Source: Alphaproteobacteria bacterium
GTDB lineage: Bacteria > Pseudomonadota > Alphaproteobacteria > DSM-16000 > Inquilinaceae
Assembly (NCBI GenBank): GCA_028277405.1
Contig: JANQGH010000072.1
Coordinates: 1-64,000, forward strand
Reading direction: 5' to 3'
Length of the DNA stretch: 64,000 nt
The translations under genes and the position numbers were made by a program. Below are positions 1 through 64,000 of the stretch, one piece after another. Position 1 is the stretch's first letter; each line of letters begins with the position of its first letter. The notes under the pieces were generated by a model. It worked only from the letters and a program-made list of their open reading frames with translations. It did no database searches and was not told the DNA's origin.

Positions 1-2610
1 GAGGCGCCGGTTGATGGCGGCGGAGATCTCGCGGTCATTGTCCATCAGGGCGCCCTGCACCGAGGCGTGGATCTCGCCGCTCAAGGAATCGAAGATGGCC
101 CGCGCCTCTTCCTCGGTCGCCGAGCCCAGGGCGTGCTGGACCACCTCTTCCTCGAACGGCAGCGAGGTCAGGGCGTCCGCCACCTGTTGGTGGTTCTCGC
201 TGGTGCCGACAGCGCCGAAGGACTGGCTGACGGTCTGGGTCAAGGTCACGTCGGTGTCGTCGTAGGACAGCGAATAGTCAACGAAGGTCGTGGCGTCGAG
301 AACGTCATCGGAAAACTCGCCCGTCACATCGGCCGCGGTCAGGATGACAAAGCTTGCGTCGGAGAAGAAACCATCGGCGATGACGGAAACCGTTCCGCCG
401 TTAAGCGTGACGGTGCCGCTGGAGTCTATAAGGTCGGTATTGCCGTCGCTGTCGATCTCGACCTCGTAGACGCCGCCGCTTTGAAAGGTGATATCCGCCG
501 TGTTGATCGTGCCGACCGATGTGCCGGGCGAGATCGTGCCGCGGCTATCGACGGTGATGGTCCCCTCGACCGTCCCGGTCCCGGCCAGGGTACCGTCTTC
601 GACCTCGACGTCGCCGGCCAGTGTGCCGGTTACCAACAGCGTTCCTTCGCCAAGGATGACGCTGCCGGGCAGGGTGCCGGAAACCGTGAGCTGGCCCCCG
701 GAGAGGATCACGGTGCCGGTGAAGTCTTTGCTGTCGGCGGACAACTCCGTCGTGCCGGCCTGCAGGTCGATCAGGCCATTGCCGGAAAAGGGCAGGGCGA
801 AGACGAAATCGCCGGAATCGTCGGAGTGATTGAACAAGGTTGTCCCGCCACCATCACCGAACGCCACGGAATCCGCCTCGACGGTTCCGACGCCCAGGGT
901 CGTGCCGGAAACCGGCGAGCCGATGACCAGGGTGCCGTTGGAGCCGGAGGACTCCGCAATTGTGACCGTGCCCTTGCCGCCGTCGACGCTGACCACGCCG
1001 GAATCGTTCACGACCAGCGTGCCGGTTCCGGCGCCGCCGACGACCAGATCGTCGGAGACCTTAAGCGTGGCCGCAACGATCGATGCGCCGTCCGCGGCGG
1101 CGCCTGCCACCGTCACCGTGCCGGAACTGCCGGCCTCGACCCCGATGGTGGCGTTGCCGGTAATCGTGGCGGTAACCGTATCGCCGAACACGAATGCCGC
1201 GTCGGTGCCGGTGTCGCCGACGGTTAACGAACTGGCCTTGATGTTCTGTGTGATCGAAAGCGAGCCGCCATCGACAAACAGGGCACCGTCGAAGCCGCTG
1301 ATGTCGCCCGAAAGCTCCGTGAATCCAGCGACAGCGCTGATCGTTCCGCTGCCGCTGATGGTCACGGTCGAGGCGAACGGGTCCGTCTCCGTTGCCGTGT
1401 GGTTGAACAGCAGCGTGCCATCGCCGCTGCCGAAGGATAGGTCCGCCGTAACGATCCCGACGGCCGCCGCATCCGCGCCGGAAGCCGCCCCAAGCGCGAG
1501 GGTGCCGGTCGATGAGCCCTTTTCGGCAATCACGATCGTCGCTGGCGCGTTCAGGACCGCGCCGTCGGAGAGCACGAGCGTTCCGGTGCCCTCGACCCCG
1601 ACCGTGAGCGTATCGGTGACGGTCAAGGTCGATGGGTTGCCGCTGCCGTCATCGCCGGTCACCTCAACGGTGGCGACATCGCCTGACCCCGTGCCAATCA
1701 GCAGCGATGGGGTCGAAGCCGTGCCGCCGGACTGGACGGTCAGCCCACCCGTGGTGGTGCCGCCTAAGGAAATGTCGCTGGCGACCAAATCGTCTTCGAT
1801 CACCATGGTTCCGTTGCTGATCTCGACCGATCCGCCAAAACTCGTGAGGTCGCCCGTGAAGATCGTCGTGCCCGACACAATGCTGATGGTCGCGCTGCCC
1901 TGATCCACCTCGATCGATGGCGCGAATGTGTACTGGTCCGAGGCATCGCCGGTGTGGTTGAAAACGAAAGCGGCCGTGTCCGCGCTGAACACCTCAACCG
2001 TGTCGACCGACAATGTCCCCGGCGCTGTTGCGGTGTCGCCGTCGGCACTGCCGATGTTCAGCGTCGCCACTGCCTTCTCATCGAGGCCCATGATGAACGT
2101 TTGCAGGCCATTGATGGTCACGGTCGCGTCGTCAGATATCGTCAGGGTGCCTGTTCCCTGGCTGGCGATATTGAGCTGTTCGGCGACCGTCAGCCCTGCG
2201 CCGGAGCCGGTGACGACAACAGACCCGGTACCGCCCTCCTGTGCGATCGCCATGACGTCATCGATGGTGAGTGTTCCGCCGGTGATGGTCAGGTCGCCGG
2301 TGTTGGAGTCGCCGACGATAAGCGAGTCGATCTCGGCGGATTCGTTCAGCACGGTGGGGTTGGGGTCTATGGTATCGATGATGACGTCGTCGCTGGCGCC
2401 GGGGACGGTATCCGTCGACCAGTTCCCGGCGGTCGACCAATCGCTCGAAGCGTCTCCCGTCCAGCTCACCGTCGATTGCGCGGCGACCTGGCCGGCGGTG
2501 CCGCAGCCGAAGACAAGGAGGATCGCCGACAGGGCGATCAAGCCCGGGCGTCGACCATGGCTAGGGGCGACACATGGACGTGGTATGCCGTCGAAAGAGA
2601 GCAGTTGCAT
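1..2610 (-). CDS. Autotransporter-like secreted protein, passenger part (runs off the left edge)
   Basis: The minus strand is open without a stop from an ATG at 2610 to base 1, giving at least 870 residues; the C-terminus lies outside the window. An N-terminal extension and hydrophobic core (about residues 23-45, ending in VAAQS) look like a signal peptide. The body is Gly/Thr/Ser/Val-rich with repeated beta-strand units of the kind seen in right-handed beta-helix passengers. The segment encoded near 540-620 (GTLAGTGTVEGTITV followed by SPGTSVGTINT) matches the passenger-associated transport repeat that usually precedes the beta-barrel. The last visible residues, rich in charged helices, would lead into that barrel. 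The start is supported by AAGGT about 7 nt upstream. No catalytic motif is visible in the passenger, so adhesion is only a guess. The outer-membrane barrel is assumed, not seen. Confidence 0.85.
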   Translation of the reverse strand, partial: MQLLSFDGIPRPCVAPSHGRRPGLIALSAILLVFGCGTAGQVAAQSTVSWTGDASSDWSTAGNWSTDTVPGASDDVIIDTIDPNPTVLNESAEIDSLIVGDSNTGDLTITGGTLTIDDVMAIAQEGGTGSVVVTGSGAGLTVAEQLNIASQGTGTLTISDDATVTINGLQTFIMGLDEKAVATLNIGSADGDTATAPGTLSVDTVEVFSADTAAFVFNHTGDASDQYTFAPSIEVDQGSATISIVSGTTIFTGDLTSFGGSVEISNGTMVIEDDLVASDISLGGTTTGGLTVQSGGTASTPSLLIGTGSGDVATVEVTGDDGSGNPSTLTVTDTLTVGVEGTGTLVLSDGAVLNAPATIVIAEKGSSTGTLALGAASGADAAAVGIVTADLSFGSGDGTLLFNHTATETDPFASTVTISGSGTISAVAGFTELSGDISGFDGALFVDGGSLSITQNIKASSLTVGDTGTDAAFVFGDTVTATITGNATIGVEAGSSGTVTVAGAAADGASIVAATLKVSDDLVVGGAGTGTLVVNDSGVVSVDGGKGTVTIAESSGSNGTLVIGSPVSGTTLGVGTVEADSVAFGDGGGTTLFNHSDDSGDFVFALPFSGNGLIDLQAGTTELSADSKDFTGTVILSGGQLTVSGTLPGSVILGEGTLLVTGTLAGDVEVEDGTLAGTGTVEGTITVDSRGTISPGTSVGTINTADITFQSGGVYEVEIDSDGNTDLIDSSGTVTLNGGTVSVIADGFFSDASFVILTAADVTGEFSDDVLDATTFVDYSLSYDDTDVTLTQTVSQSFGAVGTSENHQQVADALTSLPFEEEVVQHALGSATEEEARAIFDSLSGEIHASVQGALMDNDREISAAINRRL

Positions 2611-2675
2611 CAACGTTACCTTAAAGGACCAATGTGGGGGACTGATTCGACCCTGGCGCGGGCAATGAGCGACTC

Positions 2676-2684
2676 ATTATAACA
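2676..2684 (-). promoter_or_regulatory. Extended -10 promoter element for the autotransporter-like gene
   Basis: Read on the minus strand, the site is TGTTATAAT: a perfect TATAAT with the TGn extension. It lies about 66 nt upstream of the start codon at 2610. No good -35 box is seen 17 bp upstream, as expected for an extended -10 promoter. The surrounding bases (2640-2720) are clearly AT-richer than the flanking genes. Confidence 0.55.
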
Positions 2685-2778
2685 AAGCATAACAGGACAA
2701 TATTTTGACGTGTAGCGGCAATTTGGCGCTTTCAGCCAATTACGGATGCCCGTTTTGGGTCGCTGCTGTGGGCGAACG

Positions 2779-4623
2779 TTATTGCTGGATCGGCAACGCG
2801 ATGGCCGATGGGGTGTCCGGGCCGCGATGGATGCTGACCGTCGGCAGTTCGTCGAAGACGAGGCCGATGGTGTTGTCCGCATCGGAGCCCATGATGGCGA
2901 GTGCCAGGCGGTTGCCCTCGTGCAGGACGATCGAGGTCGGGACCAGGTAGAAGTTCAGTTCCGTGACCTCGCCCGGCACCAGGGTCTGCACGTCCGCGCG
3001 CGTATGGTTCTGATAGGGCAGGCCGTAATTCTCGTACGGCGCCTCGGCCAACTGGCGCTGGGAGGCGCGCAGCAGGCCCTCGGTGACGTACCAGGCGGTG
3101 CCGTCCGGCTCGACCTGGGACAGGAAGACGTGGAAGTCGCCATCGTTCGCCGTGGTCGAGACATAAAGCGTGATCACCGGAAAGCCGATCAGCTCCATGT
3201 CCTCCGACAGGGGCTCGGTCATGTAGGTCAGGGCCTGGGCGTTGGTCGCGGCCATGTTGTCGTAGATGACCTGGATGTCGCCGCTGTAGAAGCGCGAGTT
3301 CGGGCCGCGCGTGGCGGTGTAGTCCAAGAGATAGCTGTCGACGTCGTCCGCCGTCGGCGCGTCGTCGGACAGCATGGTGCCGGCGCTGAGATACAGCGTC
3401 TCGGTCTCGATGTTCGCCGGCGGCCAGGTCGGGCTCTGGCGCCATTCATGGGCCAGGTCCGGGCCGGTCAGGACGGTGTAGTTCACGGCATCCTCGTCCA
3501 TGATGCCGTTGTCGATGTCCTTCAGCCAATAGTCGAACCAGCGCAGCTCCTCGATCACGGTCAGGCGGTTGCGCTCGTCGACGATCGCTTGCGGGTCGAA
3601 CTTGGAGTTGTGGGTCCAGGGTCCCATCATCAGGCGCTGGGGCCCGGCATAGTTGGCGACCCAGAACAGCGTGTCGATCGGGTAGACGTCATTCCAGCCG
3701 CCGACCTGATACATCGGGATGGCGGCCGCGTTGATGGCGTCGAGCTGGGTGGAGAGGTTGTTGGCCGTCCAGGAGAAGGAGGGCTGATCGTAATCGTGGA
3801 AGGCGGCCGCGCGGAAGGTTTCGATCACCGGCCAGTTGTTCCAGTGCTGGTTCCTGGCCTCGGCCAGCAACAGGCCGTTGGGGTCGTCATCCACCGGCAC
3901 GGACGGCATGACCATGTCCAGATTGTAGCGGGTCTGCGCCCAGCCGTTCCAAACCGAATGGCGGAAGATGCCGCCGGGATAGACGGAATCGTAGGTGTCG
4001 AACTCCACCACGATGGGGAAGATCGCCTCCAGATGCGGCGGGTCGAGCGCGGCCAGCGTGAGCTGGGTGATGCCCTGATAGGACCCGCCGATCATGCCGA
4101 TGCGGCCGTTGCTGAAGGGCTGGTCGGCCAGCCATTCGGTGATCTCGTAGGCGTCGCGCGCTTCGATCGGGGCGAACAGGCCGTGATATTCACCGAAGGA
4201 GGCGGCGGTGCCGCGAATGGCGACCGCGGCGATGACGTAGCCGTGGCGCACCAGATCCTGGGCGCCCTGATCGTCGATGGCGGTCAGGACCGGCGCGTCG
4301 CCGTTCAGATAGGCGCGCTTATAGGGCGTGAAGGTCCACAGGACCGGCAGCGGGTCGTCGGTCGCGACGCAGTCGATCGCCGGCACCATGACGTCGGTCG
4401 CCAGCCTGACCCCGTCCGACATGGGCAGGTAGAACGAGGTGCGGACATAAGAGTCATAGATGGCTTCGGAATAGCCCTCATACCTCCCGAACTCGGAGAC
4501 CCTCTCCGCCTCGCTGGTCGGGGCAGCGGCCGCCGGCATCCGGTGGCAGGTTTCGGCCAGGGCAGCACCGGGGGCTAGCATTGCCAGGGCGACGGCACAG
4601 CCGAGCAAGGGGAATGGCTTCAC
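2779..4623 (-). CDS. CocE/NonD family hydrolase (X-Pro dipeptidyl-peptidase S15-like), secreted
   Basis: The product has 614 residues. A signal peptide (about 1-23, ending ALAET) is followed by an alpha/beta-hydrolase domain with the nucleophile elbow GGSYQG at Ser181. Later segments GGWNDVY and GPWTHN fit the Asp and His of the family triad. A C-terminal jelly-roll (PepX_C-like) domain follows. The family hydrolyses amide or ester bonds, for example X-Pro peptides, cocaine esters or acylated beta-lactams; the substrate here is unknown. I chose the GTG at 4623 because GGAGAG sits 7 nt upstream and because the protein then aligns from its first residue with its neighbour; a GTG at 4647 is possible. 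It is a close paralogue of the next gene upstream, 76 bp away in the same orientation, so this is a tandem duplication, probably co-transcribed. Confidence 0.9.
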   Translation of the reverse strand: MKPFPLLGCAVALAMLAPGAALAETCHRMPAAAAPTSEAERVSEFGRYEGYSEAIYDSYVRTSFYLPMSDGVRLATDVMVPAIDCVATDDPLPVLWTFTPYKRAYLNGDAPVLTAIDDQGAQDLVRHGYVIAAVAIRGTAASFGEYHGLFAPIEARDAYEITEWLADQPFSNGRIGMIGGSYQGITQLTLAALDPPHLEAIFPIVVEFDTYDSVYPGGIFRHSVWNGWAQTRYNLDMVMPSVPVDDDPNGLLLAEARNQHWNNWPVIETFRAAAFHDYDQPSFSWTANNLSTQLDAINAAAIPMYQVGGWNDVYPIDTLFWVANYAGPQRLMMGPWTHNSKFDPQAIVDERNRLTVIEELRWFDYWLKDIDNGIMDEDAVNYTVLTGPDLAHEWRQSPTWPPANIETETLYLSAGTMLSDDAPTADDVDSYLLDYTATRGPNSRFYSGDIQVIYDNMAATNAQALTYMTEPLSEDMELIGFPVITLYVSTTANDGDFHVFLSQVEPDGTAWYVTEGLLRASQRQLAEAPYENYGLPYQNHTRADVQTLVPGEVTELNFYLVPTSIVLHEGNRLALAIMGSDADNTIGLVFDELPTVSIHRGPDTPSAIALPIQQ

Positions 4624-4699
4624 GACGGCTCTCCAGGCAATGGACACCCGTGTTTAGCAGATGACCCGCATGACTGGCACGCGGGTCATCCGGTCGGTG

Positions 4700-6559
4700 C
4701 TATTGCTGCTGCTGGATCGGCAGTTCGATGCTGGACGGGTGGTCGGGGCCGCGATGGAGGCTGATGGTCGGCAGTTCGTCGAATACGATGCCGGTGGTGT
4801 TGTCGGCATCCGCGCCGGTGATGGCGACGGCCAGCCGGTTGCCCTCATGCAACACCATCGAGGTCGGGATCAGGTAGAAGTTGAGCTCGACAATCTCGCC
4901 CGGCCGCAGGGTCTGCACGTCCGCGCTGGTGTGGGTCTGGTAGGGCAGGCCGTAATTCTCCCACGGCGCCTCGCCTTGCTGGCGCTGGGAGGCGCGCAAC
5001 AGGCCCTCGGTGACGTACCAGGCGGTGCCGTCCGGCTCCACCTGGGAGACGAAGACATGGAAGTCGCCATCGTTCGCCGTCGACGAGACGTAGAGCGTCA
5101 TGACCGGAAAGCCCATCAGCTCCATGTCCGCCGACAGCGGCTCGGTCATATAGGTCAGAGCCCGCGCGTTCGTCGCCGCCATGGTGTCGTATGTCACTGG
5201 GATGTTGATGTCGTAGAAGCGCGAGTTGGGACCACGCGTTGCGTTGTAGTCGAGCTCGTAATCATCGGCGCCGCTCTGCGACGGGGCGTCGTCGGTCAGC
5301 ATGTTGCCGGCGCTGAAATACAGTGTCTCTGGCTCGATACCCGCCGGCGGCCAGGACGGCGCGGCGCGCCATTCATGGGCCAGGTCCGGGCCGGTCAGGA
5401 CCGTGTATTCGATGGCGTCCTGGTCCATTATGCCGTTGTCGATGTCCTTCAGCCAATAGTCGAACCAGCGCAGCATTTCGACCGCGGTCAGGCGGTCCCG
5501 TTCCTCGACCACCGGCTGCGGGTCATGCTTGGAGTTATGGGTCCACGGCCCGATCATCATGCGCAGCGGACCTTCGTAGTTGGCGGCCCAGAACAGCATG
5601 TCGGTGGCGAAGACGTCGTTCCAGCCATCCAGCAGATACATCGGGATCGCCGCCGCGTTGATGGCGTCGAGCTGGGTCGACAGATTGTTGGCGGCCCAAG
5701 AGAAGGTCGGCTGGTTGTAGTCACGGAAGTTGGCGGCGCGCAGGGCCTGGACCACCGGCCAGCGGATCCAGTGCTGATTGACCGCCTGGTTCAGCAACAG
5801 GCCATGCGGGTCGTCATCGACCGGCACGGACGGCATGACCATGTCGAGATTGTAGCGAAGCTGGGCCCAGTTGCTCCACAGCGAGTGGCGGAAGATGCCG
5901 CCGGGATGCACGATCTCGTAATTGTCGAAGACGATGACGCTGGGGAACATCGCCTCCAGATGCGGCGGGTCGAGCGCGGCCAGGGCAAGCTGGGTGATGC
6001 CCTGATAGGACCCGCCGATCATGCCGATGCGGCCGTTGCTGAAGGGCTGGGCCGCCAGCCATTCGTTGATCTCGTACGCGTCGCGGGCCTCGATCGGCGC
6101 GAACAACCCGTGATATTCGCCGAACGAGGCGGCGGTGCCGCGAATGCTGGCGGCGGCGATGACATAGCCGTGGCGCACGAGGTCCTCGACGCCCTGATCC
6201 TCGATCGCGGTCAGTACCCCGCCGGCACCGCCCGGGCCGTCCAGATAGGCCCGCTTGTAGGGCGAGAAGGTCCACAGCACCGGCAGCGCGTCGCTGGTCG
6301 CTTCGCAGTCGGTGGCGGGCACCATGACATCGACCGCCAGCCTGACCCCGTCCGACATGGGCAGGTAGGACGAGGTGCGCACGTAGCTATCGTAAATCGC
6401 CTCCGAATAGCCCGCATATTGGCCGAACTCCGAAATCCGTTCCGCATCGCTGTCGAGCTGAAAGGGTGCGGGCATCTGGTGGCAAGTTTCCGCCAATGCC
6501 GATCCAGACGCGAGCAAGGCAAGTGCTACGGCGCAACCGCACAAGAAGGCGCGTTTCAT
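4700..6559 (-). CDS. CocE/NonD family hydrolase, secreted (paralogue of the neighbour)
   Basis: The product has 619 residues and nearly the same architecture as the preceding entry: signal peptide MKRAFLCGCAVALALL ending ALAET, alpha/beta-hydrolase core with nucleophile GGSYQG at Ser184, GPWTHN near the catalytic His, and a C-terminal PepX_C-like beta-sandwich. The ATG at 6559 is preceded by GAGGAAA 6-7 nt away; an in-frame start 96 bp further upstream lacks a signal peptide and a ribosome site. It is the upstream member of the tandem pair and probably drives transcription of both. The copies differ in the loop after KRAYL, where this one has an extra Gly-rich GPGGAGG segment, and in the linker after the signal peptide, so specificities may have diverged. 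The periplasm is the likely location. Confidence 0.9.
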   Translation of the reverse strand: MKRAFLCGCAVALALLASGSALAETCHQMPAPFQLDSDAERISEFGQYAGYSEAIYDSYVRTSSYLPMSDGVRLAVDVMVPATDCEATSDALPVLWTFSPYKRAYLDGPGGAGGVLTAIEDQGVEDLVRHGYVIAAASIRGTAASFGEYHGLFAPIEARDAYEINEWLAAQPFSNGRIGMIGGSYQGITQLALAALDPPHLEAMFPSVIVFDNYEIVHPGGIFRHSLWSNWAQLRYNLDMVMPSVPVDDDPHGLLLNQAVNQHWIRWPVVQALRAANFRDYNQPTFSWAANNLSTQLDAINAAAIPMYLLDGWNDVFATDMLFWAANYEGPLRMMIGPWTHNSKHDPQPVVEERDRLTAVEMLRWFDYWLKDIDNGIMDQDAIEYTVLTGPDLAHEWRAAPSWPPAGIEPETLYFSAGNMLTDDAPSQSGADDYELDYNATRGPNSRFYDINIPVTYDTMAATNARALTYMTEPLSADMELMGFPVMTLYVSSTANDGDFHVFVSQVEPDGTAWYVTEGLLRASQRQQGEAPWENYGLPYQTHTSADVQTLRPGEIVELNFYLIPTSMVLHEGNRLAVAITGADADNTTGIVFDELPTISLHRGPDHPSSIELPIQQQQ

Positions 6560-6753
6560 GTCGGATTTCCTCGTTAGGGATGTCGCCGCATTGTGCCACG
6601 GATCGGCGTGCGTGCAAGGCGGCCGAGGTAGCGAGGCGGTCCATCGGACGATCACAATAACGAGATTAGCAAGGTATGGTTGCCGGAGGATGACGGCTTG
6701 GCGGCTGTGCGCTCCATCTCGCGGACCGGCGTTGGATGCGGTATGATCAGCCC

Positions 6754-7182
6754 ATGTTTAGAGCGCTCGCCGTCCTGCTGTTGACCACGACGCCCGCTCT
6801 CGCTTGGGAGGCCCGTTCCGGCGCGATCTGTGAACTGGCCCATGAGGGCGAGGCGGCCCAGGTTCGCGTGACCTACGACCCGGCGATCCCGGAATACGCC
6901 ATCGAGATCACGCCGGACCGGCCTTGGGCGCCCAGCCCCGTGTTCAGCATGCATTTCGACGGCCCGCGCGACCTGACGATCTCCACCACGCGCCATGTGA
7001 TCTCCGGCGGCGGCGCGACCCTGACGGTGCGCGACAGCGGCTTCGGCAATGTGCTGGATGGGCTTGAGTTCAATGACACCGCCATCGCGCTGCTCGGCGG
7101 GCAGGTGGTCGCCATCCCGCTTGACGATGCCGCGCCCGCAGTGCGCGCATTTCGGACCTGCACCATGGGCCAGACCGTCTAG
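6754..7182 (+). CDS. Small secreted protein of unknown function
   Basis: The product has 142 residues. MFRALAVLLLTTTPALA is a clear signal peptide with an AxA cleavage site, which is why I start at 6754 rather than at the in-frame codon 18 nt upstream. The mature part has two cysteines (CELAHEG near the N-terminus and CTMGQTV at the C-terminus) that could form a disulfide. It has a mostly beta pattern and no motif I recognise. It stands alone, transcribed away from the CocE genes and convergent with the VOC gene, with only 7 bp between stop codons. Confidence 0.65.
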   Translation: MFRALAVLLLTTTPALAWEARSGAICELAHEGEAAQVRVTYDPAIPEYAIEITPDRPWAPSPVFSMHFDGPRDLTISTTRHVISGGGATLTVRDSGFGNVLDGLEFNDTAIALLGGQVVAIPLDDAAPAVRAFRTCTMGQTV

Positions 7183-7189
7183 GGACGCG

Positions 7190-7615
7190 TTACCCCTGAC
7201 CCATGCGGGCGCGAATCTGCTCCGGCGTCAGTTTCTCGGTGATGGTGGTGACGATCCACAGATGGCCGAACGGGTCGCGAAACCTGCCCTCGCGGTGGCC
7301 GTAGAACTGGTCGGCGATAGGGATCACGTTTTCCGCGCCGGCCGCGAGCAGGCTGTCGCCCAGCGCGTCGACATCGTCGACCACGAGATTGAGCATCACC
7401 GGCGAGCCGCCGAGCGTGGTCGGGGCGACATTGTGCCATTCCGGTCGTTCCTCCGTCAGCGCGATGATGGCCGTGCCGATGGTCAGGGCCGCATGGATGA
7501 CCTGGCCGGTGTCGTCGACATAGCGCTCGCTAAGCTCGGCGCCGAAGACGGTGCGGTAGAAATCGATGGCGCGGTCGGCGCCGGCGACGATCAGTCGGGG
7601 GGTGAGGGGTGTCAT
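7190..7615 (-). CDS. VOC-family (PhnB-like) glyoxalase/bleomycin-resistance fold protein
   Basis: The product has 141 residues with the vicinal-oxygen-chelate pattern: LTPRLIVAGADRAIDFYRTVFGA, then a second module with NLVVDDVDAL, YGHREGRFRDPFGHLW and a C-terminal extension. GRFRDPFGHLWIVTT is the usual end of PhnB-like proteins. These bind a metal or small ligand and act in detoxification or catabolism; the ligand cannot be told here. ATG at 7615 is chosen because AAAAGGG precedes it. The gene lies 95 bp downstream of an AraC regulator on the same strand, so regulator and VOC protein are probably one transcription unit. Confidence 0.85.
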   Translation of the reverse strand: MTPLTPRLIVAGADRAIDFYRTVFGAELSERYVDDTGQVIHAALTIGTAIIALTEERPEWHNVAPTTLGGSPVMLNLVVDDVDALGDSLLAAGAENVIPIADQFYGHREGRFRDPFGHLWIVTTITEKLTPEQIRARMGQG

Positions 7616-7710
7616 GGCTGGACCCTTTTGGCTGTGGGTGGCGGGGGATGTGTCCGCCAAGTCTGCCGCCAACCCGGCCCAGGGTCTTGAACGAACTGCT
7701 CAAGCGCCAA

Positions 7711-8478
7711 TCAGGCCGTCATGTGGTTGGGCGCGTCGGCGGTTCGCGGCTGATAGGTGGCCGGCGTGATGCCGCCATAGCGTCGGAAGGCGCGGGTCAG
7801 ATGGGCCTGATCGGCATAACCGCAGGCGGCCGCCACGTCCGCGAGCGGGCCGGCGCCCTCGGCCAGACAGCGCACCGCGCGCTGAAACCGGGCGATGCCG
7901 GCCCAGCGCTTGGGCGACAGGCCGACCTCGCTTGTGAACAGCCGGCCGAAGGTGGCGCGCGCCATACCGCTGGCCTCGATGGCGGCGGCGACGGGCTGGC
8001 CCTCGGCGAGCCCCCGGACCGACTGTCGGATGGCGCCATTCGGCAACGCGGTCTCGTCGAGACGCCGGCTCAGGGACCTCTCCAACGTGGCGACGATTTC
8101 GGCCGGACCCTTCGCCTCCATCAGGGCATGCCAGAGCCGCCCTGCATCCGCGCCCCACATTGTCTCCAGGTCGACCGCCCCGTCGGTCAGGGCGGCGCAC
8201 GACCCGCCGGTCCACGGCGCGGCGCCGCCAACCCGAAACGCGGCGCCGACAGCCCGGCGCATGGCCGACGTCTCGATCAGGGACGCAGAGGTCTGTGGAC
8301 CGACCATCAGACCGGCCGGCGCGGCATGGCAAGGCCCGTTCAGATTGACGACGATCTGCGCGGCGCCGTTGGGCAAGACCCGCTCCGTGCCGTGGGCCAA
8401 GGCCTGCTCGCAATACCAAAAACAGCGAATGAAGCGCGACAGACGGGGGTCTACGGGCGGGCGAACGAATAAGGTCAT
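7711..8478 (-). CDS. AraC-family transcriptional regulator
   Basis: The product has 255 residues. The N-terminal half (RPPVDPRLSRFIRCFWYCEQ... PNGAAQIVVNL) matches the DUF6597-type domain found in many AraC proteins. The C-terminal third carries two helix-turn-helix units, with SGMARATFGRLFTSEVGLSPKRW in the first and ADVAAACGYADQAHLTRAFRRYGGITPATY in the second, the standard AraC signature. The start at 8478 gives MTLFVRPP; longer in-frame extensions have no domain support. It probably controls itself and the downstream VOC gene. The inducer is unknown. Confidence 0.9.
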   Translation of the reverse strand: MTLFVRPPVDPRLSRFIRCFWYCEQALAHGTERVLPNGAAQIVVNLNGPCHAAPAGLMVGPQTSASLIETSAMRRAVGAAFRVGGAAPWTGGSCAALTDGAVDLETMWGADAGRLWHALMEAKGPAEIVATLERSLSRRLDETALPNGAIRQSVRGLAEGQPVAAAIEASGMARATFGRLFTSEVGLSPKRWAGIARFQRAVRCLAEGAGPLADVAAACGYADQAHLTRAFRRYGGITPATYQPRTADAPNHMTA

Positions 8479-8633
8479 GGCGCCACCAGCATCATCCAAC
8501 GAGCATGCACCGCGTCGGCGGACGGGGCAACATTGCATGCCGTCTTCACCGCCGAGCCCTGCGCCCAAGGCTTCGACCACCAGACCGCGACGCTGGTGCT
8601 GCGCCGACGGCGATTAGCCCTGATCGGCCCCCA

Positions 8634-9002
8634 TCACCGCGCCCTCAGATGGTCGGCGACCGTCGCCGACATGGCGTCGTAAAGCGATCGGTCGGCGATT
8701 TCGCACAGGGCGCCCAGGCCGATGGAGTGGTTGAACAGGTCGTCATACATGGCGCGCGCGTCCGCCTCTGCCATGCTGCCGGCGATGAAACCGGTGAAGA
8801 TGGCTGCGATGATGGTGTTGCGGCCGGCCATGTCTTGCTCGGATGTGCCGATCAACTCCTGGCAGGGCATGTCGAAGATCACGTGCGCGAAATCGGCGCT
8901 CTGGGCGCGCGCCGGCCCCGGGGCGACGGTGGTTGTGATGACAACAGCACCGACCACGGGTAGGACGAAACGGGCGCGCGATTGGCGCGCGCGGCGTGCC
9001 AT
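8634..9002 (-). CDS. Small exported two-cysteine protein, paralogue of the upstream gene
   Basis: The product has 122 residues with an Arg-rich start, a hydrophobic segment (FVLPVVGAVVITTTVA) and then FDMPCQELIGTSEQD...GALCEIADRSLYDAM. Two cysteines about 60 residues apart in a mainly helical domain recall the HdeA/HdeB periplasmic acid chaperones, but similarity is weak and I do not assign that function. The gene upstream encodes a similar protein (FDIPCHSLIGTTPAE), so this is a diverged tandem duplicate. The ATG overlaps the TGA of the upstream gene as TGATG, implying translational coupling. Confidence 0.65.
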   Translation of the reverse strand: MARRARQSRARFVLPVVGAVVITTTVAPGPARAQSADFAHVIFDMPCQELIGTSEQDMAGRNTIIAAIFTGFIAGSMAEADARAMYDDLFNHSIGLGALCEIADRSLYDAMSATVADHLRAR

Positions 9003-9340
9003 CACGAGCCCTCCAGATAGCGGTCGATGACGGCGTCCATGGTCTCGCGCATGGTGCCGGCGTCGGCGGCGCATCCGGCGTCGAAATCGTCGGCCAGCGT
9101 GTCGAAATCCGCCAGCATCTCGCGCGCCACCGGCTGCGGCACCCGCGCGGCGACGTAGCCGGCAAAGGCCATCACGGCGGTCTGGGCGAACCGCCTTGTT
9201 TCCGCCGGCGTCGTGCCGATCAGGGAGTGGCAGGGAATGTCGAAGAAGATCTCGCCGAGCCGGCTTTCCTGGGCGTCCGCTGGTGGGCCGGCCGTGTTAA
9301 TGGCGATAGCGGCCGCAAGAATGGCTAGGCCCCACCTCAT
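9002..9340 (-). CDS. Small secreted two-cysteine protein (possibly HdeA-like fold)
   Basis: The product has 112 residues. MRWGLAILAAAIAINTAGPPADA is a signal peptide. The mature domain begins with FFDIPCHSLIGTTPAE and has a second cysteine in DAGCAADAGTMRE, with amphipathic helices between. The spacing resembles the disulfide-linked HdeA/HdeB fold but the sequence is too distant to be sure. It is the first gene of a coupled pair; its stop shares one base with the start of the paralogue downstream. A periplasmic location is likely. Confidence 0.65.
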   Translation of the reverse strand: MRWGLAILAAAIAINTAGPPADAQESRLGEIFFDIPCHSLIGTTPAETRRFAQTAVMAFAGYVAARVPQPVAREMLADFDTLADDFDAGCAADAGTMRETMDAVIDRYLEGS

Positions 9341-9419
9341 AGCCGGCCCGAATGGACGGGCGGCGCCTGGCGGCCGACAGCCCGTGTTGCCAGCGATGGC
9401 CGCCGCTCAATGCGCCCGG

Positions 9420-9797
9420 TCAACAGCCGGTATCCGCGCCTTGCCGCCACAGGTCAACGGCCCGATCGACGAGGGCCGCTATCTTGGCTGCGTCGATTGG
9501 GTTGGACTTCTTGAACCGGACGCAACTCTTGCCGCAATCGATCCCGTTCAGCAGCGCACCATCGATGTCGATCTTGACGATGTTGCCGACATAGAGGCTG
9601 ATATAGCCCTTTTGGGCGTTCAGATGGAGGGCGACGCCGCGCTGGCCGCGATAGCCCAGCATCTTGTGGCTGATGACCTCTTCGAGGTCTGGCGCGCGAT
9701 CACGAATGATGCCGCGCAGCTTTTGCAACTTGTCACGCCGCCAGTCCGCATCAAGGGCGTCGAGATAGTCTTCAGGTGTCGCCACGTCGTACTGCAT
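9420..9797 (-). CDS. DUF1801 (YdhG-like) domain protein
   Basis: The product has 125 residues. The pattern TPEDYLDALDADWRRDKLQKLRGIIRDRAPDLEEVISHKMLGYRG, then HLNAQKGYISLYV and GIDCGKSCVRFKK near the end, fits DUF1801, whose structures resemble frataxin-like folds (the Bacillus YdhG group is annotated as an intracellular iron chaperone). The conserved CGKSCVRF motif is intact. ATG at 9797 follows an in-frame GTG at 9800; either could be used. It is monocistronic as far as can be seen. The exact role is unknown. Confidence 0.8.
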   Translation of the reverse strand: MQYDVATPEDYLDALDADWRRDKLQKLRGIIRDRAPDLEEVISHKMLGYRGQRGVALHLNAQKGYISLYVGNIVKIDIDGALLNGIDCGKSCVRFKKSNPIDAAKIAALVDRAVDLWRQGADTGC

Positions 9798-9918
9798 CAC
9801 GGGCGCTCGCTCACGGGGTCTCGCCAGGCTGGCGATCGGTCGTTGAGGATATCATCTGCCGTCGGGCTGGGAACGGGCAAACGGGAACCGCCTGCGAAAC
9901 CGCGAAGACCCGACGAGA

Positions 9919-11469
9919 TCACTGCGCCCGCAGCGCCGCCAGCGCCGCGCCCAGATCCTTGCCGACCAGGCGGTTGATCTGGTCCTGGCTGAGGTCGGGT
10001 TTGATGCGGTAACTCTCTTGAAGCTGCCGCGCCGCCTCCTCCTGGTTGCCGCCGGCGAGGTGGATGGCGGCGAGCACGACGCGCGGCAGGTAGATGCGGT
10101 CGTTGCTTTGACAGCCGTCCAGGGCGGCCGCCTCGGCCCGTTCAGGATCGCCGGCCAGCAGATAGGCCAGTGCCAACAGCGCGTTCCAGATCGCCAGGCG
10201 GCTGTCCAGCGGACTGACATCGACGCCGCGCTGCAAATGGTGGACCGCCTCGTCATACTTGCCGACGATCAGATAGGCCGAGCCCAGCGCCGACCAGCCC
10301 TGGCCGTTGTTGGGGTTCACCTCGATGGCCTTTTTCAACACCGGGATGGCGCGCAGGGGCTGGCCGATATCGGCCAAGGAGCAGCCGGCGACGCCGAGCA
10401 CGTTGCTGTCCATATTGTCGAGGTCGAGCGCCCGGTCCGCGTGCCACTCGGCCTCTTCGACGACGTTCTTCGAGCCCCAATCGATGCCGACGCGCTGACC
10501 CAGCGCCATGGTCAGCGCCAGATGGGCGTGGGCCAGGGCCAGATCCGGCTCCAGCTCCACGGCGCGGGCGAGCAGGCGCGTGGTCTCGGCGAACGAGGCG
10601 GCGTGCCAACCCTGCAGCGACAGGATGCCGACCGATTTGATCAGCAACTGCCGGCCGGTGAGCGCGCCGTCGGGGCCGCTCTGGTCGTTGTAGATCGCGC
10701 GCACCAGTTGCGGTTCCAGCCGGCCGAGGATCGCCCGCAGCAAGGCGGGCTGGGCATCGCGATCGCGCGGCACCTCGAACTGCTGGGCCCAGAGGTGAAA
10801 GCCGTGGCGCGTCTCGATGAGCTGGACGTTGGCCTGGATCGTGTCGCCGATCGCCTGGACGCTGCCCTCAAGCAGATAGGCAACGCCGAGTTGACGGCGG
10901 ATCTCGGGGGCAGGCATGGGCTGGCTGACCAGCCCGGCGGTTGCCGTGCGCGAGGCCAGGGCCAGCAGGGGCACGCGGATCAGAACGGAGGTCAGGCTGG
11001 CGGCCAGGCCGTCGGCGATCGCTGACAGCGCCGCATCCTCGCCGCCGATCACCGCGAACGGCAGGATGGCGAGGGAGGGCGGCAGGGCGTCGGCGGCCGT
11101 ATCCGCACCGACCTCGGCGGAGGCCGGCGGGGTTTCACTCGGGCGTGCGCCTGAACCGTCGACACAATCGACCTGGCCGGCGAACTGGAAGCCGCGGCCG
11201 CGCACGGTGCGGATGTAGGTCTGCCGTTCGCCGCTGTCGCCCAGCGCCTTGCGTGCGGCCTTCACGCAGCCGGCGATGGTGGCGTCCGAGACGATGCGGC
11301 CGTGCCAGACATGGTCGACGATCTCGTCGCGGCCCAGCACGCGGCCTGGGTTCTGGGACAGAAAACACAACAGATCGAAGACCAGCGGTTCGACATGGGC
11401 GGGCTTGCCACCGCGCCGCAGCTCAAAGCGCTCGGTATCGAGCTCAAACTCGTCGAATTGGTACAGCAT
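9919..11469 (-). CDS. CadC-like winged-helix regulator with TolB-like and TPR domains
   Basis: The product has 516 residues in three parts. Residues 1-98 form an OmpR/CadC-type winged helix (FDEFELDTERFELRRGG, VFDLLCFLSQNPGRVLGRDEIVDHVW, YIRTVRGRGFQF). Residues about 130-240 match the TolB-like segment common in adenylate-cyclase and CadC-type regulators (LAILPFAVIGGEDAALSAIADGLAASLTSVL). The C-terminal half is a run of TPR-like helices (WSALGSAYLIVGKYDEAVHHLQRGVDVSP). I see no obvious transmembrane helix between DNA-binding and TolB-like parts, unlike E. coli CadC, so it is probably soluble. It is divergent from the methyltransferase gene with about 250 bp between. Target genes are unknown. 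Confidence 0.85.
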   Translation of the reverse strand: MLYQFDEFELDTERFELRRGGKPAHVEPLVFDLLCFLSQNPGRVLGRDEIVDHVWHGRIVSDATIAGCVKAARKALGDSGERQTYIRTVRGRGFQFAGQVDCVDGSGARPSETPPASAEVGADTAADALPPSLAILPFAVIGGEDAALSAIADGLAASLTSVLIRVPLLALASRTATAGLVSQPMPAPEIRRQLGVAYLLEGSVQAIGDTIQANVQLIETRHGFHLWAQQFEVPRDRDAQPALLRAILGRLEPQLVRAIYNDQSGPDGALTGRQLLIKSVGILSLQGWHAASFAETTRLLARAVELEPDLALAHAHLALTMALGQRVGIDWGSKNVVEEAEWHADRALDLDNMDSNVLGVAGCSLADIGQPLRAIPVLKKAIEVNPNNGQGWSALGSAYLIVGKYDEAVHHLQRGVDVSPLDSRLAIWNALLALAYLLAGDPERAEAAALDGCQSNDRIYLPRVVLAAIHLAGGNQEEAARQLQESYRIKPDLSQDQINRLVGKDLGAALAALRAQ

Positions 11470-11723
11470 CAGGCTGGGTGCCCCTTCGAATGGTCAGGTT
11501 AGTGCAAGTGCGGCGGCTGATCCAGCCGGGTCGGGGGGCGTTGGGTGGCGATCCCCAAGAAATCCCCCGGAAAAACCCAGACTGGCCTCAAGCAGTGGGG
11601 CAAGGCCGCTTCTACATACCCTGCCGTCACCGCGCGTTCGGCGCTGTGACAGCCGACACCGAAGGGCCGAGAGGCCCGAACCGCCGGATCCAACCGCCGG
11701 CGACAGCGATAAGGATAAAGACA

Positions 11724-12548
11724 ATGACCGCAGCGATGACCGCCGCCCCGGATTATTCGGCGATCAAGGCCAAGCAGAACGCCGCCTGGGCGTCCGGCGA
11801 CTACGCCAAGATCGGCGTGACCTTGCAAGTGGTGGGCGAGACCTTGGCCGAACGGCTGAACCTGGCGCCGGACGCCACCGTGCTGGACGTGGCCGCCGGC
11901 AACGGCAACGCCACGCTGGCCTTCGCCCGCCGCTGGGCCCGCGTGACCTCGACCGACTATGTCGACAGCCTGCTGGCCAAGGGGCGCGAGCGGGCGCGGG
12001 CCGAAGGGCTGAATGTGCGCTTTCAACTGGCCGACGCGGAGGATTTGCCGTTCGAGGACGCCTCGTTCGATGCCGTGGTTTCCACCTTCGGCGTGATGTT
12101 CACGCCGGATCACGACCAGGCGGCGGCCGAACTCATGCGCGTCTGCCGGCCGGGCGGCACGATCGGCCTGGCGAATTGGACGCCGGACGGCTTTATCGGC
12201 CAGATGTTCAAGACCTTGGGCGGCCATGTGGCGCCGCCCGCCGGCGTCGCCTCACCGGCCCGCTGGGGCGATCGGGACTGGATCGGCCAGACCTTTGCCG
12301 GCCGTGCGAAGGAGGTGACGGTGGCGATGCGCGATTTCGTCTTCCGCTATCGCTCGCCGGACCATTTCGTGCAGTTCTTCCGGACCTATTACGGCCCCTT
12401 GCACAAGGCCTTCCTGGCGTTGGACGAGGAAGACGGCCAGGCGCTCGACCGCGACCTGAAGGCCACCATCGCCCGCTTCAACACCGCCACCGACGGCACC
12501 ATGCGCGTGCCCGGCGAATATGCCGAGGTGGTGGTGACGAAGGCTTAA
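11724..12548 (+). CDS. Class I SAM-dependent methyltransferase
   Basis: The product has 274 residues. Motif I is VLDVAAGNGNATLAFARR, followed by an acidic strand (TSTDYVDSLL), LADAEDLPFEDASFDAVVS (motifs II/III) and LMRVCRPGGTIGLANW, the standard Methyltransf_11/25 order. The ATG at 11724 is preceded by AAGGATAAAG; much longer in-frame extensions overlap the divergent regulator and are not credible. The substrate is not evident. A strong terminator follows at 12582, so this is a single-gene unit, possibly controlled by the divergently encoded CadC-like regulator. Confidence 0.9.
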   Translation: MTAAMTAAPDYSAIKAKQNAAWASGDYAKIGVTLQVVGETLAERLNLAPDATVLDVAAGNGNATLAFARRWARVTSTDYVDSLLAKGRERARAEGLNVRFQLADAEDLPFEDASFDAVVSTFGVMFTPDHDQAAAELMRVCRPGGTIGLANWTPDGFIGQMFKTLGGHVAPPAGVASPARWGDRDWIGQTFAGRAKEVTVAMRDFVFRYRSPDHFVQFFRTYYGPLHKAFLALDEEDGQALDRDLKATIARFNTATDGTMRVPGEYAEVVVTKA

Positions 12549-12581
12549 ATCGGGGGCTTAAGCCCGGCCACCGCGTCTTGG

Positions 12582-12614
12582 CAGCCCCCGGCGTAAACGC
12601 GTCGGGGGCTGTTT
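12582..12614 (+). terminator. Rho-independent terminator after the methyltransferase
   Basis: A 9-bp perfect stem, CAGCCCCCG paired with CGGGGGCTG, encloses a 12-nt loop and is followed by TTT. It lies 34 bp past the methyltransferase stop codon on the plus strand. The T-tract is short, so termination may be partial. Confidence 0.7.
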
Positions 12615-12670
12615 GTGTTCAGCGTGCCGGGGACGAGGCCATCCCGCCCTTTGGGCCAACCGCCCGCGCG

Positions 12671-13324
12671 TCAGCCGGAGGGCGGTATCGCCGGACCGAG
12701 CTCAGCCGGGTCCAGCCGGAACGCGCCATGATCCCCGTTGACGGTGTCGGGATCGACCTCGATGCCGCAGACACTGGTTTCTTGATGCTGCAGCAGGTGC
12801 CAGTCATTCGAGGCCTTGAACGCGTCGTAGCCCCTCCAGCCACTGGCGGCCGCCAGCCAGGCGAACCGGGCATTGCCCGAGCCGAGAATGGCGCGGCAGA
12901 CCTTGCCCGAGCCGTAGACCCCAATGCGATAGGTATCGTCGTCGTCGGCGAATGCCTCTTTGACACCGTCGAAGTACGGGCCCACACCGTCGGCGATTTC
13001 AGCGTCCGATGCGTCGAAATCGACCGCGAAGTAGATCGCCGACCCGGCGGGTTGAAAGATCACCTCGCTGGCGTACTCGATCGCGTGACGCCCGCTTTGA
13101 AGCCCCTTCTTCCTGCTGAAGTCGGCCTTTCGGTCCTGGCGGTTCTGATAGACGGCGACCAGGGACAGGCCCGCGGCGCACAGCGTCAGCGCTTCGTCGG
13201 GTGTGAGAAGTTTCCATGTGCTTCGGCTGTAGTATCTGATGATTGACCGGTAGCCGGCATCAAACAGGCATCTGGCGATGGTCGTGCAGTCCGTCGCCGT
13301 GTCCAGGGCCGTTTGATTGGGCAT
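12671..13324 (-). CDS. DUF1906 (Rv2525c-like) glycoside-hydrolase-like domain protein
   Basis: The product has 217 residues. It begins DTATDCTTIARCLFDAGYRSIIRYYS, continues with GLSLVAVYQNRQ, GRHAIEYASEV, GSAIYFAVDFDAS, YRIGVYGSGKVC and AWLAAASGW, ending WHLLQHQ. This is the TIM-barrel pattern of DUF1906, related to GH25-type muramidases and to Mycobacterium Rv2525c. The acidic residues in FAVDFDAS sit where catalytic residues occur in related hydrolases. No signal peptide is visible. GAAGGAAA precedes the ATG at 13324. It lies 171 bp downstream of the lipoprotein gene on the same strand, so the two may work together at the envelope or in peptidoglycan turnover; that link is inference. Confidence 0.8.
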   Translation of the reverse strand: MPNQTALDTATDCTTIARCLFDAGYRSIIRYYSRSTWKLLTPDEALTLCAAGLSLVAVYQNRQDRKADFSRKKGLQSGRHAIEYASEVIFQPAGSAIYFAVDFDASDAEIADGVGPYFDGVKEAFADDDDTYRIGVYGSGKVCRAILGSGNARFAWLAAASGWRGYDAFKASNDWHLLQHQETSVCGIEVDPDTVNGDHGAFRLDPAELGPAIPPSG

Positions 13325-13495
13325 GGTGGTTTCCTTCAACCGCGGTCAGGGTCTGTGAAGACAGGGTGGCGCCGGTGGGGGAGGCCCGTCGACAAGCGTT
13401 GGGCCGGGGTGGCCTAGGTCCGGTCAAGTTACGCCTCCGCCCGCTCTTCGTGTCGTCGTGACCGCCCCATCGCATGATCATGGATGGCCCACCGG

Positions 13496-14755
13496 CTACT
13501 CGCCCCGGCTGATGGGAACGGTGAGGGGCACCTGCCGGTCGTTCGCGTCGAAAACCGTGATCGTTCCGGAGGCTAGATCGGCGGGAATCGTAAGGTCAAA
13601 GCGCTCGCGTGACCGTCCCATCGGAATGCGCTGGGGATCGTCGACGCCGGAGGGCAGGATGATGCCGTAGGGCGGCGTTCCGCCGGTCACGATGAGGTTT
13701 GCGGTGAACTCGCCGCTGGCCGGACCGCTGATGCCGCCTTCCGGGGAAATGGACAGGGCGTTCGAGGTGTTCGGGAAATCGGTTATGCAGCTTCGATCGA
13801 GAAGCTCCAGATTGACAGGCGACCTGGCGATGACGGATTCGAGCACCGCGTTCGCGCGCGCGACCTCATCGATTCTTGCCCTGACACCGACCAACTCAGT
13901 GGGTCCTTCATCATCAGCAGCATCAACGATTGGGGCTCCGGACGGAGCGATGACGCCGCTTAATGACATGAGCCGGCCCGACAGGGTCGATGCGAAGGTC
14001 GTCAGATCGACGGATGTGCCCTGGATCAGCCTGTTCACAAGGTCCTGGATCTCGTCGACCCGGTAGAGCAGGATCTGACCGGGGATGCTGAGGAACGTGC
14101 GCAGCCGATAGGCGACGGCCAGTGTCTGGTCGGATTCGCTTTGCACACGCAGCGCAAGGCTGTCGAGTTCGGCATCCCGGTTTGAAGCCAAGGCCCGGTC
14201 GAGATCGGCGCGGCTGACGAGCACCTGTGCGATCGCAAAATTAAGTTCATCCAAAGCACTGGCACTGCCGATCGTCCCGGCCTCGAAATCGTTGGCCAGG
14301 TCCTGGATGCATGTCAGCGCCGACGCGCCCGCCAGATAGATGCGCTGGCGTTCCTCGTTGATGGCCACGGTGCCGGCGACCGTCACGCCCGCGCCGGTCA
14401 GGCCGAGAATCGTGATCGCCTCGCTCGACCCGCCGGTGATGCCGAGGCCGGCCGCCGTTGCCGCCAGGGGGATCAGCGAAAGCTGGGCGCCGCTGTTCAG
14501 CCGTTCCTGCTGCGCAACGGCATTGACATAGGCGTTGTGCAGGGACCGGGCATACTGACGCACTTGGGGGATCGATACCGATGCGGGAACCGTGCTCGCC
14601 GTGGTGCGGACGCCCAGCGCGCGCTCGACACCCGAGGGGGCATCGAAGCCGGGTCGTCGCATCTGAGCATCGACATAGGGGTTCAGGGTGGAGCAGCCGG
14701 CCACGGCAACAGTGGCAAGCAGCAAGACCGATAAACGTTTGAGCGTGCGAATCAT
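13496..14755 (-). CDS. Lipoprotein of unknown function
   Basis: The product has 419 residues. The N-terminus has a lipoprotein signal with lipobox VAGC (Cys21). A helical, Ala-rich region with a short hydrophobic Gly-rich stretch (about residues 95-130: AATAAGLGITGG, LGLTGAGVTVAG) follows, then a long helical or coiled segment. The C-terminal 80 residues are beta-rich (GEFTANLIVTGGTPPYGIILPSG), resembling Ig-like repeats in surface proteins. I recognise no enzyme motif. It is the first gene of a probable pair with the DUF1906 gene and follows an AT-rich promoter region. Confidence 0.7.
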   Translation of the reverse strand: MIRTLKRLSVLLLATVAVAGCSTLNPYVDAQMRRPGFDAPSGVERALGVRTTASTVPASVSIPQVRQYARSLHNAYVNAVAQQERLNSGAQLSLIPLAATAAGLGITGGSSEAITILGLTGAGVTVAGTVAINEERQRIYLAGASALTCIQDLANDFEAGTIGSASALDELNFAIAQVLVSRADLDRALASNRDAELDSLALRVQSESDQTLAVAYRLRTFLSIPGQILLYRVDEIQDLVNRLIQGTSVDLTTFASTLSGRLMSLSGVIAPSGAPIVDAADDEGPTELVGVRARIDEVARANAVLESVIARSPVNLELLDRSCITDFPNTSNALSISPEGGISGPASGEFTANLIVTGGTPPYGIILPSGVDDPQRIPMGRSRERFDLTIPADLASGTITVFDANDRQVPLTVPISRGE

Positions 14756-15083
14756 CGTCAGGGTCCGTCAGCCGAATGTGGGAGGATATCAGTTAGAGTA
14801 TCAACAACCAAGGATCGAGAAACAAAATAAATAGCACTATTTTATAGTATTTGCAACCAGTTGTACCCGCCGTGAAGTATCGCGATGCCTGGTACCAAGG
14901 ATCGATAAGGGTGAGCCTGTTCCGCCGTTGGGCCGTAAAGCGCCTTGGCGAGGGCGACCGTTGATGCAGAAAAAGCTGTTGCAGCCGACCATTGGCGAGG
15001 CCTCGGTCAGAGCAGCTTATGGCGCGACCTATGAAGACTGGTGACTGTCGGCTCCGGGGGCGCGACCCTCGGCCGCGCTGTGG
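14756..15083. other. 328-bp gene-free stretch with AT-rich promoter region
   Basis: The first 110 bp are much richer in A and T than the surroundings and probably hold the promoter of the lipoprotein gene. The sequence CAAGGATCGA occurs twice (near 14810 and 14894) as a direct repeat. A palindrome is listed separately. The right half (14940-15060) is GC-rich; a 26-codon frame from the ATG at 14964 has no support, and I see no other feature there. Confidence 0.5.
14829..14842. promoter_or_regulatory. Possible operator: 14-bp inverted repeat upstream of the lipoprotein gene
   Basis: AAATAG-CA-CTATTT is a perfect 6+6 inverted repeat around a 2-bp centre, inside the AT-rich region 74 bp upstream of the lipoprotein start. 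No regulator gene adjoins it, so the binding protein is unknown. It could also be chance in AT-rich DNA. Confidence 0.3.
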
Positions 15084-15512
15084 TCAGGGTTCGCGCACCA
15101 TCTCGACACAGGACGCGAGCTGGATCAGCGGCTGGACGAGCAGGTAGCAGATTTCCATCCGATTGTCGTCGATCAGGACGCCCTCATTATAGCCATCCTC
15201 GTCGACCCACAGGATGCGGCCTTCGCTTTTGACGACACCGACGATGCGCTCGCTGGCGCTGGGCGAGTTCACCGTGCCGGAGAAGCGCCGTCCGTCCTGC
15301 TGGTCTATGATGACCGTAATCGGCACGCTCACCAGGCGCGGATCGGCCTGGGTGTCGCCCGGCGCGCGCGGGTGGTGATTGGTCGATCCGGCGACGATGG
15401 TTTCGGAAACGCCGGCCCAGGTGCCCAGCAGGTTTGGCGTGTCCTGGCCGGCGGCCGAATCTGCCCCGAAAAGAGCGAGCGCCAGAGCGATGACAATAGG
15501 GAAGAGCCTCAA
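15084..15512 (-). CDS. Small secreted protein, lipocalin-like pattern
   Basis: The product has 142 residues with a signal peptide (LFPIVIALALALFGADSAAGQ). The mature part starts NLLGTWAGVSETI and has alternating strands (VPITVIIDQQDGRRFSGTV, GVVKSEGRILWVDEDGYNEGVLID) with two late cysteines. A short LxGxW start followed by beta strands suggests a small barrel, but I cannot name a family. The start is a TTG at 15512, supported by AAGGG 7 nt upstream and by the signal peptide; no ATG or GTG is available. The protein at 43649 has a similar layout (DLRGEWTG, RSIWIVEHGD). Confidence 0.6.
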   Translation of the reverse strand: MRLFPIVIALALALFGADSAAGQDTPNLLGTWAGVSETIVAGSTNHHPRAPGDTQADPRLVSVPITVIIDQQDGRRFSGTVNSPSASERIVGVVKSEGRILWVDEDGYNEGVLIDDNRMEICYLLVQPLIQLASCVEMVREP

Positions 15513-15572
15513 CGCTTCGCCCTTGCGGCTAAGGTGAATGGTGGTGGCCTTTGCCGTGGCCCATGGGCGACA

Positions 15573-17135
15573 TTACGGTGATCCACCGCCATTGCCGGCC
15601 CGCGCGCTTTCGGCCGCGGCGGCGGCCGCCAGCTTTTCCTTGTTGATCCGCAGGCTGAACAGGATGCCGATGGCGGCGGCGATCAGGGCCAGCCAGAAGG
15701 CTTGGTGCATGCCGGTGACGAAGGCGTCGGCGATCAGCGTGTCGATCTGTTGCACCTGGTCGGCGCTGAAGTCGCCGAGGATCGACTGGGCCGCCTCGCC
15801 GGTCGTGCCGCCTGCGCTCAAGGTCGCCTGATCGGCCGCGGAGAGGGTGATGCCGGCCTGGTCCAGCCCCCGGCTGAGGGCCGACAGGCTGGCCGCATAG
15901 ATGATCGCGGTGGCGCCGGCGACGCCGATGGCGCCGATGCCCAGATGGGACATGTAGGCGAGACCACCGGCCAGGCCAGCCCGTTTGGCCGGCACGGCGC
16001 TGACGGTCGCGGTGATCGAGGGTCCCAGCGCGATGCCCGTGCCGGCACCGATCAGGATCATGGCCGGCAACAGGCCGACATAGCCCCAGGATGGCGACAG
16101 CACCATGACCGTGATGGTGCCCAGCGCGACCGCGCCATAGCCCGTGACCATCAGCCGGCGCGGGCCGACACGTTCGTAGGCGCGGCCGATGGTGACGTTG
16201 AAGATCGCCAGGACGATCAGCATCGGCACCATGCCGACGGATGCCCACAGGATCGACCAACCCAACACCGTGCTCATATATTGCGGGAAGTACATGAACA
16301 GGAAGAACGCCGCCGGGGCGGCCAGCCCGTTGCAGGCCACGGCCATCATGAACTGGCTGTTGCGCATCATCGGCGGCGGCACCATCGGGTCGCTCACCCG
16401 TCGTTCCAGCCACGGGAACAGGGCGGCGAGCACGATGAACAGGGCGAACAGCCCGAGGATCGGCAGCGAGGCCCAACCCCAATCGGCCCCGACATCCAGG
16501 GCATAAAGCAGGGCCAAGGCGGCGATGGCGAGCGTGACCATGCCGGCATAGTCGACCTTCTCGTCCGCCGGCTGGAAGGTCTCGCGCCCCATCACGCGCC
16601 AGATCAGAAGCGACGAGGCCACTGCCAGCAAGACATTGATGGCGAAGAACAGGCGCCATTCGCCCAGCCCGGCGACCACGCCGGCGATGAAGGGCGAGAC
16701 GACATTGCCCATGGCCACGGCGCCCAGCAACAGGCCGACGGCGTAGCCGCGCTCTTCCTCCTTGATCGAGGTCATGGCCAGGCCCAGGACGCAGGGCCAG
16801 GCGATGGCCGCGCCGATGCCCTGGATGGCGCGGGCGCCGATCAAGACGCCGATCGTCGGCGCCAAGGTGCAGGCAATGGACGAGAGCACGAACACCGCCA
16901 GGCCGATCTGCACCACACGCCGGTGCCCGAACATGTCGCCCAGGCGTCCGCCGGCGACCTGCATCATCGCCCAGCCGAGCGCGTAGATGTTGATGATCCA
17001 CTGGCTGGTGGTGATGTCGACGGAGAATTCCTGACCGACCGGCCCGACGAGCATGAAGACGCCGGTGAAGTCCGTGCCGGTCATGAAGGACGGCACGGCC
17101 AGGGTGGCGATGATCGCCTTGGTACGTCCGTCCAT
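15573..17135 (-). CDS. MFS drug:proton antiporter, DHA2 (EmrB/QacA-type) family
   Basis: The product has 520 residues with about 14 hydrophobic helices. MFS motif A appears as GGRLGDMFGHRRVV and the helix-5 motif region as LLLGAVAMGNVVSPFIAGVVAG. The length and the long C-terminal extension with a periplasmic loop (STLSAGG, DQVQQIDTLIADAF) fit DHA2 exporters. ATG at 17135 has AAAGGGGA just upstream; an in-frame extension of 39 residues is not membrane-like. No periplasmic adaptor gene is adjacent, so it probably acts alone in the inner membrane. The substrate is unknown. Confidence 0.9.
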   Translation of the reverse strand: MDGRTKAIIATLAVPSFMTGTDFTGVFMLVGPVGQEFSVDITTSQWIINIYALGWAMMQVAGGRLGDMFGHRRVVQIGLAVFVLSSIACTLAPTIGVLIGARAIQGIGAAIAWPCVLGLAMTSIKEEERGYAVGLLLGAVAMGNVVSPFIAGVVAGLGEWRLFFAINVLLAVASSLLIWRVMGRETFQPADEKVDYAGMVTLAIAALALLYALDVGADWGWASLPILGLFALFIVLAALFPWLERRVSDPMVPPPMMRNSQFMMAVACNGLAAPAAFFLFMYFPQYMSTVLGWSILWASVGMVPMLIVLAIFNVTIGRAYERVGPRRLMVTGYGAVALGTITVMVLSPSWGYVGLLPAMILIGAGTGIALGPSITATVSAVPAKRAGLAGGLAYMSHLGIGAIGVAGATAIIYAASLSALSRGLDQAGITLSAADQATLSAGGTTGEAAQSILGDFSADQVQQIDTLIADAFVTGMHQAFWLALIAAAIGILFSLRINKEKLAAAAAAESARAGNGGGSP

Positions 17136-17455
17136 AGGGTCCCCTTTGCTCGACGGACCAATTAGACCATAGGCAAACCGCCGCGCACAGATCGAATATC
17201 GGAATAGTGTTCTGCCAATCGTGACGTCACCGGCAGTGCAGACCACGAACAACTCTCAGCCCGTGCCTTCTGATTTGCGTCTCCTTGCATGCGGCATTAG
17301 GGTTCGAGGTCTGGAGATCTGATCACACTTCAACCAAGTCGCCATATTTCTTGTGTCCAGAGGTGGAATAGTACCTCGGTGAACTCAATTACTTATTGCG
17401 TAGCTCGTTATCGCACCTGGTCGCGTCATGCAGAGCAGTGTCGAATTCTGTGACA
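17136..17455. other. 320-bp intergenic region between divergent genes
   Basis: This stretch separates the DHA2 exporter (minus) from the N-acyltransferase-like gene (plus). It is AT-richer than the coding flanks, especially 17310-17400, and must carry both promoters. I found no convincing -35/-10 pair, palindrome or hairpin. Confidence 0.4.
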
Positions 17456-18076
17456 ATGACACCTGCCGACAATCTCCGCGTATCGCTTGTGCAAGGTGAT
17501 GGCGACAAGGCCCGCCTGGCCCGGTTTTTGTTCGACCGTTTGGTCCTTGAGTGCGGCGTCTATCGCGATGATGCGGACTATGATCGGCGGACGCTCGAAG
17601 GCATGCATCTGTCCGGCAGATGCTACGCCGCGTTCCACGGCGACGAGATTGTCGGATCGATGCGGATCAACGACTTCACAAAGATGGTTCCGACATTCTG
17701 CCTGACGGAATTTGAGGTGATGGCGTACCCAAAGGACGTGCTGCGCCACGGCGCGCTTGTGACAAATGCGGTGGTTGACGAGCACCGGCGCAAGTCGGCG
17801 GCCTTCGTCAGCATGGCGATCCGCCTTGTGCGCGACGCGATCGATCGCGGCATCCGCATCTTCTTTCTTTCGACCGCGATCGGCAGGCGTCTTGGCGTCG
17901 AGACTGACTATGTGTCCATGTATCGGGCCATGGGGTTCCGGCCGTGGCGGCCCTCGGTCACTGTTCCGGGCATCGGCGAGGGGTCGGTTATGGTGCTGGA
18001 TTTCGACGAGGAACTGGGCCGGAGTGGCAGCTTGACCGCGGCGTACTTTGGTGACCACAAGGCGCCACCGGTCTGA
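17456..18076 (+). CDS. Acyl-CoA N-acyltransferase-fold protein (possibly FeeM/autoinducer-synthase-like)
   Basis: The product has 206 residues. The segment FLFDRLVLECGVYRDD...GRCYAAFHGDEIVGSMRINDF resembles the N-terminal core of LuxI-like and FeeM-like acyltransferases, where an Arg in the equivalent of SMRI contacts the acyl carrier. It continues with VTNAVVDEHRRKSAAFVSMAIRLVRDAIDRGIRIFFLSTA and YRAMGFRPW, the GNAT-like acyl-CoA half and a last strand. It could make an N-acyl amino acid or a related signal, but no LuxR-type receptor gene is adjacent and an ordinary GNAT is possible. The start is uncertain: ATG 17456 lacks a clear ribosome site. Base composition is less GC-rich than the neighbours, suggesting acquisition. 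Confidence 0.6.
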   Translation: MTPADNLRVSLVQGDGDKARLARFLFDRLVLECGVYRDDADYDRRTLEGMHLSGRCYAAFHGDEIVGSMRINDFTKMVPTFCLTEFEVMAYPKDVLRHGALVTNAVVDEHRRKSAAFVSMAIRLVRDAIDRGIRIFFLSTAIGRRLGVETDYVSMYRAMGFRPWRPSVTVPGIGEGSVMVLDFDEELGRSGSLTAAYFGDHKAPPV

Positions 18077-18220
18077 GCTGCGGATTTTTCAGAGCGGTCG
18101 GCCGACTGCGTGAAACGATGCACAGTTTGGGACCCAGAGCCGGCCGAGCGCCGGTATGCTCGCCTCACAGACCACGGATACGGGCGTGGCCCCAATCAAT
18201 CGAGTGAGCCGGCGACTGGC

Positions 18221-18724
18221 ATGATTCCGACCCTTCGAACCGAACGTCTGGTGCTGCGCGCGCCGGATGCTGACGATTTTGCCGCTTATGCTGCTTTCTT
18301 CGCCGATGGCGAGGCGTCGCATTTCTATGGCGGCCCTTTGCGCGAGGACCAGGCCTGGCGCGTGCTGGCCCTGGACCTCGGCCATTGGCGACTGAGGGGC
18401 TATGGCCGCTGGGCGATCGCGCGGCGCGATACCGGCGAGGTGATCGGCGGCTGTGGCCTGTGGTGGCCCGAGGGCTGGCCACGGTCGGAGCTGACCTGGT
18501 GGCTGCTGCCCTCCGCGCGCGGAACCGGTTATGCGACCGAGGCCTCGCGCGCGGCCATCGCCTTCGGCTACGACAGTTTGGGCTGGGACCTGGTTCAGAC
18601 CCACATGGACGACGCCAATCGCGGCGCACGCCGCCTGACCGAACGCCTGGGCGGTACGGTCATCGCCCGTGAACGGTTTCCGGACGGAAAGGAGCGGGAC
18701 GTCTTCGCGCTGCCGAGATCGTAG
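18221..18724 (+). CDS. GNAT acetyltransferase, RimJ/RimL-like
   Basis: The product has 167 residues. It opens with IPTLRTERLVLRAPDADDFAAY, the typical start of RimJ/RimL-type GNATs, followed by YGRWAIARRDTGEVIGGCGLWWPE, ELTWWLLPSARGTGYATEASRAAIAFGY (acetyl-CoA-binding motif A) and VQTHMDDANRGARRLTERLGG. It is a single-domain acetyl-CoA-dependent acyltransferase; the acceptor may be a protein N-terminus, amine or small molecule. ATG 18221 fits the family start; the longer in-frame extension has no similarity. Confidence 0.85.
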   Translation: MIPTLRTERLVLRAPDADDFAAYAAFFADGEASHFYGGPLREDQAWRVLALDLGHWRLRGYGRWAIARRDTGEVIGGCGLWWPEGWPRSELTWWLLPSARGTGYATEASRAAIAFGYDSLGWDLVQTHMDDANRGARRLTERLGGTVIARERFPDGKERDVFALPRS

Positions 18725-18828
18725 GCCCTCGTGTTCGAGGTTTTGCGGTGGTGATCCGATTGGCTTGAACCGGGCAGGCAAGTCTGATCAGATCGGCGTC
18801 CGTTTAGCCACTGCCCTTGGAGTGTTCG

Positions 18829-19440
18829 ATGTCGCCGGAGTTTTTGCTGACATCGCTGATCGTCATCATCGTGCCCGGTACGGGTGTGCTTTACACGCTC
18901 GCCTTCGGCCTCAGCAAGGGCTGGCGCGCCAGCGTGCTGGCCGCCGTCGGGTGCACTTTCGGGATCGTGCCGCACATTGCGGCCAGCATCGTCGGGCTGG
19001 CGGCGCTGCTGCATACCAGTGCGGTGGCCTTTCAGATCGTGAAGTATCTCGGCGTGGCCTACCTGCTGTACATGGCCTGGAGCTTCTTGCGCGAGGGCGG
19101 GGCCTTGCAGGTCTCCGAACGGACGGAGACGGTGCCGGCGACGAAGATCATTCTGAACGGCTTCCTGCTGAACATCCTGAACCCCAAACTGTCGCTGTTC
19201 TTCCTGGCCTTCCTGCCGCAGTTCGTGCCGGCCACGGCCGTAAACGCTACGGGCACCATGCTGATCCTGGCCGCGACCTTCATGGTGCTGACCTTCATCG
19301 TCTTTGTCGGCTATGGCGCCTTCGCCTCGGCCACGCGGCGCTATGTGATTTCCAGCCCGCGCGTGCTGACCTGGCTGCGGCGCGGCTTTGCCGGCGCCTT
19401 CGGTGCGCTAGGTGTCAGGCTGGCCCTGGCGGAGCGGTGA
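18829..19440 (+). CDS. LysE/RhtB-family amino-acid exporter
   Basis: The product has 203 residues and about six hydrophobic helices. It carries the LysE-family start FLLTSLIVIIVPGTGVLYTLAFGLSKGWRA, with the conserved PG and GxxxG, and the central LNGFLLNILNPKLSLFFLAFLPQF motif around the NPK. Such proteins export amino acids or homoserine lactones from the cytoplasm. ATG 18829 has GGAG 6 nt upstream. The gene is apparently monocistronic and no Lrp-type regulator is adjacent. Confidence 0.9.
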   Translation: MSPEFLLTSLIVIIVPGTGVLYTLAFGLSKGWRASVLAAVGCTFGIVPHIAASIVGLAALLHTSAVAFQIVKYLGVAYLLYMAWSFLREGGALQVSERTETVPATKIILNGFLLNILNPKLSLFFLAFLPQFVPATAVNATGTMLILAATFMVLTFIVFVGYGAFASATRRYVISSPRVLTWLRRGFAGAFGALGVRLALAER

Positions 19441-19491
19441 GATCCGGCCGTGTGGTCTCGGCGCCGCGGTCGCTCATGCCGCTGCTGTTCG

Positions 19492-20457
19492 TCACGGCGT
19501 CCAGGCGCCATCCGAAACTGTTGCCTGGTTTTGGTGCAGGCCGGGCATAAGGACGCGATCCTTCTCCGCAACTCCGATAAATGAAAGCATGTCGGCTTGC
19601 GCTTTTTCGTCTGAAAGCGAATCCGTGGCGTAAATTCTTATCTTCGTCGGGTGATTATTTGAAAGCCTGTCAATTTCCTCCGTGTAGGTGTCCCAATAAA
19701 GTTCGATCGATTCTTTCAATGTCGTCGCAGTGAACTTTGGATAGCAGCCGTCCCAGGGGTTTTTTGTCCAATACCGGCCGTCATGGTCAACCCAATGATT
19801 GACCGCGCCCTGTTGCTCGCCACCCTTGACGCGCAGAAAGGACTCCACGGTCTGTTGCTTGTCCCTTTTCAAGGCGATGATTCTGACCGAGGGAAACAGG
19901 GCGATAAGGCGTGGCAGCTTTGGCAGCCACCAGTGCGCGACATCGCCGACCAGCGCATGGCGTGTCATCAGGTGCCTGAAGCGCTCGATGTGAAAATCGT
20001 CCGCGTTTGTTTCGCGATCCCAGTATAGGGTGGGCTTCGCCTCATGCGTGACGCGCGCGGAGGGTTGCGCGTCAAGCAGGGCCGACAGCGTCGTCGAACC
20101 GCTGCGGCCGGTTCCTATTCCAAGGACCAGGCGGCCATCCGTCTCTGGCGTGGCGGTCCAGCGTTCGCGCGATGGATGGCCGGCCAGTTCGTCTTCGATA
20201 ATCAACAGCATCTGTTGGGCGATGCGGTCTTCCGGAAACAGGTTCAGCACCCGCCTAAGCAAGGTGCAGGCGTCGCCCTGCAGGCCCGATCGGGCCAGGT
20301 GATAGGCTTGCAGGGTCCAGATTTCGGCGATGGGCAGTTTGGTCAGCAGGTCCGGGTCCCGCTCAAGGACCGCATTGGAAACGCGTGTCGCATGGTCGAA
20401 ATTGCCCTGCCTGAACGCCAGCCAGGCCGCCTCCGGCGTATTGGGCGCCTCGTCCAT
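19492..20457 (-). CDS. Sulfotransferase-family protein with N-terminal helical repeat
   Basis: The product has 321 residues. Residues about 10-95 form TPR-like helices (AAWLAFRQGNFDHATRVSNAVLERDP). The catalytic part starts with LVLGIGTGRSGSTTLSALLDAQP, the 5'-phosphosulfate-binding loop (GTGRSGSTT) of PAPS-dependent sulfotransferases, and includes VRIIALKRDKQQTVESFLR, the usual 3'-phosphate site. The acceptor could be a glycan, lipid or peptide. GGAGGTGA precedes the ATG at 20457. The DNA is less GC-rich than its neighbours and codon use is looser, suggesting horizontal acquisition, perhaps with surface-glycan functions. Confidence 0.8.
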   Translation of the reverse strand: MDEAPNTPEAAWLAFRQGNFDHATRVSNAVLERDPDLLTKLPIAEIWTLQAYHLARSGLQGDACTLLRRVLNLFPEDRIAQQMLLIIEDELAGHPSRERWTATPETDGRLVLGIGTGRSGSTTLSALLDAQPSARVTHEAKPTLYWDRETNADDFHIERFRHLMTRHALVGDVAHWWLPKLPRLIALFPSVRIIALKRDKQQTVESFLRVKGGEQQGAVNHWVDHDGRYWTKNPWDGCYPKFTATTLKESIELYWDTYTEEIDRLSNNHPTKIRIYATDSLSDEKAQADMLSFIGVAEKDRVLMPGLHQNQATVSDGAWTP

Positions 20458-20598
20458 CGATGTCACCTCCGCTCCAGGGTATCGTTTGATCGGCTGGCGA
20501 TCGCCGGGCGATCCAAACGGTCGGATGACGATGCTCCATATTATTTCCAGGAGTGCAATGGCAGATCAGATCGAGCCGCGATGGTTTGGCGTGATTGC

Positions 20599-21684
20599 TC
20601 AGCTAAGGACCATCGCGCATCCCTCCTCATGTTCCGTGGCCGGCCATGACATTGTCGCGACGCGCTGCCTTGCCAGCAGCATGACGTCGCCGAACTCGTG
20701 GCTGCGGTAGCCGCCCTCGTGCGCCGACTCAGCGGCCCGGCGCAACGTGCCATCATCGGCGAAGGCGCGCAGCAGCTCGTAGTGGCTTTCGCCGGGCGCG
20801 TGCATGCCGGTCAGAACGGTGTCGGGCACGGCGAGCCGCGTTTCCGGGCCGATGCGGTTGCGCGCGATGCCGGCGCCGGCGATCACGCCGCCGCCGCTGC
20901 TGGCGGCCGCCTCCAGGGCACGGACCACGGTGGTGCCCAGGGCGATGATGCGGCGGCCGCGCCGTTTTGCCCGATGGATGGCGTCCGACGTCGCCTCTGG
21001 GATGCGATAGGGCTCGTCGAACGGGAGCCTGGCATCCAGCGCTAGATCTCCGGTGGATGAGATGCCGGCCGCATGGGTCAAGGTCGCCAGGCGGACGCCC
21101 CGTTCCCGCCAGGCGGCGATCGTCCGCCAGTCGAGCGCGAAGCCGGCCGACGGCGGCTCGAACGCGACCGGGTCGGCGGCGATGCTGGTCCAGACATCCC
21201 AAAGGGCCAGCGGTGCCGGCACATGGGCGTATTGGATCGGCCGGCCATGGCGGGCGAGACCGGCCAGCACGGACGCCCTGTTGCCAACGAAGCGCAGGGC
21301 CGCGAGCCTGGGATGGTCCAGCAGCCGCTCTATGACCGCCGTCAGGGGGCCGAGCCGCAGCCTGTCGCCGGGGGTCAGGCGCGGCGGCGGGGGCCGGTGT
21401 TCGGTCCGCGTGCGGTGGTCCCCCGGACCGAAAGCGATCGCGCGGAAGCGGGTCGGATCGCCGGGCGTGACCCAGCCGGCCAGGCGGATCTCGACCGGCG
21501 CTCCCGTAGCCTCGTGGCGGCCGTGCAGGCTGGCCGGCAGGGTCGCGGCGTCGTTGGCGACCACGACGTCGCCCGGGTCGAACAGGGTTGCCAGATCCGA
21601 CCGGCGCCGATGACGGATCTCGCCATCCGGGCCGACGGTCAGCAGCCTTGCGGCGCGATGGTCGGGTGTGTCGGCGGCAATCAT
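20599..21684 (-). CDS. QueA-like S-adenosylmethionine:tRNA ribosyltransferase-isomerase family protein
   Basis: The product has 361 residues. The QueA pattern is clear: LFDPGDVVVANDAATLPASL, DRLRLGPL, GRPIQYAHVPAPLALWDVWTSIAADPVAFEPPSAGFAL, LTHAAGISSTGDLALDARLPFDEPYRIPEAT, RIIALGTTVVRALEAAA, LTGMHAPGESHYELLRAFA. QueA transfers the ribosyl of SAM to 7-aminomethyl-7-deazaguanine in tRNA to make epoxyqueuosine. Here several positions differ from housekeeping QueA and no tgt or queC-E genes adjoin, so this may be a paralogue with another role. Its ATG overlaps the SDR stop (ATGA), so the two are translationally coupled and under the upstream SoxR-type promoter. Confidence 0.8.
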   Translation of the reverse strand: MIAADTPDHRAARLLTVGPDGEIRHRRRSDLATLFDPGDVVVANDAATLPASLHGRHEATGAPVEIRLAGWVTPGDPTRFRAIAFGPGDHRTRTEHRPPPPRLTPGDRLRLGPLTAVIERLLDHPRLAALRFVGNRASVLAGLARHGRPIQYAHVPAPLALWDVWTSIAADPVAFEPPSAGFALDWRTIAAWRERGVRLATLTHAAGISSTGDLALDARLPFDEPYRIPEATSDAIHRAKRRGRRIIALGTTVVRALEAAASSGGGVIAGAGIARNRIGPETRLAVPDTVLTGMHAPGESHYELLRAFADDGTLRRAAESAHEGGYRSHEFGDVMLLARQRVATMSWPATEHEEGCAMVLS

Positions 21685-22427
21685 GCGCTTGCGGCCTCCA
21701 GCGCCGTTTGCCGGTCCGCCAGGGCGGCGCGGATGCGTTCGATCAGCTCGGCCGCCGCGTCCTCGGGGCGTTTCAGGGTTGCCGGGTCGGTGTCCGGCAG
21801 GGCGGCGGCGTGCATGGCCGTGTCCATGTCGCCGGGGTCGACCGCCAGGAAGCGGATGCCCTGGGGCGCGGCCTCGGCATCCCAGATGGCGCTCATATGC
21901 GCCAGCGCGGCCTTGCTGGTGCCATAGGCACCCCATTCCGGGTAGGCGTTGACCGCCGCGTCGCTGGTGATGTTGACCACCAGCGCCCCGTGTCCCTCGC
22001 GCGCCGAACTGGCGAGCGCGCCGTAGAGCGCCTTGGTCAGGCGAAACGGCCCGACCAGATTGACCGCCAGCGCTTGTTCCAGATCCTCGCAATCGGTATC
22101 GGCCAAGGGGATCAACGGCACGGGGCCGAGGATGGAGGCGTTGTTGATCAAGAGATCCAGCCCGCCGAGCGTGCCGGCAATCTGCAAGGCCAGGGGATAG
22201 ATGTCGTCCTTCAGCCCGACATCGCCGACCAGGCCCACCGCCCCGGTCTCGGCGGCGACCTGTTTCACGCGGTCGGCCGTTCGGGCCACGAAGGCGACGC
22301 GCGCGCCTGCCGCGCTGAACTGTCGGACGAGCGCCCTGCCCAGGCCCGAGGTGCCGCCGGTGATGGCGATGCGCAGGCCGCGAAACCCTTTGTCGGCCGC
22401 CGGTTTGAAGTCTGTGATTTTGGTCAT
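21681..22427 (-). CDS. Short-chain dehydrogenase/reductase
   Basis: The product has 248 residues with every SDR hallmark: cofactor loop ITGGTSGLGRAL near residue 22, acidic GDVGL, NNAS at the end of strand 4, catalytic Ser in NITSDAAVN, and YGTSK with the catalytic Tyr and Lys. The Arg after the Gly-rich strand (VARTADR) suggests NADP(H) preference. It is the first gene of a two-gene operon with the QueA-like gene and faces soxR across an 89-bp region with a SoxR-type operator, so it is probably induced by redox-active compounds. The substrate is likely a quinone, carbonyl or xenobiotic; that is inference. Confidence 0.88.
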   Translation of the reverse strand: MTKITDFKPAADKGFRGLRIAITGGTSGLGRALVRQFSAAGARVAFVARTADRVKQVAAETGAVGLVGDVGLKDDIYPLALQIAGTLGGLDLLINNASILGPVPLIPLADTDCEDLEQALAVNLVGPFRLTKALYGALASSAREGHGALVVNITSDAAVNAYPEWGAYGTSKAALAHMSAIWDAEAAPQGIRFLAVDPGDMDTAMHAAALPDTDPATLKRPEDAAAELIERIRAALADRQTALEAASA

Positions 22428-22459
22428 GGTTGGTCCTGCTTTCGTATGAACAGGCCGTA

Positions 22460-22490
22460 TCGCTACAAGTTAAAGTGAACTTGAAGTCAA
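22460..22490 (-). promoter_or_regulatory. SoxR-type operator/promoter for the SDR-QueA-like operon
   Basis: On the minus strand a -35 box TTGACT (22490-22485) and a -10-like TAGCGA (22465-22460) are separated by 19 bp, the overlong spacing typical of MerR/SoxR-activated promoters. The spacer contains a perfect dyad, CAAGTT-6 bp-AACTTG (22466-22483), centred between the boxes. The site lies between the divergent soxR-like and SDR genes, as expected for a SoxR target. Confidence 0.75.
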
Positions 22491-22516
22491 GGGGAAAATG
22501 TGCTCTTTTGCGCGCG

Positions 22517-22948
22517 ATGGAAAAGGTTTTGACGATCAGCGAGATTTCGCGTCGCAGCGGCGTCGCAGCCTCGGCCCTGCGTTTTTACGAGGAACGTGGG
22601 CTGATCAGGTCGGAGCGCGCCGGCTCCGGCCATCGCCGTTATCCGCGATCGGTGCTGCGGCGCATTGCCTTCATCGTCTTTGCCCAGCGCATCGGGCTGT
22701 CGCTGAACGAGATCGGCGAGGAACTGGCCAAACTGCCGGCCGACCGCACGCCCACGCGCGAGGACTGGTCGCGCCTGTCCGGCACCTGGTTGAAGCGGGT
22801 GGATGCGCGCATTACGGAGTTGGAACGGCTGAAAGACGGGCTGACCGCCTGCATCGGCTGCGGCTGCCTGTCAATCGACCGCTGCCAACTCAGCAACCCG
22901 CAAGACCATGCCGGCCGCAACGGCCCGGGGCCACGCTATTGGATGTGA
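22517..22948 (+). CDS. soxR: SoxR, redox-sensing MerR-family activator with [2Fe-2S] cluster
   Basis: The product has 143 residues. The N-terminal MerR helix-turn-helix reads LTISEISRRSGVAASALRFYEERGLI, followed by wing and dimerisation helix. The cluster motif is complete: Cys112, Cys115, Cys117 and Cys123 in CIGCGCLSIDRC, the C-x2-C-x-C-x5-C of SoxR. SoxR activates target promoters when its cluster is oxidised by redox-cycling drugs or quinones. There is no soxS; the likely target is the divergent SDR/QueA-like operon, whose promoter has a matching dyad. The ATG at 22517 fits the family start although no strong ribosome site is seen. Confidence 0.93.
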   Translation: MEKVLTISEISRRSGVAASALRFYEERGLIRSERAGSGHRRYPRSVLRRIAFIVFAQRIGLSLNEIGEELAKLPADRTPTREDWSRLSGTWLKRVDARITELERLKDGLTACIGCGCLSIDRCQLSNPQDHAGRNGPGPRYWM

Positions 22949-23090
22949 AGGTAAAGCATCGAAATGGGCGAAAAGGACAAAAGGCAGGTTAAAACATCAA
23001 TTAAAACCACAACATGTTAGTCGTTAAAAAGCTCTGCTAGACCATCAAGGCCTGACGGCGACGGTCTGAAAGCAGCGAGGAGGGCAGACG

Positions 23091-23429
23091 ATGACAACGG
23101 CGGTCGCGCGGAAACTGGACTCGATTCGAGAGAAGGCCTCGCTGAGGCACATCGACGTGGCCCAAATCCTGGGTGCGCGTCCGGAGACCGTGTCGCGGTG
23201 GAATCAGGGGCACGCCTATCCGCACAGATCGACAGAGCTGGCGCTTCTTGAGCTTGAGTACCTCGTTGATCAGCTTTCGGACTTCTATGAACCCAACGAG
23301 GCCAGGCAATGGCTATTCTCGCGCCAGAAGCTGTTGGGGGGCGAGTCGCCCGCATCGCTTATTCAGAACGGACGCATCGATGAGGTGATGAAGCTGGTCA
23401 ATCAGGTTCGCGATGCCGTCTTCATGTGA
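23091..23429 (+). CDS. Xre-family antitoxin of a RES/Xre toxin-antitoxin pair
   Basis: The product has 112 residues. The N-terminal helix-turn-helix reads LRHIDVAQILGARPETVSRWNQGHAYPH, and the C-terminal part (ELEYLVDQLSDFYEPNEARQWLFSRQKLLGGESPASLIQNGRIDEVMKLVNQ) is the conserved MbcA/ParS/Xre toxin-binding domain that ends in the region plugging the RES active site. GAGGAGGG is 6 nt before the ATG. The RES toxin gene begins 18 bp downstream, in the usual antitoxin-first order. It should repress its own promoter and neutralise the toxin. Confidence 0.9.
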   Translation: MTTAVARKLDSIREKASLRHIDVAQILGARPETVSRWNQGHAYPHRSTELALLELEYLVDQLSDFYEPNEARQWLFSRQKLLGGESPASLIQNGRIDEVMKLVNQVRDAVFM

Positions 23430-23447
23430 GCGCCGAGCGCCGCTAAC

Positions 23448-24002
23448 GTGATCCATAGTCCGGAACTGATCGAGCAGATCCTGCGTTTGCCGACGGAGTC
23501 GTTCGATGGAACGGTGTTTCGGGCGACCGGCGCGAACGCAGATCCCACTGCCTTTTCAACTACGGGCGGTCGTTGGGCCGCACCGGAAGGTTTCGAGGGC
23601 GGCTTTTCGATCCTCTACACGAGTCTTGAGCGTAACGCGGCGGTTGCGGAGGTCGCGTCATATCTTTCGCTGCTGACCCCCGTTCCGCGTAAGCCGCTAA
23701 CGGTGCACGAACTCAGCGTTTCCGTCGAAAGGGCCTTAAAGATCGTTGTTGCCGACTTTCCGGCGCTCGGCATCGATCCGAAGTCCTACGATCAGTGCAA
23801 CTATGATCGCACACAGATTGTGGGCGCGGCCATCAACTTTCTGGAAATGGATGGGCTTCTCGCGCCGTCGGCGCGCTGGTCATGCGACAATTTGATGATC
23901 TTTGCGAACAGCTATTCGCTCGATGCAAAACTTACCGTTGATAGGGCAGAAAACGTCCAGTTCGATGAATGGTCGGCTCTAACGTCGCCGGACGCAACAT
24001 AG
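23448..24002 (+). CDS. RES-domain toxin (NAD+-targeting family)
   Basis: The product has 184 residues. The RES pattern is present: FRATGANADPTAFSTTGGRW, LYTSLERNAAVAEVASY and a late Ser/Asn region (DNLMIFANSYS). The conserved Arg, Glu and Ser that name the domain appear intact. Family members deplete NAD+ or modify PRPP synthetase using NAD+; which applies here cannot be told. The start is a GTG 18 bp after the antitoxin stop with only a weak ribosome site, suggesting low toxin synthesis relative to antitoxin. The operon is less GC-rich than its neighbours. Confidence 0.88.
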   Translation: MIHSPELIEQILRLPTESFDGTVFRATGANADPTAFSTTGGRWAAPEGFEGGFSILYTSLERNAAVAEVASYLSLLTPVPRKPLTVHELSVSVERALKIVVADFPALGIDPKSYDQCNYDRTQIVGAAINFLEMDGLLAPSARWSCDNLMIFANSYSLDAKLTVDRAENVQFDEWSALTSPDAT

Positions 24003-24055
24003 CCGACCGCATGGGATAGAAGACGCCGGTCGATGCCTTTTCCCGGACCGGCCAA

Positions 24056-24622
24056 TCACTCCGCCGGCGTGTGGCCGTAGTTTTCGTAGGTCAGGTCCAT
24101 GATGCGTTGGCGCAAGGCCAGGATGTCGGCGCCGTCCTGGTCGACGCGCAGGTTGCCGTTATCGTCCAGGCTGGCCACGGCCAGTGCGCCGTACATGAAT
24201 TTCAGGCCCGACCGGTTGATCGGGCAGAGCATCGCGGCGCCGTCGCCGGCGATTTCGGCGCCGATGAGGCCACCGATGTTGACGCCTCCAATCTGAACGC
24301 GGACGCCGGCGGAGGTCAGCGCCTGATAGTCGATGACATAGGCGGCCCTGGCCTGCGCGGTGGCGACCAGGACGTGCCGGAAGGTGGATGAGGTCAGGAC
24401 CAACGGCACGTCGCGCTGGGCATCGACGAACAGGATCGCGGCCGGGCGGCCCTCGTTCTGACGGTCTTGGATGTATTCGAACGACGCCTGGTTCAAGGCG
24501 GCGTGGAAGGCCTGTTCCAGCGCCTCGTCCTGGACGAAATGGTTCCAGTTGCCGACCTGGGCCTGGGCGGGTGCTGCCACCAGAAGGACCAAGAAGAGGA
24601 GCCAAGCGGTATGTCGTTTCAT
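24056..24622 (-). CDS. Secreted protein, paralogue of the upstream gene
   Basis: The product has 188 residues with signal peptide MKRHTAWLLFLVLLVAAPAQA. The mature domain has an N-terminal helix (NHFVQDEALEQAFHAALNQASFEYIQDRQ), strands PAAILFVDAQRDVPLVLTSST and a C-terminal helix with RIMDLTYENYGH. It closely matches the protein encoded just upstream but lacks about 15 residues in the middle, where this copy has a short Gly/Ile-rich loop (GGVNIGGLIGAEIAGDG). I do not recognise the family. It is probably periplasmic and co-transcribed with its paralogue 28 bp away. Confidence 0.65.
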   Translation of the reverse strand: MKRHTAWLLFLVLLVAAPAQAQVGNWNHFVQDEALEQAFHAALNQASFEYIQDRQNEGRPAAILFVDAQRDVPLVLTSSTFRHVLVATAQARAAYVIDYQALTSAGVRVQIGGVNIGGLIGAEIAGDGAAMLCPINRSGLKFMYGALAVASLDDNGNLRVDQDGADILALRQRIMDLTYENYGHTPAE

Positions 24623-24650
24623 GGTCGTCTGTCCCTCTTGGCCCGGCGGG

Positions 24651-25256
24651 TCAGTCCGCCGGGGCGTGGCCGTAATTCTGGTAGGTCAGGTCCAGGATGC
24701 GCTGGCGCAGCATCAGCATGTCGGCGCCGTCCTGGTCGACGCGCAGATGGCCGGCATCGTCCAGGCTGGCGATCGCCAGCGCGCCATAGGTGAAGGTTAG
24801 CCCGGCGCCGTTGACCGGGCTCAGCATTGCCGCGCCGTCACCCGGGATCTCGCCTCCCGAACCGTTGTCGCTGCTGAGCCCGATCTCCACATAGCGTCCG
24901 CCAGCAAACGCGCCAAAAAAGGCAAAAGGACCTATCTGAATGCGGACGCCCGCCGATGTCCGGGCCTGATAGTCGACGACATAGGCGGCCCTGGCATGCG
25001 CCGCCGCCACCAGGACATGGCGGAAGCTGGACGACGTCAGGATCAGCGGCACGTCGCGCTGGGCATCGAGAAACAGGATCGCGGCCGGGCGGCCTTCGTC
25101 CTGGCGTTCGCGGATGTACTCGAACGAGGCCTGGTTGAGCGCGGCGTGGAAGGCCTGCTCCAGCGCTTCGTCCTGGACGAAATGGTTCCAATGGCCGACC
25201 TGGGCCTGAGCGGTCGCGCCGAACAGACACAAGAGGAAAACAATGGCCATGCGCAT
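24651..25256 (-). CDS. Secreted protein, first of a tandem paralogous pair
   Basis: The product has 201 residues. Signal peptide AIVFLLCLFGATAQA is followed by VGHWNHFVQDEALEQAFHAALNQASFEYI, then LFLDAQRDVPLILTSSSFRHVL, a longer central insertion (PFAFFGAFAGGRYVEIGLSS) and a C-terminal DLTYQNYGH. AAGGA 7 nt before the ATG at 25256 supports the start; ATG 25250 is an alternative. It is a close paralogue of the gene downstream. The alpha/beta pattern is regular, but I cannot name a family and no neighbour suggests a role. Confidence 0.65.
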   Translation of the reverse strand: MRMAIVFLLCLFGATAQAQVGHWNHFVQDEALEQAFHAALNQASFEYIRERQDEGRPAAILFLDAQRDVPLILTSSSFRHVLVAAAHARAAYVVDYQARTSAGVRIQIGPFAFFGAFAGGRYVEIGLSSDNGSGGEIPGDGAAMLSPVNGAGLTFTYGALAIASLDDAGHLRVDQDGADMLMLRQRILDLTYQNYGHAPAD

Positions 25257-25383
25257 TGATCGATCCTTGTACCGGTCGCAGGCGGGCAATCGCGAAGGTA
25301 TCATCGCCGATCGACGGGCCGGCTGTCCATCGCGCGCGGCCCGGTCGGCAAGAGGGCCGAGGGCTGCCCGCGGGCCGCGACGA

Positions 25384-26046
25384 TCAGATTGCCGCCGCCG
25401 CCATGGCATCCCAGAACATGCGCTCGTAGCCCTGGATCAGGCGGGCGGCGCGGATGATCTCGCGCGGTTCGACCCCGCGATCGAGATCGTCCTGGATGAT
25501 CTCCGCGGCCTTGTCGTCAAGCGACGGGATGCCGGCAAAACCGTCGAGAAAGGCGGTGTCCTCGGCCGTGAAGCCATAATGCTCGCGCAGGCCCCGGCTG
25601 ACCTGGCCGCAATTATAGCCCCAGGCCGACAAATTGACGGCCAGGCCACAGGCGATTTCCGCGGCCGACCCGAAACTGGCCAGCCAGGCGAAATAGGCGG
25701 CGTAGGCGAAGCCCTGCTCCGTCGGCTCAAACGCCTCCAGATCCTCCTTGGTCATGCCCATTTTGGCGGCCAGCACCAGGATCGTCTTGCGCGCCTCGAA
25801 CTCGGCCTTCAGATCGTCGGCAAAGAACGCAGCGTCGCGCCGGTCGCCGAAACGGCTGACGAACATCGCGGCCGCGCGCACATCGCTTTTCCACAGATGA
25901 TATTGATGCCCGGGAAAGGACCGCAGGGCCTCGCGGCTGACCTGCCCGGCGCGGACCGCCTTGAGGTATTCGTGCTGGCGGATCTGCGTTTCCGCCTCCG
26001 CCAAGGCCGCATGGGTCTGGTTCAGAACGTCTCGTGCGCTTGTCAT
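25384..26046 (-). CDS. TenA/PqqC-like (heme-oxygenase fold) protein
   Basis: The product has 220 residues, all helical. The segments RSFPGHQYHLWKSDVRAAAMFVSRFGD, AYAAYFAWLASFGSAAEIACGLAVNLSAWGYNCGQVSRGLREHYGF and LIQGYERMFWDAM fit the TenA/THI-4/PQQC superfamily, where the second segment lines the active site. A cysteine (AEIACGLAV) lies where TenA thiaminases carry one of their conserved residues, so a thiamine-salvage aminohydrolase is possible; a general cofactor- or metal-linked oxygenase of the same fold is another option. It is monocistronic and no thiamine or PQQ genes adjoin. Confidence 0.75.
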   Translation of the reverse strand: MTSARDVLNQTHAALAEAETQIRQHEYLKAVRAGQVSREALRSFPGHQYHLWKSDVRAAAMFVSRFGDRRDAAFFADDLKAEFEARKTILVLAAKMGMTKEDLEAFEPTEQGFAYAAYFAWLASFGSAAEIACGLAVNLSAWGYNCGQVSRGLREHYGFTAEDTAFLDGFAGIPSLDDKAAEIIQDDLDRGVEPREIIRAARLIQGYERMFWDAMAAAAI

Positions 26047-26259
26047 GACTTCGATCCTACTCAGGGCGGTCTGGCTGCGCCTCACTGGAAGCGGCATGCC
26101 CACCTTGCAAGACTAGCGGGCCGAGAACTGCTTGTCCCACCTCGTTTGATCAGTTGGCCGGAGCTGTCGGTACCGAGAGGCTGGCGGCCGCCGACAGATC
26201 CGAAGCGCACCTTTGCTGCGTAGACCGTGGGAGCCACCATAAGCCATGGCGTGACCAAG

Positions 26260-26607
26260 ATGACCGAACGCCAAACCGTCTACGTCTCCATCACCGGCCT
26301 GCGCATCAAGCGGCCGTGGCATACGGCGCGCTTCATGTGGCATGCGGTGCGATCGATGGGCCAGGCCAAGGGCGCGAAGGGTAATGTGAGCGCCGAGGCG
26401 CGGACGATCGACGGCGTGCATCACACGCTGACGGTCTGGCGGTCGAAGCGGGACATGTTGGCCTTTCTGGTGTCCGGCGCCCATGCTCAGGCCATGAAGG
26501 CCTACCCCTCGATCGGCACGGGCATGACCTTGGGGTTCGAGACCGACCGGGTGCCGTCCTGGGACGAGGTGCCCGTCCTGTGGCGTGACAAGGGCAGAGA
26601 GGTCTGA
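26260..26607 (+). CDS. Small monooxygenase-fold protein (DUF3291/ABM-like)
   Basis: The product has 115 residues. The pattern VYVSITGLRIKRPWHTARFMWHAVRSM, HHTLTVWRSKRDMLAFLVSGAHAQAMKAY, GFETDRVPSWDE resembles the ferredoxin-like fold of DUF3291 and antibiotic-biosynthesis-monooxygenase-type proteins, which often have exactly this order of a strand, a helix and the phrase TVWRS-DM-F. The function is not known. A GTG 33 nt upstream is in frame; I use ATG 26260. It is followed 84 bp later by an MFS gene on the same strand. Confidence 0.6.
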   Translation: MTERQTVYVSITGLRIKRPWHTARFMWHAVRSMGQAKGAKGNVSAEARTIDGVHHTLTVWRSKRDMLAFLVSGAHAQAMKAYPSIGTGMTLGFETDRVPSWDEVPVLWRDKGREV

Positions 26608-26691
26608 CGCCGGTCGACATCATCGCGGGCGCTCTCCATAGTCCTGCGGCGCCGTTCCGGCGCCATCGCAATCGGCGGGGGAGGCGTTGAC

Positions 26692-27876
26692 GTGGCCGCT
26701 GGGCCCGGGCATCGGATTGGCAGGCCGTTCCTGATTGCCCTCGGCGGGCTGTTGGCCTTGGCCGCGGCGATGGGCATCGGGCGGTTCGTCTATACCCCGA
26801 TCCTGCCCTTCATGATCAGCGGCATCGGCGTCAGCCCGTCCGACGCCGGGCTGATCGCATCCGCCAACTTCCTGGGCTATCTGGTGGGCGCCCTGATCGC
26901 CTCGGTCGGCGGCCTGCCCGGCCATGTGCGGGTCTGGTTCATCGCGGCCCTTGCGGGCAGCGCGGTCACGACGGCGGCCATGGGGCTGACCGAGGCGACG
27001 GTGGGGTTCGTGCTGCTGCGGTTCGCCGGCGGTGCGACCAGTGCCTTTGCCATGGTCTTTTCCGCCACCTTGATCCTGGACCGGCTGAGCGCCGCCGGCC
27101 GGTCCGGCCTCTCGGCCGCTCACTTCGCCGGTGTCGGCGCGGGCATTGCCGCCTCGGCCGTTTTGGTCGCGGTGCTGGCCGATTTAGGCAGCGACTGGCG
27201 CCTGTTGTGGCTGGCCAGCGGCGTCTTGACCGTGATCTGTCTGGCGGCGGCGGTGATATTGGTTGCGCCGCGCCACGAGGTTGCGCCGAATGCCCAGGCA
27301 GGCGCGATGCCTAGGCCGCCCGGCGGGCTGCCGGCCCTGATCGTCGCCTACGGCCTGTTCGGCTTTGGCTATGTGATCACCGCGACCTTCATTTCGGTCA
27401 TGGTGGTCGAAAAGCCGGCCCTGGCGCCGGCCGAGCCCTATGTCTGGCTGGTGTTCGGCCTGGCCGCCGCGCCCTCGGTGCTGATCTGGACCCTGCTGGC
27501 GCGACGCTATGGCGGGATCGTTGTCTTTGCCATCGCCTGTGGCGTCGAGGCGGTGGGCGTCGTGCTCAGCGTCGCTGCGGAAAGCCCGGCCATGGCCTTG
27601 GTCGCGTCGGCGCTGGTCGGCGGCACCTTCATGGGCATCACCGCGCTGGGCTTGGTCGAGGCACGGCGCCGCGCGCCGGAGAGGGCACGGCGCATCATCG
27701 CCCTGATGACGGCCAGCTTCGGCCTGGGCCAGATGGTCGGCCCCTGGCTGGCCGGCCTGCTGCGCGAGGCCACCGGCAGTTTCGCCATGCCCAGCTATCT
27801 CGCCGCCGCCGCCCTGGTCCTGGCCGCCGCGATCGTACTGGCTGGTGCTCTGCCGCGGCGGGTCGTGGCGCGATAG
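26692..27876 (+). CDS. MFS transporter, YbfB/YjiJ family
   Basis: The product has 394 residues with about 12 hydrophobic helices. The start GGLLALAAAMGIGRFVYTPILPFM is diagnostic for the YbfB/YjiJ branch, followed by GLIASANFLGYLVGALIAS and the second-half FMGITALGLVEARRRAPERARR. Substrates of this branch are mostly unknown. The GTG at 26692 has GGGGGAGG 7 nt upstream, which decides the start. It is an inner-membrane protein, possibly co-transcribed with the small monooxygenase-like gene before it. Confidence 0.87.
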   Translation: MAAGPGHRIGRPFLIALGGLLALAAAMGIGRFVYTPILPFMISGIGVSPSDAGLIASANFLGYLVGALIASVGGLPGHVRVWFIAALAGSAVTTAAMGLTEATVGFVLLRFAGGATSAFAMVFSATLILDRLSAAGRSGLSAAHFAGVGAGIAASAVLVAVLADLGSDWRLLWLASGVLTVICLAAAVILVAPRHEVAPNAQAGAMPRPPGGLPALIVAYGLFGFGYVITATFISVMVVEKPALAPAEPYVWLVFGLAAAPSVLIWTLLARRYGGIVVFAIACGVEAVGVVLSVAAESPAMALVASALVGGTFMGITALGLVEARRRAPERARRIIALMTASFGLGQMVGPWLAGLLREATGSFAMPSYLAAAALVLAAAIVLAGALPRRVVAR

Positions 27877-27912
27877 GGTTAAGCCGGCGGGCACCTGAGA
27901 AGGAGACCAGCC

Positions 27913-27945
27913 GTGACCTGTGGGTTGGTGTCTTGGCGGCGGTAG
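27913..27945 (+). other. Ten-codon frame with a strong ribosome site, possible gene remnant or leader
   Basis: AAGGAG followed 7 nt later by GTG opens a frame of only 10 codons (VTCGLVSWRR) ending in TAG. A good ribosome site with no gene suggests that a gene after the MFS transporter was cut by insertion of the lower-GC Fic module that begins right after. A regulatory leader peptide is less likely because no attenuator hairpin follows. Confidence 0.2.
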
Positions 27946-28015
27946 GGCTGGTTAGCAACGTTTCCGTTGATCGCCCAAAGGCCACCCAACAGATTGTTGG
28001 ACGTGACCGTGAGCA

Positions 28016-28028
28016 ATACAAAATGTAT
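28016..28028. promoter_or_regulatory. Possible operator of the Fic toxin-antitoxin operon
   Basis: ATACA-AAA-TGTAT is a perfect 5+5 inverted repeat 38 bp before the antitoxin start, in AT-rich DNA. Location fits an autoregulatory site, but class I Fic antitoxins are not all DNA-binding, so a promoter-only role is possible. Confidence 0.3.
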
Positions 28029-28066
28029 CGTAGGATTCGGTCACCAAACGGGTGAGGATGGAGACT

Positions 28067-28261
28067 ATGGCGGGTCAAGAAGAGAAGCACGGAATCGACT
28101 ATCTGATAGAGAAATCAAGATCTTATAAGATGACGCCAGATCAAGAGCAGCAACGCCGAAGAAGCTTCGCGTATGGAAATGCGGCGTTTGAGAACGAACT
28201 GATCACCCGCGAGATGATCGCAGAAGAGGATGAAAAGCAGCGTGGCCGCGGAAAGCGGTGA
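28067..28261 (+). CDS. Fic antitoxin (small inhibitory partner)
   Basis: The product has 64 residues and is rich in charge. The core TPDQEQQRRRSFAYGNAAFENELITREM matches the small proteins encoded just upstream of alphaproteobacterial Fic genes. The Fic inhibitory motif is normally (S/T)xxxE(G/N); here the best fit is NAAFEN, with Asn in place of Ser/Thr and the key Glu kept. It overlaps the Fic gene by 32 bp, so synthesis is coupled. ATG 28067 is preferred since GAGG and GGAG precede it. Confidence 0.75.
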   Translation: MAGQEEKHGIDYLIEKSRSYKMTPDQEQQRRRSFAYGNAAFENELITREMIAEEDEKQRGRGKR

Positions 28262-28922
28262 CGGTCCGATTCGGCACAGCAGGGCCGAAACACCGACGAT
28301 AATCACCGATTCCCAAGAAAAGGCCCGTCTCGAATCGGCAAACTCGCTGAGGCTGACGGATCGGGTCAAGGAGATGGTTCTAGATGCGCTCCACGGTGAT
28401 CGCCCTTTCAGATTGAGGCCGTCGACCCTACTGGACCTAAATCGGTGCGCGATCGAAGGATTAGACTCGTATGCAGGAAACTGGAGGCCTGCGGCGATCG
28501 GCATCGAGAAGAGCAAACATCAGCCCCCAGGCGGACACTTGGTGCCCGAACTGGTCGAAGAGTTGTGCGACTATGTGAACGACAATTGGGCACAGTCATC
28601 GGCGATAAACCTGTCCGCTGTCGTTATGTGGAGGGTCAATTGGATCCATCCATTTACAGACGGGAACGGTCGAACTGCGAGAGCAGCTTCAGAACTTGTT
28701 CTTAACGTGAGATCGGGGTTCTTTCTGCCGGGCGTAAAGACAATCCCCGAGCGGATTCTGCTGCGTAGAGCGGATTATTATGGTTGCCTAGAAGATGCCG
28801 ACCGCAGATTTGGCGAACTAGGAACGTTGAGCGATGAGGTGGTCTGCGATCTAGCCAGCCTACTGGAGTCGATGTTGGCGCTTCAGCTCCAGGATATTCA
28901 CGAAAAGGCGGCTGAGACTTAG
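28230..28922 (+). CDS. Fic-domain AMP-transferase toxin
   Basis: The product has 230 residues. The catalytic loop HPFTDGNGRTAR (His140 to Arg151) is the canonical HxFx(D/E)GNGRxxR, so the enzyme should transfer AMP to a hydroxyl side chain of a target protein. The flap region lies around residues 90-103, and the N-terminal segment carries helices of the Fic_N type. No internal inhibitory helix is evident; inhibition should come from the small protein encoded just before it. The start at 28230 overlaps the antitoxin; a GTG at 28242 is the alternative. Base composition is well below that of the surroundings, supporting horizontal transfer of the pair. Confidence 0.88.
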   Translation: MKSSVAAESGDGPIRHSRAETPTIITDSQEKARLESANSLRLTDRVKEMVLDALHGDRPFRLRPSTLLDLNRCAIEGLDSYAGNWRPAAIGIEKSKHQPPGGHLVPELVEELCDYVNDNWAQSSAINLSAVVMWRVNWIHPFTDGNGRTARAASELVLNVRSGFFLPGVKTIPERILLRRADYYGCLEDADRRFGELGTLSDEVVCDLASLLESMLALQLQDIHEKAAET

Positions 28923-28966
28923 GGACGTGACTATTACCCCTGTTGCCTGAACAAAACTTCCCCCCT

Positions 28967-30085
28967 TCAAACCTCCCCCGTCAAAAAGTGCAATATCGGG
29001 ATCGTCGCCGAGGCGGCGGCTCGGGCGGCTTTGCCGGTTAGGGTGGCGATGCGTAGGGCTGGTTTGGTGATCGGCATGCGGTCGGGGACGTCGTATTCGT
29101 CGAGCGAGATGCGGTCGATCATTTCGGCGTAATAGGCGGGCGGGAAGGCGCCGCCGAGCACGATCACCTCCGGGTTCAAGAGCTGGACGACGGCGCTGAG
29201 CGGTTCGGAGAGCAGGGGTGCCCGGTGGTCGAGCCAGTCGGTCAGCCGGTCGGGCCGCCGGTCCAACAGGTCTTGCAGGAACGGGTCGGTCAGGTCCGTG
29301 AGGGTCACGCCCAGATGGCGGGCCAAATCCGTTAAAGTCGGGCGCGGCCCTGGCTCCGGCAGCATGCCGCCGATATTGCCGGCCTGGTTGAAGCCGCCGC
29401 GATACATGCGCCTGCCCGTGACGATCTTGCCGCCGATGCCGTGATCGATGATCAGGTAGAACAGGCTGTCGCGCGGGGCGCCGGGGGCGATGGCCTCGGC
29501 ATAGGCGGGGCCGTCATTCTCGAGATAGACCGGCACGTCGCGGCGGGCGCGCAGGCCGTCGCCCAGCGCCTTGAACGGAATGTGGCGCTGGGTCGGGGTC
29601 AGTTCCGAGATGCGGCCCTGGCGGTCCAGAATGCCGGGCACGGCGACACCGATGCCGGCGATCATGGTGCGACGACCGCCCGCTTTGGCCAGCACCTGGT
29701 CGATGGCGGCATCGACCTCCGCGACCAGGGCGGGCGGGTCGACGTCGGTCGGCGGCGGTACGACCTCACGGACGAGAACGCCGCAATCCAGGTTCAGCGC
29801 CGCCACGTCCAGGCCGCGCGTCGTCAGCTCAACACCGATGCCGATCACGGCGTCCGGCACCGTCTTCAGCAACAGCGCCGGCTGGCCCCGCCCTTGCGCC
29901 GGCGCGTCCTCGCGCCGTTCGGTCACCAGCCCATGGTCGAGGAAACGTCCGACCGCCTTGGACAGCATGGCCTTGGAGACCTTCACGATACGCGCGATGT
30001 CGGCCCGGCTTTGGCCGGGATGGGCGCGGATCCACTCCAAAATGCGCCGTTCGGTCGGCGTCAGGGACAGGGCGGGGATGGTCAT
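28967..30085 (-). CDS. ROK-family transcriptional regulator
   Basis: The product has 372 residues. Residues about 8-65 form a winged helix (TPTERRILEWIRAHPGQSRADIARIVKVSKAMLSKAVGRFLDHGLVTE), followed by a ROK sugar-kinase-like domain (IGIGVELTTRGLDVAALNLDCG, MIAGIGVAVPGILDRQGRI, VYLENDGPAYAEAIAPG, LFYLIIDHGIGGKIV). The zinc-binding cysteine motif of typical ROK proteins (CxCGxxGC) is missing; the equivalent segment reads NIGGMLPEPGPRPTLTDL, so ligand sensing may differ. It faces the ABC importer operon across a 29-bp palindrome and is its likely repressor. ATG 30085 is the first standard start. Confidence 0.9.
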   Translation of the reverse strand: MTIPALSLTPTERRILEWIRAHPGQSRADIARIVKVSKAMLSKAVGRFLDHGLVTERREDAPAQGRGQPALLLKTVPDAVIGIGVELTTRGLDVAALNLDCGVLVREVVPPPTDVDPPALVAEVDAAIDQVLAKAGGRRTMIAGIGVAVPGILDRQGRISELTPTQRHIPFKALGDGLRARRDVPVYLENDGPAYAEAIAPGAPRDSLFYLIIDHGIGGKIVTGRRMYRGGFNQAGNIGGMLPEPGPRPTLTDLARHLGVTLTDLTDPFLQDLLDRRPDRLTDWLDHRAPLLSEPLSAVVQLLNPEVIVLGGAFPPAYYAEMIDRISLDEYDVPDRMPITKPALRIATLTGKAARAAASATIPILHFLTGEV

Positions 30086-30189
30086 GCGGTCGCTCAAACG
30101 GCGTCGTCGGGTGGTTCAGGGGCACGGCGCCGATCGGGCGCCAAAACTTAACCAGACCGTCATCGTCTTGAAATGATTCATCGGGCAAG

Positions 30190-30218
30190 ATATTAAGTAC
30201 ACGTCGTGAACTTAATAT
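30190..30218. promoter_or_regulatory. 29-bp palindromic operator between the ROK regulator and the ABC operon
   Basis: ATATTAAGT and ACTTAATAT form the outer arms, and CACG and CGTG the inner arms, around a central T; only the two bases joining the arms break the symmetry. It stands alone in AT-rich DNA, 58 bp upstream of the chosen start of the ABC ATPase gene and 105 bp from the ROK start. The length and position make it the likely binding site of the ROK protein. Confidence 0.75.
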
Positions 30219-30275
30219 GACGGTTCGCGCGTGACCGCAAAAGAAATTGCGGCGCTGCAGTCTGGGGAGGCGGAG

Positions 30276-31358
30276 ATGCTGCGTGTCGACGACGTCACGA
30301 AGACGTTCGAGGATGGTTTCCGGGCGCTGAAGGGTGTCTCGCTGAATGCCGGGCGGGGCGATTTTGTCACCCTGCTGGGTCCATCGGGCTGCGGCAAGAC
30401 AACCTTGCTGAAGGTCGTCGCCGGGTTTCTGACGCCGACGGAGGGCACCGTGTCGATCGACGGCGCGGATGTCACGCGCGAGCCGCCGGAACGGCGCGAT
30501 ACGGCCATGTGTTTCCAGTCCTACGCCCTGTTTCCGCACATGACCGTGGCCCAGAATATCGAGTTCGGGCCGCGCCAGAACCGGGTGGCCAAGGACGAAC
30601 GGCTGGCGCGTCTGAACGCGCTGCTGACGCAGGTCGATCTGGAGGCCCATCAGCACAAGTTGCCGAACGCCTTGTCCGGCGGACAGCAGCAGCGGGTGGC
30701 CTTGGCTCGCGCACTGGCCATGCGGCCCGGCATCGTGCTGTTCGACGAGCCCTTGTCGAACCTGGACGCCAAGCTGCGCGACCAGGTGCGGATCGAAATC
30801 CGCGCCTTGCAGCGCGAGCATGGCTTCACGGCGATTTACGTCACCCACGACCAGGCCGAGGCGCTGGCCATGTCCGACCATGTGCTGGTCATGCGCGAGG
30901 GCGCGGTAGAGCAGGAGGGCGCGCCGGAGGAGATCTATACGGCACCGCGCACCAGCTTCGTGGCCGACTTCATCGGCGCCGCCAACCTGTTGACTGGCAC
31001 GGTGCTGGGCGAGGACGGGCAGGGTCGCTGGCAGGTGCAGACCGAAATGGGCACGGTCAAGGTCGCCTCGGACGAGCCGCCGGTTGCCCCCTCGGTGCAT
31101 GTGAGCTGGCGGCCGGAAGATGCGGTGCTGGCGAATGGGTCCGCGAATGGTTCCGGGACCGGCGAGAACCTGATCCAAGCGCCGATCGTCGCGCGCGTCT
31201 ATCAGGGGTCGTTCACCGAATATGTGCTCGACGCGCCGGAGCGGCCGGCGGTGTCGCTGCGGGTCCATGCCACACAGTTCGGGGCTCGTGAAGGCGAAAC
31301 GCTGGCCTTTCACGTGCCGCCCGACAGGCTGCGCTTCCTAGAGCAGGTGGCGTCTTGA
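30276..31358 (+). CDS. ABC importer ATP-binding protein (PotA/UgpC-type)
   Basis: The product has 360 residues. Walker A is LLGPSGCGKTT, the Q-loop lies in CFQSYALFPHMTV, the signature is LSGGQQQRVALARAL, Walker B is IVLFDEPLSNLDAKLR and the H-loop VTHDQAEA. The C-terminal 110 residues form the TOBE/OB-fold regulatory part of importers (ANLLTGTVLG, VHVSWRPEDAVL). The ATG at 30276 has GGGGAGG 5 nt upstream; the GTG at 30231 lies only 13 nt from the operator and lacks a ribosome site. It is the first gene of a four-gene importer operon and energises the two permeases encoded next. Confidence 0.93.
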   Translation: MLRVDDVTKTFEDGFRALKGVSLNAGRGDFVTLLGPSGCGKTTLLKVVAGFLTPTEGTVSIDGADVTREPPERRDTAMCFQSYALFPHMTVAQNIEFGPRQNRVAKDERLARLNALLTQVDLEAHQHKLPNALSGGQQQRVALARALAMRPGIVLFDEPLSNLDAKLRDQVRIEIRALQREHGFTAIYVTHDQAEALAMSDHVLVMREGAVEQEGAPEEIYTAPRTSFVADFIGAANLLTGTVLGEDGQGRWQVQTEMGTVKVASDEPPVAPSVHVSWRPEDAVLANGSANGSGTGENLIQAPIVARVYQGSFTEYVLDAPERPAVSLRVHATQFGAREGETLAFHVPPDRLRFLEQVAS

Positions 31359-31368
31359 GGCCGCGCCC

Positions 31369-32229
31369 ATGAGGCTGCGCCGCGCCGGGTTGATCCTGCT
31401 GTTGCTGCTGCCGGGGCTGGGGCTGATCCTGGTCCTGATCGGCTCCGTCATTGTCATGGCGTTCGGCCAGTCTGTCGGCTATTTCGCGCTGACGGGCGAG
31501 AGCGGTTTTTCGTGGGAGCATTGGCGCGAACAGCTCGACGGCCGGCTGCTCTGGCGCTCGTTCCAGTATTCCGCCTACATCGCGACGACCAGCAGCATCC
31601 TGTCGGTCCTGCTGGCCTATCCGATCGCCATGTGGCTGCGCCGGCCGTTTCGCGGCTCGCTGTTCGCCGGCGCCCTGTTGAAGGCGCCGTTGCTGGTGCC
31701 GGGCCTTGTCGCGGCGTTCCTGTTCATCAACGTCATCTCGTTCCACGGCTTCTTTAACGAGCTGATGGTGTGGCTGGGCATCATCGACCGGCCGATCCGG
31801 ATGCAGAATGACCGCAACGGCTATGGCGTCATCTTCCTGCAGGTCTGGAAGAACATGCCGTTCGCCTTGCTGCTGCTGACCGGCTCGGTCCAGGCGATCA
31901 GCGACGATGTGCTGAATGCGGCACGGGACATGGGGGCCGGTTCCATCGCGCGGTTCCGCAAGGTGATCCTGCCGCTGACCGTGCCGGCGATGCAGGCGGC
32001 CCTGGTGATCATCTTCATCGGTGCCGCCGGCGACTTCTCGTTTCAGGCGGTGGCCGGGCCGACGCAGGTCAACTCCATGGCCCAACTCATGGTCCGGTTG
32101 AAGGGCGAGTTCGGCGGCTATCACGAGGCCGGCGTGGTCGCGGTCCTGCTGATGGCCCTGGCCCTGTTCGGCTCCGTCGCGCTGGCGGGGCTGACCCGTT
32201 TTGCCGTCCGCGCGGGGATGAAGGTCTGA
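31369..32229 (+). CDS. ABC importer permease (PotB-type)
   Basis: The product has 286 residues with six hydrophobic helices. The cytoplasmic coupling motif (EAA loop) is seen as ISDDVLNAARDMGAGSIARFRKVILPLTVP. The first helix and large periplasmic loop (TGESGFSWEHWREQL) fit the PotB/FbpB group, which serves polyamines, thiamine, iron or organophosphates. It starts 10 bp after the ATPase stop, and its TGA shares a base with the ATG of the second permease (TGATG). It should pair with that permease to form the membrane channel. Confidence 0.92.
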   Translation: MRLRRAGLILLLLLPGLGLILVLIGSVIVMAFGQSVGYFALTGESGFSWEHWREQLDGRLLWRSFQYSAYIATTSSILSVLLAYPIAMWLRRPFRGSLFAGALLKAPLLVPGLVAAFLFINVISFHGFFNELMVWLGIIDRPIRMQNDRNGYGVIFLQVWKNMPFALLLLTGSVQAISDDVLNAARDMGAGSIARFRKVILPLTVPAMQAALVIIFIGAAGDFSFQAVAGPTQVNSMAQLMVRLKGEFGGYHEAGVVAVLLMALALFGSVALAGLTRFAVRAGMKV

Positions 32230-33053
32230 TGCGCGCCGGCACGATCAACCGCATCCTGATCGTCGTCCTGATCGGCGTGTGCGTCCTGTGGCTGGTGATC
32301 CCGTTCGCCATGGCGATCCTGTGGTCGATCGTCGACCCGTCCCAGGCCTGGAGCTATCCCGACCTGTTCCCGGCCAGAGTGTCGTTCCAGCGCTGGGTCG
32401 ATGTCTGGCAGAACACGGCGCTGAAGGACGCGCTGGTCAACAGCTATACCCTCGCGCCCTCGGTCGCGATCACCACGCTGCTGCTGGCGACGCCGACGGC
32501 GTACGCGATCGGGCGGTTTGAGTTTCCGGGCAAGACGGCGGTGCAGGTGTTGAGCCTGCTGCCGCTGGTCGTGCCCGGCTTCGTCATCGCCGTGTTCATG
32601 GCCAGCCTGCTGTTGAATCTGGGCCTCTACAATCGCTTCGCCTCGATCATGCTGGGGCATTGCGTGCTGTTCCTGCCCTACGCGATCCGCATTCTGTCGG
32701 TGTCGTTCGGCCTGGTGCGGCAAGACCTGATCGACGCCGCGCGCGACCTGGGCGCCTCGCCCTGGGCAAGGTTCCACGCGGTCTATTGGCCGGCCTTGAA
32801 GCCTGGCGTCTTGGCCGCGCTGATCATCGTTTTCATCCAATCGATCGAGGAGTTCGCGCTGGCATTCATCCTCGGTTCGCCCGATTTCACGACCGTGCCG
32901 ACGATCCTTTATTCGTTTCTCGGCTTCAACTTCGTGCGTTCGAACGCGGCGGTCGTGTCCCTGATTCTGGTCGTGCCCAACGTGGCGCTGATGCTGGTGC
33001 TGGAGCGGCTGTTGAAAAGCGCCAATCCCGCCATGGTCAGCGGCAAGGGCTAG
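32229..33053 (+). CDS. ABC importer permease (PotC-type)
   Basis: The product has 274 residues with about six membrane helices. The EAA loop is VRQDLIDAARDLGASPWARFHAVYWPALKPGVL. The segment FPARVSFQRWVDVWQNTALKDALVNSYTLAPSVAIT is typical of PotC-like permeases. Translational coupling to the first permease comes from the TGATG overlap. It completes the inner-membrane part of the importer whose binding protein is encoded 45 bp downstream. Confidence 0.92.
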   Translation: MRAGTINRILIVVLIGVCVLWLVIPFAMAILWSIVDPSQAWSYPDLFPARVSFQRWVDVWQNTALKDALVNSYTLAPSVAITTLLLATPTAYAIGRFEFPGKTAVQVLSLLPLVVPGFVIAVFMASLLLNLGLYNRFASIMLGHCVLFLPYAIRILSVSFGLVRQDLIDAARDLGASPWARFHAVYWPALKPGVLAALIIVFIQSIEEFALAFILGSPDFTTVPTILYSFLGFNFVRSNAAVVSLILVVPNVALMLVLERLLKSANPAMVSGKG

Positions 33054-33098
33054 GCCGGAATGCCCCCGATTTGTTTGACCCTTGAAGGAGTGAGAGCC

Positions 33099-34226
33099 AT
33101 GCGTATTCGTTCCCTTTCGCTAACCGCCGCGGCGGCCGCCCTGTGCCTTAGCCTGCCGTCCGTCGCCAACGCCCAGCAGGATTTCTCCGACATGTCCTGG
33201 GACGAGATCGTCGCCCAGGCGCAGGAGGAAGGCGAGGTCGTCTGGTATGTCTGGTACTTCCAGCCGGCCTATCGCGAGTTCGTCCAGCCCTTCACCGAAG
33301 CCACCGGCATCGAGGTGATCATTCCGGAAGGCACCCATGACGGCAATTTCGAAAAGATGCTGGCCGAGAGCGGCCGTGACGCAGGCGACATCGACGTCAT
33401 CGCGCTGGGCGGCAGCCGGCACGCCCTGTTCGACCAGTCGGAATATTATCACGGGCCGCTGAGCGAGATTCTGCCGGGCGGCGACCAGCTGACCTATGAG
33501 CTGGAGGGTGTGGACACCAACGGTTACGGCGTCGCGTTCTGGGGCAACCAGACGGGCCTGGCCTACAACCCGCGCCTGGTCGATTTCGAGGACCTGCCGC
33601 AGACCCTGCCGGAACTCGAGGCCTGGATGGAAGAGAACCCGCAATGGTTCGGCTTCAACTACGAGAACGGCGGCTCCGGCCCGTCCTTCGTGCAGTCGAT
33701 GGTCCGCAACATTATGCCGGAGATCGACACCACGGATGGCGAGGTGAGCGAGGAGCGGCTGGCCTCCCTGGCGCCGGTTTGGGACTGGTTCCTGGACCGT
33801 TCCGACCAGTTCGTCATCACCGCGTCCAACGCCGACAGCCTGACCCGCGTCAATGACGGCGAGTTCGCCGTCGTGGCCGCCTGGGAAGACCATCTGGCCT
33901 CCCTGCAGGCGCAGGGCGAGGTCGGCGATCACATCGCCTTCTACATCCCGGAATGGGGCCACAATGGCGGTGGCAATCTGAACGGCATCCCGCTGAACGC
34001 CCAGCATCCGGCCGCGGCGCTGGTGTTCCTGGATTGGCTGACCTCGGCGGAGACGCAAACCGCGCTGAACCAGCGCTTCGGCGTCGCCCCGATGCACCCC
34101 GACGCCGATGATAGCGCGGCCTTGGTGCCGAACGAGATGCGGGCCTATTCGCGCGTCTGGACGGCCCAGCCGTTCGGCGACGAGATCCGCAACCAGTTCA
34201 TCGAGAACGTCGCGCTGGAGATGTAG
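33099..34226 (+). CDS. ABC importer periplasmic substrate-binding protein
   Basis: The product has 375 residues. Signal peptide MRIRSLSLTAAAAALCLSL ends near VANAQQ. The mature protein follows the PotD/iron-type solute-binding pattern: GEVVWYVWYFQPAYREFVQPFTEATGIEVI, GDIDVIALGGSRHALFDQ, GVAFWGNQTGLAYNP, AFYIPEWGHNGGGNLNGIPLNAQHP and AALVFLDWLTSAETQTALN. Many aromatic residues (Trp, Tyr) around the cleft could bind a cationic or sugar-like ligand. GAAGGAG 8 nt before the ATG sets the start. With a GDPD gene just downstream, I infer a glycerophosphodiester-type substrate; polyamines or sugars cannot be excluded. A terminator follows. Confidence 0.88.
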   Translation: MRIRSLSLTAAAAALCLSLPSVANAQQDFSDMSWDEIVAQAQEEGEVVWYVWYFQPAYREFVQPFTEATGIEVIIPEGTHDGNFEKMLAESGRDAGDIDVIALGGSRHALFDQSEYYHGPLSEILPGGDQLTYELEGVDTNGYGVAFWGNQTGLAYNPRLVDFEDLPQTLPELEAWMEENPQWFGFNYENGGSGPSFVQSMVRNIMPEIDTTDGEVSEERLASLAPVWDWFLDRSDQFVITASNADSLTRVNDGEFAVVAAWEDHLASLQAQGEVGDHIAFYIPEWGHNGGGNLNGIPLNAQHPAAALVFLDWLTSAETQTALNQRFGVAPMHPDADDSAALVPNEMRAYSRVWTAQPFGDEIRNQFIENVALEM

Positions 34227-34236
34227 GCGCGGTCAA

Positions 34237-34283
34237 CCGTGGCCGGGCCGGTTCCTCCCCATGGTCCGGCCGCGGATTTTTTT
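34237..34283 (+). terminator. Rho-independent terminator between the importer operon and the GDPD gene
   Basis: CCGTGGCCGG (34237-34246) pairs with CCGGCCGCGG (34266-34275) with one G-T wobble, across a 19-nt loop, followed by A and seven T (34277-34283). It begins 10 bp after the stop of the binding-protein gene. It is the best terminator in the window and makes any GDPD start upstream of it unlikely. Confidence 0.85.
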
Positions 34284-34319
34284 ACCTCCCCCAGATCTTG
34301 CTTACCGGGAACAGAAGAC

Positions 34320-35159
34320 TTGCAGACTTACCGCGACTTCATCCGCGACCAGGACCGCGCGCCGGCGATCGTCGCCCATCGTGGCGCCTGGCACGCCGCG
34401 CCCGAGAACAGCATGGCCGCCATCGAGCAGGCCATCGCGGCGGGCTACGAAATCATCGAGATCGACATTCAGCAAAGCCAGGACGGCGTCTTGTTCGTGC
34501 ATCACGATGAGACGCTGGACCGGATGGCGGGCAAGCCTGCGATCGCGCACACGCTGCCCATGACCGACCTCGCCGCCACGCGCCTGAAGGACAGGAATGG
34601 CCGCGACGGCGCGCCGCTGACCGACCAGGTCATACAGACGTTGGAAACCGTCCTGACGAAGACGCGCGGCCGGGCCTATTTCGACCTTGACGTGAAGTAC
34701 CCGCGCGACCTGGCGGCCACGGCCGAACTGGTCGCTAAGCTGGACATGGCCGACCTGGTCAATGTGAAGACCGTCGTACAGACCCAGGCGGCTGCCGACG
34801 ACCTGTGCGCGCTTGAGGCGACGCATGGCGTGATGGTGAAGCCGATGACCCGGTTCAGCGACGGCGACGCGGATTTCCTGTTTGGCCTGCTGGAAGGCCT
34901 GGCGCCTGCCATGGTCGAGATCGAGTTCGATCGCCTCGATACCCTTGCCAACCGGCGCGAGGCGTTTCGGCGGGCCGGGATCGCGATCTGGGTCAATACG
35001 CTCGATTCCGTTGCCTGCGGGACGCTGACCGACACGGCCGCGCTTGGCGATCCGGACGCGGTATGGGGGACCCTGATCGATGCCGGCGTCAGCATCTTTC
35101 AAACCGACGAGCCCGAAGCGCTGAGCGCCTATCTGGCCGCCCGGCGGGCGGCGGCCTAG
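34320..35159 (+). CDS. Glycerophosphodiester phosphodiesterase (GDPD/UgpQ-like)
   Basis: The product has 279 residues. IVAHRGAWHAAPENSMAAIEQAI holds the catalytic His-Arg and the PENS motif; EIIEIDIQQSQDGVLFVHHDETLDR has the metal-binding Glu and Asp and second catalytic His; VEIEF lies in the second half as expected. The enzyme releases sn-glycerol 3-phosphate and an alcohol such as choline from glycerophosphodiesters. No signal peptide is visible, so it acts in the cytoplasm on imported substrate. The TTG at 34320 is chosen because the strong terminator at 34237-34283 would fall inside any longer version. Read-through from the importer operon would co-express it at a lower level. Confidence 0.88.
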   Translation: MQTYRDFIRDQDRAPAIVAHRGAWHAAPENSMAAIEQAIAAGYEIIEIDIQQSQDGVLFVHHDETLDRMAGKPAIAHTLPMTDLAATRLKDRNGRDGAPLTDQVIQTLETVLTKTRGRAYFDLDVKYPRDLAATAELVAKLDMADLVNVKTVVQTQAAADDLCALEATHGVMVKPMTRFSDGDADFLFGLLEGLAPAMVEIEFDRLDTLANRREAFRRAGIAIWVNTLDSVACGTLTDTAALGDPDAVWGTLIDAGVSIFQTDEPEALSAYLAARRAAA

Positions 35160-35206
35160 GGCCGCGTACCAAGGGCCGATGACAGGTATTTCGTGAGAAA
35201 TAGGGG

Positions 35207-35644
35207 CTAGAGTGCCTTCTTCATGAACCAGCGGCAATGCGTCTCGGGCGCTTGACCGGTCGCGTTCGAAAGCTGGCCGAAGGTTTCGTAGCCCAGCCTT
35301 TGGTAGAAGCGCATCGCATCGGGGCTGGAGGTGTCCAGCCAGACGCCGTGGCAGCCGAGATCGCGTGCCTTCGTTTCGGCCTTGGCCATGAGCGCGCGGC
35401 CGAGACCCTTGCCGCGCTGAGACTCCGCCACCCATACGTTCTTGACCAGCAGCCAGCCATACGACGTGCTTGCCGTCAGGCCACCGACCAGGTTCCCGTC
35501 CTCCGATTTCGCCGACAGGATAAAGGTTTGGCTTTCTGACTGCGGCAGGGCTGCGCGCAGCGACCTCAGCAGCTCGGTCTCGATCGTGCCGGCGAGCATC
35601 GGATCATCCTCCGCGATCGTCACGGATGTGTCCGGCTGGGTCAT
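35207..35644 (-). CDS. GNAT-family acetyltransferase
   Basis: The product has 145 residues. NLVGGLTASTSYGWLLVKNVWVAESQRGKGLGRALMAKAETKARDLGC holds the acetyl-CoA site (RGKGLGRAL), followed by GVWLDTSSPDAMRFYQRLGYETFGQL. It is a common stand-alone N-acetyltransferase of the kind that acts on small molecules. It starts 11 bp after the stop of the betA-type gene and probably belongs to the betIBA transcript as the last gene, though a direct role in choline metabolism is not known. Confidence 0.87.
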   Translation of the reverse strand: MTQPDTSVTIAEDDPMLAGTIETELLRSLRAALPQSESQTFILSAKSEDGNLVGGLTASTSYGWLLVKNVWVAESQRGKGLGRALMAKAETKARDLGCHGVWLDTSSPDAMRFYQRLGYETFGQLSNATGQAPETHCRWFMKKAL

Positions 35645-35655
35645 GGCGTCGCGGT

Positions 35656-37293
35656 TCAGTTCGGATAGACCGGCACGTTGGCCGGCGGCAGGTTTCGGCC
35701 AAGTACCAAGTCCGCGCCCTTTTCGCCGATCATGATGGTTGGCGCGTTCAGGTTGCCGGTCGTGATCTGCGGCATGATCGAGGCGTCTACCACACGCAAG
35801 CCCTCGCAGCCATGGACGCGCAGCCGGCTGTCGACCACCGCGCCGTCGTCGTTGCCCATGCGGCAGGTGCCGCACGGGTGATAGGCGCTTTCGGCCTGGG
35901 CGCGGACGAAGGCGTCGATGTCGTCATCCGTTTGGCAGTCCGGCCCCGGCGACAATTCGGCGCCGCGATAAGGCGCGAGCGCCTGTTGGCCGATGACCTT
36001 GCGGGTGAGGCGTACGCACGCGCGCATCTCGCGCCAGTCCTGGTCGTGCGCCATCGAAGCCGGGTCGATGATCGGGGGTGCCGCCGGGTCGGCCGAGGCG
36101 AGGCGCAGGCGCCCTCGGCTCAACGAGCGCATCGGGCCGGCATGGGCCTGGAAGCCGTGGCCCTTGGCCGCCGCCGTGCCGTCATAGCGCACTGCCATCG
36201 GCAGGAAATGGTATTGGATGTCGGGCCACGGCACGGCCGGGTCGCTGCGGATGAAGCCGCCGGATTCGAAATGGTTGGTGGCGCCCAGGCCGCGATGGGT
36301 GGCCAGCCATTGCACGCCGATCATCGCCTTGTTCAGCGGCCGGGTCGCCGAATAGAGCGTGACGGGCTGCGTGCACGCGTACTGCACGTACAGCTCCAGA
36401 TGGTCCTGAAGGTTGGCGCCGACGCCGGGCACGGCCGCCACGCAAGGGATGCCGTGTTCGTCGAGCTGGGTCGGATCGCCGATGCCGGACAGCATCAGAA
36501 GCTGCGGCGCGTTGATCGCACCGGCCGCGACCAGCACCTCGCGGGCGGCGTGGGCTTTTGTCGTCTCACCCTTGCGGCCGAACTCGACGCCGACGGCGCG
36601 CTTGCCGTCGAACAGGATGCGTCCGGTTAGCGCGCCGGTCAGCACATTCAGGTTCGGGCGCGCCATGGCGGGGTGCAGATAGGCGCGGGCGGCGCTGGAC
36701 CGCTTGCCGTCATGCACGGTCATGTCCATGCGGCCGAAACCGTCCTGCTGATAACCGTTCATGTCGGCGGTTTCGGGATAGCCCGCCTGGACGCCGGCCT
36801 CGATGAAGGCACGGTAAAGCGGGCTCCAGCCCTTGCCGCCTTGGACCTGGAGGGGGCCGTCGGCGCCGCGATAGGCATCGCCGCCGCGATCGTACGTCTC
36901 TGCCCGGCGGAAGTAGGGCAGTACGTGCTGATAGTTCCAGCTCTCATCGCCGGTGACGTCGGCCCAATGGTCGAAATCGGCGGCGTTGCCGCGCACGTAG
37001 GCCATGCCGTTGATCGAGGAAGAGCCGCCCAGCACCTTACCGCGCGGCCAGTGCAGGCGCCTGCGATTGAGGTGTTCCTGGGGCTCGGTCCGGTAATCCC
37101 AATTGTAGCGCGTACCGTTCATCGGGTAGGCGAGCGCGGCCGGCATGTGGAGGCGCCAGTCCCAGCCATGGTCGGGGCCGCCGGCCTCCAGCAGCAGCAC
37201 CGTCGCTGAGCCGTCCTCGGTCAGGCGGTTGGCCAGGACGCAGCCGGCCGAGCCGGCGCCGACGATGATGTAGTCGTACTCAGGGATCGCCAC
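35656..37293 (-). CDS. betA: Choline dehydrogenase (GMC oxidoreductase)
   Basis: The product has 545 residues. The FAD-binding strand is YIIVGAGSAGCVLANRL; the GMC signatures are present (WPRGKVLGGSSSINGMAYVRG and GAINAPQLLMLSGIG); the active-site His lies in YHPCGTCRMG. BetA oxidises choline to betaine aldehyde at the membrane or quinone pool. The start is a GTG 14 bp after betB, with a weak ribosome site but conserved N-terminus. Order betI-betB-betA on one strand matches the known operon. A few GMC relatives use other alcohols; context makes choline by far the best substrate. Confidence 0.93.
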   Translation of the reverse strand: MAIPEYDYIIVGAGSAGCVLANRLTEDGSATVLLLEAGGPDHGWDWRLHMPAALAYPMNGTRYNWDYRTEPQEHLNRRRLHWPRGKVLGGSSSINGMAYVRGNAADFDHWADVTGDESWNYQHVLPYFRRAETYDRGGDAYRGADGPLQVQGGKGWSPLYRAFIEAGVQAGYPETADMNGYQQDGFGRMDMTVHDGKRSSAARAYLHPAMARPNLNVLTGALTGRILFDGKRAVGVEFGRKGETTKAHAAREVLVAAGAINAPQLLMLSGIGDPTQLDEHGIPCVAAVPGVGANLQDHLELYVQYACTQPVTLYSATRPLNKAMIGVQWLATHRGLGATNHFESGGFIRSDPAVPWPDIQYHFLPMAVRYDGTAAAKGHGFQAHAGPMRSLSRGRLRLASADPAAPPIIDPASMAHDQDWREMRACVRLTRKVIGQQALAPYRGAELSPGPDCQTDDDIDAFVRAQAESAYHPCGTCRMGNDDGAVVDSRLRVHGCEGLRVVDASIMPQITTGNLNAPTIMIGEKGADLVLGRNLPPANVPVYPN

Positions 37294-37307
37294 GGCCGGC
37301 TGTCAGG

Positions 37308-38771
37308 TCAGGCGGGATACGGGCAGTCGACATCGCCCAGCTCGACATAGACGGTCTTTAGCTGGGTGTAGTGCTCGATCGCGGCGGTGCCGTTTTCCCG
37401 GCCCAGGCCCGACTGCTTCACGCCGCCGAAGGGCAGCTCGATCGGGGTGATGTTGTAGTTGTTGATCCAACAGACGCCCGCTTGCAGCCGCCTTACCGTG
37501 CGGTGGGCGCGAGCGAGGTCGCTGGTGAAGACGCCGGCGGCGAGGCCGAATTCCGTCGCGTTGGCGCGGGCTAGGACCTCGTCCTCATCGTCGAAGGGCA
37601 GGATGGTCATGACCGGGCCGAAGATCTCGTCGCGGCTGATGGTCAGACCGTCATCCTCGGCGACGAAGATCGCCGGTTCGACGAACCAGCCATCCAGGCC
37701 CGCCGCCCGACGGCCGCCGATCACCAGCCGGGCGCCTTCCGTCACGCCCTGGTCGATGAAGCCGAGCACGCGGTCCCTATGCTCTTCGGAGATCAGGGCG
37801 CCGACATGGGTCTCGGGGTCCAGCGGGTCGCCGATCTTCAGCTTGGCGGTGCGCGCCGCCAGCGCCTCGACAAAGCGGTCCAGCAGGTCGCGAGCGACGA
37901 AGACGCGGGTGCCGTTCGAGCAGACCTCGCCCTGGGTGTAGAAGTTGGCCATCATCGCGGCTGAGACCGCGTTGTCGAGATCGGCATCGGCGAAGATGAT
38001 AAGTGGCGACTTGCCGCCCAGCTCCATCGTCACATGCTTCAGGGTCTCGGCGGCGGCGGCCATGATCTTGCGGCCCGTGCCGACTTCGCCGGTCAGCGAC
38101 ACCTTGGCGACGCCCGGATGGGCGACCAGCGCCTGGCCTGCCTCACGGTCGCCTTGGACCACGTTGAAGACGCCCGGCGGCAGGCCGGCGTCGATGAAGA
38201 TCTCGGCCAGGATGCCGGCGGTCACGGGCGTCATCTCGGACGGCTTGAAGACCATCGTGTTGCCACAAGCCAGTGCCGGCGCGGCCTTCCAGGCGGCGAT
38301 CTGGATCGGGTAGTTCCAGGCGCCGATGCCGGCGCAGACGCCCAACGGCTCGCGCCGGACATAGCCGAAGGCGTTCGGGCCGAGATCGACCTGCTGGCCG
38401 GCGATGGACCCGGCGACGCCGCCGAAATACTCCAGGCAGTCGGCGGCCGAGGCGACGTCGACGACCGAGGATTCGGCGATGGGCTTGCCGGTGTCGAGTG
38501 TTTCCAGCCGGGCGATCTCGTCATTGCGTTCGCGCAGGATGTGGGCGGCGCGCGTGAGAATGCGCCCGCGTTCCGCCCCGGTCATCGCGGCCCAGGCTTC
38601 GCACGCCTGGCTCGCGGCCGCGACCGCAGCATCGACATCCGCCGCATCGCCTCGCGCGGCGCGGGCGAGCGGCGCGCCGGTTGCCGGGTTCAGGGTGGTG
38701 AACCAGCGGTCGGCGGTGGGCTGTCGGGCGGCCCCGTCGATGAAATGGGGTTGGTCGGCAAGCTGGGTCAT
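37308..38771 (-). CDS. betB: Betaine aldehyde dehydrogenase
   Basis: The product has 487 residues. The NAD(P)-binding and catalytic motifs of the aldehyde dehydrogenase family are intact: IGAWNYPIQIAAWK, FKPSEMTPV, SLTGEVGTGRK, MELGGKSP with the general-base Glu, and FYTQGEVCSNGTRVFV with the nucleophilic Cys. The tail WINNYNITPIELPFGGVKQSGLGRENG is typical of BetB. It converts betaine aldehyde to glycine betaine, the osmoprotectant. It lies between betI (5 bp upstream) and betA on one transcript. Confidence 0.95.
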   Translation of the reverse strand: MTQLADQPHFIDGAARQPTADRWFTTLNPATGAPLARAARGDAADVDAAVAAASQACEAWAAMTGAERGRILTRAAHILRERNDEIARLETLDTGKPIAESSVVDVASAADCLEYFGGVAGSIAGQQVDLGPNAFGYVRREPLGVCAGIGAWNYPIQIAAWKAAPALACGNTMVFKPSEMTPVTAGILAEIFIDAGLPPGVFNVVQGDREAGQALVAHPGVAKVSLTGEVGTGRKIMAAAAETLKHVTMELGGKSPLIIFADADLDNAVSAAMMANFYTQGEVCSNGTRVFVARDLLDRFVEALAARTAKLKIGDPLDPETHVGALISEEHRDRVLGFIDQGVTEGARLVIGGRRAAGLDGWFVEPAIFVAEDDGLTISRDEIFGPVMTILPFDDEDEVLARANATEFGLAAGVFTSDLARAHRTVRRLQAGVCWINNYNITPIELPFGGVKQSGLGRENGTAAIEHYTQLKTVYVELGDVDCPYPA

Positions 38772-38776
38772 GGCGT

Positions 38777-39379
38777 TCAGGCCGCGGAATGGCTTTGCGC
38801 GGGCGGCGGGATCTGGCTGTCCAGATAGGCGCGGATCAGGTCCAACGCGTCGTCGGCGTCGAAATCATCGTCATGCTGCCCGGCGCGCAACCACAGCCCG
38901 TCGATCAGCGAGGCGAGGGTGGTGGTGACCCGCCGTGCGTCGGCCAAGGGCAGCAATTGCCGCAAGGGCGCGCGCAGGTTCGACATGGTGCGGTAGGTGT
39001 ACAGCCGGCGCAGGCGCGCCAGTTCCGGCTGGTGCGGCGACTGGGCCCAGAAGGCGAGCCAGGCGGAGATAATCTCCGGCGTGAACTGGCCGCAGGCGAA
39101 GTTGGCCTCCAGCACCGTGACGACGCGCGACCGTGCGTCCGGCGCCCTAGCCAGCCGGCGGACCACGTCGTCCCGCAGTTCCGTCAAGACCTGGCGCATG
39201 GTGGCGGCGAACAGATCGTCCTTGTTGCGGAAATAGTGGTGGATGATGGGCGCCGACAGGCCGGCCTCGCGCGCGATGCGCTGCATGGTGGCGTCGGCGA
39301 AGCCGTGCTTGTGGATCGCCACCATGGTCGCGTTGATCAACTGACGCCGGCGGATCGGCTGCATCCCGACCTTCGGCAT
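38777..39379 (-). CDS. betI: BetI, choline-responsive TetR-family repressor
   Basis: The product has 200 residues. The N-terminal helix-turn-helix (RRRQLINATMVAIHKHGFADATMQRIAREAGLSAPIIHHYFRNKDDLFAATM) and the BetI-type ligand domain (WLAFWAQSPHQPELARLRRLYTYRTMSNLRAPLRQLLP) are clear. BetI represses the bet genes until choline is present. It is the first gene of betIBA and is divergent from choX; a matching inverted repeat lies between them at 39456. Confidence 0.93.
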   Translation of the reverse strand: MPKVGMQPIRRRQLINATMVAIHKHGFADATMQRIAREAGLSAPIIHHYFRNKDDLFAATMRQVLTELRDDVVRRLARAPDARSRVVTVLEANFACGQFTPEIISAWLAFWAQSPHQPELARLRRLYTYRTMSNLRAPLRQLLPLADARRVTTTLASLIDGLWLRAGQHDDDFDADDALDLIRAYLDSQIPPPAQSHSAA

Positions 39380-39673
39380 TCGCCGCTCTCCTGTTCTTCC
39401 GGTCGGCCGTTGGCCGTCGATTTCTCCTGTCGGGATTAGGGGTGCCGTTTTTTTATTGATTAGTCAATCAAGAACCGTATGCTGGCTCGACGGAAATCGA
39501 AACGGGGGCCTGAGCCTTGGCATGCCGGTCTGGCATCGCCTTTCAGATGCGCCGATGCAAGCCGGGGATGCTTGGTTTTCGCGTCGGTGGGTCCTTTCAA
39601 CGCCGCCCCAGCCAACGCCCGCGTCGTAGGGCCAAGGGCCGATAACGCGCCGATCAAAAAGGGAGACTTCACG
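39380..39673. other. 294-bp divergent bet/cho control region
   Basis: This stretch separates betI from choX. It contains the probable BetI operator (39456-39471) next to a run of seven T, and must hold divergent promoters for both operons. The choX-proximal part (39490-39660) is GC-rich, with GGGAG 8 nt before the choX ATG. An in-frame extension of choX through it has no signal peptide and is not translated in my view. Confidence 0.5.
39456..39471. promoter_or_regulatory. Probable BetI operator
   Basis: TTGATT-AGTC-AATCAA is a perfect 6+6 inverted repeat in the middle of the betI-choX divergent region. It resembles the TTGATT...TCAAT-type dyads reported for BetI boxes, from memory of the family. 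It could repress both operons at once. Confidence 0.6.
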
Positions 39674-40621
39674 ATGCTTCGAACCGTTGCCGCCACACTG
39701 CTAACCGCCACCGCCATGCCCCTGATGATGCAGCCGGCCGCCGCGACGGACCCGGCGGAATGCCAGACCGTGCGCTTTTCCGATGTCGGCTGGACCGACA
39801 TCACGGCGACCACGGCCGCCACCTCGGTGGTGCTGGAGGGGCTGGGCTACGAGCCGGAGGAAAGCCTGCTGTCGGTGCCGGTGACCTATGTCAGCCTGGA
39901 GAACGGCGATATCGATATCTTCCTGGGCAACTGGATGCCGACCATGGAGGCGGATGTCCGGCCCTATCTGGACAACGGCACTGTGGAATCGGTGCGCGTC
40001 AATCTGGAAGGCGCGAAATACACGCTGGCCGTGCCGACCTATCTGGCCGATCAGGGCCTGACCAGCTTTGCCGATATCTCAAGCTTCGCCGATCAGCTCG
40101 ACGACGAGATCTATGGCATCGAGCCGGGCAATGACGGCAACCGCCTGATCCAGGACATGATCGACAACGACACGTTCGGACTGGGCGGCTTCGAACTGGT
40201 GGAATCCTCCGAGCAGGGCATGCTGTCGCAAGTGGCGCGGGCCACACGGTCGGACGAGGCGATCGTCTTCCTGGCCTGGGAGCCGCACCCGATGAACGCG
40301 AATTTCGACCTCACCTATCTGGCCGGCGGCGACGACATTTTCGGCCCGGATTTCGGCGGTGCGACGGTCTACACCAATGTGCGCGCGGGCTATCTGACCG
40401 AATGCCCCAATGTCGGCCAGTTGCTGGAGAACCTGGTCTTCACGCTGGCGATGGAAAACGAGATCATGGGCGCGATCCTGGATGACGGCGAGGCGCCCCA
40501 GGACGCGGCGGCGGACTGGCTGCGCGCCCATCCGGAGGTGTTCACCGGCTGGGTCGACGGCGTCACCACGTTCGACGGCCAGCCCGGTCTGGCGGCGGTG
40601 CGTGCCCATCTGGGCATCTGA
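39674..40621 (+). CDS. choX: Choline-binding periplasmic protein of the ChoXWV importer
   Basis: The product has 315 residues. Signal peptide MLRTVAATLLTATAMPLMM ends near PAAAT. The mature domain shows the ChoX/OpuAC pattern with tryptophans placed for an aromatic cation box: VGWTDITATTAATSVVLEGLGY, FLGNWMPTM, and FLAWEPHPMN; PGNDGNRLIQDMI is also typical. Two cysteines (PAECQTV and LTECPNV) may form a disulfide. It captures choline for import by ChoW and ChoV. GGGAG 8 nt before ATG 39674 sets the start. Confidence 0.93.
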   Translation: MLRTVAATLLTATAMPLMMQPAAATDPAECQTVRFSDVGWTDITATTAATSVVLEGLGYEPEESLLSVPVTYVSLENGDIDIFLGNWMPTMEADVRPYLDNGTVESVRVNLEGAKYTLAVPTYLADQGLTSFADISSFADQLDDEIYGIEPGNDGNRLIQDMIDNDTFGLGGFELVESSEQGMLSQVARATRSDEAIVFLAWEPHPMNANFDLTYLAGGDDIFGPDFGGATVYTNVRAGYLTECPNVGQLLENLVFTLAMENEIMGAILDDGEAPQDAAADWLRAHPEVFTGWVDGVTTFDGQPGLAAVRAHLGI

Positions 40622-40681
40622 TCAGATCGGGCGCCTTCGGGTCTGAAGCGGGCTTAACGCGGCCCGCTTCCGGCAACCGCC

Positions 40682-41539
40682 ATGCATGATTGGCTGACAG
40701 ACAACAAGCTGCCCCTGGGCGAGTGGATCGCGGCCGGCATGCACGCCGTGAACGAGCGTGCCGCCGGCGTCTTGAACGCCATCGCCGACACGATCGGCGA
40801 CGCGGCAGAGGCGGTCATCGACGCGCTTTTGTGGCTGCCGCCGCTCGTGCTGATCGTCATCATGGCGGGCCTGGTATTCCTGTGGCACCGCAAGTGGCAA
40901 CTGCCGCTGGCCATCATCGTGATGATGGGCCTGATCGTGAACCTCGGCTACTGGGAAGAGACAATCGAGACCCTGACACTGGTCTCGCTGGCCGCCGCCG
41001 TGTGCATGGTGATCGGCGTGCCCGTCGGCATCGCGGCGGCGCACCGGCCGTGGCTGTTCCGCGTGCTGCGGCCGATCCTGGATCTGATGCAGACGATCCC
41101 GACCTTCGTCTATCTGATCCCGACCCTGATCCTGTTCGGTCTGGGCATCGTGCCGGGCCTGATCTCTACCGTGATCTTCGCCATCGCCGCGCCGATCCGG
41201 CTGACCCATCTGGGCATCACCTCGGTTCCGACCCAGTTGAAGGAGGCGGGCGAGGCCTTCGGCGCGACCAAGCGCCAACTGTTGTGGCAGATCGAACTGC
41301 CGCACGCCATGCCGACCATCATGGCCGGCCTGACCCAATGCATCATGCTGTCCCTCTCGATGGTCGTGATCGCCGCCCTGGTCGGTGCCGACGGGCTGGG
41401 CGTGCCGGTGGTCCGGGCCTTGAACACGGTCAATATCGGCATGGGCTTCGAGGCCGGCCTGTCGATCGTCATCCTTGCGATCCTGCTCGACCGCGTGTTC
41501 CGGCCGCCGGAGCGGCGGGCCAAGGCGGCGGGGCCGTGA
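40682..41539 (+). CDS. choW: Choline ABC importer permease
   Basis: The product has 285 residues with about six to seven membrane helices after an amphipathic N-terminus. The ProW-type binding-protein-dependent permease motif reads TQLKEAGEAFGATKRQLLWQIELPHAMPTIMAGL. LMQTIPTFVYLIPTLILFGLGIVPGLIST is the usual helix pair of this branch. It forms the homodimeric channel for choline. The usual third gene, choV, is not directly adjacent: a convergent toxin-antitoxin pair lies in between, with only 5 bp between the choW stop and the antitoxin stop. Confidence 0.93.
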   Translation: MHDWLTDNKLPLGEWIAAGMHAVNERAAGVLNAIADTIGDAAEAVIDALLWLPPLVLIVIMAGLVFLWHRKWQLPLAIIVMMGLIVNLGYWEETIETLTLVSLAAAVCMVIGVPVGIAAAHRPWLFRVLRPILDLMQTIPTFVYLIPTLILFGLGIVPGLISTVIFAIAAPIRLTHLGITSVPTQLKEAGEAFGATKRQLLWQIELPHAMPTIMAGLTQCIMLSLSMVVIAALVGADGLGVPVVRALNTVNIGMGFEAGLSIVILAILLDRVFRPPERRAKAAGP

Positions 41540-41544
41540 GCGCG

Positions 41545-42012
41545 CTAATCGTCCAGGTCGACAAGGGCGTCGATCGGCAGATCAAGGGCGCTAGCGATCT
41601 TGGCGTAGGCGCTGATCGAGCCCGGCTTGGCGCCCTTTTCGATTTCCAGCAGATAACTGCCGGAAATGCCGGCCGCCTTGGCCAAGTCGGTCGCAGCGCG
41701 GAAGCCCTTGTGTTTGCGCCAGGCGCGGATCGGATGGACGCCGTCAAGCATCGCCTGCACCACGTCGATGGGAACGGTGTAGGGCGCCGGTTCACCTCGC
41801 GTGAGGTACTGGGCATCTTGGGCATCTTCCAGCCGGTCGCTGATTTCGTCCCAGACCGACAAGGTCAGCACGACGAGATCCGGCCGGTCCGGCGCTTGCG
41901 GGTTCCAAAGCGGTTCGCTGTCGGCGGCGTCAGCCAGGCGGGTCAGGTAAGCGATCCTTGGCGTCTTGGCGGCCGCGTCACCGCTGGGCTTGGCCGTCAG
42001 TATCTCGTTCAT
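41545..42012 (-). CDS. HTH-domain antitoxin paired with a RelE-type toxin
   Basis: The product has 155 residues. The N-terminal half is variable (ARLADAADSEPLWN-type linker, SVWDEISDRLEDAQDAQYL), and the C-terminal helix-turn-helix reads IRAWRKHKGFRAATDLAKAAGISGSYLLEIEKGAKPGSISAYAKIASALDLPIDALV, a cro/CI type. It starts inside the stop of the RelE-type gene (ATGA overlap), so toxin precedes antitoxin as in higBA-like modules. It should neutralise the toxin and bind the repeats at 42296-42339. The pair runs antisense to the cho operon. Confidence 0.87.
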   Translation of the reverse strand: MNEILTAKPSGDAAAKTPRIAYLTRLADAADSEPLWNPQAPDRPDLVVLTLSVWDEISDRLEDAQDAQYLTRGEPAPYTVPIDVVQAMLDGVHPIRAWRKHKGFRAATDLAKAAGISGSYLLEIEKGAKPGSISAYAKIASALDLPIDALVDLDD

Positions 42013-42284
42013 GATCGGTATATCTCCCTTCGATGGCCGACATGGGTGACCAGCATCACCCGGACGGTACGGTCGACCTGGTATATTGCGCGCCAGTTGC
42101 CTTGCCGTACACGGTGCGCGGGTCGGCCTTGCAGCTTGGTGGCATACGCGCGAGGGGCGAACGGGTCTGCCGCGATTCGCCCCAGTTTGCTCAGCAACGC
42201 CTTGCCGTCCCTGGCCGGCATTGCTCTCAGACCCTTTGCCGCCGCCGGTTCAAACTCCAACCGGTATAATGGCGTCGCGGTCAT
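42009..42284 (-). CDS. RelE/ParE-family toxin
   Basis: The product has 91 residues: YRLEFEPAAAKGLRAMPARDGKALLSKLGRIAADPFAPRAYATKLQGRPAHRVRQGNWRAIYQV...VMLVTHVGHRREIYR. This is the RelE superfamily, with the basic C-terminal VGHRREIY segment where RelE mRNA interferases keep their catalytic Arg and Tyr. The partner antitoxin is coupled through an ATGA overlap. The ATG at 42284 lies 12 bp from the first palindromic repeat upstream, fitting an autoregulated promoter. The module separates choW from choV. Confidence 0.88.
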   Translation of the reverse strand: MTATPLYRLEFEPAAAKGLRAMPARDGKALLSKLGRIAADPFAPRAYATKLQGRPAHRVRQGNWRAIYQVDRTVRVMLVTHVGHRREIYRS

Positions 42285-42295
42285 TGGCTCAATAT

Positions 42296-42339
42296 CGCTA
42301 TTAGCGGGAAGAAAGCCAAGCAGAAATCCAGCTATTAGC
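42296..42339. promoter_or_regulatory. Paired palindromic repeats, likely operator of the RelE/HTH module
   Basis: CGCTATTAGCG (42296-42306) and GCTATTAGC (42331-42339) are two copies of the same palindrome, 34 bp apart, a little over three helical turns. They lie between the divergent relE-type and choV genes, so binding of the antitoxin could affect both. Confidence 0.6.
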
Positions 42340-42365
42340 GTTTTCTGGTCGAAAGCGCCTGCCCG

Positions 42366-43526
42366 ATGAGCGTCGCGGTTTCGTTTCGGCATGTCGATGT
42401 CGTGTTTGGCGACAATGCCCATGAGGCGCTGCCCTTGGTGGATCAGGGCTTGAGCCGGGCGGAGATCCTGGAACGGACCGGGGCGGTGTTGGGCGCGCGG
42501 GACGCGACGTTGGACGTGCCCTCGGGCGGTATCGTCGTGCTGATGGGGCTGTCGGGGTCCGGCAAGTCGACCTTGCTGCGCTGTGTCAACGGGCTGAACA
42601 AGGTCACGCGCGGCCAGTTGCTGGTCGAAGGCGAGCACGGCACGGTTGACGTCGCCTCGTGCGGCCAGGCCGACCTGCGCCGTATCCGCCAGCACCGGGT
42701 CGCGATGGTGTTTCAGCAGTTCGCGCTGCTGCCCTGGCGCACCGTGCGCGAGAATGTCGGCTTCGGGCTGGAACTGCGCGGTGCGCCCCGGCAGGAAATC
42801 GACGATCGGGTCGCGGAAATGCTGTCGCTGGTCGACCTCGACGGCTGGGGCGACAAGTATGCGCATGAGCTGTCCGGCGGCATGCAGCAGCGCGTCGGCC
42901 TGGCCCGCGCCTTTGCCACCGATGCGCCGATCTTGCTGATGGACGAGCCGTTTTCGGCGCTGGACCCGCTGATCCGCGTGCGGCTGCAGGACGAGTTGTT
43001 GGACCTGCAGGAACGGCTGAAGAAGACCGTGATCTTCGTCAGCCATGATCTCGATGAGGCGATGAAGCTGGGCAACCGGATCGCCATCATGGAAGGCGGC
43101 GACATTGTGCAGTTCTCCACGCCCGAAGGCGTGCTGTTGAACCCGGCCAACGATTATGTCGCCGATTTCGTCGCCAATCTGAATCCGCTGAACGTGCTGA
43201 CCGCCCGAACGCTGATGACGCCGCTGGAAACGTTGGCGCGCGAGGGCGACACCTATCTGGTTGAGGATGCGTCGGAATGGCGGCTGATGCCGGGCGATGA
43301 CGGCCTGCGCTGCGCTCGCAACGGCGAGTCCATGGTGCTGCCGTCGAGCGCGACGGCAGGGCAGTTGTTTGCCGTGTCGCCCGAGATCTCGCTGCGCGAA
43401 GCGGTGGAGCTGCACCGGCTTACGCGTGAGCCCCTGGTGGTGATGGACGACGGCAGACCGATCGGCGTGCTGTGCGATACCCAGCTCTTTGACGGAATTC
43501 TGAAGCGGATCGACAACGGTGCTTGA
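42366..43526 (+). CDS. choV: Choline ABC importer ATP-binding protein
   Basis: The product has 386 residues. Walker A is LMGLSGSGKSTLL, the Q-loop FQQFALLPWRTV, the signature LSGGMQQRVGLARAF, Walker B ILLMDEPFSALDPLIR and the H-loop VSHDLDEAMKLGNR. The N-terminal extension (FGDNAHEALPLVDQGLSRAEILERTG) and C-terminal CBS-like region (SLREAVELHRLTREPLVVMDDGRPIGVLCD) are characteristic of ChoV/ProV. It powers choline import with ChoX and ChoW. Because a toxin-antitoxin pair lies antisense upstream, it needs its own promoter or read-through of about 830 bp from choW. Confidence 0.93.
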   Translation: MSVAVSFRHVDVVFGDNAHEALPLVDQGLSRAEILERTGAVLGARDATLDVPSGGIVVLMGLSGSGKSTLLRCVNGLNKVTRGQLLVEGEHGTVDVASCGQADLRRIRQHRVAMVFQQFALLPWRTVRENVGFGLELRGAPRQEIDDRVAEMLSLVDLDGWGDKYAHELSGGMQQRVGLARAFATDAPILLMDEPFSALDPLIRVRLQDELLDLQERLKKTVIFVSHDLDEAMKLGNRIAIMEGGDIVQFSTPEGVLLNPANDYVADFVANLNPLNVLTARTLMTPLETLAREGDTYLVEDASEWRLMPGDDGLRCARNGESMVLPSSATAGQLFAVSPEISLREAVELHRLTREPLVVMDDGRPIGVLCDTQLFDGILKRIDNGA

Positions 43527-43648
43527 GATAGGCGACGACCGCGCACGATCGGATCCTCGTGGCAAACTGGACCTCGACCGCTAAGCTGTCCATTGCCCAC
43601 GCCTCTCGGGTATCCCTATTTCATTCGGCATTGAAGGAGAAGAATGGC

Positions 43649-44095
43649 ATGGCTTTGCGCGGCGTGTCAGGGGCAATTCTTGCGGTCTTATTGTCGATTC
43701 TGGCGCTTGCGGCCCCGGGGTTGGCGCAAGACGCGCCATTGCCGGACCTTCGTGGCGAGTGGACCGGGGAGGCCGAGTTTCGCCTGCCCGGGGCGCTGGT
43801 GGCGCAGGTGCACCGTTTCCACATCGTCAACCAGACCGACGCGTTCATCGATGGCGTCCATCAATGGACCAATGTCGACAGCAGCCAGACCAGCCATGAC
43901 GGCATCGAATACACCAGCGCCGCCTCGGAGCCGTTTCTGGGCGTGATCGCGCACGATCGGTCGATCTGGATCGTCGAACATGGCGACCAAACGATGTTTC
44001 GCATGACCTTGCTGGACGCCGATCGCCTGTCCTTCGTCGCCATGGAGGGCGGTGCGCATCCGCTTGTGGGGCGGGGTGTGCTCACGCGCCAATAG
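43649..44095 (+). CDS. Small secreted protein, lipocalin-like pattern
   Basis: The product has 148 residues. MALRGVSGAILAVLLSILALAAPGLAQ is a signal peptide; AAGGAG precedes the ATG. The mature domain starts DLRGEWTGEAEFRLPG and alternates strands (VHRFHIVNQTDAFIDGVHQW, FLGVIAHDRSIWIVEHGDQTMFRMTLLDADRLSFVAM). The layout is like the protein at 15084 but identity looks low. A small beta-barrel is plausible; no ligand or enzyme function can be given. It follows choV by 122 bp on the same strand but has its own ribosome site. Confidence 0.6.
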   Translation: MALRGVSGAILAVLLSILALAAPGLAQDAPLPDLRGEWTGEAEFRLPGALVAQVHRFHIVNQTDAFIDGVHQWTNVDSSQTSHDGIEYTSAASEPFLGVIAHDRSIWIVEHGDQTMFRMTLLDADRLSFVAMEGGAHPLVGRGVLTRQ

Positions 44096-44115
44096 AGCCG
44101 GCGGCGCGCCGATGC

Positions 44116-44829
44116 TCAGGGGCTGTTCCGCTCGATCCTGAAAACCCCGCCGCTCGTCTCGTCGCGGACATAGTCGATGGCCGTGCCGTCGAAATGGTAG
44201 GCGAGCGCGCGGCCGTGAACGGGGATGGCGACGACGTCGGGCCAGAAGGCGGCGAGGCATTCGCCGCCCGGATCGCGAACGCTGGGGAAGACGATGCCGT
44301 CGGCGCCGGCGTCTCTGAGGGTTCGGGCAAGGCTCTGGGGCGGGCCATAGTCGTCGGGATCTAGGAACGGTGCGGAGGACGGATCGCCGCCGCGTAGATC
44401 GTGGAGGTGTCTTCGGACGGCGCCGACCAGTTCCCGATACTGAGAGAACCAGCCGGGCACCTGGTCCGTTGCGCGGAAAAAGACCGCGCGGTGGTGGGTG
44501 TGCTCGGCGAGCGCCGTCTCGAAGCGCTTGGCCGCGTAGTAGGCGCCGAACATGCCGTCATGGAAGCGGCCCGGCCGGTCGGGGCTGACATGGACGAAGG
44601 GCGCCATGACGTTGGATGCGCCCGTGCCGGCCACGCTGCGTTCCGGCGGGATCAGGTCCAGCGCGCCGACGCTTTCGGCCAGGCGCGGATTGGTCTTGGC
44701 TTCGCCATTGCCGATCAGGTCCCAATCGGCGGGGTCGGCGATGTCCTCGAACAGATGGATCGGCGGGTGTCGGGTTGAGATGATGCGGCGCGCATCCGGC
44801 CAGTCAACCAGCCGCCTTGGGATCTGCAC
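44116..44829 (-). CDS. RES-domain toxin (larger type)
   Basis: The product has 237 residues. The N-terminal region (ARRIISTRHPPIHLFEDIADPADWDLI) precedes the RES core with NPRLAESVGALDLIPPERSV, FHDGMFGAYYAAKRFETALAEHTHHRAVFF and a C-terminal SVRDPGGECLAAFWPDVV. Arg, Glu and Ser positions of the family are present. Longer RES proteins of this kind pair with DUF2384/MbcA-type antitoxins, as here (14 bp upstream). It starts with GTG. The expected activity is NAD+ breakdown or NAD+-dependent modification. It differs clearly from the RES protein at 23448, so the two modules should not cross-neutralise. Confidence 0.88.
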   Translation of the reverse strand: MQIPRRLVDWPDARRIISTRHPPIHLFEDIADPADWDLIGNGEAKTNPRLAESVGALDLIPPERSVAGTGASNVMAPFVHVSPDRPGRFHDGMFGAYYAAKRFETALAEHTHHRAVFFRATDQVPGWFSQYRELVGAVRRHLHDLRGGDPSSAPFLDPDDYGPPQSLARTLRDAGADGIVFPSVRDPGGECLAAFWPDVVAIPVHGRALAYHFDGTAIDYVRDETSGGVFRIERNSP

Positions 44830-44843
44830 CGCGCCTGACCGGC

Positions 44844-45251
44844 CTAGCCGCGTTCGGCGTCGAGATAGTGGCGCACGCGCATCAGGTCGGTGATGGCGCC
44901 GCCCAGCATGACCTCAAGCGCCGTCTTGCCGCCAAAGGTCTTGTTCGGCGTCTTGACCCAGCGATAGGCGCGGGCGTTGTCGCTGAACAGCACGCGCAGG
45001 GCCTTGTGGATGCCCATCAGGGTCGACAGGCGGGTCTTCAAATCGACCGACAGGCGCGGCAGCGCGCCCCGTTTCCAACGGGTGTAGGTGGCCGGCGATA
45101 CCTCGCCCAACAGCGTGCGGGCCTGGGCATCGGTCAGCCCCCAGCGGTCGAACAGGTTGACCGTGGCGCGCGCCATCGCGGCGCCCTCGGCATCGCTGAT
45201 GCGCTGGTCGAATGCGGGCGTTTCAGGTGTTGCAACGGGCACGAGCTGCAT
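44844..45251 (-). CDS. MbcA/ParS/Xre-family (DUF2384) antitoxin
   Basis: The product has 135 residues. A helical N-terminus is followed by ATVNLFDRWGLTDAQARTLLGEVSPATYTRWKRG (helix-turn-helix) and LSTLMGIHKALRVLFSDNARAYRWVKTPNKTFGGKTALEVMLGGAITDLMRVRHYLDAERG, the toxin-binding domain whose C-terminus enters the RES active site. AAGGAGAG precedes the ATG at 45251. It is the first gene of a two-gene operon with the RES toxin and is probably autoregulatory. Confidence 0.93.
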   Translation of the reverse strand: MQLVPVATPETPAFDQRISDAEGAAMARATVNLFDRWGLTDAQARTLLGEVSPATYTRWKRGALPRLSVDLKTRLSTLMGIHKALRVLFSDNARAYRWVKTPNKTFGGKTALEVMLGGAITDLMRVRHYLDAERG

Positions 45252-45347
45252 GGCGGTGCTCTCCTTCCCCTGGCAATATGGGGAAGGGATCGATCAAATG
45301 AAAGAAAAAAGACGATTCCTGATCAAGTGACCGATAGTGCTGGGCCG

Positions 45348-47675
45348 TCATGCTTCGACGAATACTCCGCTGCGGCCATAGGCCTCTTCCTCCGGTGTCA
45401 GGTGGGGCGGGTCGTCCTCCAGGGTCGGGTCGAAGCTGTAGGTCTGCTCCAGAAACGCGCTGTCAAACACCGCCTTTTCCAGGTCGACGACGGCGGCATG
45501 GCTTTCCCGGATCGCGGCGGTCAGCGCCGGACCGTCGTCTTGGCTAAACGCGAGGCACAAGGCGTTGCGCAGGGTCGCCAGCGACGAGACAGGCTTCAGC
45601 AGCAGGTGAACGCGCCACAGCCGGTCCAGCGGGATGGTGTCATGGCCAAAGGCGCGTGCGCGCGCCAACTCCGCGCCCACGCTGGGCCAGTGGCGGGTGG
45701 TGTAGATCGCGTGCTCGTCACGCCGATACCAGGGTTCAGTCCGCTCGATCGAGGCCGACACCGAATTGTGCAGCTTCCACAGGAACAGCCGCAGCGACGG
45801 CCCATCGGTGATGACCGACAGCTTGTCCTCGATCGAGACAAGCAGGTCGACCGAGCCTGCCTTGTCGCCAAGGCGCGGGCCGAGCAGGAGGTATTCCAGC
45901 GGGTACATGTCGATCTCGACATTGCGCACGACATAGAGGTTGAGGTGGTGCCGGCAGTAGGGGCAGGCGTAGACGGTCGCGAAGACGCGGAAGAAGTCCT
46001 TGAACAGGTCGATCAGGGCGGGCTGCTGGTCGGGCTCGCGCGCCGCGACCAGTTCGGCGACGGTATGCAGGAAGCGCCAGGTCGGGCGGCCGATATAGTA
46101 GGGAAAGCTGACGCGCATCTGGGCCTGACGCACGTCGCTGCGGCCGAGATAGACGTCTAGGAATGCGACATATTGCGACAGAAAGCCGGACTCGCGGCCG
46201 AATTCCTCGCGCTCGCGCCGTTTTTGCACGCCGTTCATGTAGTGCCGGGTCAGCCGCCAGGCCTGGCGGATGGCGAGCTTGTGTTCCGGGCTGCAGGCCG
46301 GGAAATGCTCGGCCACGTCGGCGCCGTAATGGTCGAACTCGCCATCGTCGCGCGCGGTCGCGAACCAGCGGTCAAGCGCCGCGGTGTCCGGCACCGTGCT
46401 TTGTGCGATGTCGTCGGCGCCCTGGACACTGCAGGCAGCCAGCAGCTTGGGCATGAAATCCTCATACCAATAGGCCGCCGGCATCATGGCCCCGTCGATC
46501 GCCTCGTCGCTGGACCTGATCAGGACCCGGTTCCAGACACCAAGATAGGTGGCCGGATCGGCGCCGTCGGTGCCCGGCGGGGCGGCCATCTCGTGATGCA
46601 GTTCCAAATGGCGCAGGCGCGCGGCCTCGTGCCGGGCCATGGCGTCCGACCCGAGATCGGCCATCGTCAGGTTCTTGCGGCGTAAGGTGAGCGCCAGTTC
46701 GACGCCGGCCATCAGCGTTTCGGCAACCGACGACTGGGCCGTGCGCTGGCGTTCCATCGCCTCGGCCGCCTCCATCATGGCCTTGGTCTTGGTCACGTTT
46801 GGCCAGTTGGCGATGCGGTCCTGCAGGCGGGCGTATTCGGCGTTCACCGACGCGGTCACCGCGTCGAGCACGGGGAAACAGGCCGGATCGACGACGCCCA
46901 AGGCCTTGTAAAGCGCGATGGCCCGGTCGACGAAGGCGACGAAGTCGGGCATCGTGTACGGCAGATTGCGGGCCCGCAGATGGGTCATCGCGTGGGCCGA
47001 ATAGCTCTCGCGAAAACAGCGATAGGCCGCGCCCTGAAGCAGGCGGAACAGGCCGATCTGCATCTGCAGGAGTGACGTGCCCTGGCCATAGCTTGCACGC
47101 CGATGAACGACTGGCGCGTGGTGCGCGGCGCCGCCGATCGGCGGCGGCTCGGACGCAACGGTCTCGCTGGTCGATACGTCACCGCGGCGGATCGCGCTGA
47201 CGAACGGTGTGGTGTGGTCGCGATAACTTTTGTCCGGCCCGGTGTGCCCGTGCGGGACCAGCTCGCGAAACTCGTCGAGGTCGATACTGCCGTCGCCGTC
47301 CCGGTCGGCCTCGGCGAAGATCGCGTCGAGATCCTCGTCGCTGACGCTGAACTGTCCCAGAAAGTGCCGCAGCTCGTCGCGCGAGATCCGGCCGTCGCCA
47401 TTTTCGTCCAGGACGTGGAAGGCGATTCGAGTGCGGCTCTCGATATTGCCATGAAGCGAGGCGAGCAGGGCCGCGAACTGGGCATGGCCGATGCCCTCAC
47501 GCGCGGCGACGTCGTCGGTGAGGTGCCGCATCTCCTCATCGCTGGCGTCATGGCCCAGTTCCGCCAGCAGGCGGTTCAGCCCCGTCAGCCCGACCACTTC
47601 GGTGCCGTCGGACCCGATTGTCTTGAACCGCCGCCACAACGCTTCGATGGCGTCGGTATTGAGCGTGCCCGTCAT
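45348..47675 (-). CDS. EF-hand protein fused to an ERV/ALR-like sulfhydryl-oxidase domain
   Basis: The product has 775 residues and no signal peptide. Residues about 5-140 are calmodulin-like: two degenerate EF-hands, then two canonical loops, DENGDGRISRDE (90-101) and DRDGDGSIDLDE (124-135), with all Ca2+ ligands present. A large helical middle (about 200-520) matches nothing I know. Residues about 540-645 look like an ERV/ALR flavin sulfhydryl oxidase: GRPTWRFLHTVAELVA, FKDFFRVFATVYACPYCRHHL with Cys571 and Cys574, and LFLWKLHNSVSASI, the W..HN..V FAD-stacking motif. A 140-residue helical tail follows. ERV enzymes form disulfides by reducing O2; calcium control would be new to me. Start ATG 47675 is best guess, since no clear ribosome site exists. 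The gene stands alone. Confidence 0.75.
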   Translation of the reverse strand: MTGTLNTDAIEALWRRFKTIGSDGTEVVGLTGLNRLLAELGHDASDEEMRHLTDDVAAREGIGHAQFAALLASLHGNIESRTRIAFHVLDENGDGRISRDELRHFLGQFSVSDEDLDAIFAEADRDGDGSIDLDEFRELVPHGHTGPDKSYRDHTTPFVSAIRRGDVSTSETVASEPPPIGGAAHHAPVVHRRASYGQGTSLLQMQIGLFRLLQGAAYRCFRESYSAHAMTHLRARNLPYTMPDFVAFVDRAIALYKALGVVDPACFPVLDAVTASVNAEYARLQDRIANWPNVTKTKAMMEAAEAMERQRTAQSSVAETLMAGVELALTLRRKNLTMADLGSDAMARHEAARLRHLELHHEMAAPPGTDGADPATYLGVWNRVLIRSSDEAIDGAMMPAAYWYEDFMPKLLAACSVQGADDIAQSTVPDTAALDRWFATARDDGEFDHYGADVAEHFPACSPEHKLAIRQAWRLTRHYMNGVQKRREREEFGRESGFLSQYVAFLDVYLGRSDVRQAQMRVSFPYYIGRPTWRFLHTVAELVAAREPDQQPALIDLFKDFFRVFATVYACPYCRHHLNLYVVRNVEIDMYPLEYLLLGPRLGDKAGSVDLLVSIEDKLSVITDGPSLRLFLWKLHNSVSASIERTEPWYRRDEHAIYTTRHWPSVGAELARARAFGHDTIPLDRLWRVHLLLKPVSSLATLRNALCLAFSQDDGPALTAAIRESHAAVVDLEKAVFDSAFLEQTYSFDPTLEDDPPHLTPEEEAYGRSGVFVEA

Positions 47676-47836
47676 GCGCAAAAGCCACTTGTTCGTCCCG
47701 TCAAGGCACTCGCATTGTGCGCGGGAAACCGATGCTGGCAAGTCGCAGCGGCAGCCGACGACCGGTCGTCACCGGGATGCGGCGTCCGCAGCGTGCCGAT
47801 CGGGGGAACCGCCTCAGAAGTGCTAGAACACCGGCC

Positions 47837-48475
47837 ATGCTGAAACTCGACCATTTGACCGTGATCGCGCCGACGTTGAGCGAAGGCGTGTCGCACGTCA
47901 GAGACTGCCTCGACATCGACGTGCCGTTCGGCACCCGGCATCTTTACATGGGCACGCACAATCACCGGCTTCGGCTTGGCGACGCCGTCTATCTCGAGAT
48001 CGTGGCCCTTGATCCCGATGGGGTCTCGCCCGGGCGACCCCGCTGGTTCGGCGTGGACGATCGGGACACGGTCCGATCGGACTGGGAGGACGGGCGGCGC
48101 CTGCGCGGCTGGGTGGCCAGCACCGTGGATATCGACCGGGAATTGGCCGGCCATCCAGGCGTTTTTGGTGAGCGGGTCGCTTTGCCGTTCGACAAGCCGG
48201 CGTTCAATTTCTCCATCCCGCCGGATGGCTCTCTGCCGCTGGACGGTGCGGTGCCTTCGCTGATCGATCATCGCGATGACTTGGCGTTCCTGGCGAACAT
48301 TCCGGATTTGGGCGCGCAGCTGCGGGCCGTTTCGCTGGAGCACCCGGAGCCTGCGGCCATTACGGCGCTCTATGAGCAGCTTGCGATCGATCGCCCGCCA
48401 GAGGTCGTGCCCGGTTCCCGGGTCCGCTATCGGGCCCGGATCGAGACACCGAGCGGCTTGCGGGTGCTAACCTGA
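47837..48475 (+). CDS. VOC-superfamily (Glyoxalase_3-like) protein
   Basis: The product has 212 residues. It begins MLKLDHLTVIAPTLSEGVSHVRDCLDIDVPFGTRH, then NHRLRLGDAVYLEIVALDPDG, the usual first half of the glyoxalase-like domain found in unannotated proteins of about this length. The second half (FNFSIPPDGSLPLDGAVPSLIDH, LRAVSLEHPEP) completes the fold. Function unknown; possibly a lyase or binding protein for hydrophobic acids. It is divergent from the EF-hand/ERV gene and its 3' end overlaps the convergent LytTR gene by 9 bp. Confidence 0.82.
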   Translation: MLKLDHLTVIAPTLSEGVSHVRDCLDIDVPFGTRHLYMGTHNHRLRLGDAVYLEIVALDPDGVSPGRPRWFGVDDRDTVRSDWEDGRRLRGWVASTVDIDRELAGHPGVFGERVALPFDKPAFNFSIPPDGSLPLDGAVPSLIDHRDDLAFLANIPDLGAQLRAVSLEHPEPAAITALYEQLAIDRPPEVVPGSRVRYRARIETPSGLRVLT

Positions 48476-49252
48476 CGTCAGGGCCTCTCGAACGCGGCTG
48501 CGGTAGGCGCGTCCGACGGGCACCGTCTGACCGTCTCTCAGTACGATGACCGGCGCGCCGCCGCGATATTCGTAGGCGCCGATCCAGGCTCTCGCCACCC
48601 ACCATGACCGGTGAACCCGCACGCCGTAGGGGCCCAGTTCCTGGTCCGCTTCGCGCAACGGGGCGCGGATCAGGGTTTCACCCTTTGGGGTCACGGCCCT
48701 GAGGTAGTGATCCTGGGTTTGCAGCAGCATCAGGTCTCGGCCGATTGCATCGGGCAGGCGATCGAGCCATGCCGGCTTGTCTGGCGGAGGCGGCTGGTCG
48801 GTCGCGACGATCTGACGCTCCGCGAAGGCGTAGAACAGCGCGGAAACCGCGACGCTGATCACGGCAACATAGGGCAAGAAGACAAGCGCCCACTCGACGA
48901 AGGGCGCGCCAAACGCGACCCGATGGAGGCCGGCCAGCCAGAGGGTGACCGGAAGGGAACCGGCCAGGCCGCTGAACACGACCAGCAGCGGCAGGCTTAG
49001 ACCCTTTGCCTCGGCCATGGCGGCGGCGGTCGCGGACGGCAGAAACCCGATCCAAAAGGTGGTCGCGCAGACGGCCAGCCAATAGGCAAGGCGGGCGACA
49101 AGCGGCATGTCCGCGAACGTGCCGAAGGGGCCGATCAGCCCGATGACAAGGGCGGCGCCCAACAGCGACAGCCAGAAGGTCGGGCGCCGTGCAAGGTCCT
49201 TCGCCTCCGTTGCCGCGTACGCGAACGGGCTGTCGTCTGCGACATTCTCCAT
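48467..49252 (-). CDS. Membrane-anchored LytTR-family transcriptional regulator
   Basis: The product has 261 residues. Four hydrophobic helices (about 25-150: FWLSLLGAALVIGLIG, LAYWLAVCATTFWIGFL, LPLLVVFSGLAGSLPVTLWL, VFLPYVAVISVAVSALFYAF) precede a LytTR DNA-binding domain (DLMLLQTQDHYLRAVTPKGETLIRAPLREADQELGPYGVRVHRSWWVARAWI). Such proteins sense a membrane signal directly rather than through a response-regulator receiver. It faces the DUF418 gene, with twin CCAATTGG sites in the gap. ATG 49252 is used; earlier in-frame codons run into that control region. Confidence 0.9.
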   Translation of the reverse strand: MENVADDSPFAYAATEAKDLARRPTFWLSLLGAALVIGLIGPFGTFADMPLVARLAYWLAVCATTFWIGFLPSATAAAMAEAKGLSLPLLVVFSGLAGSLPVTLWLAGLHRVAFGAPFVEWALVFLPYVAVISVAVSALFYAFAERQIVATDQPPPPDKPAWLDRLPDAIGRDLMLLQTQDHYLRAVTPKGETLIRAPLREADQELGPYGVRVHRSWWVARAWIGAYEYRGGAPVIVLRDGQTVPVGRAYRSRVREALTSG

Positions 49253-49359
49253 GCTGTTCGCGCCTCTTCGGTTTTCTGCACCAGGGATCGGCGGTATCAG
49301 TCTTAGAACACGGGCTGTGTACGAAAATCGAATTACGCCGACCGCGTCATTGATCCTGG

Positions 49360-49383
49360 CCAATTGGGATCTTGCCCAATTGG
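49360..49383. promoter_or_regulatory. Twin CCAATTGG repeats, candidate LytTR-binding site
   Basis: CCAATTGG occurs at 49360-49367 and again at 49376-49383, 16 bp apart, in the divergent region between the LytTR and DUF418 genes. LytTR proteins bind spaced direct repeats of about 9 bp. Because each copy is itself palindromic, another dimeric regulator could also bind. Confidence 0.45.
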
Positions 49384-49452
49384 GCGTGGATGGGATGAAC
49401 GCGGGCGACGTCGGCGTACGCACGCCCCAGGTCCAACGATGGGGTCTCGCCG

Positions 49453-50592
49453 ATGTCACAACGCGCTTACATGCCGGACTATTTGCGGCTTTTTGCGCTC
49501 TTTGGAATCGTGGTCGTGAACGTGCAGTCCATGGCCTTCCCCATCCTTGAAGGTTTTTTTGCCGCGTCGCAATCCGACCCGATCGATCAGGGGGTGATCT
49601 GGCTGGTCGACGGGCTTGCCTACTTCAAGACCTACGGCCTGTTTTCCTTCATGTTCGGGGTCGGCCTGGCCTTTCAGATGCGCTCGGCCGAGCGTAGGGC
49701 GCTGCCTTTCGGCCCGATGTACCGCAACCGCATGATCGGGCTGGCTTTCTTAGGCCTGCTGCACGGTTGTCTCCTGTTCCCCTACGACATCCTGGTGCTG
49801 TACGCGGTTACCGGATCGATCCTCTATGTCATGCGCAACTGGGCGGTGCGTCGCCTGGTCCGGTGGGGAATGATCCTGCTGGTCGTGCAGATCGTGCTCG
49901 CGTCTCTGTTTCTGGTGAACGCGCCCGCCGATGAAGCGGTTGGCGCGCTTGAGCGGCAGATCATGGTTCATGGCGGCTTTGTCGATGTGACGATCTTCCG
50001 CACGCTCAGTTTCCTCAACATCCTTCCGTTCCTGCTGGTGCTACAGGGGTTCTCCGCGCTCGGCTGGTTCTGTCTCGGGCTGGCGGCGGTAAAGTCCGGA
50101 CTGATCGACACGCCCGACCACCCGGTATGGACGCGGGCGCGGCGATGGTTCCTGGTTCCCGGCGTTGCGCTCAGCCTCTTTGCCGCCGGCCTGTGGCAAT
50201 GGGCCCCGTCAGCCCTTACGGAAGCGCTCGGAATGATCCTCGTTCTCGCGGTCGCGCCCCTGGCCACCTTCGGCTATCTGGGCCTGATCGCCCTGGTCGC
50301 GAAGCCCCCGGGACCGCGCTTCGCCCCCTTCCTGACGGCGGGCGGATCGAGCCTGAGCATCTATCTTGGCCAATCGATCGTGCTGGCGACCCTGTTCGCG
50401 CCCTATGGGCTTGGGCTGTGGGACCGCGTCGGCCCCGCCGTCGCGGTGGTCCTCGCGCTGGCAACGACGGTCGTGCTGATCCTCGCCTTGATCGCCTGGC
50501 GATCACGCTTCGCGCTGGGGCCCTTCGAATGGCTGCTGCGCCGGATCACGCGGCTCGGGGTTCGCGCCACTGCCGCGACCACAGCGCCATGA
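49453..50592 (+). CDS. DUF418 (YeiB-like) integral membrane protein
   Basis: The product has 379 residues with about nine to ten hydrophobic helices. It begins MPDYLRLFALFGIVVVNVQSMAFP and has the conserved FKTYGLFSFMFGVGLAFQM, RNRMIGLAFLGLLHGCLLFPYDILVLYAVTG and the C-terminal DUF418 block with GGSSLSIYLGQSIVLATLF, YGLGLWDRVGPA, WRSRFALGPFEWLLRRIT. Members are remote relatives of acyltransferases and may act on envelope molecules; function is unknown. It is divergent from, and likely controlled by, the LytTR regulator. Confidence 0.9.
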   Translation: MSQRAYMPDYLRLFALFGIVVVNVQSMAFPILEGFFAASQSDPIDQGVIWLVDGLAYFKTYGLFSFMFGVGLAFQMRSAERRALPFGPMYRNRMIGLAFLGLLHGCLLFPYDILVLYAVTGSILYVMRNWAVRRLVRWGMILLVVQIVLASLFLVNAPADEAVGALERQIMVHGGFVDVTIFRTLSFLNILPFLLVLQGFSALGWFCLGLAAVKSGLIDTPDHPVWTRARRWFLVPGVALSLFAAGLWQWAPSALTEALGMILVLAVAPLATFGYLGLIALVAKPPGPRFAPFLTAGGSSLSIYLGQSIVLATLFAPYGLGLWDRVGPAVAVVLALATTVVLILALIAWRSRFALGPFEWLLRRITRLGVRATAATTAP

Positions 50593-50644
50593 ACGCGACC
50601 GTTCTCTGGAACGAGGGCTTTTTGCAGCCGTCCTCGAGGTGCCC

Positions 50645-51754
50645 CTATGTGTGCCAGTTGACACGCCCCGCTTCGACGATGAGCCCGTTGCCCGGTGCCA
50701 GCGATAGCGTTTGGGTCTCGGGAGACAGTCTTCCGCCGCTGCCAAGCTTGAGCGACCGCCGACAGATATCCGAGCGCAGCAGGATGGTGCCGTAGGCGCC
50801 TTCGCGGGCGAGTGGTGGGGTTTCGAGGGCCTGGCCGACGGTGAGGGCGGCGCGGGTGAGCAGACTGGTTTCGCCGACATGGGCGCCCAGGATGACGCCG
50901 AGGCCGAGCGCCTGGGCACGACGGGCGAGCCGGACCGCGCGCAGGATGCCGCCGCATTTGGAGACGCGGATGTTGGCGATCCAGCGCTCAGGGTCGGCCG
51001 CGTAGGCGTCGAGCTGGCCCTGGCGGCTGAGGCTTTCGTCGAGGATGATCCTGACGTCGAGGTCGTTGGCGATGGCGCGCATGGCTTCGGTGTCGCCGGC
51101 GGTGACGGGCTCCTCGATCGCCCAGAAGGGCTGGCCGAGTGCCCGGACATGGGTGGTGCAGGCCGCGGCGTCAGGCCAGAGATTGTTGGCGTCGGCGCGC
51201 AGGCGGGCGCGGTTTGGTAGGGCGCGGAGGCGACGGCGGTCGGTGTCCAGGTCGCCGTTCAGCTTGATCTTGTAGTCCCTGAAACCGATCAGGCGGTGGG
51301 CGCCGACAATCAGGCGGGTCTTGCAGGGCGAGCCGTCGCCGATGATGGCGCTGTAGCGGACCGGCGCGGCGAGGGCGGGCGCGCCGATCATGCCTTCCAG
51401 CGGCTGACCTGACTGACGGCCAAGCAGATCGAGCATCGCGAGTTCGATGGCGGCGAAGGCGGCGGGGTTGGCGTCGATCTGGGCTTCGTGGTCGTCGATC
51501 CAGCTCTGGAGATCGGCAACTGAGGTGACGCTGTCGGCGATGTCGGGGCCGTGTTCGCGCAAAAAGGCCTTGGCCGTTGCGACCGTCTCGCCGGTGACGT
51601 AGGCGCGCGGGCAGCCTTCACCATAGCCGCGCACACCGTCGGCGCCGGTGACTTCGACAATGACGTTTTCCGTCGTCGACCGGTCGGCGGCGGCGTGGCG
51701 GAAGCGAAAGCGGAGATCGGTGTGAAACTGGCCGACGCGGACCGAGGCCGTCAT
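50645..51754 (-). CDS. Enolase-superfamily epimerase (muconate-lactonizing subgroup, dipeptide-epimerase-like)
   Basis: The product has 369 residues. After a capping domain (GYGEGCPRAYVTGET), the barrel shows KIK (Lys162, Lys164), metal ligands Asp188 (RADANN), Glu214 (IEEP) and Asp239 (ILDES), and Lys266 in RVSKCGG. The KxK plus opposite Lys pair marks the subgroup of muconate cycloisomerases, o-succinylbenzoate synthases and dipeptide epimerases; two facing lysines suit 1,1-proton transfer (epimerisation). Its ATG overlaps the GH3 stop (ATGA), so it is coupled to an amide-forming enzyme, which suggests it acts on an N-acyl amino acid or dipeptide made by that partner. Confidence 0.87.
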   Translation of the reverse strand: MTASVRVGQFHTDLRFRFRHAAADRSTTENVIVEVTGADGVRGYGEGCPRAYVTGETVATAKAFLREHGPDIADSVTSVADLQSWIDDHEAQIDANPAAFAAIELAMLDLLGRQSGQPLEGMIGAPALAAPVRYSAIIGDGSPCKTRLIVGAHRLIGFRDYKIKLNGDLDTDRRRLRALPNRARLRADANNLWPDAAACTTHVRALGQPFWAIEEPVTAGDTEAMRAIANDLDVRIILDESLSRQGQLDAYAADPERWIANIRVSKCGGILRAVRLARRAQALGLGVILGAHVGETSLLTRAALTVGQALETPPLAREGAYGTILLRSDICRRSLKLGSGGRLSPETQTLSLAPGNGLIVEAGRVNWHT

Positions 51755-53442
51755 GACGCGACGCGGTTGAGGGCCGGCTCGTGGAACGGTTCCAGGGTCA
51801 GCGGGGCCAGTTTTTCCGACCAGTCGCTTGCGTAGGCGACCAAGACGGGCTTGTACTGCGCCTCGCGGATACCGCCCTCCACGCTCCACCGTTTGATCTG
51901 CTCCGTGGCGCCGACCGTGAACTGTTGGACGATCAGGGGCTGCAGCCGACCGCTGGCGCGCTTGTCGTCATATTCGCTGTTCAGCGCGCGCAACTGCGTC
52001 TCGACGTCGTGGGCGAGGTCGGCCGGCAGCGGGTTGTCGCCGCATTCCAGGTGCACGACGTAGCGGGCGGCGGCCTCGTCAGCCAGGGCCATGAAGCCCG
52101 GCGTTTTCAGGCCGTGATCGTCCAGCACCGTGATCACGGCGGTGGCGAGTTGATGCTCGCTGACCTTCTCGCCTGTGATGTTGGTGACGCCGCGGCCCTT
52201 TTGCAGAAAGCGCAGGCCGGGACAGCCGCGCACGCCCGGTTCGGCGCGGACGATGTCGTTGATGTCGTAGCGGTAGAGGCCCGATCGGGTGGTGACGAAG
52301 ATGTAGTAGTCCTCGCCCGGCTCAAGCTCGTGCAGGCCGAGGAAGGATTGCCGGCCCGCCTCCCAATCCTCGCGGCGCACGAACTCGTAGACATGGTGGG
52401 TGAGCTGGGGCAGGCAGGTGTTGGCCTCCGCATCGATGTTGGCGGCACCCATGAACTCGCTGGCGCTGTAGCCGAACTCGACGATGCGGACGCCGCGCGG
52501 CAATTGGGATCGCACCTGGCTGAGCGCGACGCCGCAACTGCCGCCGGTCCAGGTGGCGATGGCCGACAGGCGGGGCCAGACGTCGCGCGGGTCGAGCGTG
52601 TCGCGGGACACCAGCTTTCGGCGCAGCGCGTTTACCCGGTCGAGGCCGCGTCGGGTGATGATGTCCATGGCCACCGACGCCGCCTCGATCTTCAGGTTCT
52701 CGGTGCGGCCGAAGGCGAGCGCGTGCAGCAGCTCGCGGCCTTGCGTCTCGATAATCCGTTGGACCTTCAACAGCGAGGAGGGGTTGGCGGCGACCACGCC
52801 GGTGATGTCGTCCGCCGCCAGCACGGCCAGCGCGTAGGCCTGGTACTTGGCCTCCAAATCCCGGATCGAGAAGGTGGACGGCGGCAGCACGAATTTGCGC
52901 GCCATGATCGGCGACAGGGACCGGTAGGTGGTGCCGGAGATGGCGCCGTAGGGCTGGCCGGTTTCCAGCCTGCCTTCCTCCGCCGGGCTGGCGAAGCCGA
53001 GGATCGAGCCTTTGAAGAAGCCGGTGCCGCGCCAGAGGGAGAGCGCCAGATGCCGCTGGGCGTCCTTCACCTGGTTCAGGCCGTGGCTGGTCTGCGGGAT
53101 GTCCTTGCTGCGCCCGGTAGTGCCGCTGGTGCGGGCATAGTACTCTGGCTGTTCGGTGGTCAGGGCGCGCTCGCCGCCCTGCTGGCGGGTGATGTAGGGC
53201 GCGAGCTGGTCGAAGCCGTGGACGGGTACGGCATTGCGGTAGTCCTCAAGGCTGGAGATGGTGGCGAAGCCGTGCGCGCGGCCGAAGGTCGTGTCGGCGT
53301 TTTCGCGCAGGATGGTCATCAGAAGCTGGTGCTGGGCCCGTTCCACATCGCGGGCGGCGCGCAGGACGGGCGCACGCATGGTCCAGCGGTTCCAATGCAT
53401 GAAGGCGTCGATCGCCCGGTTCGCGATCATGTTAGCGGGCAT
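51751..53442 (-). CDS. GH3-family acyl-acid amido synthetase
   Basis: The product has 563 residues, the usual GH3 length. The ATP loop is YARTSGTTGRSKDIP (Ser106 region), and later motifs are EFGYSASEFMG, YYIFVTTRSGLYRYDINDIV and FLQKGRGVTNITGEKVSEHQLATAV, all typical of the acyl-adenylating fold of GH3. Plant GH3 enzymes conjugate jasmonate, auxin or benzoates to amino acids; bacterial members are little studied. It is the middle gene of a tight operon: 6 bp after the hydroxylase stop and overlapping the epimerase start. I infer a step joining a (perhaps hydroxylated) carboxylic acid to an amino acid. Confidence 0.9.
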   Translation of the reverse strand: MPANMIANRAIDAFMHWNRWTMRAPVLRAARDVERAQHQLLMTILRENADTTFGRAHGFATISSLEDYRNAVPVHGFDQLAPYITRQQGGERALTTEQPEYYARTSGTTGRSKDIPQTSHGLNQVKDAQRHLALSLWRGTGFFKGSILGFASPAEEGRLETGQPYGAISGTTYRSLSPIMARKFVLPPSTFSIRDLEAKYQAYALAVLAADDITGVVAANPSSLLKVQRIIETQGRELLHALAFGRTENLKIEAASVAMDIITRRGLDRVNALRRKLVSRDTLDPRDVWPRLSAIATWTGGSCGVALSQVRSQLPRGVRIVEFGYSASEFMGAANIDAEANTCLPQLTHHVYEFVRREDWEAGRQSFLGLHELEPGEDYYIFVTTRSGLYRYDINDIVRAEPGVRGCPGLRFLQKGRGVTNITGEKVSEHQLATAVITVLDDHGLKTPGFMALADEAAARYVVHLECGDNPLPADLAHDVETQLRALNSEYDDKRASGRLQPLIVQQFTVGATEQIKRWSVEGGIREAQYKPVLVAYASDWSEKLAPLTLEPFHEPALNRVAS

Positions 53443-53448
53443 GATGGG

Positions 53449-54771
53449 TCAGTCCCTTGCCTCGGTCGGGGTCGTGAACGGCGCGGCCAACTGCGCCAGG
53501 AAGCCGTGGGGCCAGTGCGGGTTGCCGATGCCGATGCGGCCCAGGCGCCGGTCCTTGGGCAGGAAGCGCGTGCCGAACACCGTGTCCCAGATGATCAGGT
53601 TGTTGCCATAGTTGGACTGGGCCTCGGCCAGGTCGGCCGAATGGTGCCAACGGTGCAGTTCCGGCCCGGCGATGAGCCAGTTCAGCGGGCCCAGCCGGAC
53701 ATCGGCGTTGGAATGCTGGTAGAAGCCGTTGATGGCGTAGAGCACGAAATAGGTGGCGAACACCTCCGGCGCGACACCCAGCAGCAGGAAGGGCAGCGTG
53801 TCGCCCAGGAACTGCAGGGTTTTGTCCAGCGGGTGAAAGCGGCCGACATTGATGGTGTAGAGCTTGGTCGAGGCGTGGTGGACCGCGTGCAGGCGCCATA
53901 GCGGCCCGTAGGTGTGCAGCGCCCGGTGGATCCAGTAGCGGAAGAACTCCGCGATCGCGACCATCAGCAGGACCTGGACGAGGATCGGCGCGTCGGTCGG
54001 CCAGATGCCGGCGAGCGGCGCGTCCTCCGTCGCCGCGATCCAGACGATGGCGATCAGCGCCAATGCGCGCAGCAGCAAAGGCAGCGTGACCTGGACCAGG
54101 GCCAGGAACAGGCCGTCATTGGCGACCTCGGTGCCAAGCGGCCGCCAGTCCTCGCGTGCGGGGAAGAAGGTCTCGTGCAGCAGAATGAAGACCGTCGCGA
54201 CCGCCGCGCTGAGATAGGCGGAGAACAGGAGTGGCGAGCCGGTCTCGCGCAGCCACACGAACAGGGCATAGCCGCCGATTATCAGGGCGGGATAGGCGGC
54301 GTAGCGAACGATCTTCGCCGTTGCGGCGTTCGCAGACCCTTGGCGTTCACCGCCCCGCAAGGCCATGCCGAGCACCAGCCAGAAGGCAGCCAGAATGAAA
54401 TGGAACGCGGTGGAAACGGCGGCTTCGAACCAGGCGCCGTCAGCCAGGCCTAGAACGCCTACGACAAGTCGAACGGCCATGGCGGCGAGATAGAGCCAGC
54501 CGATCGCGATGAAGGCTGTGCCCGAGCCAGGGCGACGCCGTCGAAACGGCAGGGCGGCGATGACGCCAACCATCAGTGCCAGGATGGCGAGTTGGACGGC
54601 CAACAGGATCGGATAGGAAACGGAAGCGCTGTGCCAAAGATCGAAGGCGGGCAGAAAGGTCCAGCCGCCGTCTGCGACCGCCAGTTGGGCCGCGATGCGC
54701 AAGGCGAACAGGATCGCCAGCAGCGACAGCAACGGTCGGTAAGGAACCATGGTCTCGGATACGATCCTCAT
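53449..54771 (-). CDS. Sterol desaturase / fatty-acid hydroxylase family membrane protein
   Basis: The product has 440 residues. The N-terminal half has about eight hydrophobic helices of unassigned type; the C-terminal half is the diiron hydroxylase domain with histidine boxes HRALH, HAVHH and HRWHH, and YWIHRALHTYGPLWRLHAVHHAS typical of the family. Such enzymes hydroxylate or desaturate lipids, carotenoids or sterol-like molecules in the membrane. The long membrane extension is unusual; most bacterial members have about 250-330 residues. It is the first gene of the hydroxylase-GH3-epimerase operon. The start at 54771 is tentative; ATG 54750 is possible. Confidence 0.87.
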   Translation of the reverse strand: MRIVSETMVPYRPLLSLLAILFALRIAAQLAVADGGWTFLPAFDLWHSASVSYPILLAVQLAILALMVGVIAALPFRRRRPGSGTAFIAIGWLYLAAMAVRLVVGVLGLADGAWFEAAVSTAFHFILAAFWLVLGMALRGGERQGSANAATAKIVRYAAYPALIIGGYALFVWLRETGSPLLFSAYLSAAVATVFILLHETFFPAREDWRPLGTEVANDGLFLALVQVTLPLLLRALALIAIVWIAATEDAPLAGIWPTDAPILVQVLLMVAIAEFFRYWIHRALHTYGPLWRLHAVHHASTKLYTINVGRFHPLDKTLQFLGDTLPFLLLGVAPEVFATYFVLYAINGFYQHSNADVRLGPLNWLIAGPELHRWHHSADLAEAQSNYGNNLIIWDTVFGTRFLPKDRRLGRIGIGNPHWPHGFLAQLAAPFTTPTEARD

Positions 54772-54938
54772 TCACGTCCGCGACCCACCATCGACGGTCG
54801 CCTTCGTGCTCGCCTGCAGGGGAGCCGTGACGGCCAGCCGCATCGGTGGGTGGTTCAGAGTGTGCCGGCAAGCGAACCCAAAAGGCCGGTCCGGCACGCT
54901 GTCATCCCGCATGCTCGCGACGTTGCGTGAACCCCGCG

Positions 54939-56282
54939 TCAACGGGCTTTTGCTGGATCTCCGGCCGGGAATGCGACAGTGATGGAGAGGCCCGCGCGGC
55001 CTGGCGATGCAGAGGGTCCGTCGGCCAGTGCGATACGGGCGCCGTGGAGGTCGGCGATGGCGCGGACCATGGCCAGGCCCAGGCCGCTGCCCTCGCCGGC
55101 CGTATCGGTGCGGTAGAAGGGTTCCAGGACGCGCTCGCGTTGCTCGGCCGGGATGCCGGGGCCGTTGTCCCAGACCGTCAGCGTGTCGCTGGAGACCTCA
55201 AGGCCGATGGTTGCGCCGTCCGGGGTGTGGGCGATGGCGTTTTCCAGGAGGTTGGCGATGAGTTGGCTGAGCAGGTCGCGGTCGCCGCGCACGATCGCGG
55301 GGCCTTCGATGGACGTTTCGAGCGTGCGGCCCGAGCCTTCGATCACCGGCCGATAGAGGGACGCCAGCTCGGTTGCGAGCGCCGCCAGATCAGTGTCGAC
55401 GAAGCGATCGCGCCGGGCGCCGGTGTCGAGCTGGGCGATGCGCAGCAGGGCATCGAAGATGCGAATGACCCGATCGGTCTCGTGCAGCAAGCCGTCGATC
55501 GCGCCCGGCTGCGGGAGCGCGGCGTTGTTGGTGGCGAGTGCCTCGACCGAGACACGCAAACGGGCCAGCGGCGTCTTCAGTTCATGGGCCAGATTGGCCG
55601 ACAGGTCGCGCATCTGTTCGACCAGGGCCTGCAGGCGGTCGAGCGTCTCGTCGATGCGTTGGGCGGCGTGGTCCAGATCGTCGGGTCGCCGAACCTTTCG
55701 GTTCTCGGCGTTGGTGCGGGCGGTCAGGTCGCCCGTGGCGAAGCGGTCGAGCGTCGCCAACATGCGATGCAAGCGGGCCTGGGCACGCAGGCCGATGGCC
55801 AGGCCGATGGCGAGGCAGGCGATCAGGGTGACCGCAAGCACGGTGCCGAGCGTCGAGGTCACGATGCGGATTGTCTCGGAAATCGGCTCCAGCTCGGTCG
55901 CGATTGCGAGCCGGCCGCCGTCCGCTTCGACGACCAGCAGGCGCCAGGTATCGTCTTCCAGGCCGACATCGTCGCCGATTACGCTGCGCTCGCCCAACTC
56001 TGTGAAGGCGGCACGGGAGAAGCGCCCGTAGACCTCGCCGTCGGCGGAGAGGAAGCCGATGGCCTGATCCTGGTCGTCATGTGCCCGCCGTGCCGCGTTT
56101 TCGGCCGCCGAGGGCGCCGCCAACGCTTGGGCCGTGCCCAGTAGCTGGTCATCGATATTGTCGATCAGCGCGTCGGAGATCAGCGAGACCGCCAGGTATC
56201 CGGCGATCGCGGTCATGACCACAAAGGCCAGGGCCAGCAGAAGCGACTGGCGCAGTGCGGACATGCGCAACAGCCTGGTCAT
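54939..56282 (-). CDS. Sensor histidine kinase
   Basis: The product has 447 residues. Two membrane helices (about 12-35 and 140-165) flank a periplasmic domain of about 105 residues (LISDALIDNIDDQLLGTAQALAAP... LAIATELEPI). HAMP, then HisKA with LSANLAHELKTPLARLR (phospho-accepting His), and HATPase boxes NLLENAIAHTPDG, VWDNGPGIP and GEGSGLGLAMVRAIADLHGA follow. Its ATG overlaps the stop of the response regulator (ATGA). With the divergent acidic PepSY gene, a role in sensing metal or envelope stress is plausible. Confidence 0.93.
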   Translation of the reverse strand: MTRLLRMSALRQSLLLALAFVVMTAIAGYLAVSLISDALIDNIDDQLLGTAQALAAPSAAENAARRAHDDQDQAIGFLSADGEVYGRFSRAAFTELGERSVIGDDVGLEDDTWRLLVVEADGGRLAIATELEPISETIRIVTSTLGTVLAVTLIACLAIGLAIGLRAQARLHRMLATLDRFATGDLTARTNAENRKVRRPDDLDHAAQRIDETLDRLQALVEQMRDLSANLAHELKTPLARLRVSVEALATNNAALPQPGAIDGLLHETDRVIRIFDALLRIAQLDTGARRDRFVDTDLAALATELASLYRPVIEGSGRTLETSIEGPAIVRGDRDLLSQLIANLLENAIAHTPDGATIGLEVSSDTLTVWDNGPGIPAEQRERVLEPFYRTDTAGEGSGLGLAMVRAIADLHGARIALADGPSASPGRAGLSITVAFPAGDPAKAR

Positions 56283-56989
56283 GGCCGGGGCGCGTCCGTG
56301 GAGTTGCTCGCCGCATCGGGGTCCAGCATATAGCCGGCCCCCCGGACCGTTCGGATCAGCGGCGTGGCGAAGGGCTTGTCGATCTTGGCGCGCAGGCGGC
56401 TGACATGGGTTTCGACCACGCTGGTCATCGGATCGAAATGCAGATCCCAGACCCGTTCCAGCAGCATGGTGCGGGTCAGCACCCGCCGCTGGTTGCGAAG
56501 GAAGACCTCAAGCAGCACGAATTCCTTGGGGTTGAGGTCGAGCACCTGGCCTTGGCGGATGGCGGTTCGGCGCACCAGGTCCAGTTCCAGATCGGCCGCG
56601 CGCAGCACGGTGTCTTCGCCGGCCGTTTGCGGCGCACGCCGGCCGAGGGCGGCGACGCGCGCGGTCAGTTCAGACATGGCGAACGGCTTGGTGAGGTAGT
56701 CGTCGGCCCCGGCCTCCAACCCCTCCACCCGGTCGTCGACGCCGGAAATGGCGGTGAGAAACAGGGCCGGGGCCATGATTTTCGCCGCGCGCAGCGACTT
56801 CAGCACCGACAGGCCGTCGAGCGACGGGGTCATTCGGTCGAGGATCAGCACGTCGTAGGTCTGGGTGGTGGCCGTGACCAGCGCCTCGCGCCCGTCGGTC
56901 ACCAGGTCGACCACGTGGCCCTGCTGGCGCAGGCCGGACTGGACCCAGGGGCCCAGCTCCGGATCGTCTTCCAGGACCAGGACCTTCAT
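56279..56989 (-). CDS. OmpR-family response regulator
   Basis: The product has 236 residues. The receiver has VLVLEDDPE, phospho-acceptor Asp51 in LILDRM, Thr/Ser in FLTAISG and Lys in DYLTKPFAMSEL. The C-terminal winged helix (LDLNPKEFVLLEVFLRNQRRVLTRTMLLERVWDLHFDPMTSVVETHVSRLRAKI) is OmpR/PhoB type. It is co-transcribed and coupled with the kinase downstream and is divergent from the PepSY gene, which is its most likely target. Confidence 0.95.
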   Translation of the reverse strand: MKVLVLEDDPELGPWVQSGLRQQGHVVDLVTDGREALVTATTQTYDVLILDRMTPSLDGLSVLKSLRAAKIMAPALFLTAISGVDDRVEGLEAGADDYLTKPFAMSELTARVAALGRRAPQTAGEDTVLRAADLELDLVRRTAIRQGQVLDLNPKEFVLLEVFLRNQRRVLTRTMLLERVWDLHFDPMTSVVETHVSRLRAKIDKPFATPLIRTVRGAGYMLDPDAASNSTDAPRP

Positions 56990-57040
56990 GGACCGGTCTG
57001 CCTGCGCGCGGGTTTGGCGGAACGTCTCATGGGTTGCCCT

Positions 57041-57089
57041 CTTACAGGGCTGGCGGGGGCCGCGCCAGGGTGCGGGGCCTTCCTTACAG
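57041..57089. promoter_or_regulatory. Repeated CTTACAG in the regulator-PepSY divergent region
   Basis: CTTACAG occurs at 57041-57047 and 57083-57089, 42 bp apart (four helical turns) and in the same orientation. They lie between the response regulator and the PepSY gene. OmpR-type regulators bind direct repeats, usually closer together, so this is only suggestive. Confidence 0.3.
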
Positions 57090-57181
57090 ATTTGTATGGC
57101 GGGCGCCAGCGGGCGGCAAGGTTGGGTGCCCAGCTTGGTGTGGTCGGGCCGGCGAGGCCCTCATCACCGAAGGAGACCATC

Positions 57182-57571
57182 ATGACCAAGACCGCGACCA
57201 CCGTTTCCCTGATTGCCGGTGCCCTGGCCCTCGGCGTCAGCACCAGCGCGCTTTATGCCCAAGACGGCTCGGAGGATGTGACCGAACTGACGCTGACCGA
57301 GGCCATCGCCATTGCCGAGGCCGAAACCGGCGGCACGGCGATCGAGGCGGAATGGGAGATGGAGGACGGCATGCGCCTGATCGAGGTCGCCGTGCTCGAC
57401 GGGTCGGACGAGACCGAACTGACCATCGACCCCGTCACCGGCGAGGTGCTGTCCATGGAGCTGGAAGACGACGACATGGATGACGATGACGACGATGATC
57501 ACGACGACGATGACGAGGATGATGAAGACGACCACGACGATGATGATGACGGGGAGGATGACGACCACTAG
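57182..57571 (+). CDS. Secreted PepSY-domain protein with Asp/His-rich tail
   Basis: The product has 129 residues. Signal peptide MTKTATTVSLIAGALALGVS ends near ALYAQ. A single PepSY domain follows (LTLTEAIAIAEAETGGTAIEAEWEMEDGMRLIEVAVLD...TIDPVTGEVLSM). The last 37 residues are almost all Asp with some Glu and His, encoded by runs of GAC/GAT, and could bind divalent metal ions. GAAGGAG precedes the ATG at 57182. It faces the two-component system genes; similar PepSY proteins are common targets or modulators of such systems. Confidence 0.88.
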   Translation: MTKTATTVSLIAGALALGVSTSALYAQDGSEDVTELTLTEAIAIAEAETGGTAIEAEWEMEDGMRLIEVAVLDGSDETELTIDPVTGEVLSMELEDDDMDDDDDDDHDDDDEDDEDDHDDDDDGEDDDH

Positions 57572-57654
57572 GCCATGATCCCCTAGGCCCGGATGGCCTG
57601 GCGGGGCATCGGCAGGGCGACCGGGCGGGGCGGACCCCGGCCCGGTCGCGCGCG

Positions 57655-58188
57655 TCAGTCGGCGCGCCGATACGTCAACAGAACCACGCCGCTGTCATAC
57701 GGTTTGGTATCGATCAGCCGAAACCCCTGGGGGCCGGCCGTGCCGCCGAACAGGCGGACACCGGCGCCGATAATCGCCGGCGCCAGTTTGAGGATCAGCC
57801 GGTCGATCAAGCCGTGATTGGCCAGCAGCCCGGCCAGTTGGCCGCCGCCGCACAGATAAATGTCGCCGCCGTCGGAGCGTTTCAGCCGCTCGACCGCGCC
57901 CAGCCAGTCGTCGCGCACGATCGCGACCTCGACATCCTCCGGCAGTGCCAGGCTGCGCGACAGGATGTGGTGGTCCATGTGCGGATAGGCGCGCTTGCCG
58001 GGTTCGAGACCGTAGGCGTAGCCGAACTCGTAAGTCCGGCGGCCCATGATGACGGTTTCGTAGGTCTGCAGGCGCGCCAGATAGTCGTCCAGATGGGCGC
58101 CCTCGGCCGGGAACATGGAAATGTCGTCGTCGGGACCGGCGATAAAGCCGTCCAGCGACGTCGCGACGTCGTAAACGATGCTTCGCAT
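57655..58188 (-). CDS. RibD C-terminal/dihydrofolate-reductase-like protein
   Basis: The product has 177 residues. It opens RSIVYDVATSLDGFIAGPDDD, continues TVIMGRRTYEFGYAYG, HHILSRSLALPEDVEVAIV, and DIYLCGGGQLAGLLANHGLIDRLILKLAPAIIGAGVRLFGG, the pattern of stand-alone RibD_C (YyaP/YwjB-type) reductases. NAD(P)H binding is expected; the substrate is unknown. GGAG 8 nt before ATG 58188 supports this start over an upstream in-frame codon. Confidence 0.9.
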   Translation of the reverse strand: MRSIVYDVATSLDGFIAGPDDDISMFPAEGAHLDDYLARLQTYETVIMGRRTYEFGYAYGLEPGKRAYPHMDHHILSRSLALPEDVEVAIVRDDWLGAVERLKRSDGGDIYLCGGGQLAGLLANHGLIDRLILKLAPAIIGAGVRLFGGTAGPQGFRLIDTKPYDSGVVLLTYRRAD

Positions 58189-58311
58189 GGAAAAAGCTCC
58201 AGAAAATGTCGGGTCGGTCGGCCGTGCTGTTGCGCGGCCGTGCATGTCTGTCCGGTTTACCGGTGACCCTTGATCATTGCTCTGGCGCCCTTGTCATCTG
58301 TGTCTATCTAT

Positions 58312-58339
58312 CTGATCTGGTATCGAAATCTCAGATCAG
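58312..58339. repeat. Inverted repeat at the left side of the lower-GC islet
   Basis: CTGATCT (58312-58318) and AGATCAG (58333-58339) form a 7-bp stem with a 14-nt loop. Just to the right, CTGGTCACG occurs twice in tandem within 58360-58380. No T-tract follows, so it is not a standard terminator. It sits where composition drops between the reductase gene and the islet genes. Confidence 0.3.
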
Positions 58340-58381
58340 CATGATCCATCGAAACTGCCGCTGGTCACGCACTGGTCACGG

Positions 58382-58951
58382 CTATTCAGCCTCCCCCGAC
58401 GCCTCACCTGGCAAGAGTACACATTGTGCGCGGCACTCACACGCCTGAGCGCCCGCGGCAAGGAGGCCCCATTGACGCGGCTGGCCACTCGCGTTAACGG
58501 GTCGGACAGTGCAGGTGCATGAGTTTTCTGGTGCGAGCATATAGGTCAAGAAGCAGAAACTGTAGTCACCCTCGATTGGCACATCGACCTCACGTCCAGG
58601 TGTCATGCCAACCCGCACGCGAAACTCCTCCGACAGTTCAGTTGAGTAGTCTCTGAGCGCATCCGCGATTGGACTTGGTTCCTGCAAAAGCCTCTCAGCA
58701 ACCTCATTTGCCCCACCCTGTTGGATGAACTCAGTAAGTTGTTGCGCGCCCCACTCCCTTGCGACCTGATCAAGGCCGATCCCCACCATCAGCCCCCATG
58801 CAACCGAAAACACCATGCAAACTAGCGTGACAAGCCCCACCAGTCCGCGCCGGGATTTCTTGATCGCCTGATCGACCTGGTCCCTCTGTCTCGAGGTCAG
58901 CCCAATCTCGTTGACTTTGTCGATCTGTTCGAGGTCTGGTGCGTCGACCAT
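58382..58951 (-). CDS. Single-pass membrane protein of unknown function
   Basis: The product has 189 residues. A charged N-terminus (QIDKVNEIGLTSRQRDQVDQAIKKSRRG) is followed by one membrane helix (LVGLVTLVCMVFSVAWGLMVGI), then an outer domain with two helical parts and a C-terminal region containing seven or so cysteines (SFCFLTY, NSCTCTV, QACECRAQCVLL). The cysteine-rich end could bind metal or form disulfides. No family is recognised. Codon use and lower GC fit the surrounding islet. Confidence 0.55.
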   Translation of the reverse strand: MVDAPDLEQIDKVNEIGLTSRQRDQVDQAIKKSRRGLVGLVTLVCMVFSVAWGLMVGIGLDQVAREWGAQQLTEFIQQGGANEVAERLLQEPSPIADALRDYSTELSEEFRVRVGMTPGREVDVPIEGDYSFCFLTYMLAPENSCTCTVRPVNASGQPRQWGLLAAGAQACECRAQCVLLPGEASGEAE

Positions 58952-59021
58952 TATCACCCTCACGCGCTCGTTGCGGCGAAGAGAGACTTTAACACGTTTT
59001 GTAATGAAAGGGGGCGCCCCC

Positions 59022-59126
59022 TCAGAACTCGTCCTCTTGCGGTATCTCCCGCCGCCGCCGGCGATCGAGAAACGCCGGCACGTCCGGCCTACCGTGATCA
59101 GGGGCGGCTTGCGAGCCTTCGGGCAT
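59022..59126 (-). CDS. Very small reading frame (34 codons), doubtful
   Basis: The ATG at 59126 directly follows the TGA of the frame upstream (TGA-ATG). The peptide is charged (VPAFLDRRRRREIPQEDEF at the end) and looks like the C-terminus of a larger protein. It may be the tail of a gene broken by the islet's rearrangements, or the two frames may once have been one gene. No ribosome site is visible. Confidence 0.25.
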   Translation of the reverse strand: MPEGSQAAPDHGRPDVPAFLDRRRRREIPQEDEF

Positions 59127-59327
59127 TCACCGGGGCAATACCGGCGATCCGGAGCGAGGGCGATATCGAAAGGCTCCAGCCGGGGCGGTGGGCTCAGGAC
59201 ATTGCTGGAAATACTTGGGTGGATAGGCCTGATGGTCAGTTATAGGAACTGGCTCAATAAGTCTTGCGTAGATTGGTCCGTTCGTTTGATATGCCACGCT
59301 CGGTTGCATGTCATGGGGCGCGTCCAT
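59127..59327 (-). CDS. Small proline-rich reading frame (66 codons), doubtful
   Basis: The product would be MDAPHDMQPSVAYQTNGPIY and so on, Pro- and Tyr-rich, without known motif. It is divergent from the lipoprotein gene, whose ATG is 17 bp away. The immediate TGA-ATG junction with the next frame gives slight support for translation. It may be a remnant. Confidence 0.3.
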   Translation of the reverse strand: MDAPHDMQPSVAYQTNGPIYARLIEPVPITDHQAYPPKYFQQCPEPTAPAGAFRYRPRSGSPVLPR

Positions 59328-59343
59328 TGGCGCGGGCTGACCA

Positions 59344-59988
59344 ATGAGAAGTAGGCTTCTGGCTTTGATCTCCGCGTGCCTGTTTGTAGCAGCATGCGCT
59401 TACACCGATGTTTCGGATTTCACGGACCCGGCATATAGGGCGTCGGGGCAATCGTTCGACTCTGTCGCCGTCTTTGCGTTCGGCTTCGATATTGGAGAGC
59501 AACAAGACGTGGAAAACCAGATGGCGGAGTTGTTCGCCGAGCAGGGCGTCGGTGCGATTACAGGCACGCAATTGGCGCCGCCCACCCGTCGCATGAGCGA
59601 TGTCGAGATTGTGGACGCAATCACTCGCTCCGGCGTCGAAACGGTCCTGATGATAAGCCAGGAGGCAAGCGAGATCACCGAGTCTCGCGCGCCGATGAGC
59701 TACATACCAGGCCAGACGAGCGGCACGGTGACAACGTTCGGGAACACTGCAACCTTCAACAGTTACCAAACGCCAGGATACTTCGTTGGGGGCGGCACGA
59801 TTGACCGGCCAAATCGGTGGTATCGAGCCGCATTGCTGGATGCGCGCAATGGCGCGGTCATCTGGCAGAGTGATGCAAGCTCACGGGGAAGTGGCACAGC
59901 GAGCTTTTCAACGCTGAACCGCTCTGTCGTGAACCAATTGTTCGACGCGCTGCAAGATACGGAGCTGTTCGAGCAACCAACGGGCTAG
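59344..59988 (+). CDS. Lipoprotein, DUF4136-like
   Basis: The product has 214 residues. The lipobox FVAAC puts the modified cysteine at residue 18. The mature part starts YTDVSDFTDPAYRASGQSFDSVAVFAFGFDIGEQQDVENQMAELFAEQGVGAITGTQLAPPTR, close to the pattern of DUF4136-type or GNA1162-like outer-membrane lipoproteins, and ends with RAALLDARNGAVIWQSDASSRG...NQLFDAL. Function unknown; probably envelope-associated. Lower GC and different codon choice than the flanking genes suggest it belongs to the islet. Confidence 0.72.
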   Translation: MRSRLLALISACLFVAACAYTDVSDFTDPAYRASGQSFDSVAVFAFGFDIGEQQDVENQMAELFAEQGVGAITGTQLAPPTRRMSDVEIVDAITRSGVETVLMISQEASEITESRAPMSYIPGQTSGTVTTFGNTATFNSYQTPGYFVGGGTIDRPNRWYRAALLDARNGAVIWQSDASSRGSGTASFSTLNRSVVNQLFDALQDTELFEQPTG

Positions 59989-60093
59989 CGGTCTTGCGAT
60001 TGATGTCGCGCTAGGATTGACCGGTCTTTTCGGCGGTGTCGGCGGGATATCGATAGAGTCCGGGTAGCGGCCAAGTGTTTCAGGCTTCCACAT
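59908..60093 (-). CDS. Small protein coupled to the HTH gene, probably truncated remnant
   Basis: The 61-codon frame starts MWKPETLGRYPDSIDIPPTPPKRPVNPSATS, a composition seen in short genes that follow AlpA/excisionase-type HTH genes on alphaproteobacterial mobile elements (from memory). Its ATG shares a base with the HTH stop (TGATG), supporting coupling. Its last 81 bp lie antisense inside the lipoprotein gene, so the original 3' end has probably been replaced. Confidence 0.4.
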   Translation of the reverse strand: MWKPETLGRYPDSIDIPPTPPKRPVNPSATSIARPLARWLLEQLRILQRVEQLVHDRAVQR

Positions 60094-60341
60094 CACGCAG
60101 CGTCGTCCTGCCAGGATTCCGACTGCCTGCTGGCGTGCTCGTCTTCGTCACTGAAATCCGGCTCGCCTTCATCGTCGAGGTCTTCCGGCGTCGGCGCTCC
60201 ATCTTCGGCCGCCTCGATCGGATGCACTTCCTGGCTCAAGATCCATTCCTCGATCGTCGCCTCGCGGTAGCAGACCACGCGGCCGAAACGAAGGTACGGC
60301 GGGCCCTTCTTGAGGTGGCGCCAGGAAGCCAGCGTGGCCAC
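60093..60341 (-). CDS. Excisionase/AlpA-like helix-turn-helix protein, start unclear
   Basis: The visible frame reads ATLASWRHLKKGPPYLRFGRVVCYREATIEEWILSQE and then an acidic tail, the MerR-like HTH_17 fold of excisionases and AlpA proteins. The motif normally begins with an LLTPEQAAEHLGVS-type helix; the same frame upstream of the GTG at 60341 reads LLPEQAAEHIGVAV, but no ATG, GTG or TTG precedes it before a TGA about 80 bp up. So the gene uses a rare start (CTG) or has lost its 5' end. It marks a mobile-element remnant. Confidence 0.6.
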   Translation of the reverse strand: MATLASWRHLKKGPPYLRFGRVVCYREATIEEWILSQEVHPIEAAEDGAPTPEDLDDEGEPDFSDEDEHASRQSESWQDDAA

Positions 60342-60456
60342 GGCGACGCCGATATGCTCAGCAGCCTGTTCGGGGAGCAGGATAACGACACTCGGCTGGG
60401 GCCGGGCGTGCGGTCAAGTGCGGGACGGCGAGGCCTGCGACGGACGCAGCCTGGGC

Positions 60457-60861
60457 TTAAGCCGGTCCACTTTCGTTGAAGATCACCTTGTGGATGCGCC
60501 AGTTGCCGTCGGTGTGCTTGCGTACCAACAGCATTTGATCGTTCGAGGGCGCGGGCTGGTCGGGGGCGGACCCGGCGACGTCGACCTGGATGGTGTTGGT
60601 CACGACGGCGAGATCGCCTTGCCCGTCGAACGTCCAGTCGGAAAAGGTGAAGCCGGTGACGGCGCCCAAATCGTTGGTGACGAAGGCGACGAGGGCCGCG
60701 CGGCCGACGATGCGTGCGTGGCCCGGCGGCATGAGGACGGCGTCCTCGGCCCAGTGGCTCTGCCAGGCGGTCCAATCGCGGGCGACCAGCGCGGACGTCC
60801 ACGCCTCTATCATGGATTTGATCGCGTCGGTCTCGACAGCCGATAAGGTGGGCGTGCTCAT
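60457..60861 (-). CDS. NTF2-fold (SnoaL/DUF4440-like) protein
   Basis: The product has 134 residues: AIKSMIEAWTSALVARDWTAWQSHWAEDAVLMPPGHARIVGRAALVAFVTN, then strands FSDWTFDGQGDLAVVTNTIQVDVAG and MLLVRKHTDGNWRIHKVIFNE. This is the DUF4440/SnoaL-like version of the cone-shaped NTF2 fold, which may be enzymatic or ligand-binding. It is divergent from another NTF2-fold gene 170 bp away. Function unknown. Confidence 0.87.
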   Translation of the reverse strand: MSTPTLSAVETDAIKSMIEAWTSALVARDWTAWQSHWAEDAVLMPPGHARIVGRAALVAFVTNDLGAVTGFTFSDWTFDGQGDLAVVTNTIQVDVAGSAPDQPAPSNDQMLLVRKHTDGNWRIHKVIFNESGPA

Positions 60862-61034
60862 GGGCCAATTGCCTTCCGTGAGTGATCGAGGGTCCGGACG
60901 GAAGCCTGCGGCAGTTGTCGGGTGGTGGCAAGAGATTCCGGCCTCGCACGTCGCGCGCCACGGGATCTGGCGCCTTGGGGCGTCGAGGGGATATGGTTTG
61001 GCCGGTGATTGGTGGTGACATGCGAGGGGAACCC

Positions 61035-61463
61035 ATGTCGATAGAGGACAACAAGGCGTTGGCGCGGCGGTCTTTGGAGATGTGGGGCGCCGGCAGTGAT
61101 GGCCGGCCCGAAGAGGTGTTTGCGGCGGAGTACGCCAACCATCAGGAGTCCGACATTCGTGGCGACGTGATGACCCGCGACCTGGCGAGCTGGAAGGACG
61201 TGGTCGGGCAGACTCATGAGGCCTTTCCCGACCTTAGGGTGCGGATTTCGATCCAGATCGCGGAGGGGGATCGGGTGGCGACACGCTGGGAGTTTTCCGG
61301 CACGCATGAGGGCGCGTTCATGGGCGCGGAACCGACAGGCCAGCGCGTGACCTGGACCGGCGTGCAGATCGACCGCTGCGAGAACGGCAAGATCGTCGAA
61401 AGCTGGGTCGACTGGGACAAGTACCGAATGATGCAGGGGCTGGGGTTGTTGCCCGGGCCGTGA
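61035..61463 (+). CDS. SnoaL-like polyketide-cyclase-family (ester cyclase) protein
   Basis: The product has 142 residues: IEDNKALARRSLEMWGAGSDGRPEEVFAAEYANHQES, FPDLRVRISIQIAEGDRVATRWEFSGTHEGAFMGAEPTGQRVTWTGVQIDRCENGKIVESWVDWDKYRMMQGLGLLP. This is the typical SnoaL-like ester-cyclase family, widespread in bacteria outside polyketide clusters. AGGGGA precedes the ATG at 61035. The DCC-family gene starts 10 bp downstream and probably shares its transcript. Confidence 0.88.
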   Translation: MSIEDNKALARRSLEMWGAGSDGRPEEVFAAEYANHQESDIRGDVMTRDLASWKDVVGQTHEAFPDLRVRISIQIAEGDRVATRWEFSGTHEGAFMGAEPTGQRVTWTGVQIDRCENGKIVESWVDWDKYRMMQGLGLLPGP

Positions 61464-61473
61464 TCGGGCTGGG

Positions 61474-61938
61474 ATGATCGACCTTCGAGCAAAGGCGGCG
61501 CACGCCTACCGCGACGATCCGGCGGTGCCGGCCTTCGACGACACAGCGCCGATCGTGATCGTTGATGGCGCATGCTTGCTGTGTACGCGCAGTGCGCGGC
61601 TGTTGAGCCGGCTGGACAAGAGCGGCGCGTTTCGAATCTGCCCCAGCCAAAGCCGGTTGGGAGCCGGCATATTGCGGCACTATGGCCTGGACCCTGCCGA
61701 CCCCGACACATGGCTCTATCTGGTGGATGGTCGGGCGTACAGCTCGCTGGACGCGATGATTCGGGTCGGGCGGCGGGTTGGCGGGATCGGCCGGGCGGCG
61801 GTCGTGCTGCGGGTTCTGCCCCGGTTCGTGCAGGACTGGCTGTACCGCCGGGTGGCGCGGAACCGTTATTGGCTGTTCGGGCGGACCGACATGTTCGCGC
61901 TGCCGGACGAGGGGTTGCGCCGCCGGTTGATCGAGTAA
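61474..61938 (+). CDS. DCC-family (DUF393) thiol-disulfide oxidoreductase-like protein
   Basis: The product has 154 residues. APIVIVDGACLLCTRSARLLSRLDKSGAFRICPSQS contains the DGxCxxC motif, a thioredoxin-like active site at the start of the fold. TWLYLVDGRAYSSLDAMIRVGRRVGG and the C-terminal FVQDWLYRRVARNRYWLFGRTD match DUF393. Redox activity is expected but the partner is unknown. It lies 10 bp after the SnoaL-like gene and converges with the glycosyltransferase gene. Confidence 0.9.
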   Translation: MIDLRAKAAHAYRDDPAVPAFDDTAPIVIVDGACLLCTRSARLLSRLDKSGAFRICPSQSRLGAGILRHYGLDPADPDTWLYLVDGRAYSSLDAMIRVGRRVGGIGRAAVVLRVLPRFVQDWLYRRVARNRYWLFGRTDMFALPDEGLRRRLIE

Positions 61939-61950
61939 GACGGGGGACGT

Positions 61951-63228
61951 CTAGGCCGCTTGTTCAGATCGTGCGGCCAGGAAATCGTCGATGATGCCGG
62001 CGGCTGTTTGGGCGCCCTGTTCGGCCCGGATGGCGCGACCTAGCGCGGCCGCGCGGTCGATCATCGTCTGGTCGCTTGTTTGGGCGATGGCGTTGGCGAG
62101 GGCATCGGCGGTCAGTCGCTTTTGCGGCAGCGGCTTTGGGCTGGCCCCGAGGTCGGCGACGCGGCGCGCCCAGAAGGGCTGATCGCCGAAGACGGGGCAG
62201 AGGATCGACGGGCGGCCCCAGCGCAGCGCCTCGTGCGTGGTGCCGGCGCCGCCATGATGGACGATCGCGGCACAGCGCGGGAACAGCCAGTCATGGGGTG
62301 CGGCCTCCAGGATCAGGATGCGGTCGGACGAGGGTGCTGCCCCCAGCCCGCCCCAGCCGGTGGCCAGGATGCCGCGCGCATTTGCCTGGTGGATCGCGCC
62401 GACCACGGCGGCGGTCAGCCGGTCGGCGTCCTTTGCCGGCATGCTGCCGAAGCCGACATAGACCGGCGGCGGACCGCTGGCCAGGAAGCGGGCCAGATCG
62501 TCCGGCGGTGTCCAGTCCGGATCGGGGTCCGTGAACCAATAGCCGGTGACGTGGTCTCGCGGTTCCCAGTCCGCCGGCTTGGGCACCAGGTGGCGGCTGT
62601 GGGCGTGCAGCCGGGGGACCGCGCCGCCCCTTGGGTCATAGCCCTCCAAAGCCTGCGGCCAGCGAGTGGTTTTGGGCGTGCCTGCGCGCTTACGCGCCGT
62701 TCGTGCGACCGTGGCAAAGCCGAGACGGATGAGGCCCAGCACCAGCGCGTGGCTGACCCGGTTGCCGATGCGGCCGAGATTGCCGACCGGCATGAAGATG
62801 GTCGGAAACGCGCCTGTCGCCACATAGCCGGGCTGCAGAAAGGTCGGTATCGACGGCGTTCTACGGGCGGCCGCCATGCCGACCGCCGGGAACGCCTTCG
62901 GGTGGTAGACCAGCAGGTCTGCCTCGTGTTCGCGGATGATCGCGGCCGTGTCGTCGACCTGCTGGCGCAGCATCTGTTGGGAGTTTCGCCAGGCCTTGAT
63001 CTTGCCGGAGAAGGTGTGCAACGCCTCTTGGATCTCAGGGCTGGCGATCATGGCGCGGACATCGACGGACAGCGGCGCGGCGATCAGCCCGGCTGCCTCG
63101 ATCATCGCCTCAAAACCGGCGCCGGCGGACAGCGTGACGGCATGGCCGCGCGCCTTCAGCGCCTGGCCCAGGGCGACGAAGGGCTGCACGTCGCCCCTGG
63201 AACCGAAGGTCATGATCAGGATGCGCAT
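61951..63228 (-). CDS. GT1-family glycosyltransferase (MGT/sterol glucosyltransferase-like)
   Basis: The product has 425 residues. The N-terminal acceptor domain begins MRILIMTFGSRGDVQPFVALGQALKARGHAVTL, diagnostic for sterol- and macrolide-type UDP-glycosyltransferases. The C-terminal donor domain has PPVYVGFGSMPAKD, and APHDWLFPRCAAIVHHGGAGTTHEALRWGRPSILCPVFGDQPFWARRV, including the catalytic HHGGAGTT and the FGDQPFW segment. It probably glycosylates a hydrophobic small molecule (a terpenoid, sterol or macrolide). GGAGGGG sets the ATG at 63228. The AraC gene lies 48 bp upstream on the same strand. Confidence 0.92.
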   Translation of the reverse strand: MRILIMTFGSRGDVQPFVALGQALKARGHAVTLSAGAGFEAMIEAAGLIAAPLSVDVRAMIASPEIQEALHTFSGKIKAWRNSQQMLRQQVDDTAAIIREHEADLLVYHPKAFPAVGMAAARRTPSIPTFLQPGYVATGAFPTIFMPVGNLGRIGNRVSHALVLGLIRLGFATVARTARKRAGTPKTTRWPQALEGYDPRGGAVPRLHAHSRHLVPKPADWEPRDHVTGYWFTDPDPDWTPPDDLARFLASGPPPVYVGFGSMPAKDADRLTAAVVGAIHQANARGILATGWGGLGAAPSSDRILILEAAPHDWLFPRCAAIVHHGGAGTTHEALRWGRPSILCPVFGDQPFWARRVADLGASPKPLPQKRLTADALANAIAQTSDQTMIDRAAALGRAIRAEQGAQTAAGIIDDFLAARSEQAA

Positions 63229-63276
63229 CGCGCCCCTCCGCGCTGCCGAGACCCTTCTCATGTGGGAACGCGGTGT

Positions 63277-64000
63277 CTAAACGGTCTTTGCCGTGCGACG
63301 AAAAGTACCGGGCCCCATGCCAAAGGCCTTGGTGAAGCGGCGGGAAAAGGACGGCACCGAGGCGTAGCCGCAGCGTTCGGCGATCTCGATCATCGCCAGA
63401 TCGGAGGTGACGAGCAGCGTGCGGGCCTTCATCAGGCGCCAAGCCGTCAGATAGCCGATCGGGGCCATGCCGACCATGGAGGCGAAACGCGCGGCGAATT
63501 GCGCGCGCGACATGCCGGCCTCGGCCGCCAGGCTGGCGATGGTCCAGTCCTTCTCCGGCGCGCGGTGCACGGCCGCCAACGCGCGGGAGAGGTGGGTGTC
63601 GGCCAGGGCCGCGACAAAGCCGCCGGCGGGTCGACCATTGGCGGCAACCGAGCGGCGCACGGCCTGGATGAAGATGATCTCCAAGAGCCGGCCAAGGATG
63701 CCGGTGGTGCCTTGGGCATCCAGGTCCGCCTCCAGGGTCAGCAGGTTCAGGGCAGCCGTGGTCCATGGCTCCGCGCCGAGATCGGAGGGCCGCAGGACCA
63801 GCAGCGCCGGCAGATTGGTCAGCAGGGGATGGTCGATCGCCTCGTCGAAACGGCAATAGCCGCAGACCAGCGTCGCGCCGCGATCGCCCGCACCATAGGT
63901 CAGGACGCCGTCGGACAGAGCGCCGGTCGCGAGGATCTCCGGCAGCGGGCGCGCCGTTGTCCCCGGATCGGCGGAAAGGATCTGGGCCGCGCCGTTTGGC
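63277..64000 (-). CDS. AraC-family regulator with cupin_6 domain (runs off the right edge)
   Basis: The frame is open from the window edge to a stop at 63277, giving 240 visible residues; the N-terminus is missing. The sensor part (PEILATGALSDGVLTYGAGDRGATLVCGYCRFDEAIDHPLLTNLPALLVLRP) matches the AraC cupin_6 domain, and the C-terminus has both helix-turn-helix units (IASLAAEAGMSRAQFAARFASMVGMAPIGYL and MIEIAERCGYASVPSFSRRFTKAFGMGPGTFRR). It is probably the regulator of the adjacent glycosyltransferase gene. Confidence 0.9.
   Translation of the reverse strand, partial: PNGAAQILSADPGTTARPLPEILATGALSDGVLTYGAGDRGATLVCGYCRFDEAIDHPLLTNLPALLVLRPSDLGAEPWTTAALNLLTLEADLDAQGTTGILGRLLEIIFIQAVRRSVAANGRPAGGFVAALADTHLSRALAAVHRAPEKDWTIASLAAEAGMSRAQFAARFASMVGMAPIGYLTAWRLMKARTLLVTSDLAMIEIAERCGYASVPSFSRRFTKAFGMGPGTFRRTAKTV

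Follow-up and report, generated by a model that had tools for sequence, protein, structure and literature searches.

The window, by which we mean the whole stretch of 64,000 nucleotides that was analysed, carries on its minus strand a single uninterrupted open reading frame (45348-47675) coding for a protein of 775 amino acids, in which an N-terminal calmodulin-like domain is followed by a linker, a helical middle domain, an ERV/ALR domain and a helical tail. The frame, its coordinates, its strand and all the motifs quoted for it in a first-pass annotation of this DNA were re-derived as originally described. The features of the gene are the following.

45348..47675, minus strand: whole gene, 775 amino acids, ATG start, with an in-frame TTG further upstream at 47741
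47244..47675, minus strand: calmodulin-like domain, residues 1-144; canonical loops lost in the first lobe, family profile aligning to full calmodulin
47373..47408, minus strand: EF-hand loop 3, DENGDGRISRDE, residues 90-101 (Pfam and loop count)
47271..47306, minus strand: EF-hand loop 4, DRDGDGSIDLDE, residues 124-135 (Pfam and loop count)
47085..47243, minus strand: linker, residues 145-197, unconserved (median identity 13%) and probably disordered (pLDDT <50 for residues 144-194)
46095..47084, minus strand: helical middle domain, residues 198-527, probably including a counterpart of the pseudo-Erv and, beyond it, about 230 further conserved residues
46185-46235, minus strand: NGVQKRREREEFGRESG, residues 481-497, nearly invariant, strongly basic and poorly modelled
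45606..46094, minus strand: ERV/ALR domain, residues 528-690 (PF04777, profile matches and predicted model)
46062..46079, minus strand: WRFLHT, motif of ERV helix 1, residues 533-538, in which W, R, H and T are invariant
45954..45965, minus strand: CPYC redox motif, Cys571 and Cys574, invariant in 78 of 78 members
45756..45788, minus strand: LFLWKLHNSVS, HNxVN-type ERV motif on helix 4, residues 630-640 (from conservation)
45351..45605, minus strand: helical C-terminal tail, residues 691-775 (predicted model)

As for the domain composition, the Pfam search of the window protein returned an EF-hand pair (PF13499) at residues 83-139 (E 1.1e-14) and an Evr1/Alr domain (PF04777) at residues 531-584 (E 6.6e-8; 33.3 bits vs. 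a curated cut-off of 27.6), bearing out the earlier proposal that a calmodulin-like module and an ERV/ALR domain occur in one bacterial protein. Over the whole genome, the window gene is the sole PF04777 match, above the cut-off, and 14 control genomes gave zero matches. When the window protein was shuffled, the motif string W..[LFM]H - CxxC - HNxV[NS] was recovered in none of 200,000 sequences, and an EF-loop pair in 7 out of 20,000.

Directly downstream of the gene, an Xre/MbcA/ParS antitoxin (PF09722) is paired with a RES-domain toxin (PF08808) at 44116-45251 (minus strand); a divergent RES/Xre pair lies about 9 kb from the homolog in Gemmobacter, and such a pair was found at no other family locus examined. 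A second toxin-antitoxin candidate, at 41545-42300 (minus strand), consists of an HTH antitoxin beside an apparent RelE/ParE-like toxin frame, the toxin being recognised by eye. The plus strand carries, at 39479-43526, a choline-type ABC transporter made up of a substrate-binding protein, a permease and a ChoV-like ATPase, the best plasmid matches of the latter being in Indioceanicola and Methylobacterium. On the other side of the gene, both on the minus strand, are found a LytTR DNA-binding domain with an apparently membrane-spanning N-terminus (48467-49324) and a GH3 family protein (PF03321) adjoining a mandelate racemase/enolase-type gene (51751-53442). The GH3 family is known from plant hormone conjugation. 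Concerning possible operon or system partners, the clustering of genes flanking the family loci revealed no gene common to distant lineages at a consistent place, and the genes in common mostly track close relatedness; the protein therefore most likely acts alone.

A search of plasmids with tblastn identified a 42% identical protein on a plasmid of Gemmobacter aquarius, annotated as "ERV1/ALR-related protein". An alignment of the window and Gemmobacter proteins was then the query for a scan of 84,980 GTDB species genomes, which provided at least 99 loci encoding relatives, a lower bound since the scan relies on exact peptide patterns. The best 80 of these 99 were kept; they are mostly matched over their full length, with 40-56% identity, and homologs align across residues 5-774 of the window protein. 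Members are found in many filamentous cyanobacteria, in Synechococcus and Prochlorococcus, in Alphaproteobacteria such as Pelagibius and Ruegeria, in unclassified proteobacterial MAGs and in Nannocystis. Judged by these alignments, the window protein is not a one-off and belongs to a rare conserved family of cyanobacteria, some proteobacteria and Nannocystis. The MAG record L073, titled Klebsiella pneumoniae, holds a member that groups with the unclassified proteobacterial MAGs, and the species name of this record is probably wrong. Viral carriers were found neither in IMG/VR, scanned three times with patterns, nor by tblastn against phages.

The family was present in 7 of 194 sampled cyanobacterial genomes (two with relic copies), in 1 of 398 sampled Pseudomonadota, which is the window's own genome, and in 1 of 237 sampled genomes of the Nannocystis phylum, which is the starting genome. 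PF04777 itself was matched in 1 of 299 Pseudomonadota and 9 of 244 cyanobacterial genomes sampled, in agreement with the rarity of ERV proteins in bacteria asserted at the outset. All the PF04777 matches in these genomes lie in family-sized frames, save one of 362 amino acids in a genome that also has a broken family copy. Among 95 genomes of relatives of the host, including 16 from its own family, no close kin was detected. In the core tree, cyanobacteria, proteobacteria and Nannocystis are interleaved, at least three label changes being forced by the starred branches; this topology is compatible with horizontal transfer without being proof of it.

Within the ERV/ALR domain, PF04777 was matched individually by all 56 aligned family members. 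Fifteen positions are invariant in these 56 sequences, namely W533, R534, H537, T538, C571, P572, Y573, C574, R575, H577, N579, W633, K634, H636 and N637, and the invariance of CPYC in 78 out of 78 members holds among the best 80 of the 99 relatives. The profile search against the Evr1/Alr family, which the first-pass annotation had named as one way to check its assignment, placed PF04777 above its cut-off, as given above, and the profile of the ERV domain reached the solved structures of Arabidopsis Erv1, yeast Erv1, yeast Erv2 and ALR (best 6.3e-6). In the comparison of profiles, the order of LFLWKLHNSVS corresponds to the HNTVN of Arabidopsis Erv1. After Cys571 and Cys574, the commonest cysteines are C461 (66/78) and C266 (64/78), and no second conserved pair was found among the 78 members. 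Since no cysteine besides Cys571 and Cys574 is invariant, a shuttle disulfide is not conserved in the family, as has also been described for many Erv enzymes of viruses (PMC3509050). The protein possesses both the PF04777 domain and the redox CxxC of an ERV/ALR sulfhydryl oxidase, and the fold would place CPYC beside the flavin.

The N-terminal family profile aligns to complete calmodulin, and in the fold search calmodulin and troponin C were matched with Z 10-11. EF-hand_7 was matched by 50 of the 56 aligned members, and the family as a whole displays the two-lobed arrangement of four EF-hands, with the spacing seen in calmodulin. The two loops initially claimed at residues 90-101 and 124-135 were both found. 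The term "calmodulin-like" holds in full for the family with its four EF-hands, whereas the window protein has canonical loops in the second lobe only, its first two loops lacking the ligands that loops 3 and 4 have. A match to the XopAW effector (39 bits vs. a cut-off of 120) was rejected, as it is due to common EF-hands only.

For the whole protein, the AlphaFold2 model had a mean pLDDT of 74.6, and calmodulin and troponin C took up its list of structural matches; the core (residues 198-775) modelled alone had a pLDDT of 77.0 and a pTM of 0.84. The helices of this core model, to whose numbering 197 is added to obtain that of the protein, include 530-544, 551-568, 572-578 and 625-646, the third one beginning within CPYC. 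The predicted core would thus present its helices in ERV order, with CPYC opening helix 3; model confidence is modest for the CPYC helix and for the NGxQKRRER stretch. A plain Foldseek search of the core gave no match at E <0.5. Among the matches listed by the VIA second-look fold search, from which baculovirus Ac92 and other Erv structures are absent, the QSOX of T. brucei (3qd9_B) came first with Z 10.4 and an rmsd of 4.1 over 216 residues, followed at Z 5.5 by the next match; helical bundles may reach Z of about 13 through common arrangement, and the value of 10.4 is to be read with this in mind.

This alignment spans model positions 1-555 and chain positions 212-434, entry numbers being the chain index + 15 according to the printed sequence and the C353 mutation. 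In TbQSOX, 212-434 starts where the pseudo-Erv domain aligns to human QSOX1 (query sequence 100% matched to 3lli) and ends at the end of Erv. With 216 residues aligned out of a maximum of 223, the pseudo-Erv domain must for the most part pair with the middle domain of the model. A QSOX-like pseudo-Erv/Erv core is therefore probable on the predicted structure, from which the likeness of the pseudo-Erv half comes with no accompanying sequence signal: hhalign against QSOX sequences aligned the Erv half only, and weakly (P 0.007), including the W-P stretch after the HN helix, and FAD_SOX (PF18371) was not found by sequence search of the genome. The ERV-type layout read from the motifs is in this way supported by the predicted helix order and by the top structural match. 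What had been called a large unknown helical region is indeed helical; it is no longer simply unknown, as it probably holds the pseudo-Erv partner. Three of its stretches, FRLxQGAAYRxFR, YWYxxFMPxLL and NGxQKRRERxE, are near-invariant and may mark a second site. The basic segment NGVQKRREREEFGRESG (residues 481-497) is retained even in members without calcium loops.

Taken as a whole, the protein is probably, in our view, an FAD thiol oxidase that would be regulated by calcium in most lineages. For the chemistry we draw on what is established for Erv enzymes; the gating is what we infer. In this presumably soluble protein, Cys571-Cys574 would be reduced directly, whether by the thiols of the substrate, by a small thiol or by a partner protein, and electrons would pass from there to FAD and on to oxygen, with a disulfide and hydrogen peroxide as products in the cytoplasm. 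Carried on its disordered linker, the calmodulin-like domain would gate or recruit upon calcium in the loop-retaining lineages: its lobe, sitting where QSOX has its substrate-binding thioredoxin, would move relative to the core once calcium is bound, and access to CPYC would be opened or closed. For the clade without calcium ligands, the same domain would be a fixed scaffold. The cytoplasmic location is deduced from the lack of an evident export signal: judged from hydrophobicity only, and in keeping with the absence of a signal peptide first reported, no signal peptide or membrane helix was evident, with no 19-residue window above 1.7 (Kyte-Doolittle) in any member. A thiol oxidase in the cytoplasm is at odds with a reducing compartment, which counts against this explanation, even though it is the best one. 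The more specific version, that of a calcium-gated bacterial sulfhydryl oxidase whose pseudo-Erv/Erv core is of the QSOX type and which turns cytoplasmic calcium signals into disulfides and hydrogen peroxide, is offered tentatively.

The distribution of canonical EF-hand loops, counted by regular expression among the best 80 of the 99 relatives, bears on whether calcium regulates the oxidase at all. In the main cyanobacterial clade, 50 of 51 members have kept four loops with the spacing of calmodulin, as have both Nannocystis, a pattern suggestive of selection for calcium binding in these groups; this near-perfect retention in the main cyanobacterial clade would be the strongest support for gating, and it speaks against a thiol oxidase free of calcium regulation, in which the EF-hand domain would be structural or serve for docking and calcium would at most be stabilising. 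Such an oxidase, which we consider rather unlikely, would nevertheless agree with other parts of the family, where CPYC stays invariant while the five alphaproteobacterial sequences closest to that of the window have only one or two canonical loops and 13 of the 14 members of the picocyanobacterial/Rhodobacterales clade have none. Calcium is therefore not essential to the core function, and this clade, which lost the loops yet kept the core, is the weakest point of the gating.

Another alternative places the main activity in the middle domain, as an enzyme or binding domain for which ERV would act as redox switch or as flavin-binding scaffold rather than make disulfides in general. It is consistent with a median identity between the window protein and the members that is as high in the middle domain (54-68%) as in the ERV domain (57%), with invariant R, H, W and Y residues and with the approximately 230 residues beyond the pseudo-Erv part, but no known fold or family was matched to the middle domain (by sequence, neither in Pfam nor in the PDB) and the QSOX match suggests that part of it packs as pseudo-Erv; we hold this alternative to be improbable. 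Finally, chance motif matches or an assembly artefact fusing two genes, for which no supporting point was found, are ruled out for practical purposes by independent full-length homologs across many genomes and contigs and by the one unbroken frame.

If the calcium-regulated oxidase is correct, calcium binding would be linked to thiol oxidation in bacteria, where little is known of what calcium signals lead to, and the family, with its members having four, two or no calcium loops, forms a natural set of variants. With respect to novelty, no description of a calmodulin-ERV fusion was found in the literature searched, which excludes most subscription journals. The label "undescribed" given to the system thus stands for the fusion in that literature; it does not extend to the occurrence of PF04777 in Nostocales, Oscillatoriophycideae, Rhizobiales and Rhodobacterales, already published (PMC10598087), nor to the Gemmobacter member, which already bears an ERV1/ALR-related name.

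Compared with known systems, Erv1, Erv2 and ALR are the sole solved proteins of the fold reached by the sequence profile, and share with the window protein the W..LHT, YPCxxC and HNxV motifs; they are, however, short proteins that form homodimers and in most cases carry a shuttle cysteine pair, whereas the window protein has 775 amino acids and no conserved second pair. Among predicted viral structures (BFVD), the only giant-virus match by Foldseek was A0A5K0UAY3 of Yasminevirus, named "Histidine kinase", which aligns to the full model (E 2e-15, 825 columns) but has 1140 amino acids and 18% identity, the likeness being one of predicted structures. Bacterial fusions of calmodulin-like EF-hands to redox enzymes are known from cyanobacteria and other bacteria, although ERV or sulfhydryl oxidase is not named as a partner in the text describing them (PMC7016017), and they are counted as support for a calcium-regulated thiol oxidase.

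The closest comparison is with QSOX. Since the best structural alignment of the predicted core is with the pseudo-Erv and Erv module of T. brucei QSOX (3qd9), and the Erv helices, CxxC, HN motif and subsequent W/F-P stretch line up, the protein would resemble a QSOX with calmodulin taking the place of thioredoxin. Unlike QSOX, the window protein has a calmodulin-like domain at the N-terminal place, where residues 1-144 are EF-hand and Pfam detects no thioredoxin family; it has no CxxC besides 571-574, and hence no C-terminal one, nor an evident signal peptide, and it shows about 230 extra middle residues and a longer CxxC-to-HN spacing (65 residues). Lacking the thioredoxin and the C-terminal CxxC, it is classed with the ERV/ALR kind, with a QSOX-like core, and not as a QSOX. 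According to a QSOX review, the Trx-Erv fusion occurs in the eukaryotic cell only, and QSOX is set apart by its pseudo-Erv/Erv unit (PMC3616962); a bacterial family with a QSOX-similar module but no thioredoxin would provide a concrete case for comparison.
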